Shown here one piece after another: positions 1 through 48,938 of a DNA stretch of 48,938 bases. Origin of the DNA: a virus; the IMG/VR virus record IMGVR_UViG_3300046009_004579, positions 1-48,938 of that record; one strand, given 5' to 3'. Position 1 is the stretch's first letter; the number at the start of each line of letters is the position of its first letter. The notes under the pieces are model-generated. The model was given only the letters and a program-made list of their open reading frames with translations. It did not search any database and had not been told where the DNA came from. The position numbers were made by a program, and so were the translations under genes.

Positions 1-1
1 A

Positions 2-991
2 TATGACCCAAATTGTAAATTTTGTTGTGATAACACATTTGTAAAAGATGCAATGAAGTCAAAAGAAGCATTGCCTCAATTACAAGAAATAGTTAAACAA
101 GCAATGATTGATTGTGTTAGTATTCAACAAACCATAGATACGATGGAAGGTGTTGAGGAACAATATAATGAATTGACCGACTTAAAAATAAAACTTGGAC
201 AATCCAAAGGTATCTTAAAAACGGCAGAGGCTGAATTGAAGGGGTTGGAAACAAAAGAAGAATTATTACAAACTCAATTAGATAAAGTTGAAGAAGATAT
301 TGAGAAGTATTTTGAAAACGAAGAAACAATTGAAAGCAATAAAGAGTTAGAAAAACAAATCAAAGAATTAGAGGTAGAGAAACATAAAATTGAGTTGGAT
401 ATTAAAGATATCAGTAAACAAATAGCAACTACAAATGGTTCTATATCATCATTACAGACTTATATAGACAATATCAAACAAAAGATGAATGAGGTTAAGG
501 ACTTAGAGGAAAAGAACCGATTATACACCTATTATTTGGATGCTGTAAAGAGAGATGGTATTCCATATGAATTGATTTCAAAAGCATTACCTGTTATTGA
601 AAATGAGGTAAACAATATTCTTGCACAAGTTGTAGACTTTGGTGTTACAATGGAAATGGATGGTAAATCAATCAATGCAAAAATAGTTTACGAAGACCAG
701 GAATGGCCTTTGGAGATGTGTAGTGGAATGGAGAAGTTTGTGAGTGGACTTGCTATTAGAGTTGCACTTATTAATGTATGTAACTTACCTCGTCCGAATT
801 TCTTAGTAGTAGACGAAGGATTTGGAACATTGGACGCAGATAACTTATCATCTTTATTTATGATGATGCAATATCTTAAAACTCAATTCGATTTCATTTG
901 GGTTATTTCTCACTTAGAACAAATGAGAGATATCGTAGATGGATTGATAGAAATAAAAAAAGTAAATGGGTTTAGTAAGATTGATTTCTAA
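2..991 (+). CDS. 46: Recombination endonuclease subunit gp46-like (SbcC/Rad50 family), 5'-truncated by window edge
   Basis: This is the C-terminal 329 residues of a Rad50/SbcC-type ATPase, the partner of the gp47 nuclease in T4-like recombination and DNA-end processing. The reading frame is open from base 2, upstream of the first ATG at 53, so the gene begins outside the window. The fragment opens with a zinc-hook motif CKFC (visible residues 5-8), followed by a long charged coiled coil of roughly 150 residues. The ABC signature follows (CSGMEKFVSG, near residue 240), then Walker B with catalytic acid (FLVVDEGFGTLD) and the H-loop region (VISHLEQM). This order matches the second half of the family from hook apex to C-terminal ATPase lobe. 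The 3' end overlaps the convergent minus-strand gene by 20 bp. The identification is firm; only the T4 gene number rests on family analogy. Confidence 0.93.
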   Translation, partial: YDPNCKFCCDNTFVKDAMKSKEALPQLQEIVKQAMIDCVSIQQTIDTMEGVEEQYNELTDLKIKLGQSKGILKTAEAELKGLETKEELLQTQLDKVEEDIEKYFENEETIESNKELEKQIKELEVEKHKIELDIKDISKQIATTNGSISSLQTYIDNIKQKMNEVKDLEEKNRLYTYYLDAVKRDGIPYELISKALPVIENEVNNILAQVVDFGVTMEMDGKSINAKIVYEDQEWPLEMCSGMEKFVSGLAIRVALINVCNLPRPNFLVVDEGFGTLDADNLSSLFMMMQYLKTQFDFIWVISHLEQMRDIVDGLIEIKKVNGFSKIDF

Positions 992-1157
992 GAACGACCT
1001 TATCAGCCTTCAACACACTAGATTGTGGTTTTGAGACACCGACGTGTTTTTTGATTAGATTTTCAACTAGACTGCCCATTTTAAACCCGTGTTCTTCACA
1101 ATACCCTTTGAGAAGTTCATGGGTTTCTTTTTTGATTTGTAACATTGCGTATTTCAT
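972..1157 (-). CDS. Small ribbon-helix-helix-like DNA-binding protein
   Basis: The product is 61 residues. It has a short beta-strand-like start (YAMLQIKKET) followed by two amphipathic helices (HELLKGYCEEHG and MGSLVENLIKKHV). This is the size and pattern of Arc/MetJ-type ribbon-helix-helix repressors, which dimerise and bind tandem operator half-sites. It is the only minus-strand gene I accept: it does not lie inside a longer plus-strand gene, it converges on gp46 with a 20 bp overlap, and it has its own upstream region. That 101 bp region, shared with the divergent tail gene at 1259, carries two copies of TAGTTTTCT spaced 30 bp apart. Autoregulation and control of the divergent tail gene are inferences. 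An antitoxin-like role is an alternative, but no toxin gene is adjacent. Confidence 0.7.
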   Translation of the reverse strand: MKYAMLQIKKETHELLKGYCEEHGFKMGSLVENLIKKHVGVSKPQSSVLKADKVVLRNQSY

Positions 1158-1164
1158 AACTTAT

Positions 1165-1208
1165 TTAGTTTTCTTTAGTATTATATAATGTATATTAGTT
1201 TTCTTTAG
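1165..1208. repeat. Two direct repeats, candidate operator for the RHH-like protein
   Basis: The 14-base sequence TTAGTTTTCTTTAG occurs at 1165-1178 and again identically at 1195-1208, exactly 30 bp apart, about three helical turns. Both lie in the divergent intergenic region between the RHH-like gene and the tail gene. The core TAGTTTTCT recurs twice, 10 bp apart, at 39607-39625 before the scaffold gene. Tandem phased half-sites are what ribbon-helix-helix dimers usually bind, so this is a candidate operator; binding is inferred. Confidence 0.55.
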
Positions 1209-1237
1209 ATAAATATGATATAATTCTTTTTTTAGAG

Positions 1238-1246
1238 ATATTTATT
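1238..1246 (+). promoter_or_regulatory. Candidate late-promoter-like element (ATATTTATT)
   Basis: ATATTTATT lies 12 bp before the ATG at 1259. It is a one-base variant of ATATTTATA, which recurs before genes at 27737, 33219, 36042 and 42762. The promoter role is inferred from position and recurrence. Confidence 0.4.
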
Positions 1247-1258
1247 TAAAAAGATTAA

Positions 1259-4200
1259 ATGGCTGTTATAAAGAAAACCTTATTTGCAAAAAATTTAGAT
1301 AAATACGCCGTATTGGTAAATGATACTCAATCGGATAGTAAATACTTTAAAATAACAGAACTACCTGATACATTTACTGGTGGAAAGAATGCATTCCTAA
1401 TTGCAGGTTCCGAATATTTAGTTCCTGATACTAAAATACAAATTGAATTAAAAGATTCTGCTGGTAATATAATTTATCATGAACCAGGTGAAGGTATAAT
1501 ATCATCATCAATTAATGGTGAATCGTTTGTTACTGAGTATTATGAAGGTGTTTCTAAAGTAGTTGCAGTATATGTTTATCCAGATACTGCATATGGCCCA
1601 TGTACACTTACAATATTGGGTGAATTGGGTGAATATCAAGATACAAATGGTCTTACACTTACTGTACCTTTAGATTGGGAAAATAAATACAATGTAAAAT
1701 GGCAAAAACAAATTGATGTAAACCCATCTCTTGCAAATACCACTAAGATTAGATTTTATAAAAGGCCTACGGTAAGTATTACTGAATTATTAGAACCAAT
1801 TTATAGAATAGAAAGTGGTTCTAAAGTAAGTTCAGGAATAAATCAATCTTTTGCAGAAATAAAGCTTTCACAATTAGAAACATTTGCAGGAGATGTAAAA
1901 AGAGTAAAAGTATTTAGAACTTCATTGGGTGATATATCCGATTTTAGTTTGATACAAGATATATTGGTTGAGTCAAAAGAATTATTAACTACATTTACAT
2001 TATCTGGAAGTGTTATTGGAAATACGGGAATATTTACATCAGAAACACTTAAAACTTTTTGGAATACGGGTTCGTTAAATACAGAACTTACATCTAGTAG
2101 AATTGAAAGTGGTGTAAAATTAAATGGTAGTGGATATTTTACATATACACAATCCTTAGATATAAAAAGTGCAAATACTTACGAATTAAATTTAGATGCA
2201 TTTTATTCCGCATCCACATCTAGTAATTTGGGGATATATTTGAGTTATGTTTCTCAATCTACAACATTTACAAGTAGTCTTGCAACTTTGGTAGGAACAC
2301 AACCTACAAAAAATTTATTAGATACGGTTATTCCTTTTAAAATAGATAGAAATTATCCATCTGCAAGTTTATATTTTTCACAATCACAAGGAGAGTGGCA
2401 TTTAGGAAATATTAGTTTAAGATTATCACAAGATACTGCATTTTCTCCTGATGAGATTTCTTTTATAACTCCAATGCCTACGGTAATTGGTAATGAAGAT
2501 TTTAATTTTAAGTTTGAATTTTTTGATGTTAATAATAACTATGTACCTGTATTTGTTACACAAAGTGCAAATTTTACAGGTGGTTCAAATACAATTACAA
2601 AATTATTAACTTTTGAGTCCGATAGAACTGCATTTAGATTTTCAACAGGTTCATTTGCAAATCCATCAAATCAATCGGTAAGATTTAAAACAATAAAAAC
2701 AAATTTTACAGGTTCAGTAACATATGCATCATCTGCATTTGATGTTGGTGGTAATTATATAGAACCATCAGCTTATGCCGGAACATATCCAGGTACATTT
2801 GTATCTCAAAATGATAATGGAGCACTTTTAAATATAAGTAGTTTTAGTGGAAGTGTTGCAAGTGTATTGGTTGGTTCAATTGTATATACTGCATCTTGTG
2901 AAGGTTTTCAAGAATTTGAAACAATTTATAGATTTGAAGATGGTGATAATGCACCTGGTGTTTTTGTAACTGCAAATACAAATCAGTTTATTTATAAGGC
3001 AACCGACTTATCTCTTAACCCAACAGGACAAATAATAACAATTGAAGCTAAACGTAAAAACTTAGCATCAACTTCAACTCCATTGACTATAAATTCAGGA
3101 AGTGGTAAACCACCACTAACTTTTGTCTCTACAAATACTACAAATGGTGTAGATACTTATACGATATCTGGAACTTCATATCCATATTCAACTAATGAAA
3201 CAATTTATTCTATTTCTGGTTCTGACCAATTTGGAAATGTATTTTCAGATGCAATCAAACTAAGTCCTGTAAAAATATTAGATGGTTTTTCAGTTGCAGT
3301 AAGTAATGAAAATACATCATTCCCTGCACTTTCAATAGGAACGGTGGTTGGTGGGTTTGCTGCAAGTAGTGGTTCTATAACAGTTAAAGTTGGTAATGAA
3401 ACTATAAATTATTCATCAACATTTGTAACCAATTCATTTAGTGCAAGTATTTCAACATTTAGTAATTTAACTCCAAATACATTTAACGGAACAAGTTATT
3501 CAATAAACGCTTTAAGTGCAGATAGTGGTTCTTTGACTTTATTAGTAAAATATAAAGATGGTGGTGAAACTATAATAAGTTCTTCAAAAGATATAACATA
3601 TTCAAAAGCAAAAATAGGAACTCCAAATGTTGTTGTAGCAGTTTCACCTGCAGCACAAACTGTAACGGCAAATTCGTTAGGAAACAATGCATCAACACCA
3701 ACATCATTGGTAGTAACTGCATTAGAAGGTGGTACAAATAGATTAACAGGAAATGTGAGTGCAGTAGGTACGGGTGTAACAATAGGAACTATAAGTGGAG
3801 GAACGATTCCTTTAAGTGCAGTAACTACCGATAATGCATCAGTAGCAATTACTGTAAATTATACCGATAGTGAAGGAACTACGGGTACTAAAACATTAAC
3901 TGCAACAATATCAAAAGCAAAGGCAGCTGCACCTACTACATTAGCATTATTATCATCAGAAACACAAACTATATTAAGTAGTTCGGCCGGTTTCGCTGCA
4001 CCTGCTACATTTACGACAACGGTAAATGAAGGTGGTTCTAATTACACATATAATGCAAGTTTGTCAAGTAATAGTACATATTATGTTTCATCTATAACCG
4101 GTGGTACTAATAGTAGTGGAACAATCACACCAACTACTCCAACAACAACAACGGGTACAACAGTTTCTTTAACTATATCTTATAAAAATTCAGAAGGAAC

Positions 4201-6208
4201 AACTGGTACAATAACTAAAACACATAAAGTTGCAGTTTCATTGGAAGGTACAAAAGGTGTAAATGGTGCAGATGGTGGAGCAGGACCGGGTGTTGTTTAT
4301 AGAGGAGATTGGGCAGCTAACACTACATATTTTTCATCATCTATTAGAGTGGATGTTGTAAGAGGTAGTGATAGTGAATATTGGTTGGTAAAAGTAGGAC
4401 ACACATCAACTGCAAATGGTGCATTAGATAAACCAATAACTGGTACATCTTATACAACATATTGGAGGCCATTTGGTGCAACATTTGAATCGGTGGCTAC
4501 GGATATTCTTTTGGCAAGAGATGCAACTATTACAAGAGGTCTGGTGATGGGGACATATGGTGCAACCGATAAAGGATTTATTAGAAGTGCAAATGCAACG
4601 GCACTTATGTCCGGTAAAGGATATTATTTAGATACAACGGGTAGTATGAGGTTTGGTGACCCCGGTGGTGGTTATATTAGATTTACCGAATCCGACGGTG
4701 TTAGAATAGCTGGTAACGTTGCAATTGAAGGAACTGTTACCATTGGTGCAACTGCTGCATCATCGGTTGAAAGTAAAGCAAATAGTGCACAACAAAATGC
4801 ATCCGCAAAAACCGCGGGTAGTGTTGGTGGTTGGTCAATAGATAGTGATGCAATTTATTCAGGAACAAAAGATGCGGATGGGTATACGGCTGGTGGTATA
4901 ACATTAAATAGTGGTGGGTCTATACATTCACCAAATTTTTATATAGATACGGCAGGTAGTGCATTTTTTAGAGGAAATGGGACATTTACAGGAACATTAA
5001 CTTCGACGGCTGGTAATATAGGTGGTTGGTCAATTGGTTCAACATTTATATCTGCATCTAGAACTTTATTAAAAAATGATGGTGTAATTGAATTAAGAAA
5101 TTCCGAACAAAATGTAAAAGTTACAATAGATGGTGGAACAACTTTACCTGACCCAACGGCTGGAGCTTCTAATATTAGTTTATCTTTACCGCAAATGGGC
5201 CCAAATACTGCTACTATAACGGTATACACCCAATATGTTTCAACAACAAACACAATAACAATAACCAACACCGGTTCATATAGATTTAGAGCAATCATAC
5301 CATCAAGTGCACAAAATGGAATAGTATCCAACGCATCTTTACAATGGATGATAGCTAGACTATATATAAATTCCGTTGAACGTCAAGTTATTACTGGATA
5401 TCTGCAACAATCGGTTGGAAATTATCCTGCTTTTGGATTAAATTTTACGGATTTTAATTTGAATTCGGGTGATACGGTGTATATTAGGTTAGAAAATGAT
5501 TTTTATGCATACAATGGTGCAACTGATATAGCTTATTATATTCCACCTACTACAATCACCGGCATTGCAAACGTTCCAAAAGTTGGTATAAATCAAGAAG
5601 GTTTTCAAATTATACAAGATTCAAGTAGATTTTTTACGATAAAACCATCTACATTAGATTTTTATAATAATAGTGTTGGTTCTCAAGATAGAAAAATAAT
5701 AGGTACACAGTCAGGCCCATTGGTACTTAATAATGCAGTAATGAATGAGTGGCACAATGGTTGGCAAAATGTATATCATAGAGAATCTACAACCCCACTT
5801 ATACAAGAAGCTGCTGGAGGTCATAATATTACATCATATTATTGGGGTGGAAAAAACAGAGCGTTTCAAATTATAAGAGCATATGGAATAATTGGAACCG
5901 GTGTATCAACCAATTGGTATACTACTTATGATTATTTGTATAAACCGGATTATTTTTGGTATAATGTGGACACTGTTACCAGAAATGGTGCATTTGAATA
6001 TACTATAACATTTGTTGAACCAATATATTCATATGATACCGTAAGAGAAGGAACGGAATATTATAGTGTATTTGTAGGAGGAAGAGGCCAAACGCCTGGT
6101 TTTGGGCTACCATGGGTTACCAATATTTCAAATACAGGTTTTAAAGTTTTCTTTTACCAATTGGAAGATAAAGAAGATGCACAATTTTCATTTATGGTAG
6201 TAAAATAA
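1259..6208 (+). CDS. Giant tail-tip/fibre protein with Ig-like repeats
   Basis: This 1649-residue virion protein probably forms part of the tail tip or a fibre and contributes to host recognition. The first ~500 residues are beta-rich and resemble a baseplate-attachment region. Several Ig-like beta-sandwich repeats follow, rich in Thr, Ser, Gly and Val; two neighbouring repeats share a TEGTTGT-like/ITISKAKA pattern between residues ~780 and 990. Near residue 995 there is a short collagen-like stretch (GTKGVNGADGGAGPG), then a WAANTTYFSSS carbohydrate-binding-like segment. Between ~1080 and 1270 come fibre elements, including two copies of GGWSI (near 1189 and 1254) typical of phage host-specificity proteins. 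The C-terminus is a beta-rich domain ending FSFMVVK. No signal peptide or membrane segment is seen. The small genes behind it, including a likely chaperone, support a fibre role. The exact T4 counterpart is unclear. Confidence 0.8.
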   Translation: MAVIKKTLFAKNLDKYAVLVNDTQSDSKYFKITELPDTFTGGKNAFLIAGSEYLVPDTKIQIELKDSAGNIIYHEPGEGIISSSINGESFVTEYYEGVSKVVAVYVYPDTAYGPCTLTILGELGEYQDTNGLTLTVPLDWENKYNVKWQKQIDVNPSLANTTKIRFYKRPTVSITELLEPIYRIESGSKVSSGINQSFAEIKLSQLETFAGDVKRVKVFRTSLGDISDFSLIQDILVESKELLTTFTLSGSVIGNTGIFTSETLKTFWNTGSLNTELTSSRIESGVKLNGSGYFTYTQSLDIKSANTYELNLDAFYSASTSSNLGIYLSYVSQSTTFTSSLATLVGTQPTKNLLDTVIPFKIDRNYPSASLYFSQSQGEWHLGNISLRLSQDTAFSPDEISFITPMPTVIGNEDFNFKFEFFDVNNNYVPVFVTQSANFTGGSNTITKLLTFESDRTAFRFSTGSFANPSNQSVRFKTIKTNFTGSVTYASSAFDVGGNYIEPSAYAGTYPGTFVSQNDNGALLNISSFSGSVASVLVGSIVYTASCEGFQEFETIYRFEDGDNAPGVFVTANTNQFIYKATDLSLNPTGQIITIEAKRKNLASTSTPLTINSGSGKPPLTFVSTNTTNGVDTYTISGTSYPYSTNETIYSISGSDQFGNVFSDAIKLSPVKILDGFSVAVSNENTSFPALSIGTVVGGFAASSGSITVKVGNETINYSSTFVTNSFSASISTFSNLTPNTFNGTSYSINALSADSGSLTLLVKYKDGGETIISSSKDITYSKAKIGTPNVVVAVSPAAQTVTANSLGNNASTPTSLVVTALEGGTNRLTGNVSAVGTGVTIGTISGGTIPLSAVTTDNASVAITVNYTDSEGTTGTKTLTATISKAKAAAPTTLALLSSETQTILSSSAGFAAPATFTTTVNEGGSNYTYNASLSSNSTYYVSSITGGTNSSGTITPTTPTTTTGTTVSLTISYKNSEGTTGTITKTHKVAVSLEGTKGVNGADGGAGPGVVYRGDWAANTTYFSSSIRVDVVRGSDSEYWLVKVGHTSTANGALDKPITGTSYTTYWRPFGATFESVATDILLARDATITRGLVMGTYGATDKGFIRSANATALMSGKGYYLDTTGSMRFGDPGGGYIRFTESDGVRIAGNVAIEGTVTIGATAASSVESKANSAQQNASAKTAGSVGGWSIDSDAIYSGTKDADGYTAGGITLNSGGSIHSPNFYIDTAGSAFFRGNGTFTGTLTSTAGNIGGWSIGSTFISASRTLLKNDGVIELRNSEQNVKVTIDGGTTLPDPTAGASNISLSLPQMGPNTATITVYTQYVSTTNTITITNTGSYRFRAIIPSSAQNGIVSNASLQWMIARLYINSVERQVITGYLQQSVGNYPAFGLNFTDFNLNSGDTVYIRLENDFYAYNGATDIAYYIPPTTITGIANVPKVGINQEGFQIIQDSSRFFTIKPSTLDFYNNSVGSQDRKIIGTQSGPLVLNNAVMNEWHNGWQNVYHRESTTPLIQEAAGGHNITSYYWGGKNRAFQIIRAYGIIGTGVSTNWYTTYDYLYKPDYFWYNVDTVTRNGAFEYTITFVEPIYSYDTVREGTEYYSVFVGGRGQTPGFGLPWVTNISNTGFKVFFYQLEDKEDAQFSFMVVK

Positions 6209-6213
6209 AAAAT

Positions 6214-6501
6214 ATGAAAAAATATATAATTATATTTCCAAATACAATTCCCAATTCAAGTTCAAAGTTTTGTATGACAATGGATAAAATTTTAGCCGAT
6301 AATATAAACGAATGTATATCGTATGGATTTTTATCCGTACCACTAAACTGGCCGTTCTTAGTAATAAACTTTGAAGATATTGACGAAACATTTTGGGACG
6401 CATATGAACCTGATTTTTCAAATCCGACAAGTTATGGTAAAAATGAAAAAATGCAAAAACATTTTGTCAATATCGGCCACATTGATAATTGGAATAATTA
6501 A
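6214..6501 (+). CDS. Hypothetical protein, 95 aa
   Basis: I do not recognise a family. The protein starts with a hydrophobic strand (KKYIIIFPNTIPN), contains a single Cys and many aromatic residues in its second half, and ends in a polar segment (HIDNWNN). It starts 5 bp after the tail-tip stop codon and ends 11 bp before a probable fibre-assembly protein, so it is probably co-expressed with both. It could be an accessory fibre or tail-assembly factor, but only its position supports this. Confidence 0.6.
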   Translation: MKKYIIIFPNTIPNSSSKFCMTMDKILADNINECISYGFLSVPLNWPFLVINFEDIDETFWDAYEPDFSNPTSYGKNEKMQKHFVNIGHIDNWNN

Positions 6502-6512
6502 AAATAACTAAT

Positions 6513-6773
6513 ATGTTAAATATAAACATTGAGAAAGCATTAGAAATTCATAAAATACAAATTAGAAAAAAAAGAGAAGCTATTTTTAAAGATTTGGATA
6601 TACAATTTATGAAATCGTTAGAACAAGGAAACTCAACATTAGCTGCAGAAGTTGGTGTAAAAAAACAAGCATTAAGAGATGCAACCAATATAGAAAGTGG
6701 TAGTATATCAACATTGGAAGAAATAAAATCATTGTGGGAAGAAAATTTATTAGGTGAAACTCCTTACAAATAA
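6513..6773 (+). CDS. Probable tail-fibre assembly/chaperone-like protein
   Basis: This 86-residue protein is mostly helical and charged. The pattern KALEIHKIQIRKKREAIFK, then DLDIQFMKSLE and KQALRDATN, followed by a C-terminal EEIKSLWEENLLG, resembles the C-terminal helical domain of phage tail-fibre assembly proteins. Those proteins commonly carry an R(K)..LD..F..ALE..D....KQ.LRD motif. Its place directly behind a giant tail-tip gene fits a chaperone that helps fold or trimerise the fibre. The family assignment rests on this motif and genomic context. Confidence 0.55.
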   Translation: MLNINIEKALEIHKIQIRKKREAIFKDLDIQFMKSLEQGNSTLAAEVGVKKQALRDATNIESGSISTLEEIKSLWEENLLGETPYK

Positions 6774-6776
6774 GTT

Positions 6777-7760
6777 ATGATAGTTTTTATTACAACAGGT
6801 TACGGAAAAAATGTTATAGGTGGTGCCGATTTATGGTGCAATAACTTTATAGAAAATGTTTTACCATTAGTCAAAGAAGATTATAAAATCGTAATTGATG
6901 GTAGACCTTTAATTAAAGAATTTGGTACAATATACACTTACGAAAACGAAAAAGAAGTTGATAAAATATTAGATGAGTGTGATAAGATTATTTTTTTACA
7001 CCATTCTTATAAACCAAATCCTATTATTAAAAATTATTTACACAAAACTTATCTTACATTTGTCCATGCTTTTATTCCTGATATGTTAGGATTAAATTCG
7101 GATTATGAAAATATAATGACAAAGGTTGATTGGGAATGGCAAAAAGAAATATTAGATAATTCTGACAATATAGTTTGGATAGGTTATGAAAAAGATACGA
7201 TACATAAGGAATATCCAAAAACAAAAACTATTACAAATTACTATGAGTGGAAACATAATAAACCATTTACAGGAATTATAACTAATAAAATTGGATACGC
7301 TGCAAGATGTGAAACCCGAAAGAATGCACATTATTTAGATTACATTCCATCAATTATATTTTCAAACAAATATGATTACAAAAGAATGTTAGAAGGTTCA
7401 AAAACCAATTCCGACTATCATAGGTTTATGGAATTTGATTATACATTTCATAATAAATTCTTTGAAAGTAATTTTCAAATATTTCATGGATGTTATACAA
7501 AAGAACCATTTGGGTATGCAATATTTGATGCAGTTGATAATGGCAAAGTTCCAATTATACATACCGATTGGATGAAACACATTGATTATAAATATAGAGC
7601 AAATAGTAAAGGAGAATTTCATCAAAGATATTTAGAAATACAAGAGGATGGTTTTGCAAAAGTAAATTTAGAATTTTGTAAATTAAGAAAAGGACTAACA
7701 AAATATACAAATAAACAAAATTGGATTAAAAAAATATGCAGTTACTTAATCAAAAATTAA
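6777..7760 (+). CDS. GT-B-type glycosyltransferase, first gene of the sugar cassette
   Basis: The 327-residue protein has the two-lobe layout of a GT-B (GT4-like) glycosyltransferase. The N-terminal lobe opens with VFITTGYGKNVIGGADLW, a Gly-rich acceptor-site loop as in GT4 enzymes. The C-terminal lobe contains YTKEPFGYAIFDAVDNGKVPII near residues 240-262, matching the E-x7-E-like donor-binding segment, although the second acidic residue is Asp. It would transfer a sugar from an activated donor to an unknown acceptor in the cytoplasm. It starts 3 bp after the chaperone-like gene and overlaps the next gene by 25 bp, so translation is probably coupled. Substrate is unknown. Confidence 0.65.
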   Translation: MIVFITTGYGKNVIGGADLWCNNFIENVLPLVKEDYKIVIDGRPLIKEFGTIYTYENEKEVDKILDECDKIIFLHHSYKPNPIIKNYLHKTYLTFVHAFIPDMLGLNSDYENIMTKVDWEWQKEILDNSDNIVWIGYEKDTIHKEYPKTKTITNYYEWKHNKPFTGIITNKIGYAARCETRKNAHYLDYIPSIIFSNKYDYKRMLEGSKTNSDYHRFMEFDYTFHNKFFESNFQIFHGCYTKEPFGYAIFDAVDNGKVPIIHTDWMKHIDYKYRANSKGEFHQRYLEIQEDGFAKVNLEFCKLRKGLTKYTNKQNWIKKICSYLIKN

Positions 7761-8491
7761 TAAAAGAATATCTTACCAATAATCATACAATTGATGAAAA
7801 TGGAAATATGATTTTGGAACCAGTAAAATATCGTTGGTCTCATGGAGCAACCGATTTACACTTAGGAGACGGGTTAATGATATATTCACTTATAATGTTT
7901 AATAGAGCAAAGATATGTGTCTGTATTGGGTCAGGAGGTGGATTTATACCTCGTCTTATGACCCAAGCTAGAAAGGATTTATGGGAACAAAAAATATTTG
8001 AAGGAAATCCACAACAAGAATGGGGAGATATTGGAACTACAATAATAATTGATGCTGCAAATGGTATTGGTGGCCATACTGATTGGTTAAACGAAGATTC
8101 TTTTTTAAGATATCATTTTACACCACAAATAATTTTAGAAACATCGGAAAAATCATTTTATGATTATTTTGTAAGACAAGATATTAAAATAGATTATTTG
8201 CACATAGATGGTGACCATTCTTATGAGGGAGTTAAAAAAGATTTTGAATTATATTCAACGATTATGTCTGAAAATTCAATTATTACTATTCATGATAGTG
8301 ACCAAAATTATCATGATACACTTATAGTTACTGAAAATTCTAAAAAAGATTTTGTTCCCTTTGAAGGCCCTGCAAGGTTTATTAAAGATTTAGAAAAAAA
8401 TGAGGATTGGAATTTGGTAAATTTAAAAAATTTCCGTATGTTTGATAAAAAAGTTACAAGTACAGGTTTAACACTGTTAACTAGAAAATAA
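7736..8491 (+). CDS. SAM-dependent methyltransferase-like protein (Methyltransf_24 type)
   Basis: This 251-residue protein looks like a class I methyltransferase of the type found in sugar and antibiotic clusters. Evidence is a Gly-rich loop (CIGSGGGFIPRL, near residue 62) and the hallmark strand/turn IDYLHIDGDHSYEGVKKDF (~151-169), in which the acidic DGDHSYE segment is characteristic of Methyltransf_24 proteins. A later IITIHDSD segment (~179) is also typical. It could methylate a sugar of the glycan. The start at 7736 lies inside the previous gene (25 bp overlap) in an A-rich context without a Shine-Dalgarno. The acceptor is unknown. Confidence 0.7.
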   Translation: MQLLNQKLIKEYLTNNHTIDENGNMILEPVKYRWSHGATDLHLGDGLMIYSLIMFNRAKICVCIGSGGGFIPRLMTQARKDLWEQKIFEGNPQQEWGDIGTTIIIDAANGIGGHTDWLNEDSFLRYHFTPQIILETSEKSFYDYFVRQDIKIDYLHIDGDHSYEGVKKDFELYSTIMSENSIITIHDSDQNYHDTLIVTENSKKDFVPFEGPARFIKDLEKNEDWNLVNLKNFRMFDKKVTSTGLTLLTRK

Positions 8492-8499
8492 AAAACTAA

Positions 8500-9342
8500 A
8501 TGAAAAAAACAAGATTAGTAACAGTTACAGGTTCAAGAACATTAACACTTTGGCATATGTTAAATCATTATAAAAATATGGTGGATGAAATGTATGTCGT
8601 AGTTTATGAGTGGGATGGTACAAATATTTTAAAAGAAGTTGGTAGAATATTAGAAAATTTTCCAACAGCTAAGATTGTTAAAGTAGAAAAAAGAGAAAAG
8701 TTTAATTGGGAAGTTGTTACACAATTATATAATGAAATAAAATTGATGCATCCTGACGATTGGTGGGTTGTTTCCGATGATGATGAATTGCATGTATATC
8801 AAATGCCTTTACCATTTATGATTGAAGATTGTGAAGAAAATAATTGGGACATTATAAGAGGTGGTTTTATTGATAGAATTGGTGAAGATGGTATTTTTCC
8901 TGAAATACAACCATATAAAAATATATTTCACCAATTTCCATTAGCTGGGTTTTTTAGATATCCATTATCAGGTGCTTGTCCTAATAAAGTGTGTGTTATG
9001 AAAGGATATGTTGAGATAACTTCCGGACAACACTATGCTAAATTAAATGGTGAAACCACTTGGGGCTTACAATCCAATAATAAATCAATAGCACCTATCG
9101 ATAGATATTCTATACAGGTTCATCATTTTAAATGGGATTCGACTTGTGTAGAAAGAATTAAAGCTGTAGCAGATATTAAAAAAGATTATGCATACTCAAA
9201 AGAATATTTAAAAATGTATCAAGCAATTAGAAGTAATAATTTTCAAATTGACATCACTAATCCAGAATTTATGATGGAAAATATAGGTGAAGGAGAATAT
9301 TCTCAATGGAAAAATCTTTTTGAAAAAATTATTACAATATAA
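8500..9342 (+). CDS. GT-A-type glycosyltransferase (Glyco_tranf_2_4-like)
   Basis: The 280-residue protein opens with a nucleotide-binding-like strand (RLVTVTGSRTLTLWHMLNHY), as in Glyco_tranf_2_4/GT92-like enzymes that begin by describing an acceptor-facing loop. The metal-binding acidic cluster VVSDDDELHVY is near residues 89-99. A downstream VHHFKWDS (near 206) resembles the conserved HxKW-type motif of that group. It probably transfers a hexose. It sits 8 bp after the methyltransferase, and a 47 bp gap with a promoter-like element follows. The donor and acceptor cannot be told from the sequence. Confidence 0.65.
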   Translation: MKKTRLVTVTGSRTLTLWHMLNHYKNMVDEMYVVVYEWDGTNILKEVGRILENFPTAKIVKVEKREKFNWEVVTQLYNEIKLMHPDDWWVVSDDDELHVYQMPLPFMIEDCEENNWDIIRGGFIDRIGEDGIFPEIQPYKNIFHQFPLAGFFRYPLSGACPNKVCVMKGYVEITSGQHYAKLNGETTWGLQSNNKSIAPIDRYSIQVHHFKWDSTCVERIKAVADIKKDYAYSKEYLKMYQAIRSNNFQIDITNPEFMMENIGEGEYSQWKNLFEKIITI

Positions 9343-9367
9343 TTTGGTAATATCGATAAAAAATCAT

Positions 9368-9374
9368 ATATTTA
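9368..9374 (+). promoter_or_regulatory. Candidate promoter-like element (ATATTTA)
   Basis: ATATTTA (within ATATATTTAAA) lies 15 bp before the ATG at 9390, in one of the few gaps of the sugar cassette. It matches the core of the recurrent ATATTTATA element. It could drive the long run of overlapping genes downstream; this is inference. Confidence 0.35.
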
Positions 9375-9389
9375 AAAAAATAAGTTATT

Positions 9390-9614
9390 ATGGCAAAAAC
9401 AACAACAACAACAAAAACAGAAACACCAACTTCAAAAACACCAGATGAATTGGTTTTATTGGAAACCAGAAAAGTAAAAGCATTAGAAAAAATAGGCAAT
9501 TCTTTAGATGCTTTAGTTATTTGGTTTGAAGAAATTGACAAAGATGAGTGGAGTAAAAGAACTCAATATTATTTAGCAGAATTTCATAGAAAGATTGTTA
9601 AAGAAGAAGATTAA
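9390..9614 (+). CDS. Hypothetical protein, 74 aa, Thr-rich start
   Basis: The protein begins with a low-complexity Lys/Thr tail (MAKTTTTTKTETPTSKT) followed by a predicted helical body (LETRKVKALEKIGNSLDALVIWFEEIDKDEW) and a basic helix at the end. No family is recognised. Its final TAA overlaps the ATG of the first galactosyltransferase by one base (TAATG), so the two are likely translationally coupled. A role as a small partner or regulator of the enzymes behind it is only a guess. Confidence 0.6.
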   Translation: MAKTTTTTKTETPTSKTPDELVLLETRKVKALEKIGNSLDALVIWFEEIDKDEWSKRTQYYLAEFHRKIVKEED

Positions 9615-11023
9615 TGAAAAACAAATTAGGAATAATTGTTCCTTATAGAAATCGTTATGAACATTTAGAAAATTTTAAAAATGTTATAACCACTTATTTG
9701 GATTATACAAAAACAGATTACGAATTAATTATTGTAGAGCAAGACGATGCTAAACAATTTAATAGAGGAATGCTTCTAAACATAGGATTTCAATATGCAA
9801 AACAAAAAAAATGTAACTATGTTGTATTTCACGATATAGATATGTTACCTGTTGGAGTCGATTATTCTTATTCTGAAATCCCATTACATTTATCAACAAA
9901 TTTTATAACACCAGAAGGAGAAAAAGAACGAGTTATGTTTGATACTTATTTTGGAGGAGTAACTTTATTCCCTGTAAAGGATTTTGAAGAAATCGATGGA
10001 TATTCAAACAAATATTGGGGATGGGGATATGAAGATGATGATTTGTTATTTAGATGCAAAGAAAAAATGATTAGTTTAAACAAACTAAAAATAAAAAATT
10101 TGGGTAGAAAAGGAAAGGCTTTAAAATTCAATGGAATAAATTCTTATGTTAAAGCAAACAACATAATTGATTTTAATTCAAGCTTTTCAATTTTCATTTC
10201 TTTTTATCCAGATAAGTTGGAATTAAATCATTTAAAACAATCGGATGAGTTTACCATATTCAGTATACCTGGATATGACTTTGCAGTTTCTTATACATCA
10301 TTTAAAAGATACAATTTTTGTGCATTTGATAGTAATTTAAATGCATTGTATATTAATTCAAATATTAAAACAAATTACAAAACAAATATTGTAGTAAGTT
10401 TAGATGCAAATGATAAAATATTTAAAGTTTATCAAGATGGAAAATTTATAGGACAAACTGAACCATATAAAAGATTATACAAATATAGAACCCAACCAAA
10501 CTTTTTTTTAGGTGTTGGTAATCCTGATAGAGAAATAATTCCAAATTATTTTAAAGGATATATTGATTCATTTGCATATTATGATTCTATACTATCCGAT
10601 GGGGAAGTTTTGGAAATATCAACAACTACGGAAAACTTAAAAAAATTAAATTCAGGATATAATCTAAAAACATATTATGATGCAAATAATATAGTGAATT
10701 ATACCCTAAGAGATTTATCTAGAAATAATAATCATGCAGAAATCAATGGTTGTGAAATAGTTGATTTACAATTTGATGATTACACTGAAATACAAATACC
10801 ACATAGAAGGCCATCCACATTTCATTCTTTGAATCACGAAGAAAACGGATTTGTAAATAATGCATGGAAGGAACAAGCAACAAGATGGAATCAATTAAGA
10901 TTTGAAAATGAAGTTTGCAAACATTCATCATTGATAACAAGAGATGGGTTATCTACTTTGGAATATGTTGTACATGGAGAGAACAAAACAGGAAAAATAA
11001 CACATTTAAATGTTGGAATATAA
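9614..11023 (+). CDS. GT7-like galactosyltransferase with inserted LamG/lectin-like domain (copy 1)
   Basis: The N-terminal ~150 residues match beta-1,4-galactosyltransferase (GT7) motifs in order: IVPYRNR (8-14), FNRGMLLNIGF (49-59), VVFHDIDMLP (70-79, the metal-binding DxD equivalent), TYFGGVTLF (111-119) and YWGWGYEDDD (134-143, the catalytic WGWGxEDDD). The chain then enters a different fold, roughly 165-385, with LamG/concanavalin-like features: LKFNGINSYVKAN, LDANDKIFKVYQDGKFIG, FKGYIDSFAYYDSILSDGEV and LSRNNNHAEING. After it the GT7 C-terminus resumes with KHSSLITRDGLSTLEYVV and a final beta segment, resembling the SDGLNSLTYQV end of animal GT7 enzymes. The lectin domain is therefore inserted inside the catalytic domain. 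It likely transfers galactose or a related sugar. The next gene is a diverged tandem paralogue. Confidence 0.82.
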   Translation: MKNKLGIIVPYRNRYEHLENFKNVITTYLDYTKTDYELIIVEQDDAKQFNRGMLLNIGFQYAKQKKCNYVVFHDIDMLPVGVDYSYSEIPLHLSTNFITPEGEKERVMFDTYFGGVTLFPVKDFEEIDGYSNKYWGWGYEDDDLLFRCKEKMISLNKLKIKNLGRKGKALKFNGINSYVKANNIIDFNSSFSIFISFYPDKLELNHLKQSDEFTIFSIPGYDFAVSYTSFKRYNFCAFDSNLNALYINSNIKTNYKTNIVVSLDANDKIFKVYQDGKFIGQTEPYKRLYKYRTQPNFFLGVGNPDREIIPNYFKGYIDSFAYYDSILSDGEVLEISTTTENLKKLNSGYNLKTYYDANNIVNYTLRDLSRNNNHAEINGCEIVDLQFDDYTEIQIPHRRPSTFHSLNHEENGFVNNAWKEQATRWNQLRFENEVCKHSSLITRDGLSTLEYVVHGENKTGKITHLNVGI

Positions 11024-12426
11024 TGAAATTAGGAGTTTGCGTACCATATAGAAACAGAGAAGAACATATGAATATATTTGTTCCTCATATATCTAAATTC
11101 TTAGAAGAAAGAGGAATTGAACATACAATATATCTTGCACATCAATGTGATGACAAACTTTTTAATAGAGGTTTAATGAAGAACATTGCTGCCAAATATG
11201 CATTTGATGATGGATGTGATTACATCGTTTGGCATGATATTGATATGGTTCCAGAAGATGAAAGTTGTGATTATTCATTTCCAACCGATAATCCTCAACA
11301 TATTGCAGTTCGTATTTCACAATCCGATTATCAATTAAAATATGAAGAATACTTTGGTGGAGCGGTTGTATTCTCAAAAGAACAAGTAGAAAAAACCAAC
11401 GGTTACTCAAATGGTTATTGGGACTGGGGTATGGAAGATGATGACCTATTTTGGAGATGTGTAATGGAAGGATACGTCGAAAAGAAGAATTTAGAATATA
11501 GTGAAGAAAAATTCGTAGGATATTTTAATGGAAAAAACGCAAAAATAAATTATAGACCCTCTAGAGAAATAAAAGATAGTTTATCAGAATCACATACGGT
11601 TTCCGTTTTAGTAAAAGCAGACCAACAAATGGATAAAGTTCCAATTTGGTTAATAGGAGACAATGAAAGGCAATTTATAGAATATCCAATATTTAGAAAG
11701 CCAGGATACGATTGGGGATTATCTTTTAATAATAGTAGAGCATATACAATGCAACTATGGGATAGAATGAAAGGACATTTATATCAATGGATTAAGAGAT
11801 ATGAAAATCAATGGAGTTGGATTACAATGTCTGTTGATGCTGAAAATAAAAAAATACATTTTTATTTAAATGGTAGAGAAAGTGATGCAAGATTAGGAAC
11901 AGGAACACAATCACCATTAGAATACAATGAACCATTGAAACGATATGGTATGGAACCATTTAATATTGGTTATTCTAAATCTCCTGTTGAAATATTTTTT
12001 AAAGGATATATTTCTGATATCAAAATGTGGAATAGATGCTTAACTGCAAATGAAATAAAAAATTTACATAAAGAAATTCCACAAGAAAGTTTGATATTTG
12101 ATTTTGATTTTGATAACGAAGTAGATAATTTAGAAAATGTAGAAATTTTAAAAGAAAAAATAGAAATACCACATACGATATTACCTTATAGAAAAGATGG
12201 TAAATTTTTATGTTTACCCCACCAAACCGAAGGATTGATTAATGAAGGTGGTATTGATAAATGGGCAAAAGGTAAAACAACGGCAGAAAATGAAAGAAGA
12301 TATGTACTTCAAATGCAACAAGGTAAAATAAATTATAAAAAAGATGGAATTAATAGTATGGAATATGAATTTATTTCAATAGACACTATTTATAACAGGC
12401 ACAAAATGATAAATGTAAAAGCATAG
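11023..12426 (+). CDS. GT7-like galactosyltransferase with inserted LamG/lectin-like domain (copy 2)
   Basis: This 467-residue paralogue of the preceding gene has the same architecture. GT7 motifs are VCVPYRNREEH (5-15), LFNRGLMKNIA (47-57), VWHDIDMVP (69-77), YFGGAVVF (110-117) and YWDWGMEDDD (132-141, with W-D-W-G where the first copy has W-G-W-G). A LamG-like insert follows from ~165 to ~395 (FVGYFNGKNAKINY, SVDAENKKIHFYLNGRE, FFKGYISDIKMWNRCL). The GT7 C-terminal piece resumes near residue 440 with KKDGINSMEYEF. I start it at the ATG at 11023, which overlaps the previous stop as TAATG; a longer frame from 10915 would lie entirely inside the upstream gene. The paralogues have diverged strongly, suggesting different sugar acceptors. 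Confidence 0.82.
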   Translation: MKLGVCVPYRNREEHMNIFVPHISKFLEERGIEHTIYLAHQCDDKLFNRGLMKNIAAKYAFDDGCDYIVWHDIDMVPEDESCDYSFPTDNPQHIAVRISQSDYQLKYEEYFGGAVVFSKEQVEKTNGYSNGYWDWGMEDDDLFWRCVMEGYVEKKNLEYSEEKFVGYFNGKNAKINYRPSREIKDSLSESHTVSVLVKADQQMDKVPIWLIGDNERQFIEYPIFRKPGYDWGLSFNNSRAYTMQLWDRMKGHLYQWIKRYENQWSWITMSVDAENKKIHFYLNGRESDARLGTGTQSPLEYNEPLKRYGMEPFNIGYSKSPVEIFFKGYISDIKMWNRCLTANEIKNLHKEIPQESLIFDFDFDNEVDNLENVEILKEKIEIPHTILPYRKDGKFLCLPHQTEGLINEGGIDKWAKGKTTAENERRYVLQMQQGKINYKKDGINSMEYEFISIDTIYNRHKMINVKA

Positions 12427-12428
12427 TT

Positions 12429-13829
12429 ATGGCATATAAAAAACCTCTTTACGAAGATGTAAAGAATACTTTGGATGGTGTTGGTAAAGGAATGTGTTTG
12501 GCAAAATGGACACAAGTAACAGCACACCTACACACAGGACACAACCATAGTTGTCACCACCCAAATACACATAAAATATCAGAAGTGGAGATTGCACGAA
12601 ACCCATCAGCAATTCACAACACTTTGTTTAAAAAACAAAGAAGAAAAGAAATGATGAATGGTGCAAGACCTACTGAATGTGATTATTGTTGGGGTGTAGA
12701 AGATAATTCGGATTTGTATTCAGATAGAGTTTTTAAATCATCCGAAGATTGGAGTTGGCCATTGGCAGACCAAATTATTAATTCAAATTGGAGAGATGAT
12801 TTTAACCCACGTTATGTTGAGGTTGCATTCTCCAATACTTGTAATTTTAAATGTTCTTATTGTTCTCCGACATTTTCTACAACTTGGATGGATGAGATTC
12901 AACAATTTGGTGGTTATAATACAACCGACCATTTTAATGATTTGAAACATCTAGCTGCAGAACAAAAGATGCCAATTCCAAATAGAGAACACAATCCATA
13001 TGTAGAAGCATTTTGGAAATGGTGGCCAGAATTATATAGAGATTTGCATACGTTTAGAATAACCGGTGGTGAACCATTATTATCAAAAGATACTTGGAAA
13101 GTATTGGATTATATTATTGATGAACCAAACCCAAATAAAAATTTAGATTTTTCAATAAACACCAACTTAGGTGTGCCTGATGAATTGATTACAAAATTAA
13201 TTGAAAAATTAAAAAGAATTACCGAAGAAGATAAAGTAAAAGGGTTTGTATTATTTACATCTTGTGATGCATGGGGAGACCAAGCAGAATATATTCGTAA
13301 TGGTTTACAATTTCCTAGATTTTGGAATAATGTAAATAGAATTTTAAGAGAAGTTCCAAGAATTACTATTACATTTATGGTAACATACAATATGTTATCG
13401 GTATTTAGTTTTGATAAATTAATTAAGGGTGTATATCAACTAAAAAATGACTATGCAGGAGACGATAGATATTGGTTATCACCTGTATTATTAGATACAT
13501 CTTATTTAAGACATCCACGTCATCAAACGGTTCAAATACTTCCACATCAATTTAAACAAAACATATTTGACCAAGCTCAGTTAGCATTCTATCATGGTAT
13601 TCCATATTATTCAAAAGGATATGTTGGATATTCTGATTTAGAAATTCAAAAATTAAAAAGAACATACGATTGGGCAATATCACCCATAAAGGATGAAGAA
13701 TTACACAAAGCACGATACAATTTTTATCAATTCTTTAGCGAACATGATAAAAGAAGAGGAACTGATTTTTGCAAAACATTCCCTGAATTAGAAGAATTTT
13801 ATCATTTCACAAAAACAATACAGTTATAA
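12429..13829 (+). CDS. Radical SAM protein with extra N-terminal cysteines (twitch-like)
   Basis: The 466-residue protein carries the radical SAM cluster CNFKCSYC (CxxxCxxC, Cys138, 142, 145) followed by the SAM-binding FRITGGEPLLSKDTW, the conserved GGEP motif. Upstream are additional cysteines (Cys23, Cys42 and a CDYCWGVE pair at 84/87) in a P..C.YCW..E context. This is the pattern of SPASM/twitch-type auxiliary-cluster proteins, though here the extra ligands lie N-terminal to the core. Such proteins catalyse radical chemistry on peptides or sugars. The gene begins 2 bp after the second galactosyltransferase and ends 1 bp before the LamG gene, so it is part of the cassette. The substrate is unknown; a fibre peptide, the sugar or another cassette product are all possible. 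Confidence 0.8.
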   Translation: MAYKKPLYEDVKNTLDGVGKGMCLAKWTQVTAHLHTGHNHSCHHPNTHKISEVEIARNPSAIHNTLFKKQRRKEMMNGARPTECDYCWGVEDNSDLYSDRVFKSSEDWSWPLADQIINSNWRDDFNPRYVEVAFSNTCNFKCSYCSPTFSTTWMDEIQQFGGYNTTDHFNDLKHLAAEQKMPIPNREHNPYVEAFWKWWPELYRDLHTFRITGGEPLLSKDTWKVLDYIIDEPNPNKNLDFSINTNLGVPDELITKLIEKLKRITEEDKVKGFVLFTSCDAWGDQAEYIRNGLQFPRFWNNVNRILREVPRITITFMVTYNMLSVFSFDKLIKGVYQLKNDYAGDDRYWLSPVLLDTSYLRHPRHQTVQILPHQFKQNIFDQAQLAFYHGIPYYSKGYVGYSDLEIQKLKRTYDWAISPIKDEELHKARYNFYQFFSEHDKRRGTDFCKTFPELEEFYHFTKTIQL

Positions 13830-13830
13830 T

Positions 13831-14565
13831 ATGCACAAAATAGAACATAGAAAACCTTTAATAATGGCAGATTTGCCATGGTGGCCACACAATGCTTATG
13901 GTATAATAGATACATCTGCATTTTATGTTATGAATGAAAATGATTGGACAATAAGTGGTACATGGAAAAGAAGTGAGAACTCCGATAATGCAGATGAAAT
14001 GGCCGGCATATTTATTCGTAGAGGATTACATACGGGTATTGTTTATAGAAAACCCGATATGCTTATGATAAATTTTTGGTATGTCGAAAATGATGAAGAA
14101 AAATATGCCGATAGAATTTTATTTTACAAAGACCAAAAGTTTTGGGATAAATCACATTTATTTACATTAAATTGGGATTCTAAAACATTTACATATGAAT
14201 TATGGATTGATAATGAAATGGTTAATAGTGAAACATTGGGTGGTAAATTAAAAGATTATGTAAATTCACCATATTTTATCGGAGCGGCTGATACAAAGGG
14301 AGAATTTAGCTGGGCTCAAGAATGTTATACAGATTTCTTTATGGTATCTAATAAAAAATTAGATGGTAAAACTTGTAACAATTTTAGAAGAAATATAAAA
14401 AAATATACAAAACCAAATAAATATGGGTTTAATATAGTTGATAAAGAACCATTGGGATTATTAGCATGTTTTGATTTCCAAAATGAAACACCATATAAAT
14501 TTTGGGATATAACTGGAAATAATAATCATTTAATGAAACATTGTAAAGCCTTAGAAATGTTATAA
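13831..14565 (+). CDS. Stand-alone LamG/concanavalin-like lectin-domain protein
   Basis: The 244-residue protein is beta-rich and looks like a free-standing version of the domain inserted in the two galactosyltransferases upstream. It has the strand pattern LFTLNWDSKTFTYELWIDNEMV (near 110-131), equivalent to the LDA..KIF.VY.DG... strands there, and a C-terminal CFDFQNETPYKFWDITGNNNHLM, matching the D.SRNNNH ending of copy 1. There is no glycosyltransferase motif and no signal peptide. It may bind the glycan or act as a partner for an enzyme of the cassette. The LamG fold is inferred from motif pattern only. Confidence 0.6.
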   Translation: MHKIEHRKPLIMADLPWWPHNAYGIIDTSAFYVMNENDWTISGTWKRSENSDNADEMAGIFIRRGLHTGIVYRKPDMLMINFWYVENDEEKYADRILFYKDQKFWDKSHLFTLNWDSKTFTYELWIDNEMVNSETLGGKLKDYVNSPYFIGAADTKGEFSWAQECYTDFFMVSNKKLDGKTCNNFRRNIKKYTKPNKYGFNIVDKEPLGLLACFDFQNETPYKFWDITGNNNHLMKHCKALEML

Positions 14566-14566
14566 T

Positions 14567-15538
14567 ATGAAAATACTAATTACAGGAGGAGCTGGTTATC
14601 TTGGTTCGGTTATAACCGGACATATGTTAAAAGAAGGTTATAAAGTAATTGTTTTGGATAAATTAATTTTTAACCAAACATCATTACTTCAATATACTTC
14701 GAATAATAATTTTAAATTTATTCATGGTGATGTTCGTAATGAAAAATTATTAGAAAAACTTTGTAATGAAGTAGATGTAATAATTCCACTTGCCGCAATT
14801 GTAGGATTTCCTGCATGTGCATCTGAACCTGATTTAGCAAGAGAAATAAACTTTCAACAAATAGTAAACATAGTTAAATTTACAAACGGAAAAGGTAAAA
14901 AGATTTTATATCCAAATACAAATAGTGGATATGGTTTAAGTACGGGTCAATCGGAATGTACCGAAGAATCACCACTAACTCCAATATCAGTTTATGGTAC
15001 TACCAAATGTGAAGCTGAAAATTTTCTAAGAACATCAACGGATGCAATCATATTTAGACTTGCAACTGTTTTTGGTGTTTCACAAAGAATGAGAACCGAT
15101 TTATTGGTAAATGATTTTACTTACAAAGCAATTACTGACAAATATATTGTTGTATTTGAAAAAACATTTAAAAGAAATTTTATTCATATAGAAGATGTTG
15201 CAAATGCATTTGTGTTTATGTTAAATAATTATGACATACATAAAGGTGAAGTTTTTAACGTAGGATTGAGTGATGCAAATCTTTCAAAACAAGAACTACT
15301 TGAAAAAATTCAATCTCATGTAAAAGATTTTGCAGTAGTATATGATGATTACTACGAAGACCCTGATAAACGAAATTATATTGTATCCAATGAGAAAATA
15401 GAAGCAACGGGTTGGAAACCTGAATGGGATTTGGATAGAGGCATTAAACAATTAATAATGGCATATCAAATGATAGTACCTAAAATGGGTGCAGAATTTA
15501 GAAATGGTTTTCCTTTAGGATACGCAAATCAAACATAA
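14567..15538 (+). CDS. NAD-dependent epimerase/dehydratase (extended SDR)
   Basis: This 323-residue enzyme has the Rossmann motif ITGGAGYLG (GxxGxxG, Gly7/10/13), a DVR acidic site at 55-57, and the canonical catalytic YGTTK (Tyr143, Lys147). It belongs to the nucleotide-sugar epimerase/dehydratase family, UDP-glucose-4-epimerase-like, acting on an NDP-sugar in the cytoplasm. Its catalytic Tyr is intact, unlike the other two SDR domains in this cassette. It is directly followed by an RmlC-like epimerase, 1 bp away, so the two probably act in sequence on the same 4-keto sugar. The exact reaction is not predictable from motifs alone. Confidence 0.88.
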   Translation: MKILITGGAGYLGSVITGHMLKEGYKVIVLDKLIFNQTSLLQYTSNNNFKFIHGDVRNEKLLEKLCNEVDVIIPLAAIVGFPACASEPDLAREINFQQIVNIVKFTNGKGKKILYPNTNSGYGLSTGQSECTEESPLTPISVYGTTKCEAENFLRTSTDAIIFRLATVFGVSQRMRTDLLVNDFTYKAITDKYIVVFEKTFKRNFIHIEDVANAFVFMLNNYDIHKGEVFNVGLSDANLSKQELLEKIQSHVKDFAVVYDDYYEDPDKRNYIVSNEKIEATGWKPEWDLDRGIKQLIMAYQMIVPKMGAEFRNGFPLGYANQT

Positions 15539-15539
15539 T

Positions 15540-16085
15540 ATGAGTAATAAATGGGATGAGTTTCAAATTACTCCATCAAAGAAATTTGGTTATGAAGTAC
15601 CAATGTATACTCCATCGATTTATAGAGAGTATAGAGGTGAAATATTTACAACTTTTCATTCGGAAGAACACCCGGTAATGTCACAAATACATTATGACAA
15701 AAGTGAAATTAGTATTCATGGTAGATTTTCCAAATCATACAAAGGTGTGTTAAGAGGATTACATTGGGACAGTAAGACATGGAAATTAGTACAAGCTGCA
15801 GTGGGTGATATTTACTTAATTGTTTTAGATATGAGATTGAATTCACCAACATCAGGAGAGTGGGAATCTTTTATGATAACCGAGAAAGATAGAAATCAAG
15901 TATTAGTTCCACCAGGATTTGCAAACGGCCACTACGCATTAACCGATTGTATGTTTCATTATAACTTATTTTACAAAGATGGTTATGTTGATGCAGATGA
16001 ACAAGGTGTTGTTAAATGGAACGACCCTGAATACCAAATGGATTGGCCAACCACAAACCCTATATTACAAAAAAGAGACAGATAA
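15540..16085 (+). CDS. dTDP-4-dehydrorhamnose 3,5-epimerase-like protein (RmlC family)
   Basis: This 181-residue cupin matches RmlC/RfbC in length and motifs: GVLRGLHWD (69-77, with the catalytic-site His75), VGDIYLIVLDMR (88-99), SPTSGEW (102-108), VPPGFANGHYAL (123-134) and FHYNLFYKDGY (139-149, with the expected aromatic cluster). The family inverts C3 and/or C5 of dTDP-4-keto-6-deoxyglucose on the way to rhamnose or related deoxysugars. No RmlA, RmlB or RmlD-like gene is obvious here, although the SDR genes could fill one such role; the host could supply the rest. Its stop overlaps the next start as TAATG. Confidence 0.88.
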   Translation: MSNKWDEFQITPSKKFGYEVPMYTPSIYREYRGEIFTTFHSEEHPVMSQIHYDKSEISIHGRFSKSYKGVLRGLHWDSKTWKLVQAAVGDIYLIVLDMRLNSPTSGEWESFMITEKDRNQVLVPPGFANGHYALTDCMFHYNLFYKDGYVDADEQGVVKWNDPEYQMDWPTTNPILQKRDR

Positions 16086-16816
16086 TGTATGATTTAATAA
16101 TAGGTTTCGGTTGTTCTTTTATGGAAGGTGGTGGACTTGATAATCCAGAAATTCATAAAAAAATAAATAAATTAAATAAGGTAGCAGACTTAGAAGATGC
16201 TATTACCTTTAAACATAAAAATAATTTTATTGCATATTTGGCAGAAATTTATAAATGTGAATATATTAATTTAGCAGAATCTAGATGTCCAAATGATTTG
16301 ATTTTTCAAAATATATACAACCATTTTAACAATAAGAAAATTGATAAAAAAATATTAATGGTCGGCCAAATTAGTTTATTTAGTCGTTTATATCTTTATT
16401 ATGAAAAAACAAAAGAATATTTAAAATTAAATAGTTTGGATTTTAATTTACCACCATTTAATAGTGAGGATAAGTATAAAGAATTATATCAATATTATGA
16501 AAATTATTTATCATATGTATATAATGAAAATTTAGTGTATAATAAAATTATTAGAGATATTACAACATATACAAAATGGTTAGAATCTATTGGAATTAGT
16601 TGTATTTGGTTGTCTTATGATGGAACCCCACATCAATTTTCAGAATCAAAAAATTTTACAAAATTCAACGGAGATAATTTGGGTGCATGGATTGAAAAAA
16701 ATAAATTAAGATTATGTGATATTCCTGAATTAGAAACAGGAGATTTACATATGTCAATTGAAGGACATGAATTAGTAGCAAAAAAAATATATGAACATTT
16801 AAATAAAAATTTATGA
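16085..16816 (+). CDS. SGNH/GDSL-hydrolase-like protein (1 of 4)
   Basis: The 243-residue protein starts LIIGFGCSFMEGG, where GCSF takes the place of the GDS block I with its nucleophilic Ser. It ends with ETGDLHMSIEGHELVAKKI, the D-x-x-H block V with catalytic Asp and His. SGNH enzymes remove or transfer acyl groups, and in sugar clusters typically handle O-acetyl groups. I use the ATG at 16085, overlapping the RmlC stop; an earlier TTG-type start at 16043 would lie inside RmlC. Three other SGNH-like genes are in this cassette. Whether it acts as an esterase or transferase is not known. Confidence 0.7.
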   Translation: MYDLIIGFGCSFMEGGGLDNPEIHKKINKLNKVADLEDAITFKHKNNFIAYLAEIYKCEYINLAESRCPNDLIFQNIYNHFNNKKIDKKILMVGQISLFSRLYLYYEKTKEYLKLNSLDFNLPPFNSEDKYKELYQYYENYLSYVYNENLVYNKIIRDITTYTKWLESIGISCIWLSYDGTPHQFSESKNFTKFNGDNLGAWIEKNKLRLCDIPELETGDLHMSIEGHELVAKKIYEHLNKNL

Positions 16817-17451
16817 TACAAAATTTAGAACAATATCCAATAGTAAGAACTGAAGCCGAAATTGGTTGGACATCGGAAAAACTAATCAGCTTTGAAAATA
16901 AAATAGTAGAACATTGGGAAAATGCAAAAATAACAGGCCCTATCCACTTATCAAATGGGAATGAAGAACAACTCATTGAAATATTCAAAAGAGTTTCGAA
17001 AAATGATTGGGTATTTAGTACATGGCGTTCTCATTACCATTGGTTGTTAAAAGGAGTATCGGCCGACTATGCAGAGGAACTTATTTTGCAAGGTAAATCT
17101 ATAACCCTATGTGATATAGATGAAAAATTCTATGCTTCTGCAATTGTAGGAGGTACTCTATCAATTGCATTGGGAGTTGCAATGGGAATCAAGCAAAAAG
17201 GAACTGACGAAAAAGTATTTGTATTCATTGGTGATATGTCATTTGAAAGTGGTATATTTTATGAAGTTCATAAATATGCAAGAAACTTTGACTTACCAAT
17301 TGTATTTGTTGTAGAAGATAATGATGTTTCAACTTATACACCAACCGAAGCAACTTGGAATACAAAAAGAGAAATCCCATCGGATGTAATTCATTATACA
17401 TATAAATCAAAATTCCCACATTATGGAACTGGAAAGTGGATTGCCTTTTAA
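16813..17451 (+). CDS. Thiamine-diphosphate enzyme, E1-alpha-like (PP-domain) subunit
   Basis: This 212-residue protein resembles only the diphosphate-binding half of 2-oxoacid dehydrogenase E1 alpha. It includes DWVFSTWRSHYHWLLKG (65-81), GGTLSIALGVAMG (113-125), and the ThDP/Mg motif GDMSFESG...LPIVFVVEDNDVSTY (140-175), where the usual GDG..NN reads GDM..DND. E1 alpha subunits are normally 320-360 residues; this one stops shortly after the ThDP motif. The likely partner is the Pyr-domain gene at 24963. Between them they would form a minimal two-chain ThDP enzyme that could attach or remove a two-carbon unit on a keto sugar. The ATGA overlap with the SGNH gene indicates co-expression. Confidence 0.72.
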   Translation: MIQNLEQYPIVRTEAEIGWTSEKLISFENKIVEHWENAKITGPIHLSNGNEEQLIEIFKRVSKNDWVFSTWRSHYHWLLKGVSADYAEELILQGKSITLCDIDEKFYASAIVGGTLSIALGVAMGIKQKGTDEKVFVFIGDMSFESGIFYEVHKYARNFDLPIVFVVEDNDVSTYTPTEATWNTKREIPSDVIHYTYKSKFPHYGTGKWIAF

Positions 17452-18745
17452 GTTTTACTTTGAAAACATAGATTCTTATGGAAGAACTTTGCCAAATAAT
17501 TTATCTAAAAAAGAATTAGAAGAATATAACTCTCTATGCTCTGAAGAATATAATTGGAATTCACATATAGAAAGTGGAAGAACCCAAAAATTAATTAATA
17601 CATTTTATAGTTGGTTATCAGATAATAATGCAGTTGCAAAAAATATCAACGATTCAAATTTAGTATATTTGTGTGAATCATATACTCCCCCCGCATATTA
17701 TAAAAATTTATTCATAGAAAATTTAAGCACGGAAGTATATAATAAAATTAAAAACGGAGAAATTATTGTTATTTTTAGTTGGTTTAGTGAACCATTATAT
17801 GATTCGGATTTTAATGAAAACATAGAAAAAATTTGTGAAGAAAATAATTTTGATGTTAATAAATTTTTTGTTTTTACTAGTGGAAATAATATAAAAAATA
17901 CCTCGAAAATTAAACACATATCCGACCATTTCTTTCTAAAAAATTCAGCTGAGTTTTTAAAATATTTTTTACAAAATAAAATTTTCAAACCAAATACATT
18001 TGATTATGTTTGTGAAATTGTTAATCAAAATATATTTCAACAAAAAAAAGAAAAACATTTTTTATGTTTAAATAGAAGTGCAGATAGACCACATAGATTT
18101 GGATTAGGAATGTTTATTGAAAAACATAATCTATGGGATAAAGGTGAATTTACTTTTTTATTATGTGACAAGAAAAAAGAAGATGATGAACTTGTTGAAG
18201 CATTTAGTTGTGAAACATTGAAAGAATATACTGAATATAAGGATTCTTTTTATAATAAATTACCAATGGAAATTGACACTAAATTTTTAATGAAAGGTAA
18301 TGAACTTTTTAACTTTGGAACATCCAGAATTTATTACAAACCAATATATGAAAAAACTGCAATCAATATTGTAACAGAAACCACATTTACAAAAAATAAA
18401 GTTTTTATATCAGAAAAAACATTTCATCCAATAATTAACTTACAACCATTTATAATGTTTGCATCAAACGGACAATTACAAGAACTTCGTAATTTAGGAT
18501 TTAAAACCTATGGCCATATAATTGATGAAAGTTATGATGATGAAGAAAATAATCACATAAGATTTAAAATGGTATGTGATGAAATATTAAGATTATCAGA
18601 AATGTCTATTGATGAAATAAATAAATTATTTTTATCCTGTAAAGATATATGTATTTATAATAGAAATCATTTATTAAGTTTTACAAAATATGATGTTTTC
18701 AAAAATAGTTTAGAAAAATTAAATAAAATTTGTTATGGAATTTAA
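17423..18745 (+). CDS. Putative glycosyltransferase, paralogue of the gene at 26124
   Basis: This 440-residue protein has a variable N-terminal half and a conserved C-terminal part: FLCLNRSADRPHR (near residue 212), VTETTFTKNKVFISEKTFHPII (~313-334), then LGFKTYGHIIDESYDD (~355-370). The SEKTFHPI segment resembles the donor-binding SEKxxxA motif of exostosin/GT10-type enzymes. The same motif order occurs in the 491-residue protein at 26124. It overlaps the previous gene by 29 bp. I infer a glycosyltransferase; the sugar is unknown and the assignment rests on this motif string. Confidence 0.55.
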   Translation: MELESGLPFKFYFENIDSYGRTLPNNLSKKELEEYNSLCSEEYNWNSHIESGRTQKLINTFYSWLSDNNAVAKNINDSNLVYLCESYTPPAYYKNLFIENLSTEVYNKIKNGEIIVIFSWFSEPLYDSDFNENIEKICEENNFDVNKFFVFTSGNNIKNTSKIKHISDHFFLKNSAEFLKYFLQNKIFKPNTFDYVCEIVNQNIFQQKKEKHFLCLNRSADRPHRFGLGMFIEKHNLWDKGEFTFLLCDKKKEDDELVEAFSCETLKEYTEYKDSFYNKLPMEIDTKFLMKGNELFNFGTSRIYYKPIYEKTAINIVTETTFTKNKVFISEKTFHPIINLQPFIMFASNGQLQELRNLGFKTYGHIIDESYDDEENNHIRFKMVCDEILRLSEMSIDEINKLFLSCKDICIYNRNHLLSFTKYDVFKNSLEKLNKICYGI

Positions 18746-19736
18746 AGGAAAAAAAGTTATTATAACCGGTGCAAACGGTTTAGTTGGATTACCAACAGTT
18801 AAAAAGTGTTTAGATGAAGGTGCTGAAACAGTATATGCAGTAGACCTTAGAATTGGAGACAATCTTAAATTTTTACAAACAATGTATGGTGCCAATAAAT
18901 TGGCATTGGTTACAACTGACCTAACATATCTTTCTCATTGTGAAAATTTATTTAAACAAGAAAAAATAGATATCGTTCTACACATAGCAGGTGTTAAAGG
19001 TTCACCAGCAAGGTCATCAACTCAACCTGCAGATTATTTATTCCCAATGTTGATGTTTAATACAAATATGATTAAAGCATCATTTGAAGCAAAAGTAGAT
19101 TGGTTCGTGTATCTTTCATCGGTTGGAGTTTATAACCCATCAGAGATAATGAATGAAGAAGACATTTGGTCACAAGAAGAAACTTGGGCATCAACTCCAT
19201 CTCGTTTAGATTGGCATCCAGGTTGGACAAAAAGAATGGGTGAATTAACTTTAGATTCTTTAAGAGTTCAATATGGTTGGAAAAACTATACAGTTATTAG
19301 ACCTTCAAACATCTATGGTGTAAATGACAACTTTGCAGAAGATGCAACTGTTATTAGTTCCAACATTTGGAAATTATTTAATGTAGAAGGTGACGACATG
19401 GTATGTTGGGGTAATGGTTCTTCTCGTAGAGACTTTGTATTTGGTGACGATGTTGCACAAGCTGCAATTGATGTAGTTAAAAAAGAAGTTAGTGATATTA
19501 TTAATTTTGGATGTGCAGAAGCAGTAACTATTAAAGAAACAATTGAAACCATTGTTGAATGTTACACGGAACTTACGGGAAAAACTAAAAATATTGTTTG
19601 GGATGAAACAAAAACAAACGGAGACCCAATCAGATGTTTAGGTTCTAAAAAACAAAAACAATATGGCATTCTCCCACAAACCACATTGAAAGATGGTCTT
19701 ATGAAATCCATTAAAGAGTATAAGAGTAGATTATAA
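18735..19736 (+). CDS. GDP-fucose-synthase-like SDR with altered catalytic Tyr
   Basis: The 333-residue protein has ITGANGLVG (Gly12/15/18 of GxxGxxG) and a segment AGVKGSPARSSTQPADYLF (85-103) that closely resembles the substrate loop of GDP-L-fucose synthases. It also has VRPSNIYG-like and SRRDFVFGDDVA motifs typical of extended SDRs. The expected Tyr of YxxxK is not there: the Lys166 context reads HPGWTKRMGE, with Pro at the Tyr position and Trp two residues before Lys. The protein might use a different proton donor, or be a non-reducing family member. It lies between a glycosyltransferase and an SGNH gene, overlapping both. Confidence 0.78.
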   Translation: MEFKGKKVIITGANGLVGLPTVKKCLDEGAETVYAVDLRIGDNLKFLQTMYGANKLALVTTDLTYLSHCENLFKQEKIDIVLHIAGVKGSPARSSTQPADYLFPMLMFNTNMIKASFEAKVDWFVYLSSVGVYNPSEIMNEEDIWSQEETWASTPSRLDWHPGWTKRMGELTLDSLRVQYGWKNYTVIRPSNIYGVNDNFAEDATVISSNIWKLFNVEGDDMVCWGNGSSRRDFVFGDDVAQAAIDVVKKEVSDIINFGCAEAVTIKETIETIVECYTELTGKTKNIVWDETKTNGDPIRCLGSKKQKQYGILPQTTLKDGLMKSIKEYKSRL

Positions 19737-20758
19737 TGAAACATTTAATAACTGCAGGATGTTCATTTACAAGTTTAATTAAACCAAATGTAGATTTTTG
19801 TGTTGAAATGGAAATACCCATAAGAGATAAAAATGTAAATATGTGGACTTGGGTTGATTGGATTAGATATTATAATTCAAATGAATATATTGTGTATAAT
19901 TATGGATGTCCAACAAATGATAATACAACAATTGTAGAAAGTACATTATATGGTATTAATAAATTAATAAAACAAAATATTAATCCAAATGATATTGAAG
20001 TTGTAATTCAGTGGTCATGTGCTACTAGAAATTCATTTTTTATTCCTAATGGATTTGTTGATAGAGATAAATTAAAAAGAGAACATTTAAATGATTTTAT
20101 TTCTGAAAAAAAATATAATTTTGAAAAAGGATTTAAGTACCTATCAGGAGGATATAATAAAACACCACAACCTGATGAATTAAATGATGTTTCTTTTGGT
20201 TATCTTGCCAATCAATTTTCACATGAAGAACGAATAATTAGTTGGTTAAAAAACATTATTCTAATTTCTTCTTTTTGCAAAAATTTAGGAATTAAATATA
20301 AATTCTTTCAACTTAATAATAATATTTCATCTTTTTTTTATACATCGTATAAAGAAATGAATAAAGTAGAAAAAAGAAATTCAGAACCAGGAATACCTCC
20401 ATCTGCAGAATTTTTAAAAACAAAAGAAATACAATATACTTGGGAAGATGGTATGTTTTTAGATAATCCATATATAAATTATTTATTAGATTTAATTGAT
20501 TTAAAAAATGATTTTTGGTTTTATGAAAGAGAAAATCATCATAAATTTGGTGGTTCTTTAGAATGGACAATTGATATGTGGGAAGATAATTTAAAAAATG
20601 ATAGTGAATTTGATTTATCAAATGTAATATACTATGAATTGGAAGGCATGACAGAAAAAGAACAAAAAGACTATTTTAAAAAAACAACATATGGCCACCC
20701 ATCATCTTTGATGTGGAGAAAATTTTATTTAGAAGTTATAAAACCTAAATTTTTATGA
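19736..20758 (+). CDS. SGNH-like protein (2 of 4), tandem paralogue A
   Basis: The 340-residue protein begins KHLITAGCSFTSLIKPN, with GCSFT in the block I position, and has a central VVIQWSCATRNSFF (near 84-97) reminiscent of a block II/III strand. Near the C-terminus is HHKFGGSLEWTI, offering a candidate catalytic His. The next gene is its tandem paralogue: both share QWS..R.S.F, DFWFYE and HKFGG..EW strings. The family resembles SGNH proteins often seen in T4-like phages. Asp-His spacing is less standard than in the two smaller copies at 16085 and 24142. Function is inferred as acyl-ester chemistry on a sugar. Confidence 0.6.
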   Translation: MKHLITAGCSFTSLIKPNVDFCVEMEIPIRDKNVNMWTWVDWIRYYNSNEYIVYNYGCPTNDNTTIVESTLYGINKLIKQNINPNDIEVVIQWSCATRNSFFIPNGFVDRDKLKREHLNDFISEKKYNFEKGFKYLSGGYNKTPQPDELNDVSFGYLANQFSHEERIISWLKNIILISSFCKNLGIKYKFFQLNNNISSFFYTSYKEMNKVEKRNSEPGIPPSAEFLKTKEIQYTWEDGMFLDNPYINYLLDLIDLKNDFWFYERENHHKFGGSLEWTIDMWEDNLKNDSEFDLSNVIYYELEGMTEKEQKDYFKKTTYGHPSSLMWRKFYLEVIKPKFL

Positions 20759-21855
20759 AACACTTAATTTGTAATGGTTGTTCATTTACAAGAGCGGGAA
20801 GATTGAATATAGATGTTACGGATGATAATTTCCTAACAGAAGATAATACATCATCATATTCATCAACAAATTCAAATGAATTTTATTATTATCCACATCA
20901 AATTCAATTATTACATCCTGAAATAAAAGTTATTAATTTAGGAAATGTTACAAACGACAATCAAGTAATAGCTAGAAATATTATTTATAAAATTGAAAAA
21001 TTAAAAAAAGAAGGATTTTCTACAAAAGATATTTCCGTAATTGTCCAATGGTCATCTTTTTATAGAAACTCATATTTTGTATCTCCATCAAAAATACAAG
21101 AAAATAAAAAATTAAAATTACCACAACATAGAAAAAGATGGGATGATGATTATGCACATATAAATGATTTTGCTGAAGGAAAAAATGAAGTTGGTGAAAA
21201 TGGATATTATTTTTTATCTGGTAATTTTGGAATGGAACATGTTAAAAATCCTATGAAAGATTTTGCACATTTATATTTGGGACATTTGCATTCATACGAA
21301 GAACGTTCGTTAATATTTTTAGAAACAATTATGATGTTACAATTGTATTTAAAATCCAATGGTATTAAATACAAAATGTTTAATATAGCCAATAATTTTT
21401 CAGATACATATGTTTATAATTCTAATAAGGGTTCCGGATTTCCAATATTTAAACCAGAAAATTCTAAGAATAATGAAATGTATGAAATTATAAAAAATAA
21501 ACACATACCAAATACTTGGAATGATAAAATGGAATATTTTAATAATCCTTATTTAAATTACTATTGGAATATTATTGATTGGAATGATTTTTGGTTTTAT
21601 GAAGAGGATGGATTACATAAATTTGGTGGTGTGACTGAATGGGCTATTAGAAATTTTGATATAAATGACCCTATAAGAGATTTGAACTATAAAAACACTC
21701 TATTTTTAGAACAAGAATTAAAAAACGGAAAAGAATATACGGAAGATAATTTGATAGATATTTATCAACAAGGTATGTGCCCATTGGGCCATGTATCGGC
21801 TAGAATGAATAAAATATTTGTAGAAAACATTATATCAAAATGGGAACTTTATTAA
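20755..21855 (+). CDS. SGNH-like protein (3 of 4), tandem paralogue B
   Basis: The 366-residue protein opens KHLICNGCSFTRAG and shares with the preceding gene the strings VIVQWSSFYRNSYF (~93-106), DFWFYEEDGLHKFGGVTEW, and a closing GH.S..M segment. This indicates a tandem duplication followed by strong divergence. The GCSFT motif supplies the candidate nucleophile and the HKFGG segment a candidate His. It overlaps the previous gene by ATGA and the following oxygenase by 16 bp. Substrate is unknown. Confidence 0.6.
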   Translation: MKHLICNGCSFTRAGRLNIDVTDDNFLTEDNTSSYSSTNSNEFYYYPHQIQLLHPEIKVINLGNVTNDNQVIARNIIYKIEKLKKEGFSTKDISVIVQWSSFYRNSYFVSPSKIQENKKLKLPQHRKRWDDDYAHINDFAEGKNEVGENGYYFLSGNFGMEHVKNPMKDFAHLYLGHLHSYEERSLIFLETIMMLQLYLKSNGIKYKMFNIANNFSDTYVYNSNKGSGFPIFKPENSKNNEMYEIIKNKHIPNTWNDKMEYFNNPYLNYYWNIIDWNDFWFYEEDGLHKFGGVTEWAIRNFDINDPIRDLNYKNTLFLEQELKNGKEYTEDNLIDIYQQGMCPLGHVSARMNKIFVENIISKWELY

Positions 21856-22499
21856 AAGAAAATTTATTTGAAAATGGATTTATTTCTTTTAAATTAAAAG
21901 ATTTTGATGAAAATTTATATAATAAATTAAAAGTTTTATTTCCTATCGGAACATTAAAACCAGAGATGTTTGATAATTTAAAACACTCAATAATATCTGC
22001 AGAACATAATTATCCAAATCATTTATTAATGGGAAAACCATTTATTGAATTGGATAAAATAAAATATGATATTATAGAAAAATATGAATATACATGTGAC
22101 CAACTTTGGTACTTTGGTTGGCCATATGATGCAAAAGCAGAAAAAACACCATTTACGGAAATAATAAAACCTTTGTTTAAATATTTTTATGATGAAGAAT
22201 GTGAGGGTGCAAGTTCACAAGTTACAATGTATAATGATGGTTGTTATTTAAAAAATCACACCGATGGAAATGGTGGTTATACGGGAGATAGACATTGTGC
22301 AATATTAATTTATTTATCAAACGAATATGAAAAGGGAAAAGGTGGAGAAATGGTATTGAGCAAAAACAAAACAGATGAAGTATGGGTAGAACCAATATAT
22401 GGTAATGTTGCTATATTTGATTTTACAAAACATGACATTTGGCATAGAGTAGAAAAAATAATCGGATATAACAGATATTGTTTTATTAATTTTTGTTAA
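21840..22499 (+). CDS. 2OG-Fe(II) oxygenase (prolyl-4-hydroxylase-like)
   Basis: This 219-residue protein has the full double-stranded beta-helix ligand set: HTD (His140, Asp142) and a distal His202 (DIWHRVEK) to bind iron, then Arg212 (NRYCFINF) to bind 2-oxoglutarate. The SSQVTMYNDGCYLKNHTDG stretch is typical of prolyl-4-hydroxylase-like enzymes. It could hydroxylate a protein side chain or a sugar. The next gene carries the same domain at its N-terminus, so the cassette contains two neighbouring oxygenases. The start at 21840 overlaps the upstream gene by 16 bp. Confidence 0.85.
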   Translation: MGTLLKENLFENGFISFKLKDFDENLYNKLKVLFPIGTLKPEMFDNLKHSIISAEHNYPNHLLMGKPFIELDKIKYDIIEKYEYTCDQLWYFGWPYDAKAEKTPFTEIIKPLFKYFYDEECEGASSQVTMYNDGCYLKNHTDGNGGYTGDRHCAILIYLSNEYEKGKGGEMVLSKNKTDEVWVEPIYGNVAIFDFTKHDIWHRVEKIIGYNRYCFINFC

Positions 22500-22528
22500 T
22501 TTCAAAAAAAATCATTATATTGTATAGT

Positions 22529-24142
22529 ATGAAAAAAGAAGCATTTAAAACGTTTGTCATATCAGATGAACACAAAGAAGTCATAAGTAAATTAATAAAT
22601 TCTCCTTTAGAAATTAAAGGGATGAGAGCAGCGTTGGAACACATTGGTAACCCACCAGTACAACTACCAGATACATTTGAAAAGACAAACGAAAATTTTA
22701 ATGATTTTAAAAAAGAAATTTTAGAAAAAAATAATAATGTATATCAAATGTGGTATACATTAAATAAACCAACAGGAATGGATAATGCTGTAAAGAATCT
22801 TTTGAAAGATATTTTTACAGAAAATTATCCTGAAGTAACAGAACCAGTTGAAATAATGTGGGATTTTACTATGTTTGATGAAGGATGTTATATAAAAGAA
22901 CATTTGGATGGCAGAGACCCAAAAAGAATAGCTGGTATATTAATTTATCTTAATGAAAATTACGATGAATCTAATGGTGGTTTATTAAAAGTTATTCACC
23001 CTGATACAAATGAAGAAAGTTATGTTATTCCAGAATTTGGAAATACAATTTTAGTAGATTATACAGAAAACGAAGTATCACATGAAGTTACCGAAGTTAA
23101 AAAAGGAAAAAGATTAGCAATTTGCGCATTTATACACAAAATAAATTTTATGGACAAAACAAAAAAAGTATTAGTTACGGGAGCAAGTGGATTTATAGGT
23201 TCACAATTAGTAAAAACATTATTAGATAAAGGATATGTGGATATTAGAACCACTTCTTTTGGTAGAGATTTGCCAAAGTCTCTAACTGAATATACTCAAT
23301 TGGAACACTATAAAGGTGATTTAAGAGATGCAGAATTTTGTGAAAAAGTGAGTAAAGATGTAGATGTTGTATTTCATTTAGCAGCAAACACATCCAACGC
23401 ATTAGATACTAAATTTAATCCATTATTACATGTTACTCCAAATGTGGAAATGAATGTAAACTTAATGGAACAAAGTTGGAGAAATGGTGTTAAAAAATTT
23501 ATGTTTATATCATCTAATACAACTTATCCTGATATGGGAGATAAATTTTGTAAAGAAAATTTAGATATACATGGAACACCATTACTTCCAATATATAAAG
23601 CAGTTGGTGGTATGAAAAGATATGGTGAAATGTTATGTGATTTCTTTTCTAATCAAATTCACAACCCAATGCAATGTATAATTATTAGACCTTCAAACGC
23701 ATTTGGCCCTAATGATAAATTTGATTTTGAAAAATGCCACGTTACACCTGCAAATATCCGTAAGGTAGCAGATGGATTGAATCCAATTCCATTATGGGGT
23801 GACGGAACTGAAATAAGAGATTTATTACATGTTGAAGATATGGCTGAAGGGTTTTTATGGGTTGCTGAAAAATGTGCAAGATATGATATCGTAAATGTTT
23901 GTTATGGTGAAGGATTTAGTGTTAATCAAGTATTAGGGTGGTTACAAGAGATGGAAGGAAATACAAATCCAATAGAACATACAAATAATAAAGCTCCTAT
24001 GATTCCTGTTCGTTTATTATCATCTGAAAAAATAAACAAAATGGGTTGGAAACCAAAGAGAGATTTAAAACAAGCTCTTAAAGAAACTATGGATTGGTAT
24101 AAAGAAAATAAACATTTATATAATCCAAATTCAAAACCATAA
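22529..24142 (+). CDS. Fusion of 2OG-Fe(II) oxygenase and NAD-dependent epimerase-like SDR
   Basis: A single 537-residue chain joins two enzymes. Residues ~1-205 form a 2OG-Fe(II) oxygenase with HLD (His125, Asp127), distal His185 (VSHEV) and Arg195 (KRLAICAF). Residues ~208-537 form an extended SDR with VTGASGFIG (Gly218/221/224), HLAANTSNA and RPSNAFGP motifs. The reading frame continues across the junction with no stop; the SDR part begins at an internal MDKTKK, which could also serve as an internal start. The SDR Lys363 (GGMKRYGE) has Val, not Tyr, four residues earlier; the nearest Tyr is 356. I use the ATG at 22529; the frame extends to a TTG at 22493 inside the previous gene. The fusion suggests oxidation and sugar modification in one pathway. 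Confidence 0.85.
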   Translation: MKKEAFKTFVISDEHKEVISKLINSPLEIKGMRAALEHIGNPPVQLPDTFEKTNENFNDFKKEILEKNNNVYQMWYTLNKPTGMDNAVKNLLKDIFTENYPEVTEPVEIMWDFTMFDEGCYIKEHLDGRDPKRIAGILIYLNENYDESNGGLLKVIHPDTNEESYVIPEFGNTILVDYTENEVSHEVTEVKKGKRLAICAFIHKINFMDKTKKVLVTGASGFIGSQLVKTLLDKGYVDIRTTSFGRDLPKSLTEYTQLEHYKGDLRDAEFCEKVSKDVDVVFHLAANTSNALDTKFNPLLHVTPNVEMNVNLMEQSWRNGVKKFMFISSNTTYPDMGDKFCKENLDIHGTPLLPIYKAVGGMKRYGEMLCDFFSNQIHNPMQCIIIRPSNAFGPNDKFDFEKCHVTPANIRKVADGLNPIPLWGDGTEIRDLLHVEDMAEGFLWVAEKCARYDIVNVCYGEGFSVNQVLGWLQEMEGNTNPIEHTNNKAPMIPVRLLSSEKINKMGWKPKRDLKQALKETMDWYKENKHLYNPNSKP

Positions 24143-24957
24143 TGAAAAATATAGTATTTGGTGGATGTTCATTAACATGGGGCCAAAGTTTATGGTATGA
24201 AGGTAATTTTCCAAATGATAAACACCCTAGAGATGGATTTTTTTACGAACCAGAAATTTGTAAAGAATGTTATGAATATATGTTTGAGTATAGATGGCCA
24301 CGACAAATATCTAAATATTTTAATAAAGAAGAAAAAGTTAATGCATTAAATGGTGGAAATAATATGGGAATCAAAACATTTATAAAACAAAGTATAGATG
24401 AAAATACCCTATTAGTTGTATTTCAAACCACTCAATTTACAAGATATCCACAATATGTAGATTATCAGGTAGAAAGAATTGAAGAATTTGTATTAGAAAC
24501 CGAAAAAAAAGGAATACCTGTTAGATTTATTCATTGGATGTGGCCTGATATAACTGATGAAGAAATGAAAATATTTTTAGATAATAAAAAATATGATGTA
24601 GATGCAAATAGATTAAAATTTCCTCCTGGTGGAAAAAGTGCCGAAAATAATAAAGTAGAAGTTCCAAAAATTAAATTTCAATTACCACCATATGATGGAA
24701 ATTTATTAACATCTAAAATTGTAAGAGACAGAACAATTTATATTTTAGATAAATTTAATTTTTCAGATATTGTTGAATGGGATTATGGAAAAAACGGAAA
24801 TGATTTAAATAAAAAATATACAATAGCTGGTAAATTTGGTGTAGATAATGCAAAGGCTCCAGATACACATTTTAATATGGAAGGCCACAATTTAATAGCA
24901 AATGAAGTAATTAAACATTTAGAAAAAGAAATCAAAGAAGGAACACTTAAATTATAA
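24142..24957 (+). CDS. SGNH/GDSL-hydrolase-like protein (4 of 4)
   Basis: The 271-residue protein starts NIVFGGCSLTWGQSLW (block I with Ser) and ends with APDTHFNMEGHNLIANEVI, a clear D-x-H...GH block V as in SGNH enzymes. An internal LLVVFQTTQFTRYP resembles the central strand of the other copies. It overlaps the fusion gene's stop (TAATG) and is followed after 5 bp by the Pyr-domain ThDP gene. It is closest in layout to the copy at 16085, which is likewise immediately followed by a ThDP-subunit gene. The parallel placement is discussed as a finding. Confidence 0.68.
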   Translation: MKNIVFGGCSLTWGQSLWYEGNFPNDKHPRDGFFYEPEICKECYEYMFEYRWPRQISKYFNKEEKVNALNGGNNMGIKTFIKQSIDENTLLVVFQTTQFTRYPQYVDYQVERIEEFVLETEKKGIPVRFIHWMWPDITDEEMKIFLDNKKYDVDANRLKFPPGGKSAENNKVEVPKIKFQLPPYDGNLLTSKIVRDRTIYILDKFNFSDIVEWDYGKNGNDLNKKYTIAGKFGVDNAKAPDTHFNMEGHNLIANEVIKHLEKEIKEGTLKL

Positions 24958-24962
24958 AATAT

Positions 24963-25502
24963 ATGAATACACCACAATTTTCTCCATATAAAGATGCATT
25001 AACAAATGCAATGACGGAATTGGCAAAATTAAATGATACAATTTTTATAGGTCAACAAATAGTTTATGCGGGAAATCCTATGAGCACAACATTGGGTGAA
25101 GTGCCAAAAGAAAAGATGATTGAAGTACCTGTTATGGAAGAAACTCAAATGGGTATGACTTTGGGATTGGCCATAACCGGAAAACAAGTTATAAGTTTTT
25201 ACCCACGTTGGGATTTTATAGTATCAGCTGCAAATCAATTAATAAATCATGTTGATAAATTTGAAGTAATGACAGGTAAAAAATTAAATATTATAATTCG
25301 TCTGGGAAAAGGTTCAGATAAACCATTAGACCCTGGACATCAACATAAAGGAAACTACATAGATGAATTTAAATCTTTATGTAAAAATATTGAATTTCAC
25401 GATTTAAAAACACCTACCGATATCGAATTGGCCTACAAATATGTAACCAAAGAAGGTGGCGTTCATGTACTTGTAGAATATCCTGAATTATATTATAGTT
25501 AA
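24963..25502 (+). CDS. Thiamine-diphosphate enzyme, E1-beta-like (Pyr-domain) subunit
   Basis: The 179-residue protein corresponds to the pyrimidine-binding domain of E1 beta/transketolase. Evidence is VMEETQMGMTLGLAITG (58-73, with the ThDP-activating Glu60), then SFYPRWDFIVSAANQLINHVDKF (78-100), a strong match to the conserved beta-subunit strand where F..R.DF...A.NQ..N is typical. E1 beta is usually about 325 residues because it also has a C-terminal transketolase domain; this copy lacks it entirely. The complementary PP-domain subunit is at 16813, some 7.5 kb upstream. Both are of minimal length, which suggests a small two-chain enzyme. Confidence 0.72.
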   Translation: MNTPQFSPYKDALTNAMTELAKLNDTIFIGQQIVYAGNPMSTTLGEVPKEKMIEVPVMEETQMGMTLGLAITGKQVISFYPRWDFIVSAANQLINHVDKFEVMTGKKLNIIIRLGKGSDKPLDPGHQHKGNYIDEFKSLCKNIEFHDLKTPTDIELAYKYVTKEGGVHVLVEYPELYYS

Positions 25503-26131
25503 TGAAAGAATTAATTTTAGATAATGGTAAAATCATATATGATGAAATATATGATGGTGGTGGAAGTATATTTGGAATAAATGCTTTAAAAGATGAACGT
25601 GTTATAAATGTTATAAAAAAAGGCAATATATTGGAAATGTGTTCTGGACCTGGATTCATGGGATTTTTTTTAAATTTACAAGGATTTGCAAACCAATTAG
25701 TTTTATCCGATATTAATGAATCACATGGTTTTTATATTAGAGAAACCATTTTACAAAATAATTTAATGAATACTAAATTTATCCAATCGGATGGATTTAA
25801 ATCATTTGAAATTCATACTATGTTTGATACAATTATTATGAATGCACCACATTATTCATCTCCAAGAGAAGGTGGATATGTTAGTAAAGAAGAAGAACTT
25901 ATTTGTTTAGACCAAGATTTACAATTTCATAAACATTTTTTGAAATATGCAAAAAATTATCTAAAAAAAGATGGAGTTATTGTGTTGATTGGAAATATGG
26001 GTGGTATTCAACCACAACAAATAATTGATGTAGCAGGGGATGGATATATATGTAATGTAATATCTTGTGAAAGATATGGGTGGATTAGAGATTCTAGATT
26101 TTATGTTTTAGAAATAAAATTAAATGGATAA
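25502..26131 (+). CDS. SAM-dependent methyltransferase (RsmC/PrmC-like fold)
   Basis: This 209-residue protein has a SAM-binding loop ILEMCSGPGFMGF (43-55) and a later NAPHY (~118-122), close to the NPPY motif of N-methyltransferases of the RsmC/PrmC group. The C-terminal LKKDGVIVLIGNMGG is a typical strand-turn of the fold. NPPY-type enzymes methylate amide or exocyclic nitrogens of protein, rRNA or DNA, so this one could act on an amino sugar, a protein or nucleic acid. The gene starts within TAATG of the ThDP gene and overlaps the next gene by 8 bp. Confidence 0.75.
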   Translation: MKELILDNGKIIYDEIYDGGGSIFGINALKDERVINVIKKGNILEMCSGPGFMGFFLNLQGFANQLVLSDINESHGFYIRETILQNNLMNTKFIQSDGFKSFEIHTMFDTIIMNAPHYSSPREGGYVSKEEELICLDQDLQFHKHFLKYAKNYLKKDGVIVLIGNMGGIQPQQIIDVAGDGYICNVISCERYGWIRDSRFYVLEIKLNG

Positions 26132-27599
26132 TAAATTAAAAAAATTAATTTTAGGATATGATGTGATATTTCCATATTGTGAAGTTCCAAATGCATTAAA
26201 TCCAAAATATTTGAGTTTTGCAGAACATTGTGATTGGACTTTTGATAAATCAGAACAGTATTTTTTAAATGAACTAAAAATTGCATGGCCTGTATTTAAT
26301 GGTAGATTTATGGTTCAACTCAATGATGAATCTGGTAATCCCGGATATTTTGCAGCAGATAAAAAATTAGTATACGATATAATAAAAGATAGAGAAAGAG
26401 GAAAACCTGCATATGATTGGTATTATTTAATTGAACCCTATGGCCATATTGATAATTTTTTAGGATTAAGAAAGGAATTCAAAAATGAATATTTTGATAG
26501 ATTTATTCCAAAAAAGACTTTAGAAGAAATACGAGATGGCCATGGTAAATTAATTATTAATTATGCAATAGACGGAGGATTTGAAACACACAATGTTATA
26601 CAATTAAAAAAATCTTTAGATAATTTAAATTTACCTAAAGAAAAAATAATTATCATTCATAATGATATTAATTTAGAAAATATGATGAAACCATTATTTG
26701 GTGAAAATATGCCTAAATTAATTCATTATTGTTTTTCGTTAAATTCAAAATCACAAGAATATTATAAAAAGGAAACTCAAAAAGAATATTATTTTTGGAA
26801 CGATGAAAATAGACGAAAAAAATATGATTTTCAAAATAAAGAAGAATCTGTTAATTTAGATAACAAAACTCATAAATTTTTAAATTTAAATAGAAGATTA
26901 AGAAAGCATAGATTTGATATATTAAAATTTTTTTGGGATGAGAATATGATTGATAATGTTTTAATAAGTTATGATTATAAATTAATGGTTGGAGATACTG
27001 TAGAACATTCTATACAAAAATATGGAATAGAAGAGTTTAATAAATTTATAAATTATTTAAATGAAAATCCCAAAAAAACACTTGATTATGATGACTTAGA
27101 ATCTGTATGGGGATATGGATATGAGACAAAAGAAATATACAATCAATCATTAATATCAATTTTATCAGAAACTAATTTTTATGAAGAAACTGGTTATTTG
27201 AGTGAAAAAATTTGGAAACCAATTGCACATGGCCATCCATTTATATTAGTAGGGCCTTATAATTCTTTAAAATCATTGAGAGAAGATTTTGGTTTTAAAA
27301 CATTTTCTCCTTTTATAGATGAAAGTTATGATGAAGAAAAAGACCCAAATATTAGAATGAAAATGATTCAAAATGAAATTAAAAGATTAAATAATTATAC
27401 ATTAGATGAATTAAAAAAAATTGTTAAAGAATTAAAAACTATATTATTACATAATAGAAATTTACTTTTTAAATATGGTTCAAAAGCTCACATATGTTTA
27501 GATTATTTACATTATTTAAGAATATGTGATAGAGACGAAGAGGCAAATGAAATATTAAAATTATTTTTACAAAATTTAAACCAAACAAAGTTAATATGA
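26124..27599 (+). CDS. Putative glycosyltransferase, paralogue of the gene at 17423
   Basis: The 491-residue protein shares its C-terminal motif order with the 440-residue protein at 17423: HKFLNLNRRLRKHRFDIL (~250-267), ILSETNFYEETGYLSEKIWKPI (~349-370), HPFILVGPYNSLKSLREDFGFKTF, then FIDESYDE. The SEKIWKPI segment resembles the nucleotide-sugar binding motif of exostosin/GT10-type glycosyltransferases. The N-terminal half is unrelated by eye. It overlaps the methyltransferase by 8 bp. I infer glycosyl transfer; the sugar is unknown. Confidence 0.55.
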   Translation: MDNKLKKLILGYDVIFPYCEVPNALNPKYLSFAEHCDWTFDKSEQYFLNELKIAWPVFNGRFMVQLNDESGNPGYFAADKKLVYDIIKDRERGKPAYDWYYLIEPYGHIDNFLGLRKEFKNEYFDRFIPKKTLEEIRDGHGKLIINYAIDGGFETHNVIQLKKSLDNLNLPKEKIIIIHNDINLENMMKPLFGENMPKLIHYCFSLNSKSQEYYKKETQKEYYFWNDENRRKKYDFQNKEESVNLDNKTHKFLNLNRRLRKHRFDILKFFWDENMIDNVLISYDYKLMVGDTVEHSIQKYGIEEFNKFINYLNENPKKTLDYDDLESVWGYGYETKEIYNQSLISILSETNFYEETGYLSEKIWKPIAHGHPFILVGPYNSLKSLREDFGFKTFSPFIDESYDEEKDPNIRMKMIQNEIKRLNNYTLDELKKIVKELKTILLHNRNLLFKYGSKAHICLDYLHYLRICDRDEEANEILKLFLQNLNQTKLI

Positions 27600-27715
27600 T
27601 AAATCCAATTAAAATCATCAAAAAGTGGTATGAAAATTACAAGATGAAAAAAAGAATTAAAAAGAAATTAGAAGAACTTAAAAAAAGAGACCCATTTGTT
27701 TATAAGAATTTCTAA
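27596..27715 (+). CDS. Short basic protein, 39 aa, last gene of the sugar cassette
   Basis: This small reading frame overlaps the previous stop as ATGA and encodes 39 residues. The body is a strongly basic helix (KKWYENYKMKKRIKKKLEEL) ending in RDPFVYKNF. Short proteins ending in a similar DPFxY string are, to my recollection, found in T4-like phages, but I cannot name the family. Coupled start, good length for its type and absence of an overlapping alternative gene support it as real. It is followed by a promoter-like element before the ligase fusion gene. Confidence 0.55.
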   Translation: MINPIKIIKKWYENYKMKKRIKKKLEELKKRDPFVYKNF

Positions 27716-27724
27716 TATTTTAAG

Positions 27725-27733
27725 ATATTTATA
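27725..27733 (+). promoter_or_regulatory. Candidate late-promoter-like element (ATATTTATA)
   Basis: A full ATATTTATA lies only 3 bp before the ATG at 27737. If it acts as a -10 element the transcript would be leaderless or start inside the codon; otherwise it could be a coincidence of AT-rich DNA. Confidence 0.4.
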
Positions 27734-27736
27734 TAC

Positions 27737-30184
27737 ATGAATTTAAATGAATTAGAATTTAATGAAGAATTTCCTGGAGGAATAGGTACCGGATTAGTTT
27801 TACCTGGTGGGTATATTAATGGTGCACCAAGTGAGTCAATTTCAAAAATAATGACTTCAAATGAAGAAGAAAAAATATTTGAAGAATTTGTAGATGAATA
27901 TTTTACTATTTTAGAAAAAACACTTAACAAACCAGAAACACAGGCCGACTACGACTTTGCAAAACGACACAAGGATGACATAGGTCACCACGCAGAATTA
28001 GATACAATCGATTTTGATGATAAAAGAAGAAAAGAACCAGGACATCAACCTAATAAACAGGATGATGAAGAATTTGGATATGAACCTGTAAAAAACGAAA
28101 GTATTTTAACAGAAGGTGGAGCTGCAGGACATTTGGCACATCCGTTTGAAGATGAAAATCTAAAGTTCTCTGATATGAAATCCATGCTTAGTAAAGGATT
28201 ATTAGGAGGATTGGATTCAGAAGCTCCGGTTAGTGAAAAATTAGACGGCCAAAATATTGCATTTACCGTAAAAGATGGTAATATAAGATTTGGTAGAAAC
28301 AAAGGTCATGTTAAAAATAGTGGAGAAAATGCATTAGATGTTCAGGGAATTACAAAACAATTTGCAGGAAGAGGTGGAATTGAAAAAGCTTTTACAGGTG
28401 CAGCAGAAGATTTACATGCGGCTGTTTCAAAATTAAAACCAGAACAAGTTAAAAAAATGTTTGGTAATGGTTCTAAATTTATGAGTTTGGAAATTATATT
28501 ACCTGATACTACAAATGTAATTCCATATGGTAGAAGTGTATTGGTAATGCATGGAACAATTCAGTATGATAAAGAGGGAAATGAGGTAGGACGTTTCAAT
28601 GAAGATGCACAATTATTCGCAACAGCAGTTCAAAAAGTCGGTGCAGATAAACAAAAAACATTTGGAATAGAAGGCCCTAAAACGATTGCATTTTCCGATG
28701 AACCAACAAAGGAATATTTGGATAAATACAAATTATATGATAAACAATTATCCAATTTACAAAAACAATATGGTTTAACTGATAAATCTAAATTAGAAGA
28801 TTATAGAAGAAAATGGTGGGAAAATGAAATTAATAACCAAGAAAAACAATTAGGTGTTAAATTTTCCCCATCACAGAAAAAAGGTTTAATTAAAAGATTT
28901 GCAGATGGTGATAAAACATTTGGAGTAAAAAACTTAGAGCAACCGGCACAACAAGAATGGTTTAGAAATTTTGAAACAAACAAATTACAGGCATCTCAAA
29001 AACAAATGATTAAACCAATTGAGAGTGTATTTTTAAGTGCAGGTGCACAGACATTAAAAAGAGTAACAAACTTTTTAGCAGCAAATAATCCTGGTGCAGC
29101 TGATGCATTAAGAAAAGAAACTTTACAATCAATTAAAGGAATCAAAGATAGTAAAGATATTGATAAGATTGCAAAATTACAAATTGAATTAGAAAGATTA
29201 AACAATATCGGTATGGATAATATTGTTCCATCCGAAGGAGTTGTATTTCAATATAAAGGAAAACCATACAAATTTACAGGAGCATTTGCACCTATAAATC
29301 AAATTCAAGGAACTTTTAAATTTGATAAACCAAAAAAGAAAGAAGAAACTCCTGTATCTGGAAAAGAACAACCAAAAGAAAATAACAAAAAAACAATAGC
29401 TATTTTCTCCGGTAGATTCCAACCATTTCATGCAGGACATTATAGTATTTACAAATCATTGGTTGATAAGTTTGGTAAAGATAATGTATATGTTGCAACC
29501 TCAAATATTGTTGACCCAATTAAGTCTCCATTTCCATTTAAAGATAAGAAACAAATTATGACTACAATGTTTGATATACCAAAAAACAAAGTAGTAATGG
29601 TAAAAAATCCATATGCACCAACAGAGATTTTAGAAAAATTCCCACCAGAAACTTCATATGTCACTGCAGTATCGGAAAAAGACGCAGAAAGATTACAAAG
29701 AAATGATAAATACTTTAAAAATATAGAAGATGTCCCATCAGAAAAAAGAAAGGGATATGGTGATGAGGGGTATTTTATAATTGCACCTGAAATGCAGTTA
29801 AAAGTAAATAGAAAGAATATTAGTGGCACTCAATTAAGAGCAACTTTTGGAAATGATTTATTATCTGCAAAAGAAAAGAAAGATATATTCAATCAAGTTT
29901 ATCCTAAATTTGATAGAGAAGTTTTTGCAAATATTGTAAATACAACTAAAAAGGCAGAAGTATTAAAAAAATCAAAACAAGTTACTAAAGATACAGCTTT
30001 AAAATCAAAATTAAAATCATTAGACCCTAAAACTAAAAAGAAAGTACAAAAAGCTTTACAAACTAAAATTAAAAATCCTGTTACTGGAAACACAATATTA
30101 GTTAAATCTGCATTAAAATATGATGATAGTCAAGCAGTAAAAAAACTTGCAATTGGTCTAATAAAACAAGCTATGAAAAAATAA
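27737..30184 (+). CDS. Polynucleotide-ligase-like and nicotinamide-nucleotide-adenylyltransferase-like fusion
   Basis: The 815-residue protein joins two nucleotidyl-transfer domains. Residues ~125-525 look like a DNA/RNA ligase core: motif I EKLDGQN (Lys168 of KxDG, the candidate adenylated Lys), motif III-like KFMSLEIILPDTTN (~247-260), motif IV EGVVFQYKG (500-508) and motif V-like KFTGAF. Residues ~552-760 look like an NMN adenylyltransferase: FSGRFQPFHAGHYS with HAGH (565-568) and the second conserved loop ISGTQLR (695-701). The tail is Lys-rich. N-terminal ~110 residues are acidic and unassigned. The gene may seal nucleic acid, make NAD, or couple both. Motif-level evidence is strong for both domains, but the biological role is unknown. 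It lies between the sugar cassette and the packaging genes. Confidence 0.85.
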   Translation: MNLNELEFNEEFPGGIGTGLVLPGGYINGAPSESISKIMTSNEEEKIFEEFVDEYFTILEKTLNKPETQADYDFAKRHKDDIGHHAELDTIDFDDKRRKEPGHQPNKQDDEEFGYEPVKNESILTEGGAAGHLAHPFEDENLKFSDMKSMLSKGLLGGLDSEAPVSEKLDGQNIAFTVKDGNIRFGRNKGHVKNSGENALDVQGITKQFAGRGGIEKAFTGAAEDLHAAVSKLKPEQVKKMFGNGSKFMSLEIILPDTTNVIPYGRSVLVMHGTIQYDKEGNEVGRFNEDAQLFATAVQKVGADKQKTFGIEGPKTIAFSDEPTKEYLDKYKLYDKQLSNLQKQYGLTDKSKLEDYRRKWWENEINNQEKQLGVKFSPSQKKGLIKRFADGDKTFGVKNLEQPAQQEWFRNFETNKLQASQKQMIKPIESVFLSAGAQTLKRVTNFLAANNPGAADALRKETLQSIKGIKDSKDIDKIAKLQIELERLNNIGMDNIVPSEGVVFQYKGKPYKFTGAFAPINQIQGTFKFDKPKKKEETPVSGKEQPKENNKKTIAIFSGRFQPFHAGHYSIYKSLVDKFGKDNVYVATSNIVDPIKSPFPFKDKKQIMTTMFDIPKNKVVMVKNPYAPTEILEKFPPETSYVTAVSEKDAERLQRNDKYFKNIEDVPSEKRKGYGDEGYFIIAPEMQLKVNRKNISGTQLRATFGNDLLSAKEKKDIFNQVYPKFDREVFANIVNTTKKAEVLKKSKQVTKDTALKSKLKSLDPKTKKKVQKALQTKIKNPVTGNTILVKSALKYDDSQAVKKLAIGLIKQAMKK

Positions 30185-30211
30185 AAAATTTATTTTTGAT
30201 AGATTATTTTG

Positions 30212-30220
30212 ATATATATA
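30212..30220 (+). promoter_or_regulatory. Weak promoter-like element (ATATATATA)
   Basis: The 68 bp gap after the ligase fusion gene contains GATATATATAG, a loose variant of the ATATTTATA element, 32 bp before the ATG at 30253. This is more distant from the start than in the other cases, so support is weak. Confidence 0.25.
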
Positions 30221-30252
30221 GTATAAACAAACAGTTATAAAAGTATAGAAAT

Positions 30253-30921
30253 ATGGCAAAAAGAAAAAGTTTTGATGAGAAATCAAAAGGGATGCACAAA
30301 TCTCGTAAACTCATTATAGACACGGTTTTTGGAAGAACGGATAATAATCAAACTCATTTTGGTTATGAAGGTGAGGTTGAACAAAAAAGAGAAGTGGGTG
30401 AAATTTGGGTTGATAAAGATGGTAAAGAGTGGGAACAAAAAGAAGGTTTCAAAGTTGCAGTCACTCAAATGGACAATGTAAGACAATTTTTACAAAAGAT
30501 GAGTACATGTTCGGTTGAAGATTGTAAAACGGAAACATATAGTAATGCAGACAAAAAGTTAATTCGTAAAACAGGAATGTGTATAGTTTGCCTTGCAAAA
30601 TTCGAAAATGGATTAAAACAAGACGGAACATATCCTTTCTACGAAGATTATAAGATAACAAGAAACAAACTTGCTTATGTTAGAGAATTAAAAGATAGGT
30701 ATGAGGAAGCTTTGGGTGGTATTAAAAAACAAATGGAAATTATCACTGAAGATGGTAGAACTGAAACTTGGACATGGGGTGTGGATATTGAAAAAGTAAA
30801 ACAAGATTTAAAAAATGATATAGATGGTACTTATACCGCTATTGAATTATTAATAGAAAGAAAAAGATTATTAGAAGAAAAATTGGTTGAATTAAATCAT
30901 CCAGAATTAATTAAAAAATAA
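30253..30921 (+). CDS. Hypothetical protein with a putative zinc-binding Cys pair
   Basis: The 222-residue protein has four cysteines that could bind a metal: C86-x4-C91 and C110-x2-C113, separated by a basic loop. The N-terminus is basic and polar; the last ~80 residues are helical and charged (LKDRYEEALGGIKKQ ... IERKRLLEEKLVELN). It sits 6 bp ahead of the membrane protein gene and two genes before the large terminase. A small-terminase (gp16) role is possible from position alone, but no motif supports it. A zinc-finger-like nucleic-acid-binding protein is the best structural reading. Confidence 0.55.
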   Translation: MAKRKSFDEKSKGMHKSRKLIIDTVFGRTDNNQTHFGYEGEVEQKREVGEIWVDKDGKEWEQKEGFKVAVTQMDNVRQFLQKMSTCSVEDCKTETYSNADKKLIRKTGMCIVCLAKFENGLKQDGTYPFYEDYKITRNKLAYVRELKDRYEEALGGIKKQMEIITEDGRTETWTWGVDIEKVKQDLKNDIDGTYTAIELLIERKRLLEEKLVELNHPELIKK

Positions 30922-30926
30922 AAATT

Positions 30927-31574
30927 ATGAAAAAATTATTGAATTTAAAAAACATTGCAATTGCAGTATTAGTAGTAATCGTATTATTAGAGTATTTTAA
31001 CCCAGGTGGAAAGATGCCAGGTAGAACTGTCAGAATTGAAGGAAAAAAATATGAAGTTATTAAACATGACATTGATACATTTGAAGTTGTTAAAACAAAA
31101 GTTGTAACTAAGAAGGGTGAAGATATCTATCACGAAACAATTGTTGAAAAAGAAGTAGTAATCCCTGCAATAGTGGATACTCAAGCATTATTAAAAGACT
31201 ATTATTCAAAAGTATTATACAAAGATGTATTGGTATTACCTGATTCATTGGGAACTGTGGCTGTAACTGATACAATTTCACAAAACAAAATTATGGGTAG
31301 AACATTCGATGCTAAAGTAAAAGAAAGAACTATTAAAGAAACTCTTATTGTTAAAGAATTACCTAAAACACAAGTATACTATGGGTTTAATGGTGGATTT
31401 AACAAAGCAGATGTTGTATCAAATATAGGAGCAGGTGTTATTGTAAAAACTAAAAAAGATAAGATTTACCAATTAGGTGCAGGTGTTGCAAATAGAGTAA
31501 CAGACGGAACCAACGGAACATTGTCACCATATGTTGGTGCTGGTGTATATTGGAAGATTAAATTCAAAAAATAA
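30927..31574 (+). CDS. Membrane-anchored protein with beta-rich C-terminus
   Basis: The 215-residue protein has one N-terminal hydrophobic segment (IAIAVLVVIVLLEYF, about 11-25) after a short basic start, consistent with a type II anchor or an uncleaved signal. The middle is charged (KVVTKKGEDIYHETIVEKEVV). The C-terminal ~75 residues alternate like beta-strands (QVYYGFNGGF, SNIGAGVIVKTKK, LGAGVANRV, YVGAGVYWKIKF) and end in an aromatic/basic strand as in outer-membrane-type beta domains. It is translated just before the terminase (TAATG overlap). It could be a spanin-like or envelope-located protein; no family was recognised. Confidence 0.6.
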   Translation: MKKLLNLKNIAIAVLVVIVLLEYFNPGGKMPGRTVRIEGKKYEVIKHDIDTFEVVKTKVVTKKGEDIYHETIVEKEVVIPAIVDTQALLKDYYSKVLYKDVLVLPDSLGTVAVTDTISQNKIMGRTFDAKVKERTIKETLIVKELPKTQVYYGFNGGFNKADVVSNIGAGVIVKTKKDKIYQLGAGVANRVTDGTNGTLSPYVGAGVYWKIKFKK

Positions 31575-33184
31575 TGGGAGTTCAAGGGCAACCTAAGAAA
31601 ACATTAAAAGAAATAATAGCTGAAGAATATCGCAAGTGTGCGTTAGACCCAATTTACTTCATGAAGAAGTATTGTATCATTCAGCATCCGGTGAGAGGAA
31701 AAATTCCCTTTCACCTTTATCCTTTCCAGGAACAATGTCTAACAGACTTTAAAGAAAATCGTTTTAACATTATTCTTAAATCCCGTCAGTTGGGTTTATC
31801 GACCTTATCTGCAGGCTTTATTTTATGGAAGATGTTATTCAACCAAGATTATAATGCGTTGGTAATCGCAACCAAAGTAACCGTAGCTAAGAATCTGGTA
31901 GAGAAGGTGAGAGTTATGCACGACTTACTTCCTATTTGGTTAAGAGATGGTGGTAGTTCATCGGTTGAAGATAATAAACTTTCCCTTAAATTAAAAAATG
32001 GTTCACAAGTAAAAGCAATCGCAAGTTCTCCAGATGCAGGCCGTTCGGAAGCCCTATCCCTATTAGTTGTTGACGAAGCAGCATTTATTAGAGATATCGA
32101 TGAAATTTGGTTATCAGCACAATCAACTTTATCAACAGGTGGTGCTGCAATTGTATTATCTACTCCAAATGGTGTGGGTAATTGGTTTCATAAAATGTGG
32201 GTAGATGGTGAAAGTGGTTCAAACGGATTTAATAATATAAATTTACATTGGACAAAACATCCAGAAAGAAACCAGGCATGGAGAGATGAACAAACTCGTA
32301 TATTAGGAGTTAAAGGTGCAGCACAGGAATGTGATTGTGACTTTGTTGGTTCGGGTGATACAGTATTTGAACCACCATTATTAACTTGGTATAAAGATAC
32401 CTATGTAATGGAACCCGTTGAAAAAAGAGGATTTGATAGTAATTTGTGGGTATGGGAACATCCAAATTATAATAGAGCATATATGATATCTGCCGATGTC
32501 GCTAGAGGTGACGGAGCTGACTATTCCACTGCACAAGTTATAGACATTGAAGATTCATCACAAGTTGCAGAATATAGAGGTAAAATTGATACAAAAGATT
32601 TTGGAAACTTCTTAACATCATTGGCAACCGAATATAATAATGCACTTTTAGTAGTGGAAAACTCAAATGTAGGTTGGGCATGTATTCAACAAATTATCAA
32701 TAGAGGATATCAAAACTTATTCTATATGAGTAATGATTTGAAATATATTGATACTGAAAGACAAATGTCAAACAAATATTATAGAGATGAGAGACAAATG
32801 GTTGCAGGATTTTCTACAACCAGTAAAACTCGTCCACTTATCATTTCGGCATTAGACACATATATGAATGATAAAGACATTCTAATTCGTTCAAGTAGAT
32901 TGATAGATGAAATGTTTACATTCATTTGGCAAAATGGAAGAGCAGAAGCAATGAAGGGATATAATGATGACCTTATTATGGCATTGGGTATTGGACTTTG
33001 GGTTCGTAATACGGCACTTCGTTTGAAACAAGAAGGAATAGATTTGACAAAAAATATGTTAAACGCAACTACCATAAATACAAATTCAGGAGTATACACC
33101 TCAAATTGGCAAAAACAAGGTAATCCGTATGAAATGGATTTAGGTAAAGGTGAGAAAGAAAATCTAACTTGGTTACTTAAGTAA
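31574..33184 (+). CDS. 17: Large terminase subunit, gp17-like
   Basis: This 536-residue motor packages DNA into proheads and cuts the concatemer. The adenine/Walker A region reads LKSRQLGLSTLSAGF (68-82); the usual Lys of the P-loop is replaced by Leu75, with Lys69 just upstream, a deviant form also known in terminases. Walker B is LLVVDEAAFI (near residues 166-175). The C-terminal RNase H-like nuclease has ISADVARGDGADYSTAQVID (~305-324), a VVENSNVGW acidic strand (~361) and YNDDLIMALGIGLW (~470). Length is close to T4 gp17 (about 610) but shorter. It is followed by a Cys-rich protein and the portal, which fits the head module; no sheath or tube gene lies between. Confidence 0.94.
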   Translation: MGVQGQPKKTLKEIIAEEYRKCALDPIYFMKKYCIIQHPVRGKIPFHLYPFQEQCLTDFKENRFNIILKSRQLGLSTLSAGFILWKMLFNQDYNALVIATKVTVAKNLVEKVRVMHDLLPIWLRDGGSSSVEDNKLSLKLKNGSQVKAIASSPDAGRSEALSLLVVDEAAFIRDIDEIWLSAQSTLSTGGAAIVLSTPNGVGNWFHKMWVDGESGSNGFNNINLHWTKHPERNQAWRDEQTRILGVKGAAQECDCDFVGSGDTVFEPPLLTWYKDTYVMEPVEKRGFDSNLWVWEHPNYNRAYMISADVARGDGADYSTAQVIDIEDSSQVAEYRGKIDTKDFGNFLTSLATEYNNALLVVENSNVGWACIQQIINRGYQNLFYMSNDLKYIDTERQMSNKYYRDERQMVAGFSTTSKTRPLIISALDTYMNDKDILIRSSRLIDEMFTFIWQNGRAEAMKGYNDDLIMALGIGLWVRNTALRLKQEGIDLTKNMLNATTINTNSGVYTSNWQKQGNPYEMDLGKGEKENLTWLLK

Positions 33185-33191
33185 TTTTTTT

Positions 33192-33200
33192 ATATTTATA
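33192..33200 (+). promoter_or_regulatory. Candidate late-promoter-like element (ATATTTATA)
   Basis: ATATTTATA is 18 bp before the ATG at 33219, within a 34 bp gap after the terminase. The spacing is similar to that before 36042 and 42762. Confidence 0.45.
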
Positions 33201-33218
33201 TAGTGAAACTATTGTAAA

Positions 33219-34196
33219 ATGAACGAAGATTTAAATAAGTGGTTTAAAGAAAAATGGGTAAACATCGGCAAAAAAGTTGATGGTAAACATCCACCATGTG
33301 GAACTTCGGGAAAAAAGAGTGGATATGCTAAATGTGTTCCTGCAGCAAAAGCTGCCGGAATGAGTAAAAAAGAAAAAGAAAGTGCAACTCGTAGAAAAAG
33401 AGCTGCACAAAATAAAGCAGGTAGAGGTGGTAAAGATAGTAGTGGACAAGGTAAAAAACCAATATATGTTTCAACAAAACCAAAAAATGAAACTATGAAC
33501 ATAGAAGAAAAAATAAATTTATTTTTAGAAAAGAATTGCCCAACTGACCCGGCTAAATGGTCTGCATCTAAATCTGCAGCTAAGTCTAAATTTGATGTTT
33601 ATCCATCAGCTTATGCAAATGGATGGGCTGCAAAAAACTACAAAGGAAAAGGTGGTGGTTGGAAAAAATGTAATGAAGGAGAATCTAATGCATTATGTGA
33701 GTGCTGGGATGGATATAAAGAAGTAGGTGGTAAAATGAAAAATGGTAAAATGGTACCAAATTGTGTACCTGTAAAAGAGGATATTAATTCTGATGATGAT
33801 GTAAATTATGGTAAAGTAGAACCAGAAGAATATGATGTAGACAATTATGATGATTTTAAAGACTTTATTAAATTTATAAGAGAATATAATACAGAACTAT
33901 CTGAGGCAACATGTGAGTGTATGACTGAGGCAGAATACCAAGGTAGAAATGTTCCTTTAGGAAAACCAATGAGAGGTGATGTTAAAAAATTCAAAGTATA
34001 TGTAAAGAATCCTGCAGGTAATGTTGTTAAAGTAAACTTTGGACATGGTGGAACATCAGCAGCGGCTAAGGGTGAAAAAACAATGAAAATAAGAAAATCT
34101 AATCCAAAAGCAAGAAAATCTTTTAGAGCTAGACATAATTGTGCAAATCCAGGACCAAGAACAAAAGCAAGATATTGGAGTTGTAGAAAATGGTAA
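33219..34196 (+). CDS. Three-segment Cys- and Lys/Arg-rich protein between terminase and portal
   Basis: The 325-residue protein has three recognisable segments. The first (~20-85) has PPCGTSGKKSGYAKCVPAAKA and a basic, Ala-rich helix. The second (~105-190) has KWSASKSAAKSKFDVYPSAY followed by KKCNEGESNALCECWDGY and KMVPNCVPV, resembling the DUF5872-type segment found in large phages. The third (~235-325) is strongly basic with a KFKVYVKNPAGNVVKVNFG strand and ends RARHNCANPGPRTKARYWS. An acidic linker (EDINSDDDVNYG) separates the second and third. Its place in the head module suggests a structural or DNA-associated virion protein. Conserved Cys could bind metal. Role unknown. Confidence 0.65.
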   Translation: MNEDLNKWFKEKWVNIGKKVDGKHPPCGTSGKKSGYAKCVPAAKAAGMSKKEKESATRRKRAAQNKAGRGGKDSSGQGKKPIYVSTKPKNETMNIEEKINLFLEKNCPTDPAKWSASKSAAKSKFDVYPSAYANGWAAKNYKGKGGGWKKCNEGESNALCECWDGYKEVGGKMKNGKMVPNCVPVKEDINSDDDVNYGKVEPEEYDVDNYDDFKDFIKFIREYNTELSEATCECMTEAEYQGRNVPLGKPMRGDVKKFKVYVKNPAGNVVKVNFGHGGTSAAAKGEKTMKIRKSNPKARKSFRARHNCANPGPRTKARYWSCRKW

Positions 34197-34223
34197 TATT
34201 TGGAAAAATCAAATATTTTCCGT

Positions 34224-34230
34224 ATATTTA
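34224..34230 (+). promoter_or_regulatory. Candidate late-promoter-like element (ATATTTA)
   Basis: GTATATTTAGA, containing ATATTTA, lies 21 bp before the portal ATG at 34252, in a 55 bp gap. It differs from the ATATTTATA consensus only at the last two positions. Confidence 0.4.
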
Positions 34231-34251
34231 GAAAAATAGAATTATATAAAA

Positions 34252-35991
34252 ATGGCAGATAAATCAATATTTAGTAGGTTACAGAAATTATTTTCAACAA
34301 ATACAATTGTTAGAAAAACGGCAAAAGGAGTCAAAGTAGTTGATACAGATGAGTATCAAAATATGACAACTAATCTTGTTGACCGTTTTATGAAATTAAA
34401 AGTTACAAATTACGGAACAGGACAAGTAGAATCATCTTTAGCATATCAACAAGTTAGAATTGATTTGTTTAGAGATTACGACTCAATGGATACAGACCCA
34501 ATTTTATCATCTGCATTGAATGTATATGCAGACGAATGTACTGCTAGAAATGAAATGGGTAGTGTTTTAAAAATTCATCACGAAGACGAACAGGTTAAAC
34601 AAGTATTAGAAAATTTATTTTACGATACACTTAATATTGAATTTAATTTATGGCCATGGGTTAGAAATTTAGTTAAGTATGGTGATTTTTATTTACAATT
34701 AGAAATGACAGATGAATTAGGTATTATAAATACTAATCCATTATCTACTTACGAAATGAGTAGAGTTGAAGGATTTGACCCTGAAAATCCACAACGAGTT
34801 AAATTTATATACGCACCATATCAAAACCCAAATAGTGGATATTCTCAAAATAATAAAAAAGAATATGAAAACTACGAAATTGCACACTTTAGATTAAATG
34901 GTGATGCAAACTTCTTACCATATGGTAAATCAATGATTGAAGGTGGTAGAAGAGTTTGGAAACAATTAATGTTGATGGAAGATGCAATGTTAATTCATAG
35001 AGTGATGAGAGCACCTGAAAAGAGAATCTTTAAGGTGGATGTTGGTAATATTCCACCAAACGAAGTGGATAACTACATGCAAAAAATTATCAACTCATCT
35101 AAAAAAGTTCCATTTATGGATGAAAGAACTGGTGAGTATAATTTGAAATATAATATGCAAAACCTTATTGAAGATTATTATATGCCAGTTCGTGGTAGTG
35201 ATAATGGTACATCTATTGATACCCTAAAAGGTTTGGAGTATAATATGATTGATGATATCAATTACTTAAAAGGTAAATTGATGGCCGCACTTCAAATTCC
35301 AAAAGCATATTTAGGATATGAAGAAGATACAAATGGTAAAGCAACACTTGCCGCAATGGATGTTAGATTTGCAAAAACAATTGAAAGAATACAAAGAGTA
35401 ATTATTTCAGAATTAACAAAGATTGCAATCGTCCATTTATATGCACAAGGTATTGATGATGATAGATTGACTAGTTTTACATTAGAATTAACTATTCCAT
35501 CAAAAATATATGAACAAGAAAAGGTTGAATTATATACATCAAAAATAGCATTAATTCAACAAATGCAACAAACTAAAATGGTTTCTAAAGAATGGATGTA
35601 TAAGGCTATATTAAATATGGCTCAAGATGAACAAGATGAAATGACATTACAAGTATTAGAAGATACAAAACAATCATTCCGTTTAACATCAATTGAAACT
35701 CAAGGTATTGACCCTGCTAAACCAACCGGAACAGAAGGAACAACAAATGTTGAAGAAGAAATAGATAATATAAATTCGGAATTAGATAATTATGATGAAG
35801 GTGGAAGGCCTAAAGACCTTACTAGATATGGTAAAGATGACCACCCACAGGGAAGAGACCCGTTAGGTATTAAAACACTTAAAGCTAAAGAAGGTTCGGT
35901 AAAATATAAACCAAGAGAATCGTATTTAGAAATATTTAAAGATATGAAAGGTAATAAAAAAACTATTTTAACTGAGAATTTAAAAAAATAA
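34252..35991 (+). CDS. 20: Portal vertex protein, gp20-like
   Basis: This 579-residue protein forms the dodecameric portal through which DNA enters and leaves the head. Signature segments of the T4 portal family are present in order: SALNVYADECTARNE (~85-99), the stem/clip region ending FLPYGKSMIEGGRRVWKQLMLMEDAMLIHR (~222-250, split here for description), RAPEKRIFKVDVGN (~253-266), then GSDNGTSIDTLKG, NYLKGKLMAALQIPKAYLG, and TLAAMDVRFAKTIERIQR. T4 gp20 is 524 residues, so this copy is somewhat longer, mainly through a polar C-terminal tail after ~485. It is in the correct place relative to protease, scaffold and capsid genes. Confidence 0.95.
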   Translation: MADKSIFSRLQKLFSTNTIVRKTAKGVKVVDTDEYQNMTTNLVDRFMKLKVTNYGTGQVESSLAYQQVRIDLFRDYDSMDTDPILSSALNVYADECTARNEMGSVLKIHHEDEQVKQVLENLFYDTLNIEFNLWPWVRNLVKYGDFYLQLEMTDELGIINTNPLSTYEMSRVEGFDPENPQRVKFIYAPYQNPNSGYSQNNKKEYENYEIAHFRLNGDANFLPYGKSMIEGGRRVWKQLMLMEDAMLIHRVMRAPEKRIFKVDVGNIPPNEVDNYMQKIINSSKKVPFMDERTGEYNLKYNMQNLIEDYYMPVRGSDNGTSIDTLKGLEYNMIDDINYLKGKLMAALQIPKAYLGYEEDTNGKATLAAMDVRFAKTIERIQRVIISELTKIAIVHLYAQGIDDDRLTSFTLELTIPSKIYEQEKVELYTSKIALIQQMQQTKMVSKEWMYKAILNMAQDEQDEMTLQVLEDTKQSFRLTSIETQGIDPAKPTGTEGTTNVEEEIDNINSELDNYDEGGRPKDLTRYGKDDHPQGRDPLGIKTLKAKEGSVKYKPRESYLEIFKDMKGNKKTILTENLKK

Positions 35992-36011
35992 TACTAAACC
36001 AATATAAAAAT

Positions 36012-36020
36012 ATATTTATA
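36012..36020 (+). promoter_or_regulatory. Candidate late-promoter-like element (ATATTTATA)
   Basis: ATATTTATA lies 21 bp before the ATG at 36042, in the gap after the portal gene. This matches the element before 33219 and 42762 in both sequence and spacing. Confidence 0.45.
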
Positions 36021-36041
36021 TCTGACAAATTATACAAATTG

Positions 36042-36914
36042 ATGAAAAAAATAAAACATTCAAAGTTTAAAAATACGGGTTTCATATTTGAATTATTAGT
36101 AAGACAAATTACTTCCGAAATCATGTCTGCTAATAAATCTATTGCAGAAAAAATTTTAAAAGAACATTTTAATTCAAAAAAAGAATTATCTAAAGAATTG
36201 AAGTTATATCAATATTTGATTAACGAAAAATATAATTCGGAATCAAAGGCTGAACAATTTATTAATACGATATTAGAAGCTCGTAAAAGATTAGACGAAA
36301 AGAAACTTACAAAAGAAAAATATAATTTAATTAAAGAAATTAAAGAAACTTATAATTTAGATGAATTTATAAAATCTCCAATTTCTCATTATAAAACATT
36401 AGCAAGTATCTATAAAATATTTGAAACAGTTATTACTGATGAACAATACGACCCAACGGATGTAGTTAGTTCTAGATTTACAATTGCAGAAAATATTATC
36501 AATTCTTCTATTCAAAATAAAGAAATAAAAATCAAAGATGCAGTTTTAGAAGAATATAGAAAACAAGATGATGATTTAAGAGCAGTTTCTTACAAATTAT
36601 TAGTTGAATCATTTAATAACAAATATAGTAAACTTACAAATGACCAAAAGGGATTATTGAGAGAATATATAAATAATATCAATAATACAGGTAAATTAAA
36701 TGAATATGTTTCAAATGAAATTTCTAAATTAGTATCTGAATTAAAAGAAGTAGGTTCAAAAATTTCTGACAAAGTTACAAAAATAAAATTAGCAGAAACA
36801 ATTTCAAATATTAGAAAAGTTAAATCTGTTAAAAAAATTAAAGAACAACATTTATCGGCAATGATGATGACTTATGAGTTATTAAATGAATTAAAACAAT
36901 CGATTAAAAAATAA
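36042..36914 (+). CDS. Hypothetical helical protein of the head module
   Basis: The 290-residue protein is almost entirely predicted helix with many Lys, Glu, Ile and Asn. It starts KKIKHSKFKNTGFIFELLVRQIT and ends LSAMMMTYELLNELKQSI. I do not recognise a family. The start is the ATG at 36042; a TTG three bases before is in frame but less likely. It lies between the portal and a small beta-rich protein, in the segment where T4-like phages keep head-assembly factors. A core or assembly role is a possibility based only on position. Confidence 0.6.
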   Translation: MKKIKHSKFKNTGFIFELLVRQITSEIMSANKSIAEKILKEHFNSKKELSKELKLYQYLINEKYNSESKAEQFINTILEARKRLDEKKLTKEKYNLIKEIKETYNLDEFIKSPISHYKTLASIYKIFETVITDEQYDPTDVVSSRFTIAENIINSSIQNKEIKIKDAVLEEYRKQDDDLRAVSYKLLVESFNNKYSKLTNDQKGLLREYINNINNTGKLNEYVSNEISKLVSELKEVGSKISDKVTKIKLAETISNIRKVKSVKKIKEQHLSAMMMTYELLNELKQSIKK

Positions 36915-36917
36915 ATT

Positions 36918-37145
36918 ATGAGTACAAATTATAGAACATACAACGCAAAATTAGTAACATCTGGTTCTGCTACATTAATAGATAGAGTTTGGGGTATAAT
37001 GCCTGTAACTGGTGTAACGGGTACAGTTACATTAGAAGGTAACTCAACCATCTCATTAGCACATTTGACAGCAGGAGAACCTTTTCCTTGTTATCTTAAA
37101 AGTATAACAGTAACCAATGGTGGGTCTGTTTATGTATTAGCTTAA
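36918..37145 (+). CDS. Small beta-rich protein, possible head or virion component
   Basis: The 75-residue protein is beta-rich: NAKLVTSGSATLIDRVWGI, then GTVTLEGNSTISLA and YLKSITVTNGGSVYVLA. Small proteins with the same GSATL...LT.G...P.Y.KSI....GSVYVL plan are seen as minor structural proteins in other phages. Located between head-module genes 3 bp after its neighbour, it is a plausible capsid or connector accessory. It lacks signal peptide and Cys pairs. Confidence 0.55.
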   Translation: MSTNYRTYNAKLVTSGSATLIDRVWGIMPVTGVTGTVTLEGNSTISLAHLTAGEPFPCYLKSITVTNGGSVYVLA

Positions 37146-37156
37146 ACTTTATTTAA

Positions 37157-37741
37157 ATGCCAGCAGTATCTAAAGCACAACAAAAATTTATGGGTATGGT
37201 TCATGCCACTAAAAAAGGTGATATGGAAAATCCATCTCCTGAAGTTAGTAAAGCAGCAGACTCAATGAGTGATAAAGATGCTAAAGATTTTGCATCAACA
37301 TCTCATAAGGGATTGCCAAATAAAGTTAAAAAAGAATCAATTATAAGACTTAAGGAAATTATTAAGGGAATGATTGATGAAATGAATGTTACGGGCAATG
37401 TACAAGGATATAATACTCCAAAAGCATTTGCTAAACCTGGAAATGAAAAAAAGAAAGCTAAAAAACAAGCATCATTAACAGGTTATACTGCAGTTAATGA
37501 GAATAGATGGTTGGCATTAAAACAAGACGAATCAACTGCACAATCTAAAATTGGTAGAGGTATATCTAATATCAATAAACAATTGAGAGAAATGGAAAGA
37601 TTTCTTAATTGGTATGGTAAGATTAAGAATGAAAGTGGTGTTAGTAACAAATCTTACTGGAAAAGAACAAATAGTCATATTTATAGTATACAGGAGAGAT
37701 TATTAAAATTAGACCAAAAAATCAGACAAATATCAGAATAA
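37157..37741 (+). CDS. DUF3008-like protein
   Basis: The first ~65 residues carry the SKAQQKFMGMVHATKKG signature followed by SDKDAKDFASTSHKGLP, the compact helical motif (DUF3008-like) widespread in phages as small basic proteins. The rest of the 194 residues is a Lys-rich linker and a helical C-terminus (INKQLREMERFLNWYGKI and SIQERLLKLDQKIRQ). It precedes the EF-hand protein and the prohead protease with 1 bp stop/start overlaps (TAATG), so it is translated as part of the prohead cluster. Function is unknown; a prohead core or internal protein is the natural guess. Confidence 0.65.
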   Translation: MPAVSKAQQKFMGMVHATKKGDMENPSPEVSKAADSMSDKDAKDFASTSHKGLPNKVKKESIIRLKEIIKGMIDEMNVTGNVQGYNTPKAFAKPGNEKKKAKKQASLTGYTAVNENRWLALKQDESTAQSKIGRGISNINKQLREMERFLNWYGKIKNESGVSNKSYWKRTNSHIYSIQERLLKLDQKIRQISE

Positions 37742-38034
37742 TGAAATTAGAACAATTAAAACAAATCGTAAGAGAAGTAATGGAAGAATCCCATAATGAT
37801 TATGAGAAATTTTTTAAACACGTCCTTACTAAAACCGGCCATTCATTGAAAGACATGTCACCAACGGCTAAAAGTAAATTTTTTATTGCAATCGATAAAG
37901 CATATAAAGCTAAGAACGAAGGCAAATTGAGAGGATATAACGAAGACTTACCTGGAAATCAAGATGTATTGGATGTAGATAAAGATGGTGAAATCGAAGC
38001 TTCTGATTTGGCAAAATTGAGAAATAAAAAATAA
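37741..38034 (+). CDS. Small protein with a C-terminal EF-hand/dockerin-like calcium loop
   Basis: The 97-residue protein ends in a perfect 12-residue EF-hand loop: Asp78, Asp80, Asp82, Gly83, Ile85 and Asp89 in the DVDKDGEIEASD arrangement. The helix following (LAKLRNK) matches a dockerin-like half-motif. The N-terminal part is helical and charged. A single loop suggests calcium-dependent association with a partner such as a protease or scaffold; dockerin-type pairs usually need two loops, so dimerisation is likely. It lies directly between the DUF3008-like gene and the protease, with overlapping start/stop on each side (TAATG). Confidence 0.65.
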   Translation: MKLEQLKQIVREVMEESHNDYEKFFKHVLTKTGHSLKDMSPTAKSKFFIAIDKAYKAKNEGKLRGYNEDLPGNQDVLDVDKDGEIEASDLAKLRNKK

Positions 38035-38624
38035 TGAGTAAAGGATTATTGATAGAAACACATTTGTTTGAGGCAAAACTTCAAAAAGAGGAAAACGGAA
38101 CCTATTTGGTTAAAGGTATCTTACAAAGAGCAGGTGCTCCAAATCAAAATAATAGAAGATATCCAAAAGAAATCTTAGAAAGAGAGTGTCAAAAATATCA
38201 ACAACTTATTAAAGAAAGAAGAGCTTTAGGTGAATTAGACCATCCTGAATCTCCTGTTATTAACTTAAAGAATGTATCACACAACATTAGAGAAATCTAT
38301 TGGGAAGGTGATGATGTATGTGGAGTAGTAGAAATACTTTCAACACCATCAGGTAACATCTTAAAAGAATTATTAAAGAACAATATTCGTTTAGGTATTT
38401 CATCTAGAGGATTGGGGCAGGTTAAAGAATTAAAAGATGGAACTGTAATGGTAGCAGAAGATTTTGAATTGATAGGTTGGGATTTTGTATCTAACCCATC
38501 AACACATGGAGCATTTATGGCACCTATGAACGAATCAAAACAATGGGCAAAAGCAGCTGAAGAATGTGGTAAGTGGTGTAAGTCACAAGATTTGATGAGA
38601 GAAATTATAATAGAATTAAACTAA
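38034..38624 (+). CDS. 21: Prohead core protease, gp21-like (peptidase S80 type)
   Basis: This 196-residue serine protease matures the prohead by cleaving scaffold and capsid proteins. Motifs match T4 gp21: RAGAPNQNNRRYPKEIL (32-48), the catalytic-His box GELDHPE (66-72, His70), and the catalytic-Ser box LGISSRGLG (120-128, Ser123 or Ser124), followed by a structural ELIGWDFVSNPSTHGAFMAP (145-164). Length is close to T4 gp21 (about 212). It sits directly before the small helical, ferritin-like, S21, scaffold and capsid genes, the expected neighbourhood. Targets should include gp22 and gp23 encoded 1-3 kb downstream. Confidence 0.93.
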   Translation: MSKGLLIETHLFEAKLQKEENGTYLVKGILQRAGAPNQNNRRYPKEILERECQKYQQLIKERRALGELDHPESPVINLKNVSHNIREIYWEGDDVCGVVEILSTPSGNILKELLKNNIRLGISSRGLGQVKELKDGTVMVAEDFELIGWDFVSNPSTHGAFMAPMNESKQWAKAAEECGKWCKSQDLMREIIIELN

Positions 38625-38628
38625 TAAG

Positions 38629-39054
38629 ATGATAAAGTTAAAAGATTTAATGAAAGAAAATGAAGAATTTCAAAAATTGCCTTCAAACTTAAAGAAGCAT
38701 TTTTTGGAAATCATTTCAACATATGGTCAACATAGAGAAGGAATAAGTAGAAAATCTGACATTAGACAAGTTGCAGAAACATTGGGTGCAATTGCAGATG
38801 CTGCACAAGAATACACTTTGAGAGAGGGTGATGATTGGTTTGATAGAGTGACTATTAAAAGAAATATGGGTGAATTAAAAAAACTACAAGGGTCATTTGA
38901 AAAAGAAGCATTAGAAGCATCTCAACAACAACAAAGATTAGAAGCTCTTTATGAAGATATGGGACACGTATTGGGTAGATATTTTGAAATTGCAGATATT
39001 ACCGAAGATGTTATGAAACAAAGATTGGGAATTAGAGAAAATAAAAAGAAATAA
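38629..39054 (+). CDS. Hypothetical helical protein, 141 aa
   Basis: The protein is predicted nearly all alpha-helical with two coiled-coil-like parts (VTIKRNMGELKKLQGSFEKEALEASQQ) and a polar Lys-rich end. It begins 4 bp after the protease and its stop overlaps the next start (TAATG). No family recognised. In related phages small helical genes lie between protease and scaffold; by position it may be a prohead core component. Confidence 0.6.
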   Translation: MIKLKDLMKENEEFQKLPSNLKKHFLEIISTYGQHREGISRKSDIRQVAETLGAIADAAQEYTLREGDDWFDRVTIKRNMGELKKLQGSFEKEALEASQQQQRLEALYEDMGHVLGRYFEIADITEDVMKQRLGIRENKKK

Positions 39055-39425
39055 TGGAACAATTAGCATCATTATTATTACATAGTAGAACACAAGCACA
39101 TTCATTTCATTTAGGTCAAAAAGGACCTGGTTCATATTCCGCACATAAAGCTTTGGGAAAATATTATGATTCAATTGGTGGTTTAGTAGATAGTTTAGTT
39201 GAAGCATATCAAGGACAATACGGATTGATTAAATTACAACCTGTTAGTGGTTTAGATACAAATAATGATATCAAAAATGTAATTGCATATTTTGATAAAT
39301 TGTGTCAAGCAGTTGCAAAATTAAGAAAAGACGAAAAATTACAAATGAGTTGGTTACAAAACGACATAGATACGATTGTAACTTTATTATACTCAACAAA
39401 ATACAAGTTGACAAATTTACAATAG
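39054..39425 (+). CDS. Ferritin/Dps-like fold protein (DUF5856-like)
   Basis: This 123-residue protein opens QLASLLLHSRTQAHSFHLG and then HKALGKYYDSIGGLVDSLVEAYQG (46-69), the pattern of Dps/ferritin-like phage proteins (DUF5856-like) where H and E positions recall a di-metal helix bundle. The remainder is helical. Whether it binds metal is unknown: only some of the expected ligands are present. It overlaps the upstream gene by a base and sits 4 bp before the S21 gene. A virion-internal or DNA-binding role is possible. Confidence 0.6.
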   Translation: MEQLASLLLHSRTQAHSFHLGQKGPGSYSAHKALGKYYDSIGGLVDSLVEAYQGQYGLIKLQPVSGLDTNNDIKNVIAYFDKLCQAVAKLRKDEKLQMSWLQNDIDTIVTLLYSTKYKLTNLQ

Positions 39426-39429
39426 AAGA

Positions 39430-39606
39430 ATGTTAGTAGTAAGTGTTAAGGGTGGAAATATAGAGTGGGCAATAAAAGATTACAAAAAGAGAATTCAGTC
39501 CATAAAACAAATAGAAGAACTTAGAGAAAGGAAGAATTTTATAAAACCTTCCAAAAGAAAAAGATTACAAAAAGAAGAAACTATAAGAAAAAACAAACTA
39601 TTTTAG
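39430..39606 (+). CDS. rpsU: Ribosomal protein bS21-like, 58 aa
   Basis: This short gene was easy to miss. It encodes 58 residues with the bS21 plan: an N-terminal strand (MLVVSVKGGNIEWAIKDYKK), a helix with basic face, then the hallmark FIKPSKRKR (37-45) and a basic C-terminal helix. The F.KPS..KR signature is closer to Bacteroidota S21 than to the proteobacterial FYEKPTTERKR form. bS21 binds the 30S head/platform near the anti-Shine-Dalgarno region, and phages are known to carry such genes. It starts 4 bp after the ferritin-like gene with no strong Shine-Dalgarno (only AGAAG) and ends just before the repeats preceding gp22. A phage S21 could replace host S21 and redirect translation. Confidence 0.87.
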   Translation: MLVVSVKGGNIEWAIKDYKKRIQSIKQIEELRERKNFIKPSKRKRLQKEETIRKNKLF

Positions 39607-39625
39607 TAGTTTTCTTTAGTTTTCT
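39607..39625 (+). repeat. Direct repeat TAGTTTTCT x2 spaced 10 bp, candidate operator
   Basis: TAGTTTTCT occurs at 39607-39615 and 39617-39625, ten bases apart (one helical turn). The same core is found at 1166 and 1196 beside the ribbon-helix-helix gene. This region begins one base after the S21 stop and precedes the scaffold and capsid genes, so it is well placed to control their transcription. Confidence 0.55.
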
Positions 39626-39793
39626 AAAAAATTTACATATATATTATCAAATATCTTATTTTTTATTATAAGATTACAAGACAGAGTTGATTAATGAATA
39701 CCCTTCTTATAAGGTGTGACCGAACAATCAACATAATTACATTGGAGTTCCCTACAAGAATAACTTCACAACAAAATTTAAGGAAAAAACAAG
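39626..39793 (+). promoter_or_regulatory. Leader region upstream of scaffold gene
   Basis: This 168 bp gene-free stretch is the longest gap in the head module. After the repeats it has an AT-rich ATATATATTAT segment (39637-39647) suitable for a -10 element. A more mixed transcribed-looking stretch follows, and an AAGGA sequence at 39780-39784 ends 9 bp before the ATG, one of the few Shine-Dalgarno-like sites in the window. No long protein frame or confident RNA fold was found. A long 5' leader for the highly expressed gp22-gp23 transcript is likely. Confidence 0.45.
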
Positions 39794-41002
39794 ATGGCAA
39801 ATTCAAAATTATTGAAAGAAGCAATCGCTGACGCTAAAGCCGTTAAAGAAACTGCATTAGCTAACGCTAAGTTGGCTCTTGAAGAGGCATTTACTCCAAG
39901 ACTTCAATCTATCTTATCTCAAAAGATGAGAGCAGAAGCTGAAGAAATTGAAGTGAGTGAAGAACAAGACACAACAAACGAAGAATTAAAGTCCACAGGT
40001 ATCGGGTCTAAAGTAGACGCTGGATATGCTGAGACTCCAGGTGCAACCCCATCTTACGATGCAATGACTGATTTATCAGTTGGTGTAAAGAAAGATAGTG
40101 GAAAACCTGAACAAGCTGGTACTGACTATAAGAAAGTAGCAGACATTTCTGAAGAAGAAAACCCAATGGATGATATGCAAGGTGGAGCTGACAAAGATGC
40201 AGAAATTGCAGAATTGAAAGCTAGAATTGCAGAATTAGAAGGTGGTGATGATTCTGAAGAAAAAGAAAATCCATTTGCAAAAGCAGAAGGTGAAGATGAA
40301 ATGGGCATGGATGACATGGGCATGGATTCTGATATGGGTGACGATTCTATGGATATGGATTCTGATGACGAAATGTCAGACGATGATATGGACTTAGAAG
40401 CAGTTATCAAAGAATTAGAACAAGCACTTATGGGTGAAGAATCTGACGAAAAAGAAGAACCATCTATGTACGAAGCTGAAGAAACTAAAGAAGTTGACGA
40501 AGCTAAAGAAGAAGCTGAAAAAGATGACAAAGAAGAAATGGACGAAGTTATCGATTTAGAAGAAATCTTAAGAGAAATGGAAGCTGACTTAACAAACGAA
40601 GCTGAAGAACCTAAAGATGACAAAAAAGAAGAAGAATTGGAAGAAGCATATTCTACAATTAAATCTTTACAAAAAACTATTAACGAAGTAAACTTATTAA
40701 ACGCTAAGTTATTATTCGCTAATAAATTATTTAGAGCTCACAACATGACTAACGAACAAAAAGTGAAAGTGATTGAAACTCTAGATAGAACAAACTCAGT
40801 TAGAGAAGTGAAATTGGTGTACTCTACATTAGCAGAGAACTTCAAATACACATCTAACAAATCTACTAAAAAATCTATTTCTGAAGGAATTGCGAGTAAA
40901 GTGGTTAAATCAACAGCTCCAAAAACAGAGGTTAAGCAAGTAATTGCTGAATCAACTGATTTCTCTGACAGATTTAAGAAATTAGCAGGTATTATTAAAT
41001 AA
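39794..41002 (+). CDS. 22: Prohead scaffold/core protein, gp22-like
   Basis: This 402-residue protein is the internal scaffold around which the capsid is built and which the gp21-like protease then digests. Evidence is context (directly before gp23 and after gp21), an N-terminal helical Ala/Lys-rich segment, a very acidic middle between residues ~100 and 290 dominated by Glu, Asp and Met, and the C-terminal FSDRFKKLAGII, typical of gp22-like proteins of T4-like phages. The scaffold in T4 is about 270 residues, so this one is longer, mainly through the acidic repeats. The codons are noticeably more C-ending than in neighbouring genes, consistent with strong expression. Confidence 0.85.
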   Translation: MANSKLLKEAIADAKAVKETALANAKLALEEAFTPRLQSILSQKMRAEAEEIEVSEEQDTTNEELKSTGIGSKVDAGYAETPGATPSYDAMTDLSVGVKKDSGKPEQAGTDYKKVADISEEENPMDDMQGGADKDAEIAELKARIAELEGGDDSEEKENPFAKAEGEDEMGMDDMGMDSDMGDDSMDMDSDDEMSDDDMDLEAVIKELEQALMGEESDEKEEPSMYEAEETKEVDEAKEEAEKDDKEEMDEVIDLEEILREMEADLTNEAEEPKDDKKEEELEEAYSTIKSLQKTINEVNLLNAKLLFANKLFRAHNMTNEQKVKVIETLDRTNSVREVKLVYSTLAENFKYTSNKSTKKSISEGIASKVVKSTAPKTEVKQVIAESTDFSDRFKKLAGIIK

Positions 41003-41026
41003 CAAAAACAAATAAATTCATTTAAA

Positions 41027-42640
41027 ATGGACTTAAAACAAATTATGACTGGCGCAAACCCTCAAAGCGTAATGCTTGAGCAAACAAGAGGTTTGAAAGC
41101 TAAGTGGGAAAAAACAGGATTGTTAGAGAACGCAGGTTCTGAAACAACAAAGCATGGTATAGCAGTAATGTTAGAAAACCAAGCAAAACAATTATTAGAC
41201 GAAGCTACAAGAACAGGTACATCTGCAGGTTCTGAAGAGTGGGCTGGTGTGGCATTACCATTGGTAAGAAGAGTTTTCGGAAGCATCGCTTCTAAAGAAT
41301 TCGTTTCTGTACAACCAATGAACTTACCTTCAGGTCTTATCTTCTACATGGACTTCAAATATGGTACTGCAACAGCAGGTAACCCAGATTTCTCTGGTTC
41401 ATCTTTGTTCGGTAATGGTGGTACTTTCGGTAAAGATTCTTTATCTCCAGCAGGTAACAAATTGGGTTCTACTCAAGCTGCTGAAGGTGGTTTATATGGT
41501 GCAGGACGTTTTGGTTATACAATCAACAACGCAACTGCAGCAATTACTTCAACTTTTGGTTCTGCATCTTTAGCAGATATCGATTATGATTTAACTTCAG
41601 GTTCAGTTTCTGCATCTTATGCAGGTAACACTTTGAAGAAAGTTATAGTTCCATTACCAGCTGATGCTGATTGGAATGGTGTAAGAGCTTTCGAACCAAC
41701 TTTATTGACTGGTTCAGCTGTAGTTTTTTATCCTCAATACACAACTAAGAATGGTTCTAATGTTGAATTCGTTGTGAAAGCAACTGGTTTAACAAACTTA
41801 GCTGACTTAGGTGTATCTTTAACATATCACAAACAACCAACTGATATCTCAAGAGGTGACTTCGAAGATAGAGGTACTGATTTAGCAATCCCAGAAATCG
41901 AATTAGAATTGAAATCTGAGCCTATCGTTGCTAAGACAAGAAAATTAAAAGCAATTTGGACTCCTGAATTAGCTCAAGACTTAAACGCTTACCATAGTGT
42001 AGACGCTGAAGCTGAGTTAACTCAAATGTTGTCTGAGTACATCTCTTTAGAAATCGACTTAGAAATCTTAGAAATGTTACAACAAAACGCTTTCACAACT
42101 GAATACTGGTCAGCAAGAGTAGGATATGAGTGGAATGGTACTAATGGATTTGCAGTTGATTCTTCAGTTGCTGCATTAGCTTATCAAAAATCTACTTGGT
42201 TCCAAACTTTAGGTATTAAATTACAAAAAGTTTCTAACAAGATTCATCAATTGACTATGAGAGGTGGTGCAAACTTTATCGTTGTATCTCCAAATGTAGC
42301 TACTATCTTAGAATCAATGAACGGATTTTCTGCTAACCCAGCAAAAGACGCATTGACTTTCTCTGCAGGTGTAACTAACATTGGTTCTATCTCTAACAGA
42401 TATGATGTTTACAAAAACCCTTATATGACTGAGAATGTTATCTTAATGGGCTTCAAAGGTTCTAACTTCTTCGAAACAGGAGCAGTTTACGCACCTTATG
42501 TTCCATTGATTATGACTCCTTTAGTGTACGACCCAACTAACTTCACTCCAAGAAGAGGAGTTATGACTCGTTACGCTAAGAAAATCGTAAGACCTGAATT
42601 CTACGGTAAAGTAGTAATCGAAGGTTTAGAAACTCTTTAA
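41027..42640 (+). CDS. 23: Major capsid protein, gp23-like
   Basis: This 537-residue protein forms the capsid lattice. T4-like signatures include TTKHGIAVMLENQAKQLL (~40-57), PLVRRVFGSIASKEFVSVQP (~76-95) and LIFYMDFKYG (~103-112). Later come AIPEIELELKSEPIVAKTRKL-type strands, then a KLQKVSNKIHQLTMRGGANF helix and C-terminal RYAKKIVRPEFYGKVVIEG. Length is close to T4 gp23 (521). It is probably processed near the end of the N-terminal helix (Glu ~50-65) by the gp21-like protease, by analogy with T4. Codon choice is skewed to AAC, TTC and GCT compared with the sugar cassette, fitting very high expression. It is followed by a strong terminator. Confidence 0.96.
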   Translation: MDLKQIMTGANPQSVMLEQTRGLKAKWEKTGLLENAGSETTKHGIAVMLENQAKQLLDEATRTGTSAGSEEWAGVALPLVRRVFGSIASKEFVSVQPMNLPSGLIFYMDFKYGTATAGNPDFSGSSLFGNGGTFGKDSLSPAGNKLGSTQAAEGGLYGAGRFGYTINNATAAITSTFGSASLADIDYDLTSGSVSASYAGNTLKKVIVPLPADADWNGVRAFEPTLLTGSAVVFYPQYTTKNGSNVEFVVKATGLTNLADLGVSLTYHKQPTDISRGDFEDRGTDLAIPEIELELKSEPIVAKTRKLKAIWTPELAQDLNAYHSVDAEAELTQMLSEYISLEIDLEILEMLQQNAFTTEYWSARVGYEWNGTNGFAVDSSVAALAYQKSTWFQTLGIKLQKVSNKIHQLTMRGGANFIVVSPNVATILESMNGFSANPAKDALTFSAGVTNIGSISNRYDVYKNPYMTENVILMGFKGSNFFETGAVYAPYVPLIMTPLVYDPTNFTPRRGVMTRYAKKIVRPEFYGKVVIEGLETL

Positions 42641-42680
42641 TCTTTGAATAGATTAGATAAGTAATAAACTTACAATAAAG

Positions 42681-42718
42681 AAAAGGGGAGAGTAGAAATA
42701 CTTTCCCCTTTTTTATTT
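42681..42718 (+). terminator. Intrinsic terminator with GAAA tetraloop after gp23
   Basis: AAAAGGGGAGAGTA (42681-42694) pairs with TACTTTCCCCTTTT (42699-42712) across a GAAA tetraloop (42695-42698). This gives a 14 bp stem with one G-T wobble. The T-rich end of the stem runs into further TTATTT. It lies 40 bp after the capsid stop and ends the capsid transcript. It is the clearest terminator in the window. Confidence 0.9.
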
Positions 42719-42727
42719 ATATAATTC

Positions 42728-42736
42728 ATATTTATA
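42728..42736 (+). promoter_or_regulatory. Candidate late-promoter-like element (ATATTTATA)
   Basis: ATATTTATA lies directly after the gp23 terminator and 25 bp before the ATG at 42762. A promoter here would restart transcription for the neck/tail genes, which makes this the best-supported instance of the element. Confidence 0.55.
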
Positions 42737-42761
42737 GTAGTAAAACTATAAATTTTAAGTA

Positions 42762-43973
42762 ATGTCTGTAAACACATATTGGACGGGTTCATCTGTATCA
42801 GAATTTTCATCATCAGTAGTATTGTCAACTGCAACTCCATTTGGATTGTATGATAGTGATACTGATTTTAGATTAGATGCCCCAAAAACAGCAACTTGGG
42901 TAGCTAGAAGGTTGGGTTACCCTATTGTTAATATTGAATTAGATAATCAACAAATTTGGGCATGTTTTGAAGAATCTGTTTCGGAATATTCAGCACAAGT
43001 CAATCAATTCAATCTTAGAAACAATTTAGATATTCTTAGAGGACAACCTAAAGGTAAAGTTGAAAACTATTCACAAACACTTGTAGATGGTTCATTTTTA
43101 CCAACTGCAGTTCGTATGTCTCAACAATATGGAACTTTGGCAGGAGTGGGTGGTAATACTGCAATTAAAAAAGCATATGTAAATTTAACAGCATCGGTTC
43201 AAATATACGATTTAATAAATAATGCATACGATGCAACAACTGGAAATAGTATTTCATCATCATTATCAGGTTCATCATCAACAATAGATGTAACTAGAGT
43301 ATATCATGAAGCAATTCCTGCAATTACAAGATTCTTTGACCCGTATTCAGTAGGTGCACAAGGTACACTAAACTTAATTAGTGAATTGGGATTTGGTAAC
43401 TACTCACCTGCAGCACAATTCTTAATGATGCCTTTATATGAAGATGTTTTAAGAATGCAACAAATTGAATTCAATGACCATATTAGAAAATCAACGTTTT
43501 CATTTAATATAGTAGATAATAAATTAGAAATATTTCCAGTTCCAACAGTTACCGGAAAAACTAAAGTTTATTTTGAATATATGAGTAGAGACGAATTTGA
43601 ACATGATTCACAAACTATTCAAACAGATTCACTTTCTGACTATTCCGATATTCCATATGATTTTATTCAGTATAGAAATATAAATGACGTTGGTAAACAA
43701 TGGATTAGAAAATATACTCTTGCACTTGCAAAAGAATTATTAGGAGCAATTAGAGAAAAGTATAGTTCAGTTCCTGTTCCAGATGGTGAATTGCAATTAG
43801 ATGGTGCAGCTTTAAGAGCAGAAGCTCAAGTTGAGAAAGATATGTTGGTTGAACAACTTAGAGAAAATTTAAATGAAATGAGTAGAAAAAATGTGATGGA
43901 AAATAAAGCACACGAATCAACTCACCATCAAGAAATGTTAAGAAAAGTTCCTTTAAAATTATATGTAGGATAA
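42762..43973 (+). CDS. Structural protein, possible neck/adaptor (gp13-like position)
   Basis: The 403-residue protein follows gp23 and precedes gp14- and gp15-like genes. It contains WVARRLGYPIVNIELDNQQIWACFEESVSEYSAQV (split: ~46-63 and ~64-80), a plan of mixed helix and strand seen in phage adaptor/neck proteins, where a D-x-Q...(F)EE/A(L)..Y helix is typical. The middle has Ser/Thr-rich loops, and the C-terminal third is helical and charged (REKYSSVPVPDGELQL then EKDMLVEQLRENLNEM). Position supports a connector between portal and tail. T4 gp13 is shorter (about 309 residues), so this remains a tentative gp13-like call. Confidence 0.55.
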   Translation: MSVNTYWTGSSVSEFSSSVVLSTATPFGLYDSDTDFRLDAPKTATWVARRLGYPIVNIELDNQQIWACFEESVSEYSAQVNQFNLRNNLDILRGQPKGKVENYSQTLVDGSFLPTAVRMSQQYGTLAGVGGNTAIKKAYVNLTASVQIYDLINNAYDATTGNSISSSLSGSSSTIDVTRVYHEAIPAITRFFDPYSVGAQGTLNLISELGFGNYSPAAQFLMMPLYEDVLRMQQIEFNDHIRKSTFSFNIVDNKLEIFPVPTVTGKTKVYFEYMSRDEFEHDSQTIQTDSLSDYSDIPYDFIQYRNINDVGKQWIRKYTLALAKELLGAIREKYSSVPVPDGELQLDGAALRAEAQVEKDMLVEQLRENLNEMSRKNVMENKAHESTHHQEMLRKVPLKLYVG

Positions 43974-43974
43974 T

Positions 43975-44430
43975 ATGCCAAAATTTGCAGTCGGTAGAGA
44001 TATCGAATTATTTAAGAGTTTTGCCAGAGAAGTGGTAGACGATGTAGTAGAAAACATTGCAGTTTTGTTTAAAGTAAATTTAAATGAAACTAAAATAAAC
44101 CTATATGGTGAATCTACAAATAAGACATGGTATCCTGGTGTTGAATTAAATGTATTAATCAATAAGTCTACACAAATTGCAGGATATGAAGGGTTTGGTG
44201 CAGATACATCACAAAACGTAGAATTTAGATTTGACAGATGGATGTTAGAAGAAAAAAATACATACCCAGAAATTGGTGATGTTATTTTCTTTGACCAATC
44301 TTATTATGAAATTGGTAATACAACCGAAGTACAATTCGTAGGTGGATTGCCATCTAATAATTTTAGTGTTGTTTGTGAAACGTTTATGGTAAGAAAATCA
44401 TCTTTGAATATAGAAGAAAGAATAAAATAA
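43975..44430 (+). CDS. Neck/head-completion protein, gp14-like
   Basis: The 151-residue protein contains NVEFRFDRWMLEEKNTYPEIGDVIFFDQSYYEI (positions ~80-112, split for description), which resembles the gp14 pattern of an F-R-F strand followed by a YPEIGD turn and a binding-face strand FEI. It sits between the presumed neck protein and the gp15-like tail terminator, the expected place for a gp14-type head-closure protein. It is shorter than T4 gp14 (about 256 residues). The assignment is based on motif resemblance and order; a general head-tail connector is the safe name. Confidence 0.6.
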   Translation: MPKFAVGRDIELFKSFAREVVDDVVENIAVLFKVNLNETKINLYGESTNKTWYPGVELNVLINKSTQIAGYEGFGADTSQNVEFRFDRWMLEEKNTYPEIGDVIFFDQSYYEIGNTTEVQFVGGLPSNNFSVVCETFMVRKSSLNIEERIK

Positions 44431-44431
44431 T

Positions 44432-45550
44432 ATGTCTACAAACCCACTTAGAGAAAATCTAAATAGAGCAAAGCAAATTAAATCCGAAACAGGAGATATA
44501 AAACAAAGTATCACCCTTTTTGATATCGATTATGCTATGATGTCTTATTTAGAGGATACGGTTTTACCAACATTGGATGATAATGGTAAAGCATTAAAAA
44601 TTCCTGTTATATATGGTAATTCAGAAAGATGGAATGGTTCACGTAGACAGGGAGTTTATAGAGACCAAAAAGGTAAATTACAATTACCTTTAATGATGAT
44701 TAGACGAAATACAGTTTCTAAAGATGAAACAATGCCTTTTTTAAGAAGAGGTGTTTATTATCAAACAATTTCAAAATATTCAAAAGATAATCGTTATGAC
44801 CATTTTAGTGTTTTAGGTGGTGCAGTAAAACCAAAGAGAGAATTATATAATATTTTAATGCCAGAGTTTGTAGAAATTACTTATGAATGTATGGCTTGGA
44901 CTACATATACCGAACAATTAAATCAAGTAATTGAAGCATTAAATTTCACAGGACAATATTGGGGTGATAAAGATAAATTTAAATTTAGAACACAAGTTAC
45001 TGATTATAATGTTATAAACGAAGTTGGTGACGGAACCGAAAGAATTAATAGAGTTGAATTTAATTTAATTACAAAAGCTTATTTACTTCCAGAAAAATTT
45101 GATGGTGAATCTCCTATTAAAAAATCCTTATCTGTAAAAAGAGTCGTAATGTCTACCGAAGTGGATGTAACTGGAAATGGTAGATTAGAAGGATTACTTA
45201 CAACACCATCGGCATATTACGATAACAAAGACTTAATTGACTTTTTGTCTTTAAATAATAGTAAAGTACAAAACCCAGTTTCAAATAATACTATCACCTT
45301 TACAGGAATAAAATTAATACAAGCACCTGCCCAATTAGCATCAGTAGTTACTGCCGGATTAACTTATGATGGAAACTCATACGATATTAAGTTATATATA
45401 AATGGTGTTAGATATTATCAAACAACGCATTTTACAGCAGTAGTTTCTAGTAATTCACTAGTTATTACTTTCCTATCTGCAAATTTAGGATTTAGTGTAA
45501 CCAGTACCGATGAAATTACTATTACAGGTAAATTTATTGATATTGTATAA
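44432..45550 (+). CDS. Tail terminator/sheath stabiliser, gp15-like, with C-terminal beta module
   Basis: The 372-residue protein matches the gp15 family in its first ~230 residues: IKQSITLFDIDYAMMSYLED (24-43), KIPVIYGNSERW (~56-67), a KLQLPLMMIRR strand (~81-91), and a YDHFSVLGGAV-type turn. This is the fold that caps the tail tube and links to the neck. It has an extra C-terminal beta domain (~270-372) with the strings DIKLYINGVRYY and LVITFLSANLGF ending DEITITGKF. A related module ends each of the next two proteins. T4 gp15 is 272 residues, so the extension is an addition. Confidence 0.65.
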   Translation: MSTNPLRENLNRAKQIKSETGDIKQSITLFDIDYAMMSYLEDTVLPTLDDNGKALKIPVIYGNSERWNGSRRQGVYRDQKGKLQLPLMMIRRNTVSKDETMPFLRRGVYYQTISKYSKDNRYDHFSVLGGAVKPKRELYNILMPEFVEITYECMAWTTYTEQLNQVIEALNFTGQYWGDKDKFKFRTQVTDYNVINEVGDGTERINRVEFNLITKAYLLPEKFDGESPIKKSLSVKRVVMSTEVDVTGNGRLEGLLTTPSAYYDNKDLIDFLSLNNSKVQNPVSNNTITFTGIKLIQAPAQLASVVTAGLTYDGNSYDIKLYINGVRYYQTTHFTAVVSSNSLVITFLSANLGFSVTSTDEITITGKFIDIV

Positions 45551-45879
45551 TGAAAAGAAGTTTATTAGATATCACACAAAAAATCAGTAGAAATCCTGGT
45601 AAAACAAATCTAACTCCAAAAGATTTAACAAATTCCACTTATTGGATTTTTGAAGCTACTGGTTGGAGATTTGTAGATATATTAAGAGAAATTGAATATA
45701 GAACTACACAAGATAGATTACAAGTTTATATTAACACACAGGCAATAAGTGCAAGAGATTATATAGTTGAAGAAGGTGGAAGTGGTTTATTGATTAAATT
45801 TATAAAATCTAATTTTGAATTTAATTTGGATGATGATGATTATATTGAAGTAAAAGGAGATATAGAACAATATGCTTAA
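45550..45879 (+). CDS. Small tail-associated protein sharing the gp15 C-terminal module
   Basis: The 109-residue protein has a basic N-terminus (KRSLLDITQKISRNPGK), a WIFEATGWRFVDILREIEY segment, then a beta module RLQVYINTQAISARDY, LLIKFIKSNFEF and DDDYIEVKGD. This matches the end of the preceding gene in order and spacing. It overlaps the previous stop (TAATG) and the next start by 8 bp. It may be a minor tail or fibre-attachment component. No family recognised beyond the shared module. Confidence 0.6.
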   Translation: MKRSLLDITQKISRNPGKTNLTPKDLTNSTYWIFEATGWRFVDILREIEYRTTQDRLQVYINTQAISARDYIVEEGGSGLLIKFIKSNFEFNLDDDDYIEVKGDIEQYA

Positions 45880-46420
45880 ACAATTTAATTCAAATAGTAG
45901 AAAACTTAATAGAGTTGTTCCAAAGGTTAATATTAATAATCTTACTAATAATGATTTGACCGGAAGTTTACAAAATATTGAAATTCCAACCAATACTAAA
46001 TTTCAATCTAAAACTCGTTCTAATCCAAATCCAATTAAATTAGTAAATAACAAAACAAAAATATCGGATTTTTATCAAGAGATATTAGAAAATAGTGCAA
46101 GATATAATCAAAGAGTAATTGATGAATTTGACAATAATGCAAATACATTAACAATATACAATGTTACATTAGATTATGGAACGGAAGGAGCATCACCTAA
46201 TAATTTTGAAATATTGGTATTTGGTTTACATATTCCGGGAGATTATAGTGTAAAAGAAGTTGGTAACAATGTGGTCATTACATTAAATGATGAATACATT
46301 GATTTTGATAATGTAACATTAAATGATATTTATGTTATAGGTAAGTTAAAAGATATACCAATAGGAACAGAATTAGACATAGTTTTATCAACTGAAAATG
46401 ACGAAGAAATAATATTATAA
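45872..46420 (+). CDS. Tail-associated protein sharing the gp15 C-terminal module
   Basis: The 182-residue protein begins with a polar linker rich in Asn and Lys (~1-60) and a helix (KISDFYQEILENSARYNQRV). It ends in the same beta module as its two upstream neighbours: FEILVFGLHIPGDYSV, NVVITLNDEYIDF and NDIYVIGKLKD. It precedes a repetitive fibre gene by 3 bp, so a connector or fibre-attachment role is plausible. It is the longest of the three module-carrying short proteins apart from the gp15-like protein. Confidence 0.6.
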   Translation: MLKQFNSNSRKLNRVVPKVNINNLTNNDLTGSLQNIEIPTNTKFQSKTRSNPNPIKLVNNKTKISDFYQEILENSARYNQRVIDEFDNNANTLTIYNVTLDYGTEGASPNNFEILVFGLHIPGDYSVKEVGNNVVITLNDEYIDFDNVTLNDIYVIGKLKDIPIGTELDIVLSTENDEEIIL

Positions 46421-46423
46421 AAA

Positions 46424-48938
46424 ATGGCACTAAGACAAACTAAAAAAATATCAGAGCTACCTGCATTAAGTCCGGCATCATTAGATACGACTTTTGTAGT
46501 TGGTATATCAGGTAGCACAACATATAAAATTTCTATAAACAATTTAACATCTTCATTAGATACTACATTTGCAACCGATTTAGTAACTTCTGCATTAAGT
46601 AATACATTAGATACAAAATTATCTACATCATCTTTCAATTCTTATACTGCAAGTATTTCAACTGGAAGTTTAGTAACATCTATTTCAAATTTAAATATTT
46701 TTACTGCAAGTGTAACTACGGCATCAATTGTAACTTCTATTAGTAATTTGAATACTTTTACTGCATCAGTTTCAACTGCAAGTTTGGTAACATCTATTTC
46801 AAATTTAAATACATTTACGGCATCACAATCTACATCATCATTAGTGGATAGATTAAACACAATTGAGAGTGTAAGTGGTAGTTGGATTACCGAAAGTGAA
46901 ACGGGTTCATTTTTGACAAGTTTAAATGGAGCAATAAGTTCTTCAACACAAATATCAGATTTAGGATTTGTAACAGGTTCATACACTACTATAAATTCAT
47001 TCAATAGTTTAACACAATCTTTCAATTCAATATCACAATCATTTAATGTTATTAGTGGTAGTGTTGGAACAATTGATTTTAGTACATTGGCAACAACTGC
47101 TTCAAATACTTTTATAGGAAATCAAACAATTAGTGGTTCGACATCTATAAGTGGCGGATTGACTATTACAAATAACGGATACTCTTGGAGTTTCGAATCG
47201 AATGGTAGAACTAAAATACCAAACATTACCTTTAATTCAGACAGAGGAACTGGTATGGTTGGTATTAAACCTGTGGCGGGTAGAGAATTTCAAATCGAAA
47301 CATCAACTGCGGAAAGTAGTGCAGGTCCTTGGGTTTTTGGATTAGATGGTACTTTAAGTGCACCTAATGGAGCTAATATATTAAGAGTTGGTAATTTAGT
47401 AACAACGGCATCTTTCAATTCATATACGGCATCACAATCTACATCATCATTAGTGGATAGATTAAACACAATTGAAAGTGTAAGTGGTAGTTGGATTACT
47501 GAAAGTGAAACAGGTTCATTTTTGACATCATTAAGTGGAGCAATAAGTTCTTCATCTCAATTAACATCATCATACGATACAAGATATACATTGAGTGGTA
47601 GTGTTAGTGCAGTCCCATCCGGTACAATTAGTGGTTCATCTCAATTAACTTCTTCATACGATGCAAGATATACTTTAAGTAGTTCATTTTCTTCAATATC
47701 ATCATCATTTAATAGTAGATTTAATGGATTGGTAACTACTGGTTCAAACACATTTAGTGGGTCACAAATATTTAGTGGTTCAATGGTTGTTACATCAGGA
47801 CAAATAATTGCATCTGCAATTACAAACAATAGTTCATCACTATTCTTACAAAGTGGTAGTAATTTATATGTTCAAAATAATGGATTAGTAGAAATTACAG
47901 GTTCATTAAACGCAACATCTATAACGGGTTCAATAGCAGCAACCAATGGTGTAATAAGTGGTTCAACTCAATTGACAAGTTCGTATGATGGTAGATATAT
48001 ACAAACGGGTTCATTTAACTCATACACTTCTTCATTCAGTTCTTCATTAGCATCTTCTATAACATCAGTTAGTGGAACATTTGATAATATAATTGTAAAC
48101 GGACAACCAACAACTTATGGTGTGGCTAATCTCACAACAGGTGTGGTTGCAATTCAAGCAACCGCAACGGGAACGATGAATGCAACAGTTGGTAAGGTAA
48201 CTTTGTCAAACAGTTATAGTCAAGTGGTTGGAGCCTCAAGTCCAGGAACTACCATCTTTACCCTACCAACTCTACAACCAGGTACTTACTTGATTACTGC
48301 ACAGGCAAAAGTTAATGGTGGTTATAGTGCAATGGGTATATTTACAGGTGGTTCACAGGTTGCAAACACCAGTGTTTTTAATTGGTATCAAGTCAGTGGT
48401 ACAGTAAATAATGGACTTCAAGGAACTTGGGTATTAACAGTAACTACACCAACAGTTTATACCATCAATGCTTGGGGTGGAGGAACCGTTTCAGCTGGAA
48501 GTGATGGTACAGCAGTAGCAAACTATATCCAAATCAACCCAACATTTGCACTAACCGCATTAGACACAATGCAAATTAGTGGTAGTTTGACTACAACCGG
48601 TTCAATAACTTCATTGGGTGGTATAACGGGTTCAATAGCAGCAACCAATGGTGTAATAAGTGGTTCATCTCAATTGACATCTTCGTTTGATACAAGATAT
48701 TTGAATACGGGTGGAGATGGTGTAATAAGTGGTTCTGCACAATTACCATCAGGTTTAATTAGTGGTTCAACTCAATTGACAACTGCATTCCCATCAAAAA
48801 CAACGGGAGCTTGGTCAGTACCGGCAGGAGCATCTACACAAAGTTTTACAGTTGAACAAGGTGCTTCATATACAATGTGGGTAAATGGTAATATTCCAAA
48901 TGGTATTATAACTTGGAACGCAACTGTAACAACAGCAA
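46424..48938 (+). CDS. Repetitive tail-fibre protein, 3'-truncated by window edge
   Basis: The frame starts at ATG 46424, 3 bp after the previous stop, and stays open for 838 codons to the window end, so the gene is unfinished. It begins with ALRQTKKISELPALSPASL, typical of fibre attachment ends that follow ISELP motifs in T4-like phages. It then has long runs of Ser/Thr-rich heptad-like repeats (SLVTSISNLNTFTAS; SFNSYTAS) that suggest a trimeric coiled/beta shaft. Around residues 246-325 is a distinct domain (YSWSFESNGRTKIPNITF). Later come repeated ISGSSQLTSSYDTRY units. Residues ~566-705 form a non-repetitive beta domain (NGQPTTYGVANL to NYIQINPTF). It likely makes a host-recognition fibre. 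Confidence 0.88.
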   Translation, partial: MALRQTKKISELPALSPASLDTTFVVGISGSTTYKISINNLTSSLDTTFATDLVTSALSNTLDTKLSTSSFNSYTASISTGSLVTSISNLNIFTASVTTASIVTSISNLNTFTASVSTASLVTSISNLNTFTASQSTSSLVDRLNTIESVSGSWITESETGSFLTSLNGAISSSTQISDLGFVTGSYTTINSFNSLTQSFNSISQSFNVISGSVGTIDFSTLATTASNTFIGNQTISGSTSISGGLTITNNGYSWSFESNGRTKIPNITFNSDRGTGMVGIKPVAGREFQIETSTAESSAGPWVFGLDGTLSAPNGANILRVGNLVTTASFNSYTASQSTSSLVDRLNTIESVSGSWITESETGSFLTSLSGAISSSSQLTSSYDTRYTLSGSVSAVPSGTISGSSQLTSSYDARYTLSSSFSSISSSFNSRFNGLVTTGSNTFSGSQIFSGSMVVTSGQIIASAITNNSSSLFLQSGSNLYVQNNGLVEITGSLNATSITGSIAATNGVISGSTQLTSSYDGRYIQTGSFNSYTSSFSSSLASSITSVSGTFDNIIVNGQPTTYGVANLTTGVVAIQATATGTMNATVGKVTLSNSYSQVVGASSPGTTIFTLPTLQPGTYLITAQAKVNGGYSAMGIFTGGSQVANTSVFNWYQVSGTVNNGLQGTWVLTVTTPTVYTINAWGGGTVSAGSDGTAVANYIQINPTFALTALDTMQISGSLTTTGSITSLGGITGSIAATNGVISGSSQLTSSFDTRYLNTGGDGVISGSAQLPSGLISGSTQLTTAFPSKTTGAWSVPAGASTQSFTVEQGASYTMWVNGNIPNGIITWNATVTTA
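46817..47527 (+). repeat. Near-identical 102-base repeat pair inside the fibre gene
   Basis: A 102-base unit at 46817-46918 recurs at 47426-47527. By eye only three bases differ, and all three are third-codon positions that leave the protein unchanged (GAG/GAA, ACC/ACT, ACG/ACA). The unit encodes TASQSTSSLVDRLNTIES and following residues. This indicates a recent duplication within the fibre shaft followed by protein-level conservation. Confidence 0.8.
47921..48679 (+). repeat. 57-base repeat pair inside the fibre gene
   Basis: A 57-base unit at 47921-47977 recurs at 48623-48679 with one difference (AACTCA versus ATCTCA), giving Thr versus Ser. It encodes ITGSIAATNGVISGS followed by T/S-QLT and flanks the non-repetitive beta domain of the fibre. 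Shorter, more diverged SQLTSSYD units occur between 47550 and 47700. The pair may mark the ends of an inserted domain. Confidence 0.75.

Follow-up and report, generated by a model that had tools for sequence, protein, structure and literature searches.

Two adjacent viral genes, P0001 (A) and P0002 (B), almost certainly encode proteins in which a single GT7 catalytic domain is interrupted, after the WGWGxEDDD helix, by a LamG/pentraxin-type beta sandwich of ~235 residues. The chain that follows the insert almost certainly completes the GT7 fold by supplying the metal-binding histidine, the lid and the last strands. The genes lie in a window of 48,938 nucleotides, which is the whole stretch of DNA analysed here (IMG/VR record IMGVR_UViG_3300046009_004579) and a viral contig with T4-like head genes coding for a terminase, a portal and a major capsid protein, the capsid protein being ~55% identical to its counterparts in Flavobacterium phage immuto and Microcystis phage Mel-JY01. 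Sugar-related genes are grouped at positions 6777-27599 of the window, downstream of the gene for a 1649-residue protein, and the presence of NAD-epimerases and a dTDP-sugar isomerase around the gene pair sets it in a sugar context (Table 1).

Table 1. Positions in the window of the two interrupted GT7 genes, their parts and their 3′ neighbours
Feature	Position	Strand	Description and evidence
P0001 (A)	9614-11023	+	469-aa ORF
P0001 GT7 N-terminal half, residues 1-155	9614..10078	+	Pfam Glyco_transf_7N/7C; HHalign E 1.5e-81 against uninserted bacterial GT7; beta4GalT1/T7 matches in PDB
P0001 inserted LamG/pentraxin-type domain, residues ~158-393	10085..10792	+	Laminin_G_3; AF2 pLDDT >90, strands 156-395; Foldseek CRP/SAP TMt ~0.67-0.68
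P0001 GT7 C-terminal part, residues 394-469	10793..11020	+	Carries metal-ligand His408, the lid and the DGLSTLEY strands; uninserted GT7 matched by HHalign at E 3.8e-14
P0002 (B)	11023-12426	+	467-aa ORF; ATG overlaps the P0001 stop
P0002 GT7 N-terminal half, residues 1-153	11023..11481	+	Pfam GT7N/7C; HHalign E 3.4e-82
P0002 inserted LamG/pentraxin-type domain, residues ~156-385	11488..12177	+	Laminin_G_3; homology with the insert of P0001 from end to end (HHalign E 1.2e-88)
P0002 GT7 C-terminal part, residues 386-467	12178..12423	+	His400, lid helix, DGINSMEY strands; HHalign E 1.3e-14; second-domain match to beta4GalT1
Twitch-domain radical SAM enzyme (NF033640)	12429..13829	+	NCBIfam E 1e-105; synteny
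Stand-alone LamG-like protein P0003	13831-14565	+	Insert homologue at family level (HHalign 99%, E 6e-19 / 7e-20)

The GT7 motifs that the original prediction had read by eye in both proteins are present. The N-terminal half of P0001 carries PYRNR, FNRG, HDID (the DxD motif) and WGWGYEDDD, as well as YFGG; the acidic motif reads WDWGMEDDD in P0002, and the C-terminal strand reads DGLSTLEY in P0001 and DGINSMEY in P0002. The DxD and WGWGxEDD motifs, the FNR arginine and the metal-ligand histidine are all found in the two proteins. A search for GT7 and LamG profiles in one chain, which had been proposed along with the prediction, retrieved both: Glyco_transf_7N, Glyco_transf_7C and Laminin_G_3 scored above the Pfam curated cut-offs in P0001 as well as P0002, with Laminin_G_3 placed at residues 174-332 (E 7e-8) and 188-346 (E 3e-11), respectively. 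The concanavalin-like region had been rightly located, although its length is nearer 235 residues than the ~220 first proposed.

Structure prediction, also proposed at the outset, yielded confident AlphaFold2 models when alignments of relatives were supplied (pLDDT 95.1 and pTM 0.90 for P0001; 93.1 and 0.87 for P0002). Foldseek matched the N-terminal part of these models to beta4GalT1 and beta4GalT7 and, separately, the following residues to pentraxins (CRP and SAP, TMt up to 0.68), the LamG domains of PAPP-A and 4dqa, in line with the Laminin_G_3 profile and with a jelly-roll fold. The C-terminal piece was not joined to GT7 in these local alignments, which, like those of single-sequence phmmer, covered GT7 over residues ~2-165 only. 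Such coverage is what one would expect if the GT7 core ended near residue 150, with a C-terminal beta sandwich and some further fold making up the remainder, a reading to which we give next to no weight in view of the profile alignments. Against a template of 76 uninserted bacterial GT7 proteins, HHalign aligned the N-terminal parts with columns 1/2-154 at E 1e-81 or better and the last 76-82 residues with columns 149/150-226 at a probability of 98.4-98.5 (E 1.3e-14 for the P0002 family and 3.8e-14 for the P0001 family), compared to E 0.13-0.93 only for 20 column-shuffled C-terminal pieces of the P0002 family; the early end of the core was rejected on these grounds. By the same method, neither the insert matched GT7 (E 0.9-1) nor the C-terminal piece the insert (E 0.8). 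Conversely, 71 bacterial GT7 proteins matched the inserted-family profile in two parts lying a median of 1 residue apart in the protein and 240 positions apart in the profile, and the same profile found both parts in beta4GalT1 too. The metal-ligand histidine and the DG motif, moreover, are invariant.

Pfam, AlphaFold2, Foldseek, HHalign and the 71 uninserted bacterial proteins thus all bear out the split core that had been predicted, with a beta sandwich between the acidic motif and the C-terminal strands and with the last residues (~76-82, aligning to uninserted GT7 at E ~1e-14) returning to GT7; the opposite outcome envisaged at the time, in which the last 70 residues of the chain would belong to the sandwich, was not seen and is excluded to the extent that sequence allows. 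P0001 and P0002 both depart from the uninterrupted catalytic domain of GT7 structures in the PDB, the ~235-residue insert being located between the catalytic helix and the lid. The insert does not exclude GT7 homology of the two proteins; the interruption defines a variant.

The first half of the catalytic domain ends with the helix after WGWGxEDDD, and the second half resumes ~10-12 residues before the metal-ligand histidine. In the alignment to beta4GalT1, profile position 154 corresponds to chain position 218 and profile position 415, after the insert, to chain position 233, which would put the insertion point near residue ~329-332 of human B4GalT1 in a numbering derived from the profile alignment. 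The lid of the human enzyme (residues 338-365) folds over the substrates and contributes to acceptor binding; in the dimer, residues 328-334 have been modelled close to the acceptor site of the partner chain (PMC6198961). This alignment and the published extent of the lid together suggest a position of the insert at the base of the substrate lid, by which the acceptor site is formed.

Residues R49, D72, D74, Y110, W135, E138, D139 and H400 (P0002 numbering) are invariant in the alignment rows of both classes (51/51 for B and 35/35 for A). The tyrosine that chooses the donor in beta4GalT1 (bovine Tyr289, human Tyr285) is conserved here as Y112/Y110. Both enzymes are probably active, metal-dependent transferases and, since the donor-choice tyrosine is invariant, probably users of UDP-galactose. 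The lid sequence reads ..TRWNQLRF.NEV in A and W.KGETTA.NE.R[YF] in B; as it differs between the two classes while being nearly constant inside each, it suggests that A and B have two different acceptors or roles.

P0001 and P0002 are paralogs whose inserts share homology from end to end and interrupt the core at the same point, which is most simply read as one insertion followed by duplication. In a tree of the GT7 core, a single clade of inserted proteins was not rejected (p-AU 0.469), nor was it shown. Mean pairwise identity is lower in the insert than in the N-terminal core (0.37 vs 0.61 in A and 0.47 vs 0.73 in B), and few insert residues are common to A and B, so that none could be assigned to a sugar- or calcium-binding site. 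F168, G170, G316 and G328 (P0002 numbering) are kept in at least 87% of A and B rows, the three glycines in all of them. Suggestive only is a relation of the insert to ordinary phage LamG proteins by circular permutation: a YxD...DxSGNxNxG strand is the last in the insert and the first in the ordinary proteins, and rotated-profile scores gave no clear gain.

The GT7-LamG architecture belongs to a group of uncultured tailed phages and was found in well over 100 viral contigs but in none of the named phages searched, with 249 candidate stretches retrieved for P0002 and 53 for P0001. Gene order was counted in the 80 viral contigs kept for P0002. A lies immediately 5′ of B in 78 of them, while in the other two an A-like gene is truncated by the edge of the contig. 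Because the pair recurs in so many independent contigs, its origin in a chimeric or chance assembly was rejected. A radical-SAM gene directly follows B in 79/80 contigs; the last carries an in-frame fusion of GT7-LamG B (residues 1-450) with the radical-SAM enzyme in a protein of 914 aa (L016:4001-6745). The phage cassette was further found in genome assemblies L136-L138 and L141. The architecture is not exclusively viral, as two assemblies encode a related GT7-LamG protein of the same architecture followed by a GT2-domain protein (L140:4941-6428 and L139:409-1881). L140, a 66-kb contig with LRR kinase, SNF2, GT2, ABC transporter and HlyD genes, looks bacterial by its genes; L139 is its 78% relative, and the two are the only ones among 168 genomes of that phylum. 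GT7-LamG proteins were absent from 50,697 phage records searched by tblastn, the viral structure library BFVD returned no full-length counterpart (best query TM 0.41), and none of the solved and predicted structures searched has a GT7 core interrupted by a LamG-type domain. Searches of open-access papers turned up no description of an internal LamG domain in a GT7.

The cassette reads GT, methyltransferase, GT2, GT7-LamG A, GT7-LamG B, radical SAM, LamG protein and nucleotide-sugar enzymes, and the neighbouring GT, methyltransferase, GT2, epimerase and dTDP-sugar isomerase genes recur among relatives. The LamG protein is P0003, which had been noticed near the pair from its letters; although it alone has no Pfam match, its family proved homologous to the insert. 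The module also occurs on the radical-SAM enzyme of relatives, in which the radical-SAM domain is preceded by one LamG-type region (L114:3126-5231) or, in an NF033640 enzyme, by two (L108:6849-9434). A third paralog, C, is encoded upstream of the A-B pair in 33/80 contigs (e.g. L024:815-2260, L025:748-2202 and L053:814-2307) and retains the insert; many of its members lack the FNR arginine, the ED pair or the metal histidine and are likely pseudo-transferases. Other LamG proteins of these phages (L096:459-1208, L103:36-746 and L103:1363-2136) start with MPINVNGN, MPIDLNGN or MPLDLTGN, end with KYGL or RFGL and have the usual LamG order, opposite to that of the insert. Elsewhere in the window, an ORF at 22493-24142 joins a 2OG-Fe(II) oxygenase domain (126-215) to an NAD-dependent epimerase domain (226-470), and two TPP-enzyme fragments, one E1/DXP-synthase-N-like and the other transketolase pyrimidine-binding-like, lie 7.5 kb apart (16813-17451 and 24963-25502). 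The 815-aa protein encoded at 27737-30184 displays by eye, in its second half, a GRFQPFHAGHYSIY motif typical of nicotinamide-nucleotide adenylyltransferases.

With regard to function, we lean on balance towards paired GT7 transferases acting in a cassette, the insert recognising or positioning the acceptor, being coupled to the lid, or both. A and B would transfer sugars sequentially within the conserved phage cassette, the inserted module recognising a glycan or glycosylated carrier and positioning it for transfer; alternatively, the module might couple glycan recognition to lid closure, by analogy with what alpha-lactalbumin does in trans for beta4GalT1. That relatives carry this module on their radical-SAM enzyme too suggests a target common to the cassette enzymes. 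The position of the insert and its context make a built-in acceptor reader plausible; the greater variability of the insert relative to the N-terminal core counts against it. A more elaborate version, in which a viral recognition module spread through the whole cassette, into the two GT7s and degenerate C and onto or next to the radical-SAM enzyme, marking them for a common acceptor in the manner of an address tag while serving as an alpha-lactalbumin-like acceptor gate in the GT7s, is offered tentatively.

The main rival to acceptor reading is a tether or assembly role, in which the insert would link both transferases with the radical-SAM enzyme and P0003, or fix them to a carrier (e.g. a virion protein), without reading an acceptor sugar at the active site. 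The module is inserted, stand-alone and radical-SAM-fused within one cassette, the A-B-radical SAM order is nearly invariant, and paralog C keeps the insert although many of its members have lost catalytic residues, such that the module may serve something besides catalysis. Tethering could, however, be achieved by fusion at an end, as seen in the radical-SAM enzyme, with no need for a position at the base of the lid, and we regard this role as rather unlikely. Less probable still is a tolerated insertion of little consequence for the enzyme, whereby a permissive loop received one of the abundant LamG modules of these phages and has kept it since. Ordinary GT7s do function without an insert, LamG-type proteins are encoded at several flank positions, and the insert evolves faster than the N-terminal catalytic half; yet A, B and degenerate C all retain it, no A or B ortholog without it was seen among the loci examined, and the four conserved positions noted above speak against such a reading.

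The point of interest is that a lectin-type module interrupts the catalytic fold beside the acceptor-forming lid, in two paralogs that are retained together in nearly all of the viral contigs examined. Should the insert control the acceptor, nature would offer here a design by which the specificity of a glycosyltransferase can be programmed, and an uncharacterised phage pathway comprising two GT7s and a radical-SAM enzyme would be indicated. Such a pathway would probably act on glycans of the host surface or of the virion in uncultured T4-like phages, which are widespread.

Among known systems, beta-1,4-galactosyltransferases 1 and 7 (CAZy GT7; PDB 2ae7, 4irp and 3lw6) have in common with the phage proteins the GT-A core, DxD, WGWGxEDD, the metal histidine, the lid region and the DGLxSLxY end, with a profile match at E 1e-50; their chain, in contrast, runs directly from the catalytic helix to the lid where P0001 and P0002 are interrupted. 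Both GT7 halves likewise align with bacterial and phage GT7s of 210-280 residues (e.g. L142, L166, L288 and L129), which lack the insert and in which the junction is a turn of ~10 residues before RRxGxFxxLxH. Animal beta4GalTs are Golgi membrane proteins, and beta4GalT1 makes lactose. In lactose synthase, acceptor use is altered by a second domain placed on the acceptor side of GT7, a likeness by functional analogy only, since alpha-lactalbumin is a separate and unrelated protein whereas its phage counterpart is a beta sandwich within the chain. In Aureococcus anophagefferens virus, the beta-1,4-GalT AaV_274 and LamG proteins were reported as separate (PMC7507832). The Foldseek match to AaV_274 extends over ~170 columns and involves the GT part only. 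Lectin modules of glycosyltransferases are usually located at an end, and lectins of other folds are end-joined in polypeptide GalNAc-transferases (ricin-type), plant GT31 enzymes (galectin) and B4GALNT3/4 (PA14). Pentraxins, Laminin_G_3 domains and sialidase-associated lectin domains (CRP, SAP and 4dqa) have the same fold as the insert but are free-standing or end-joined, whereas the phage domain sits inside the glycosyltransferase.
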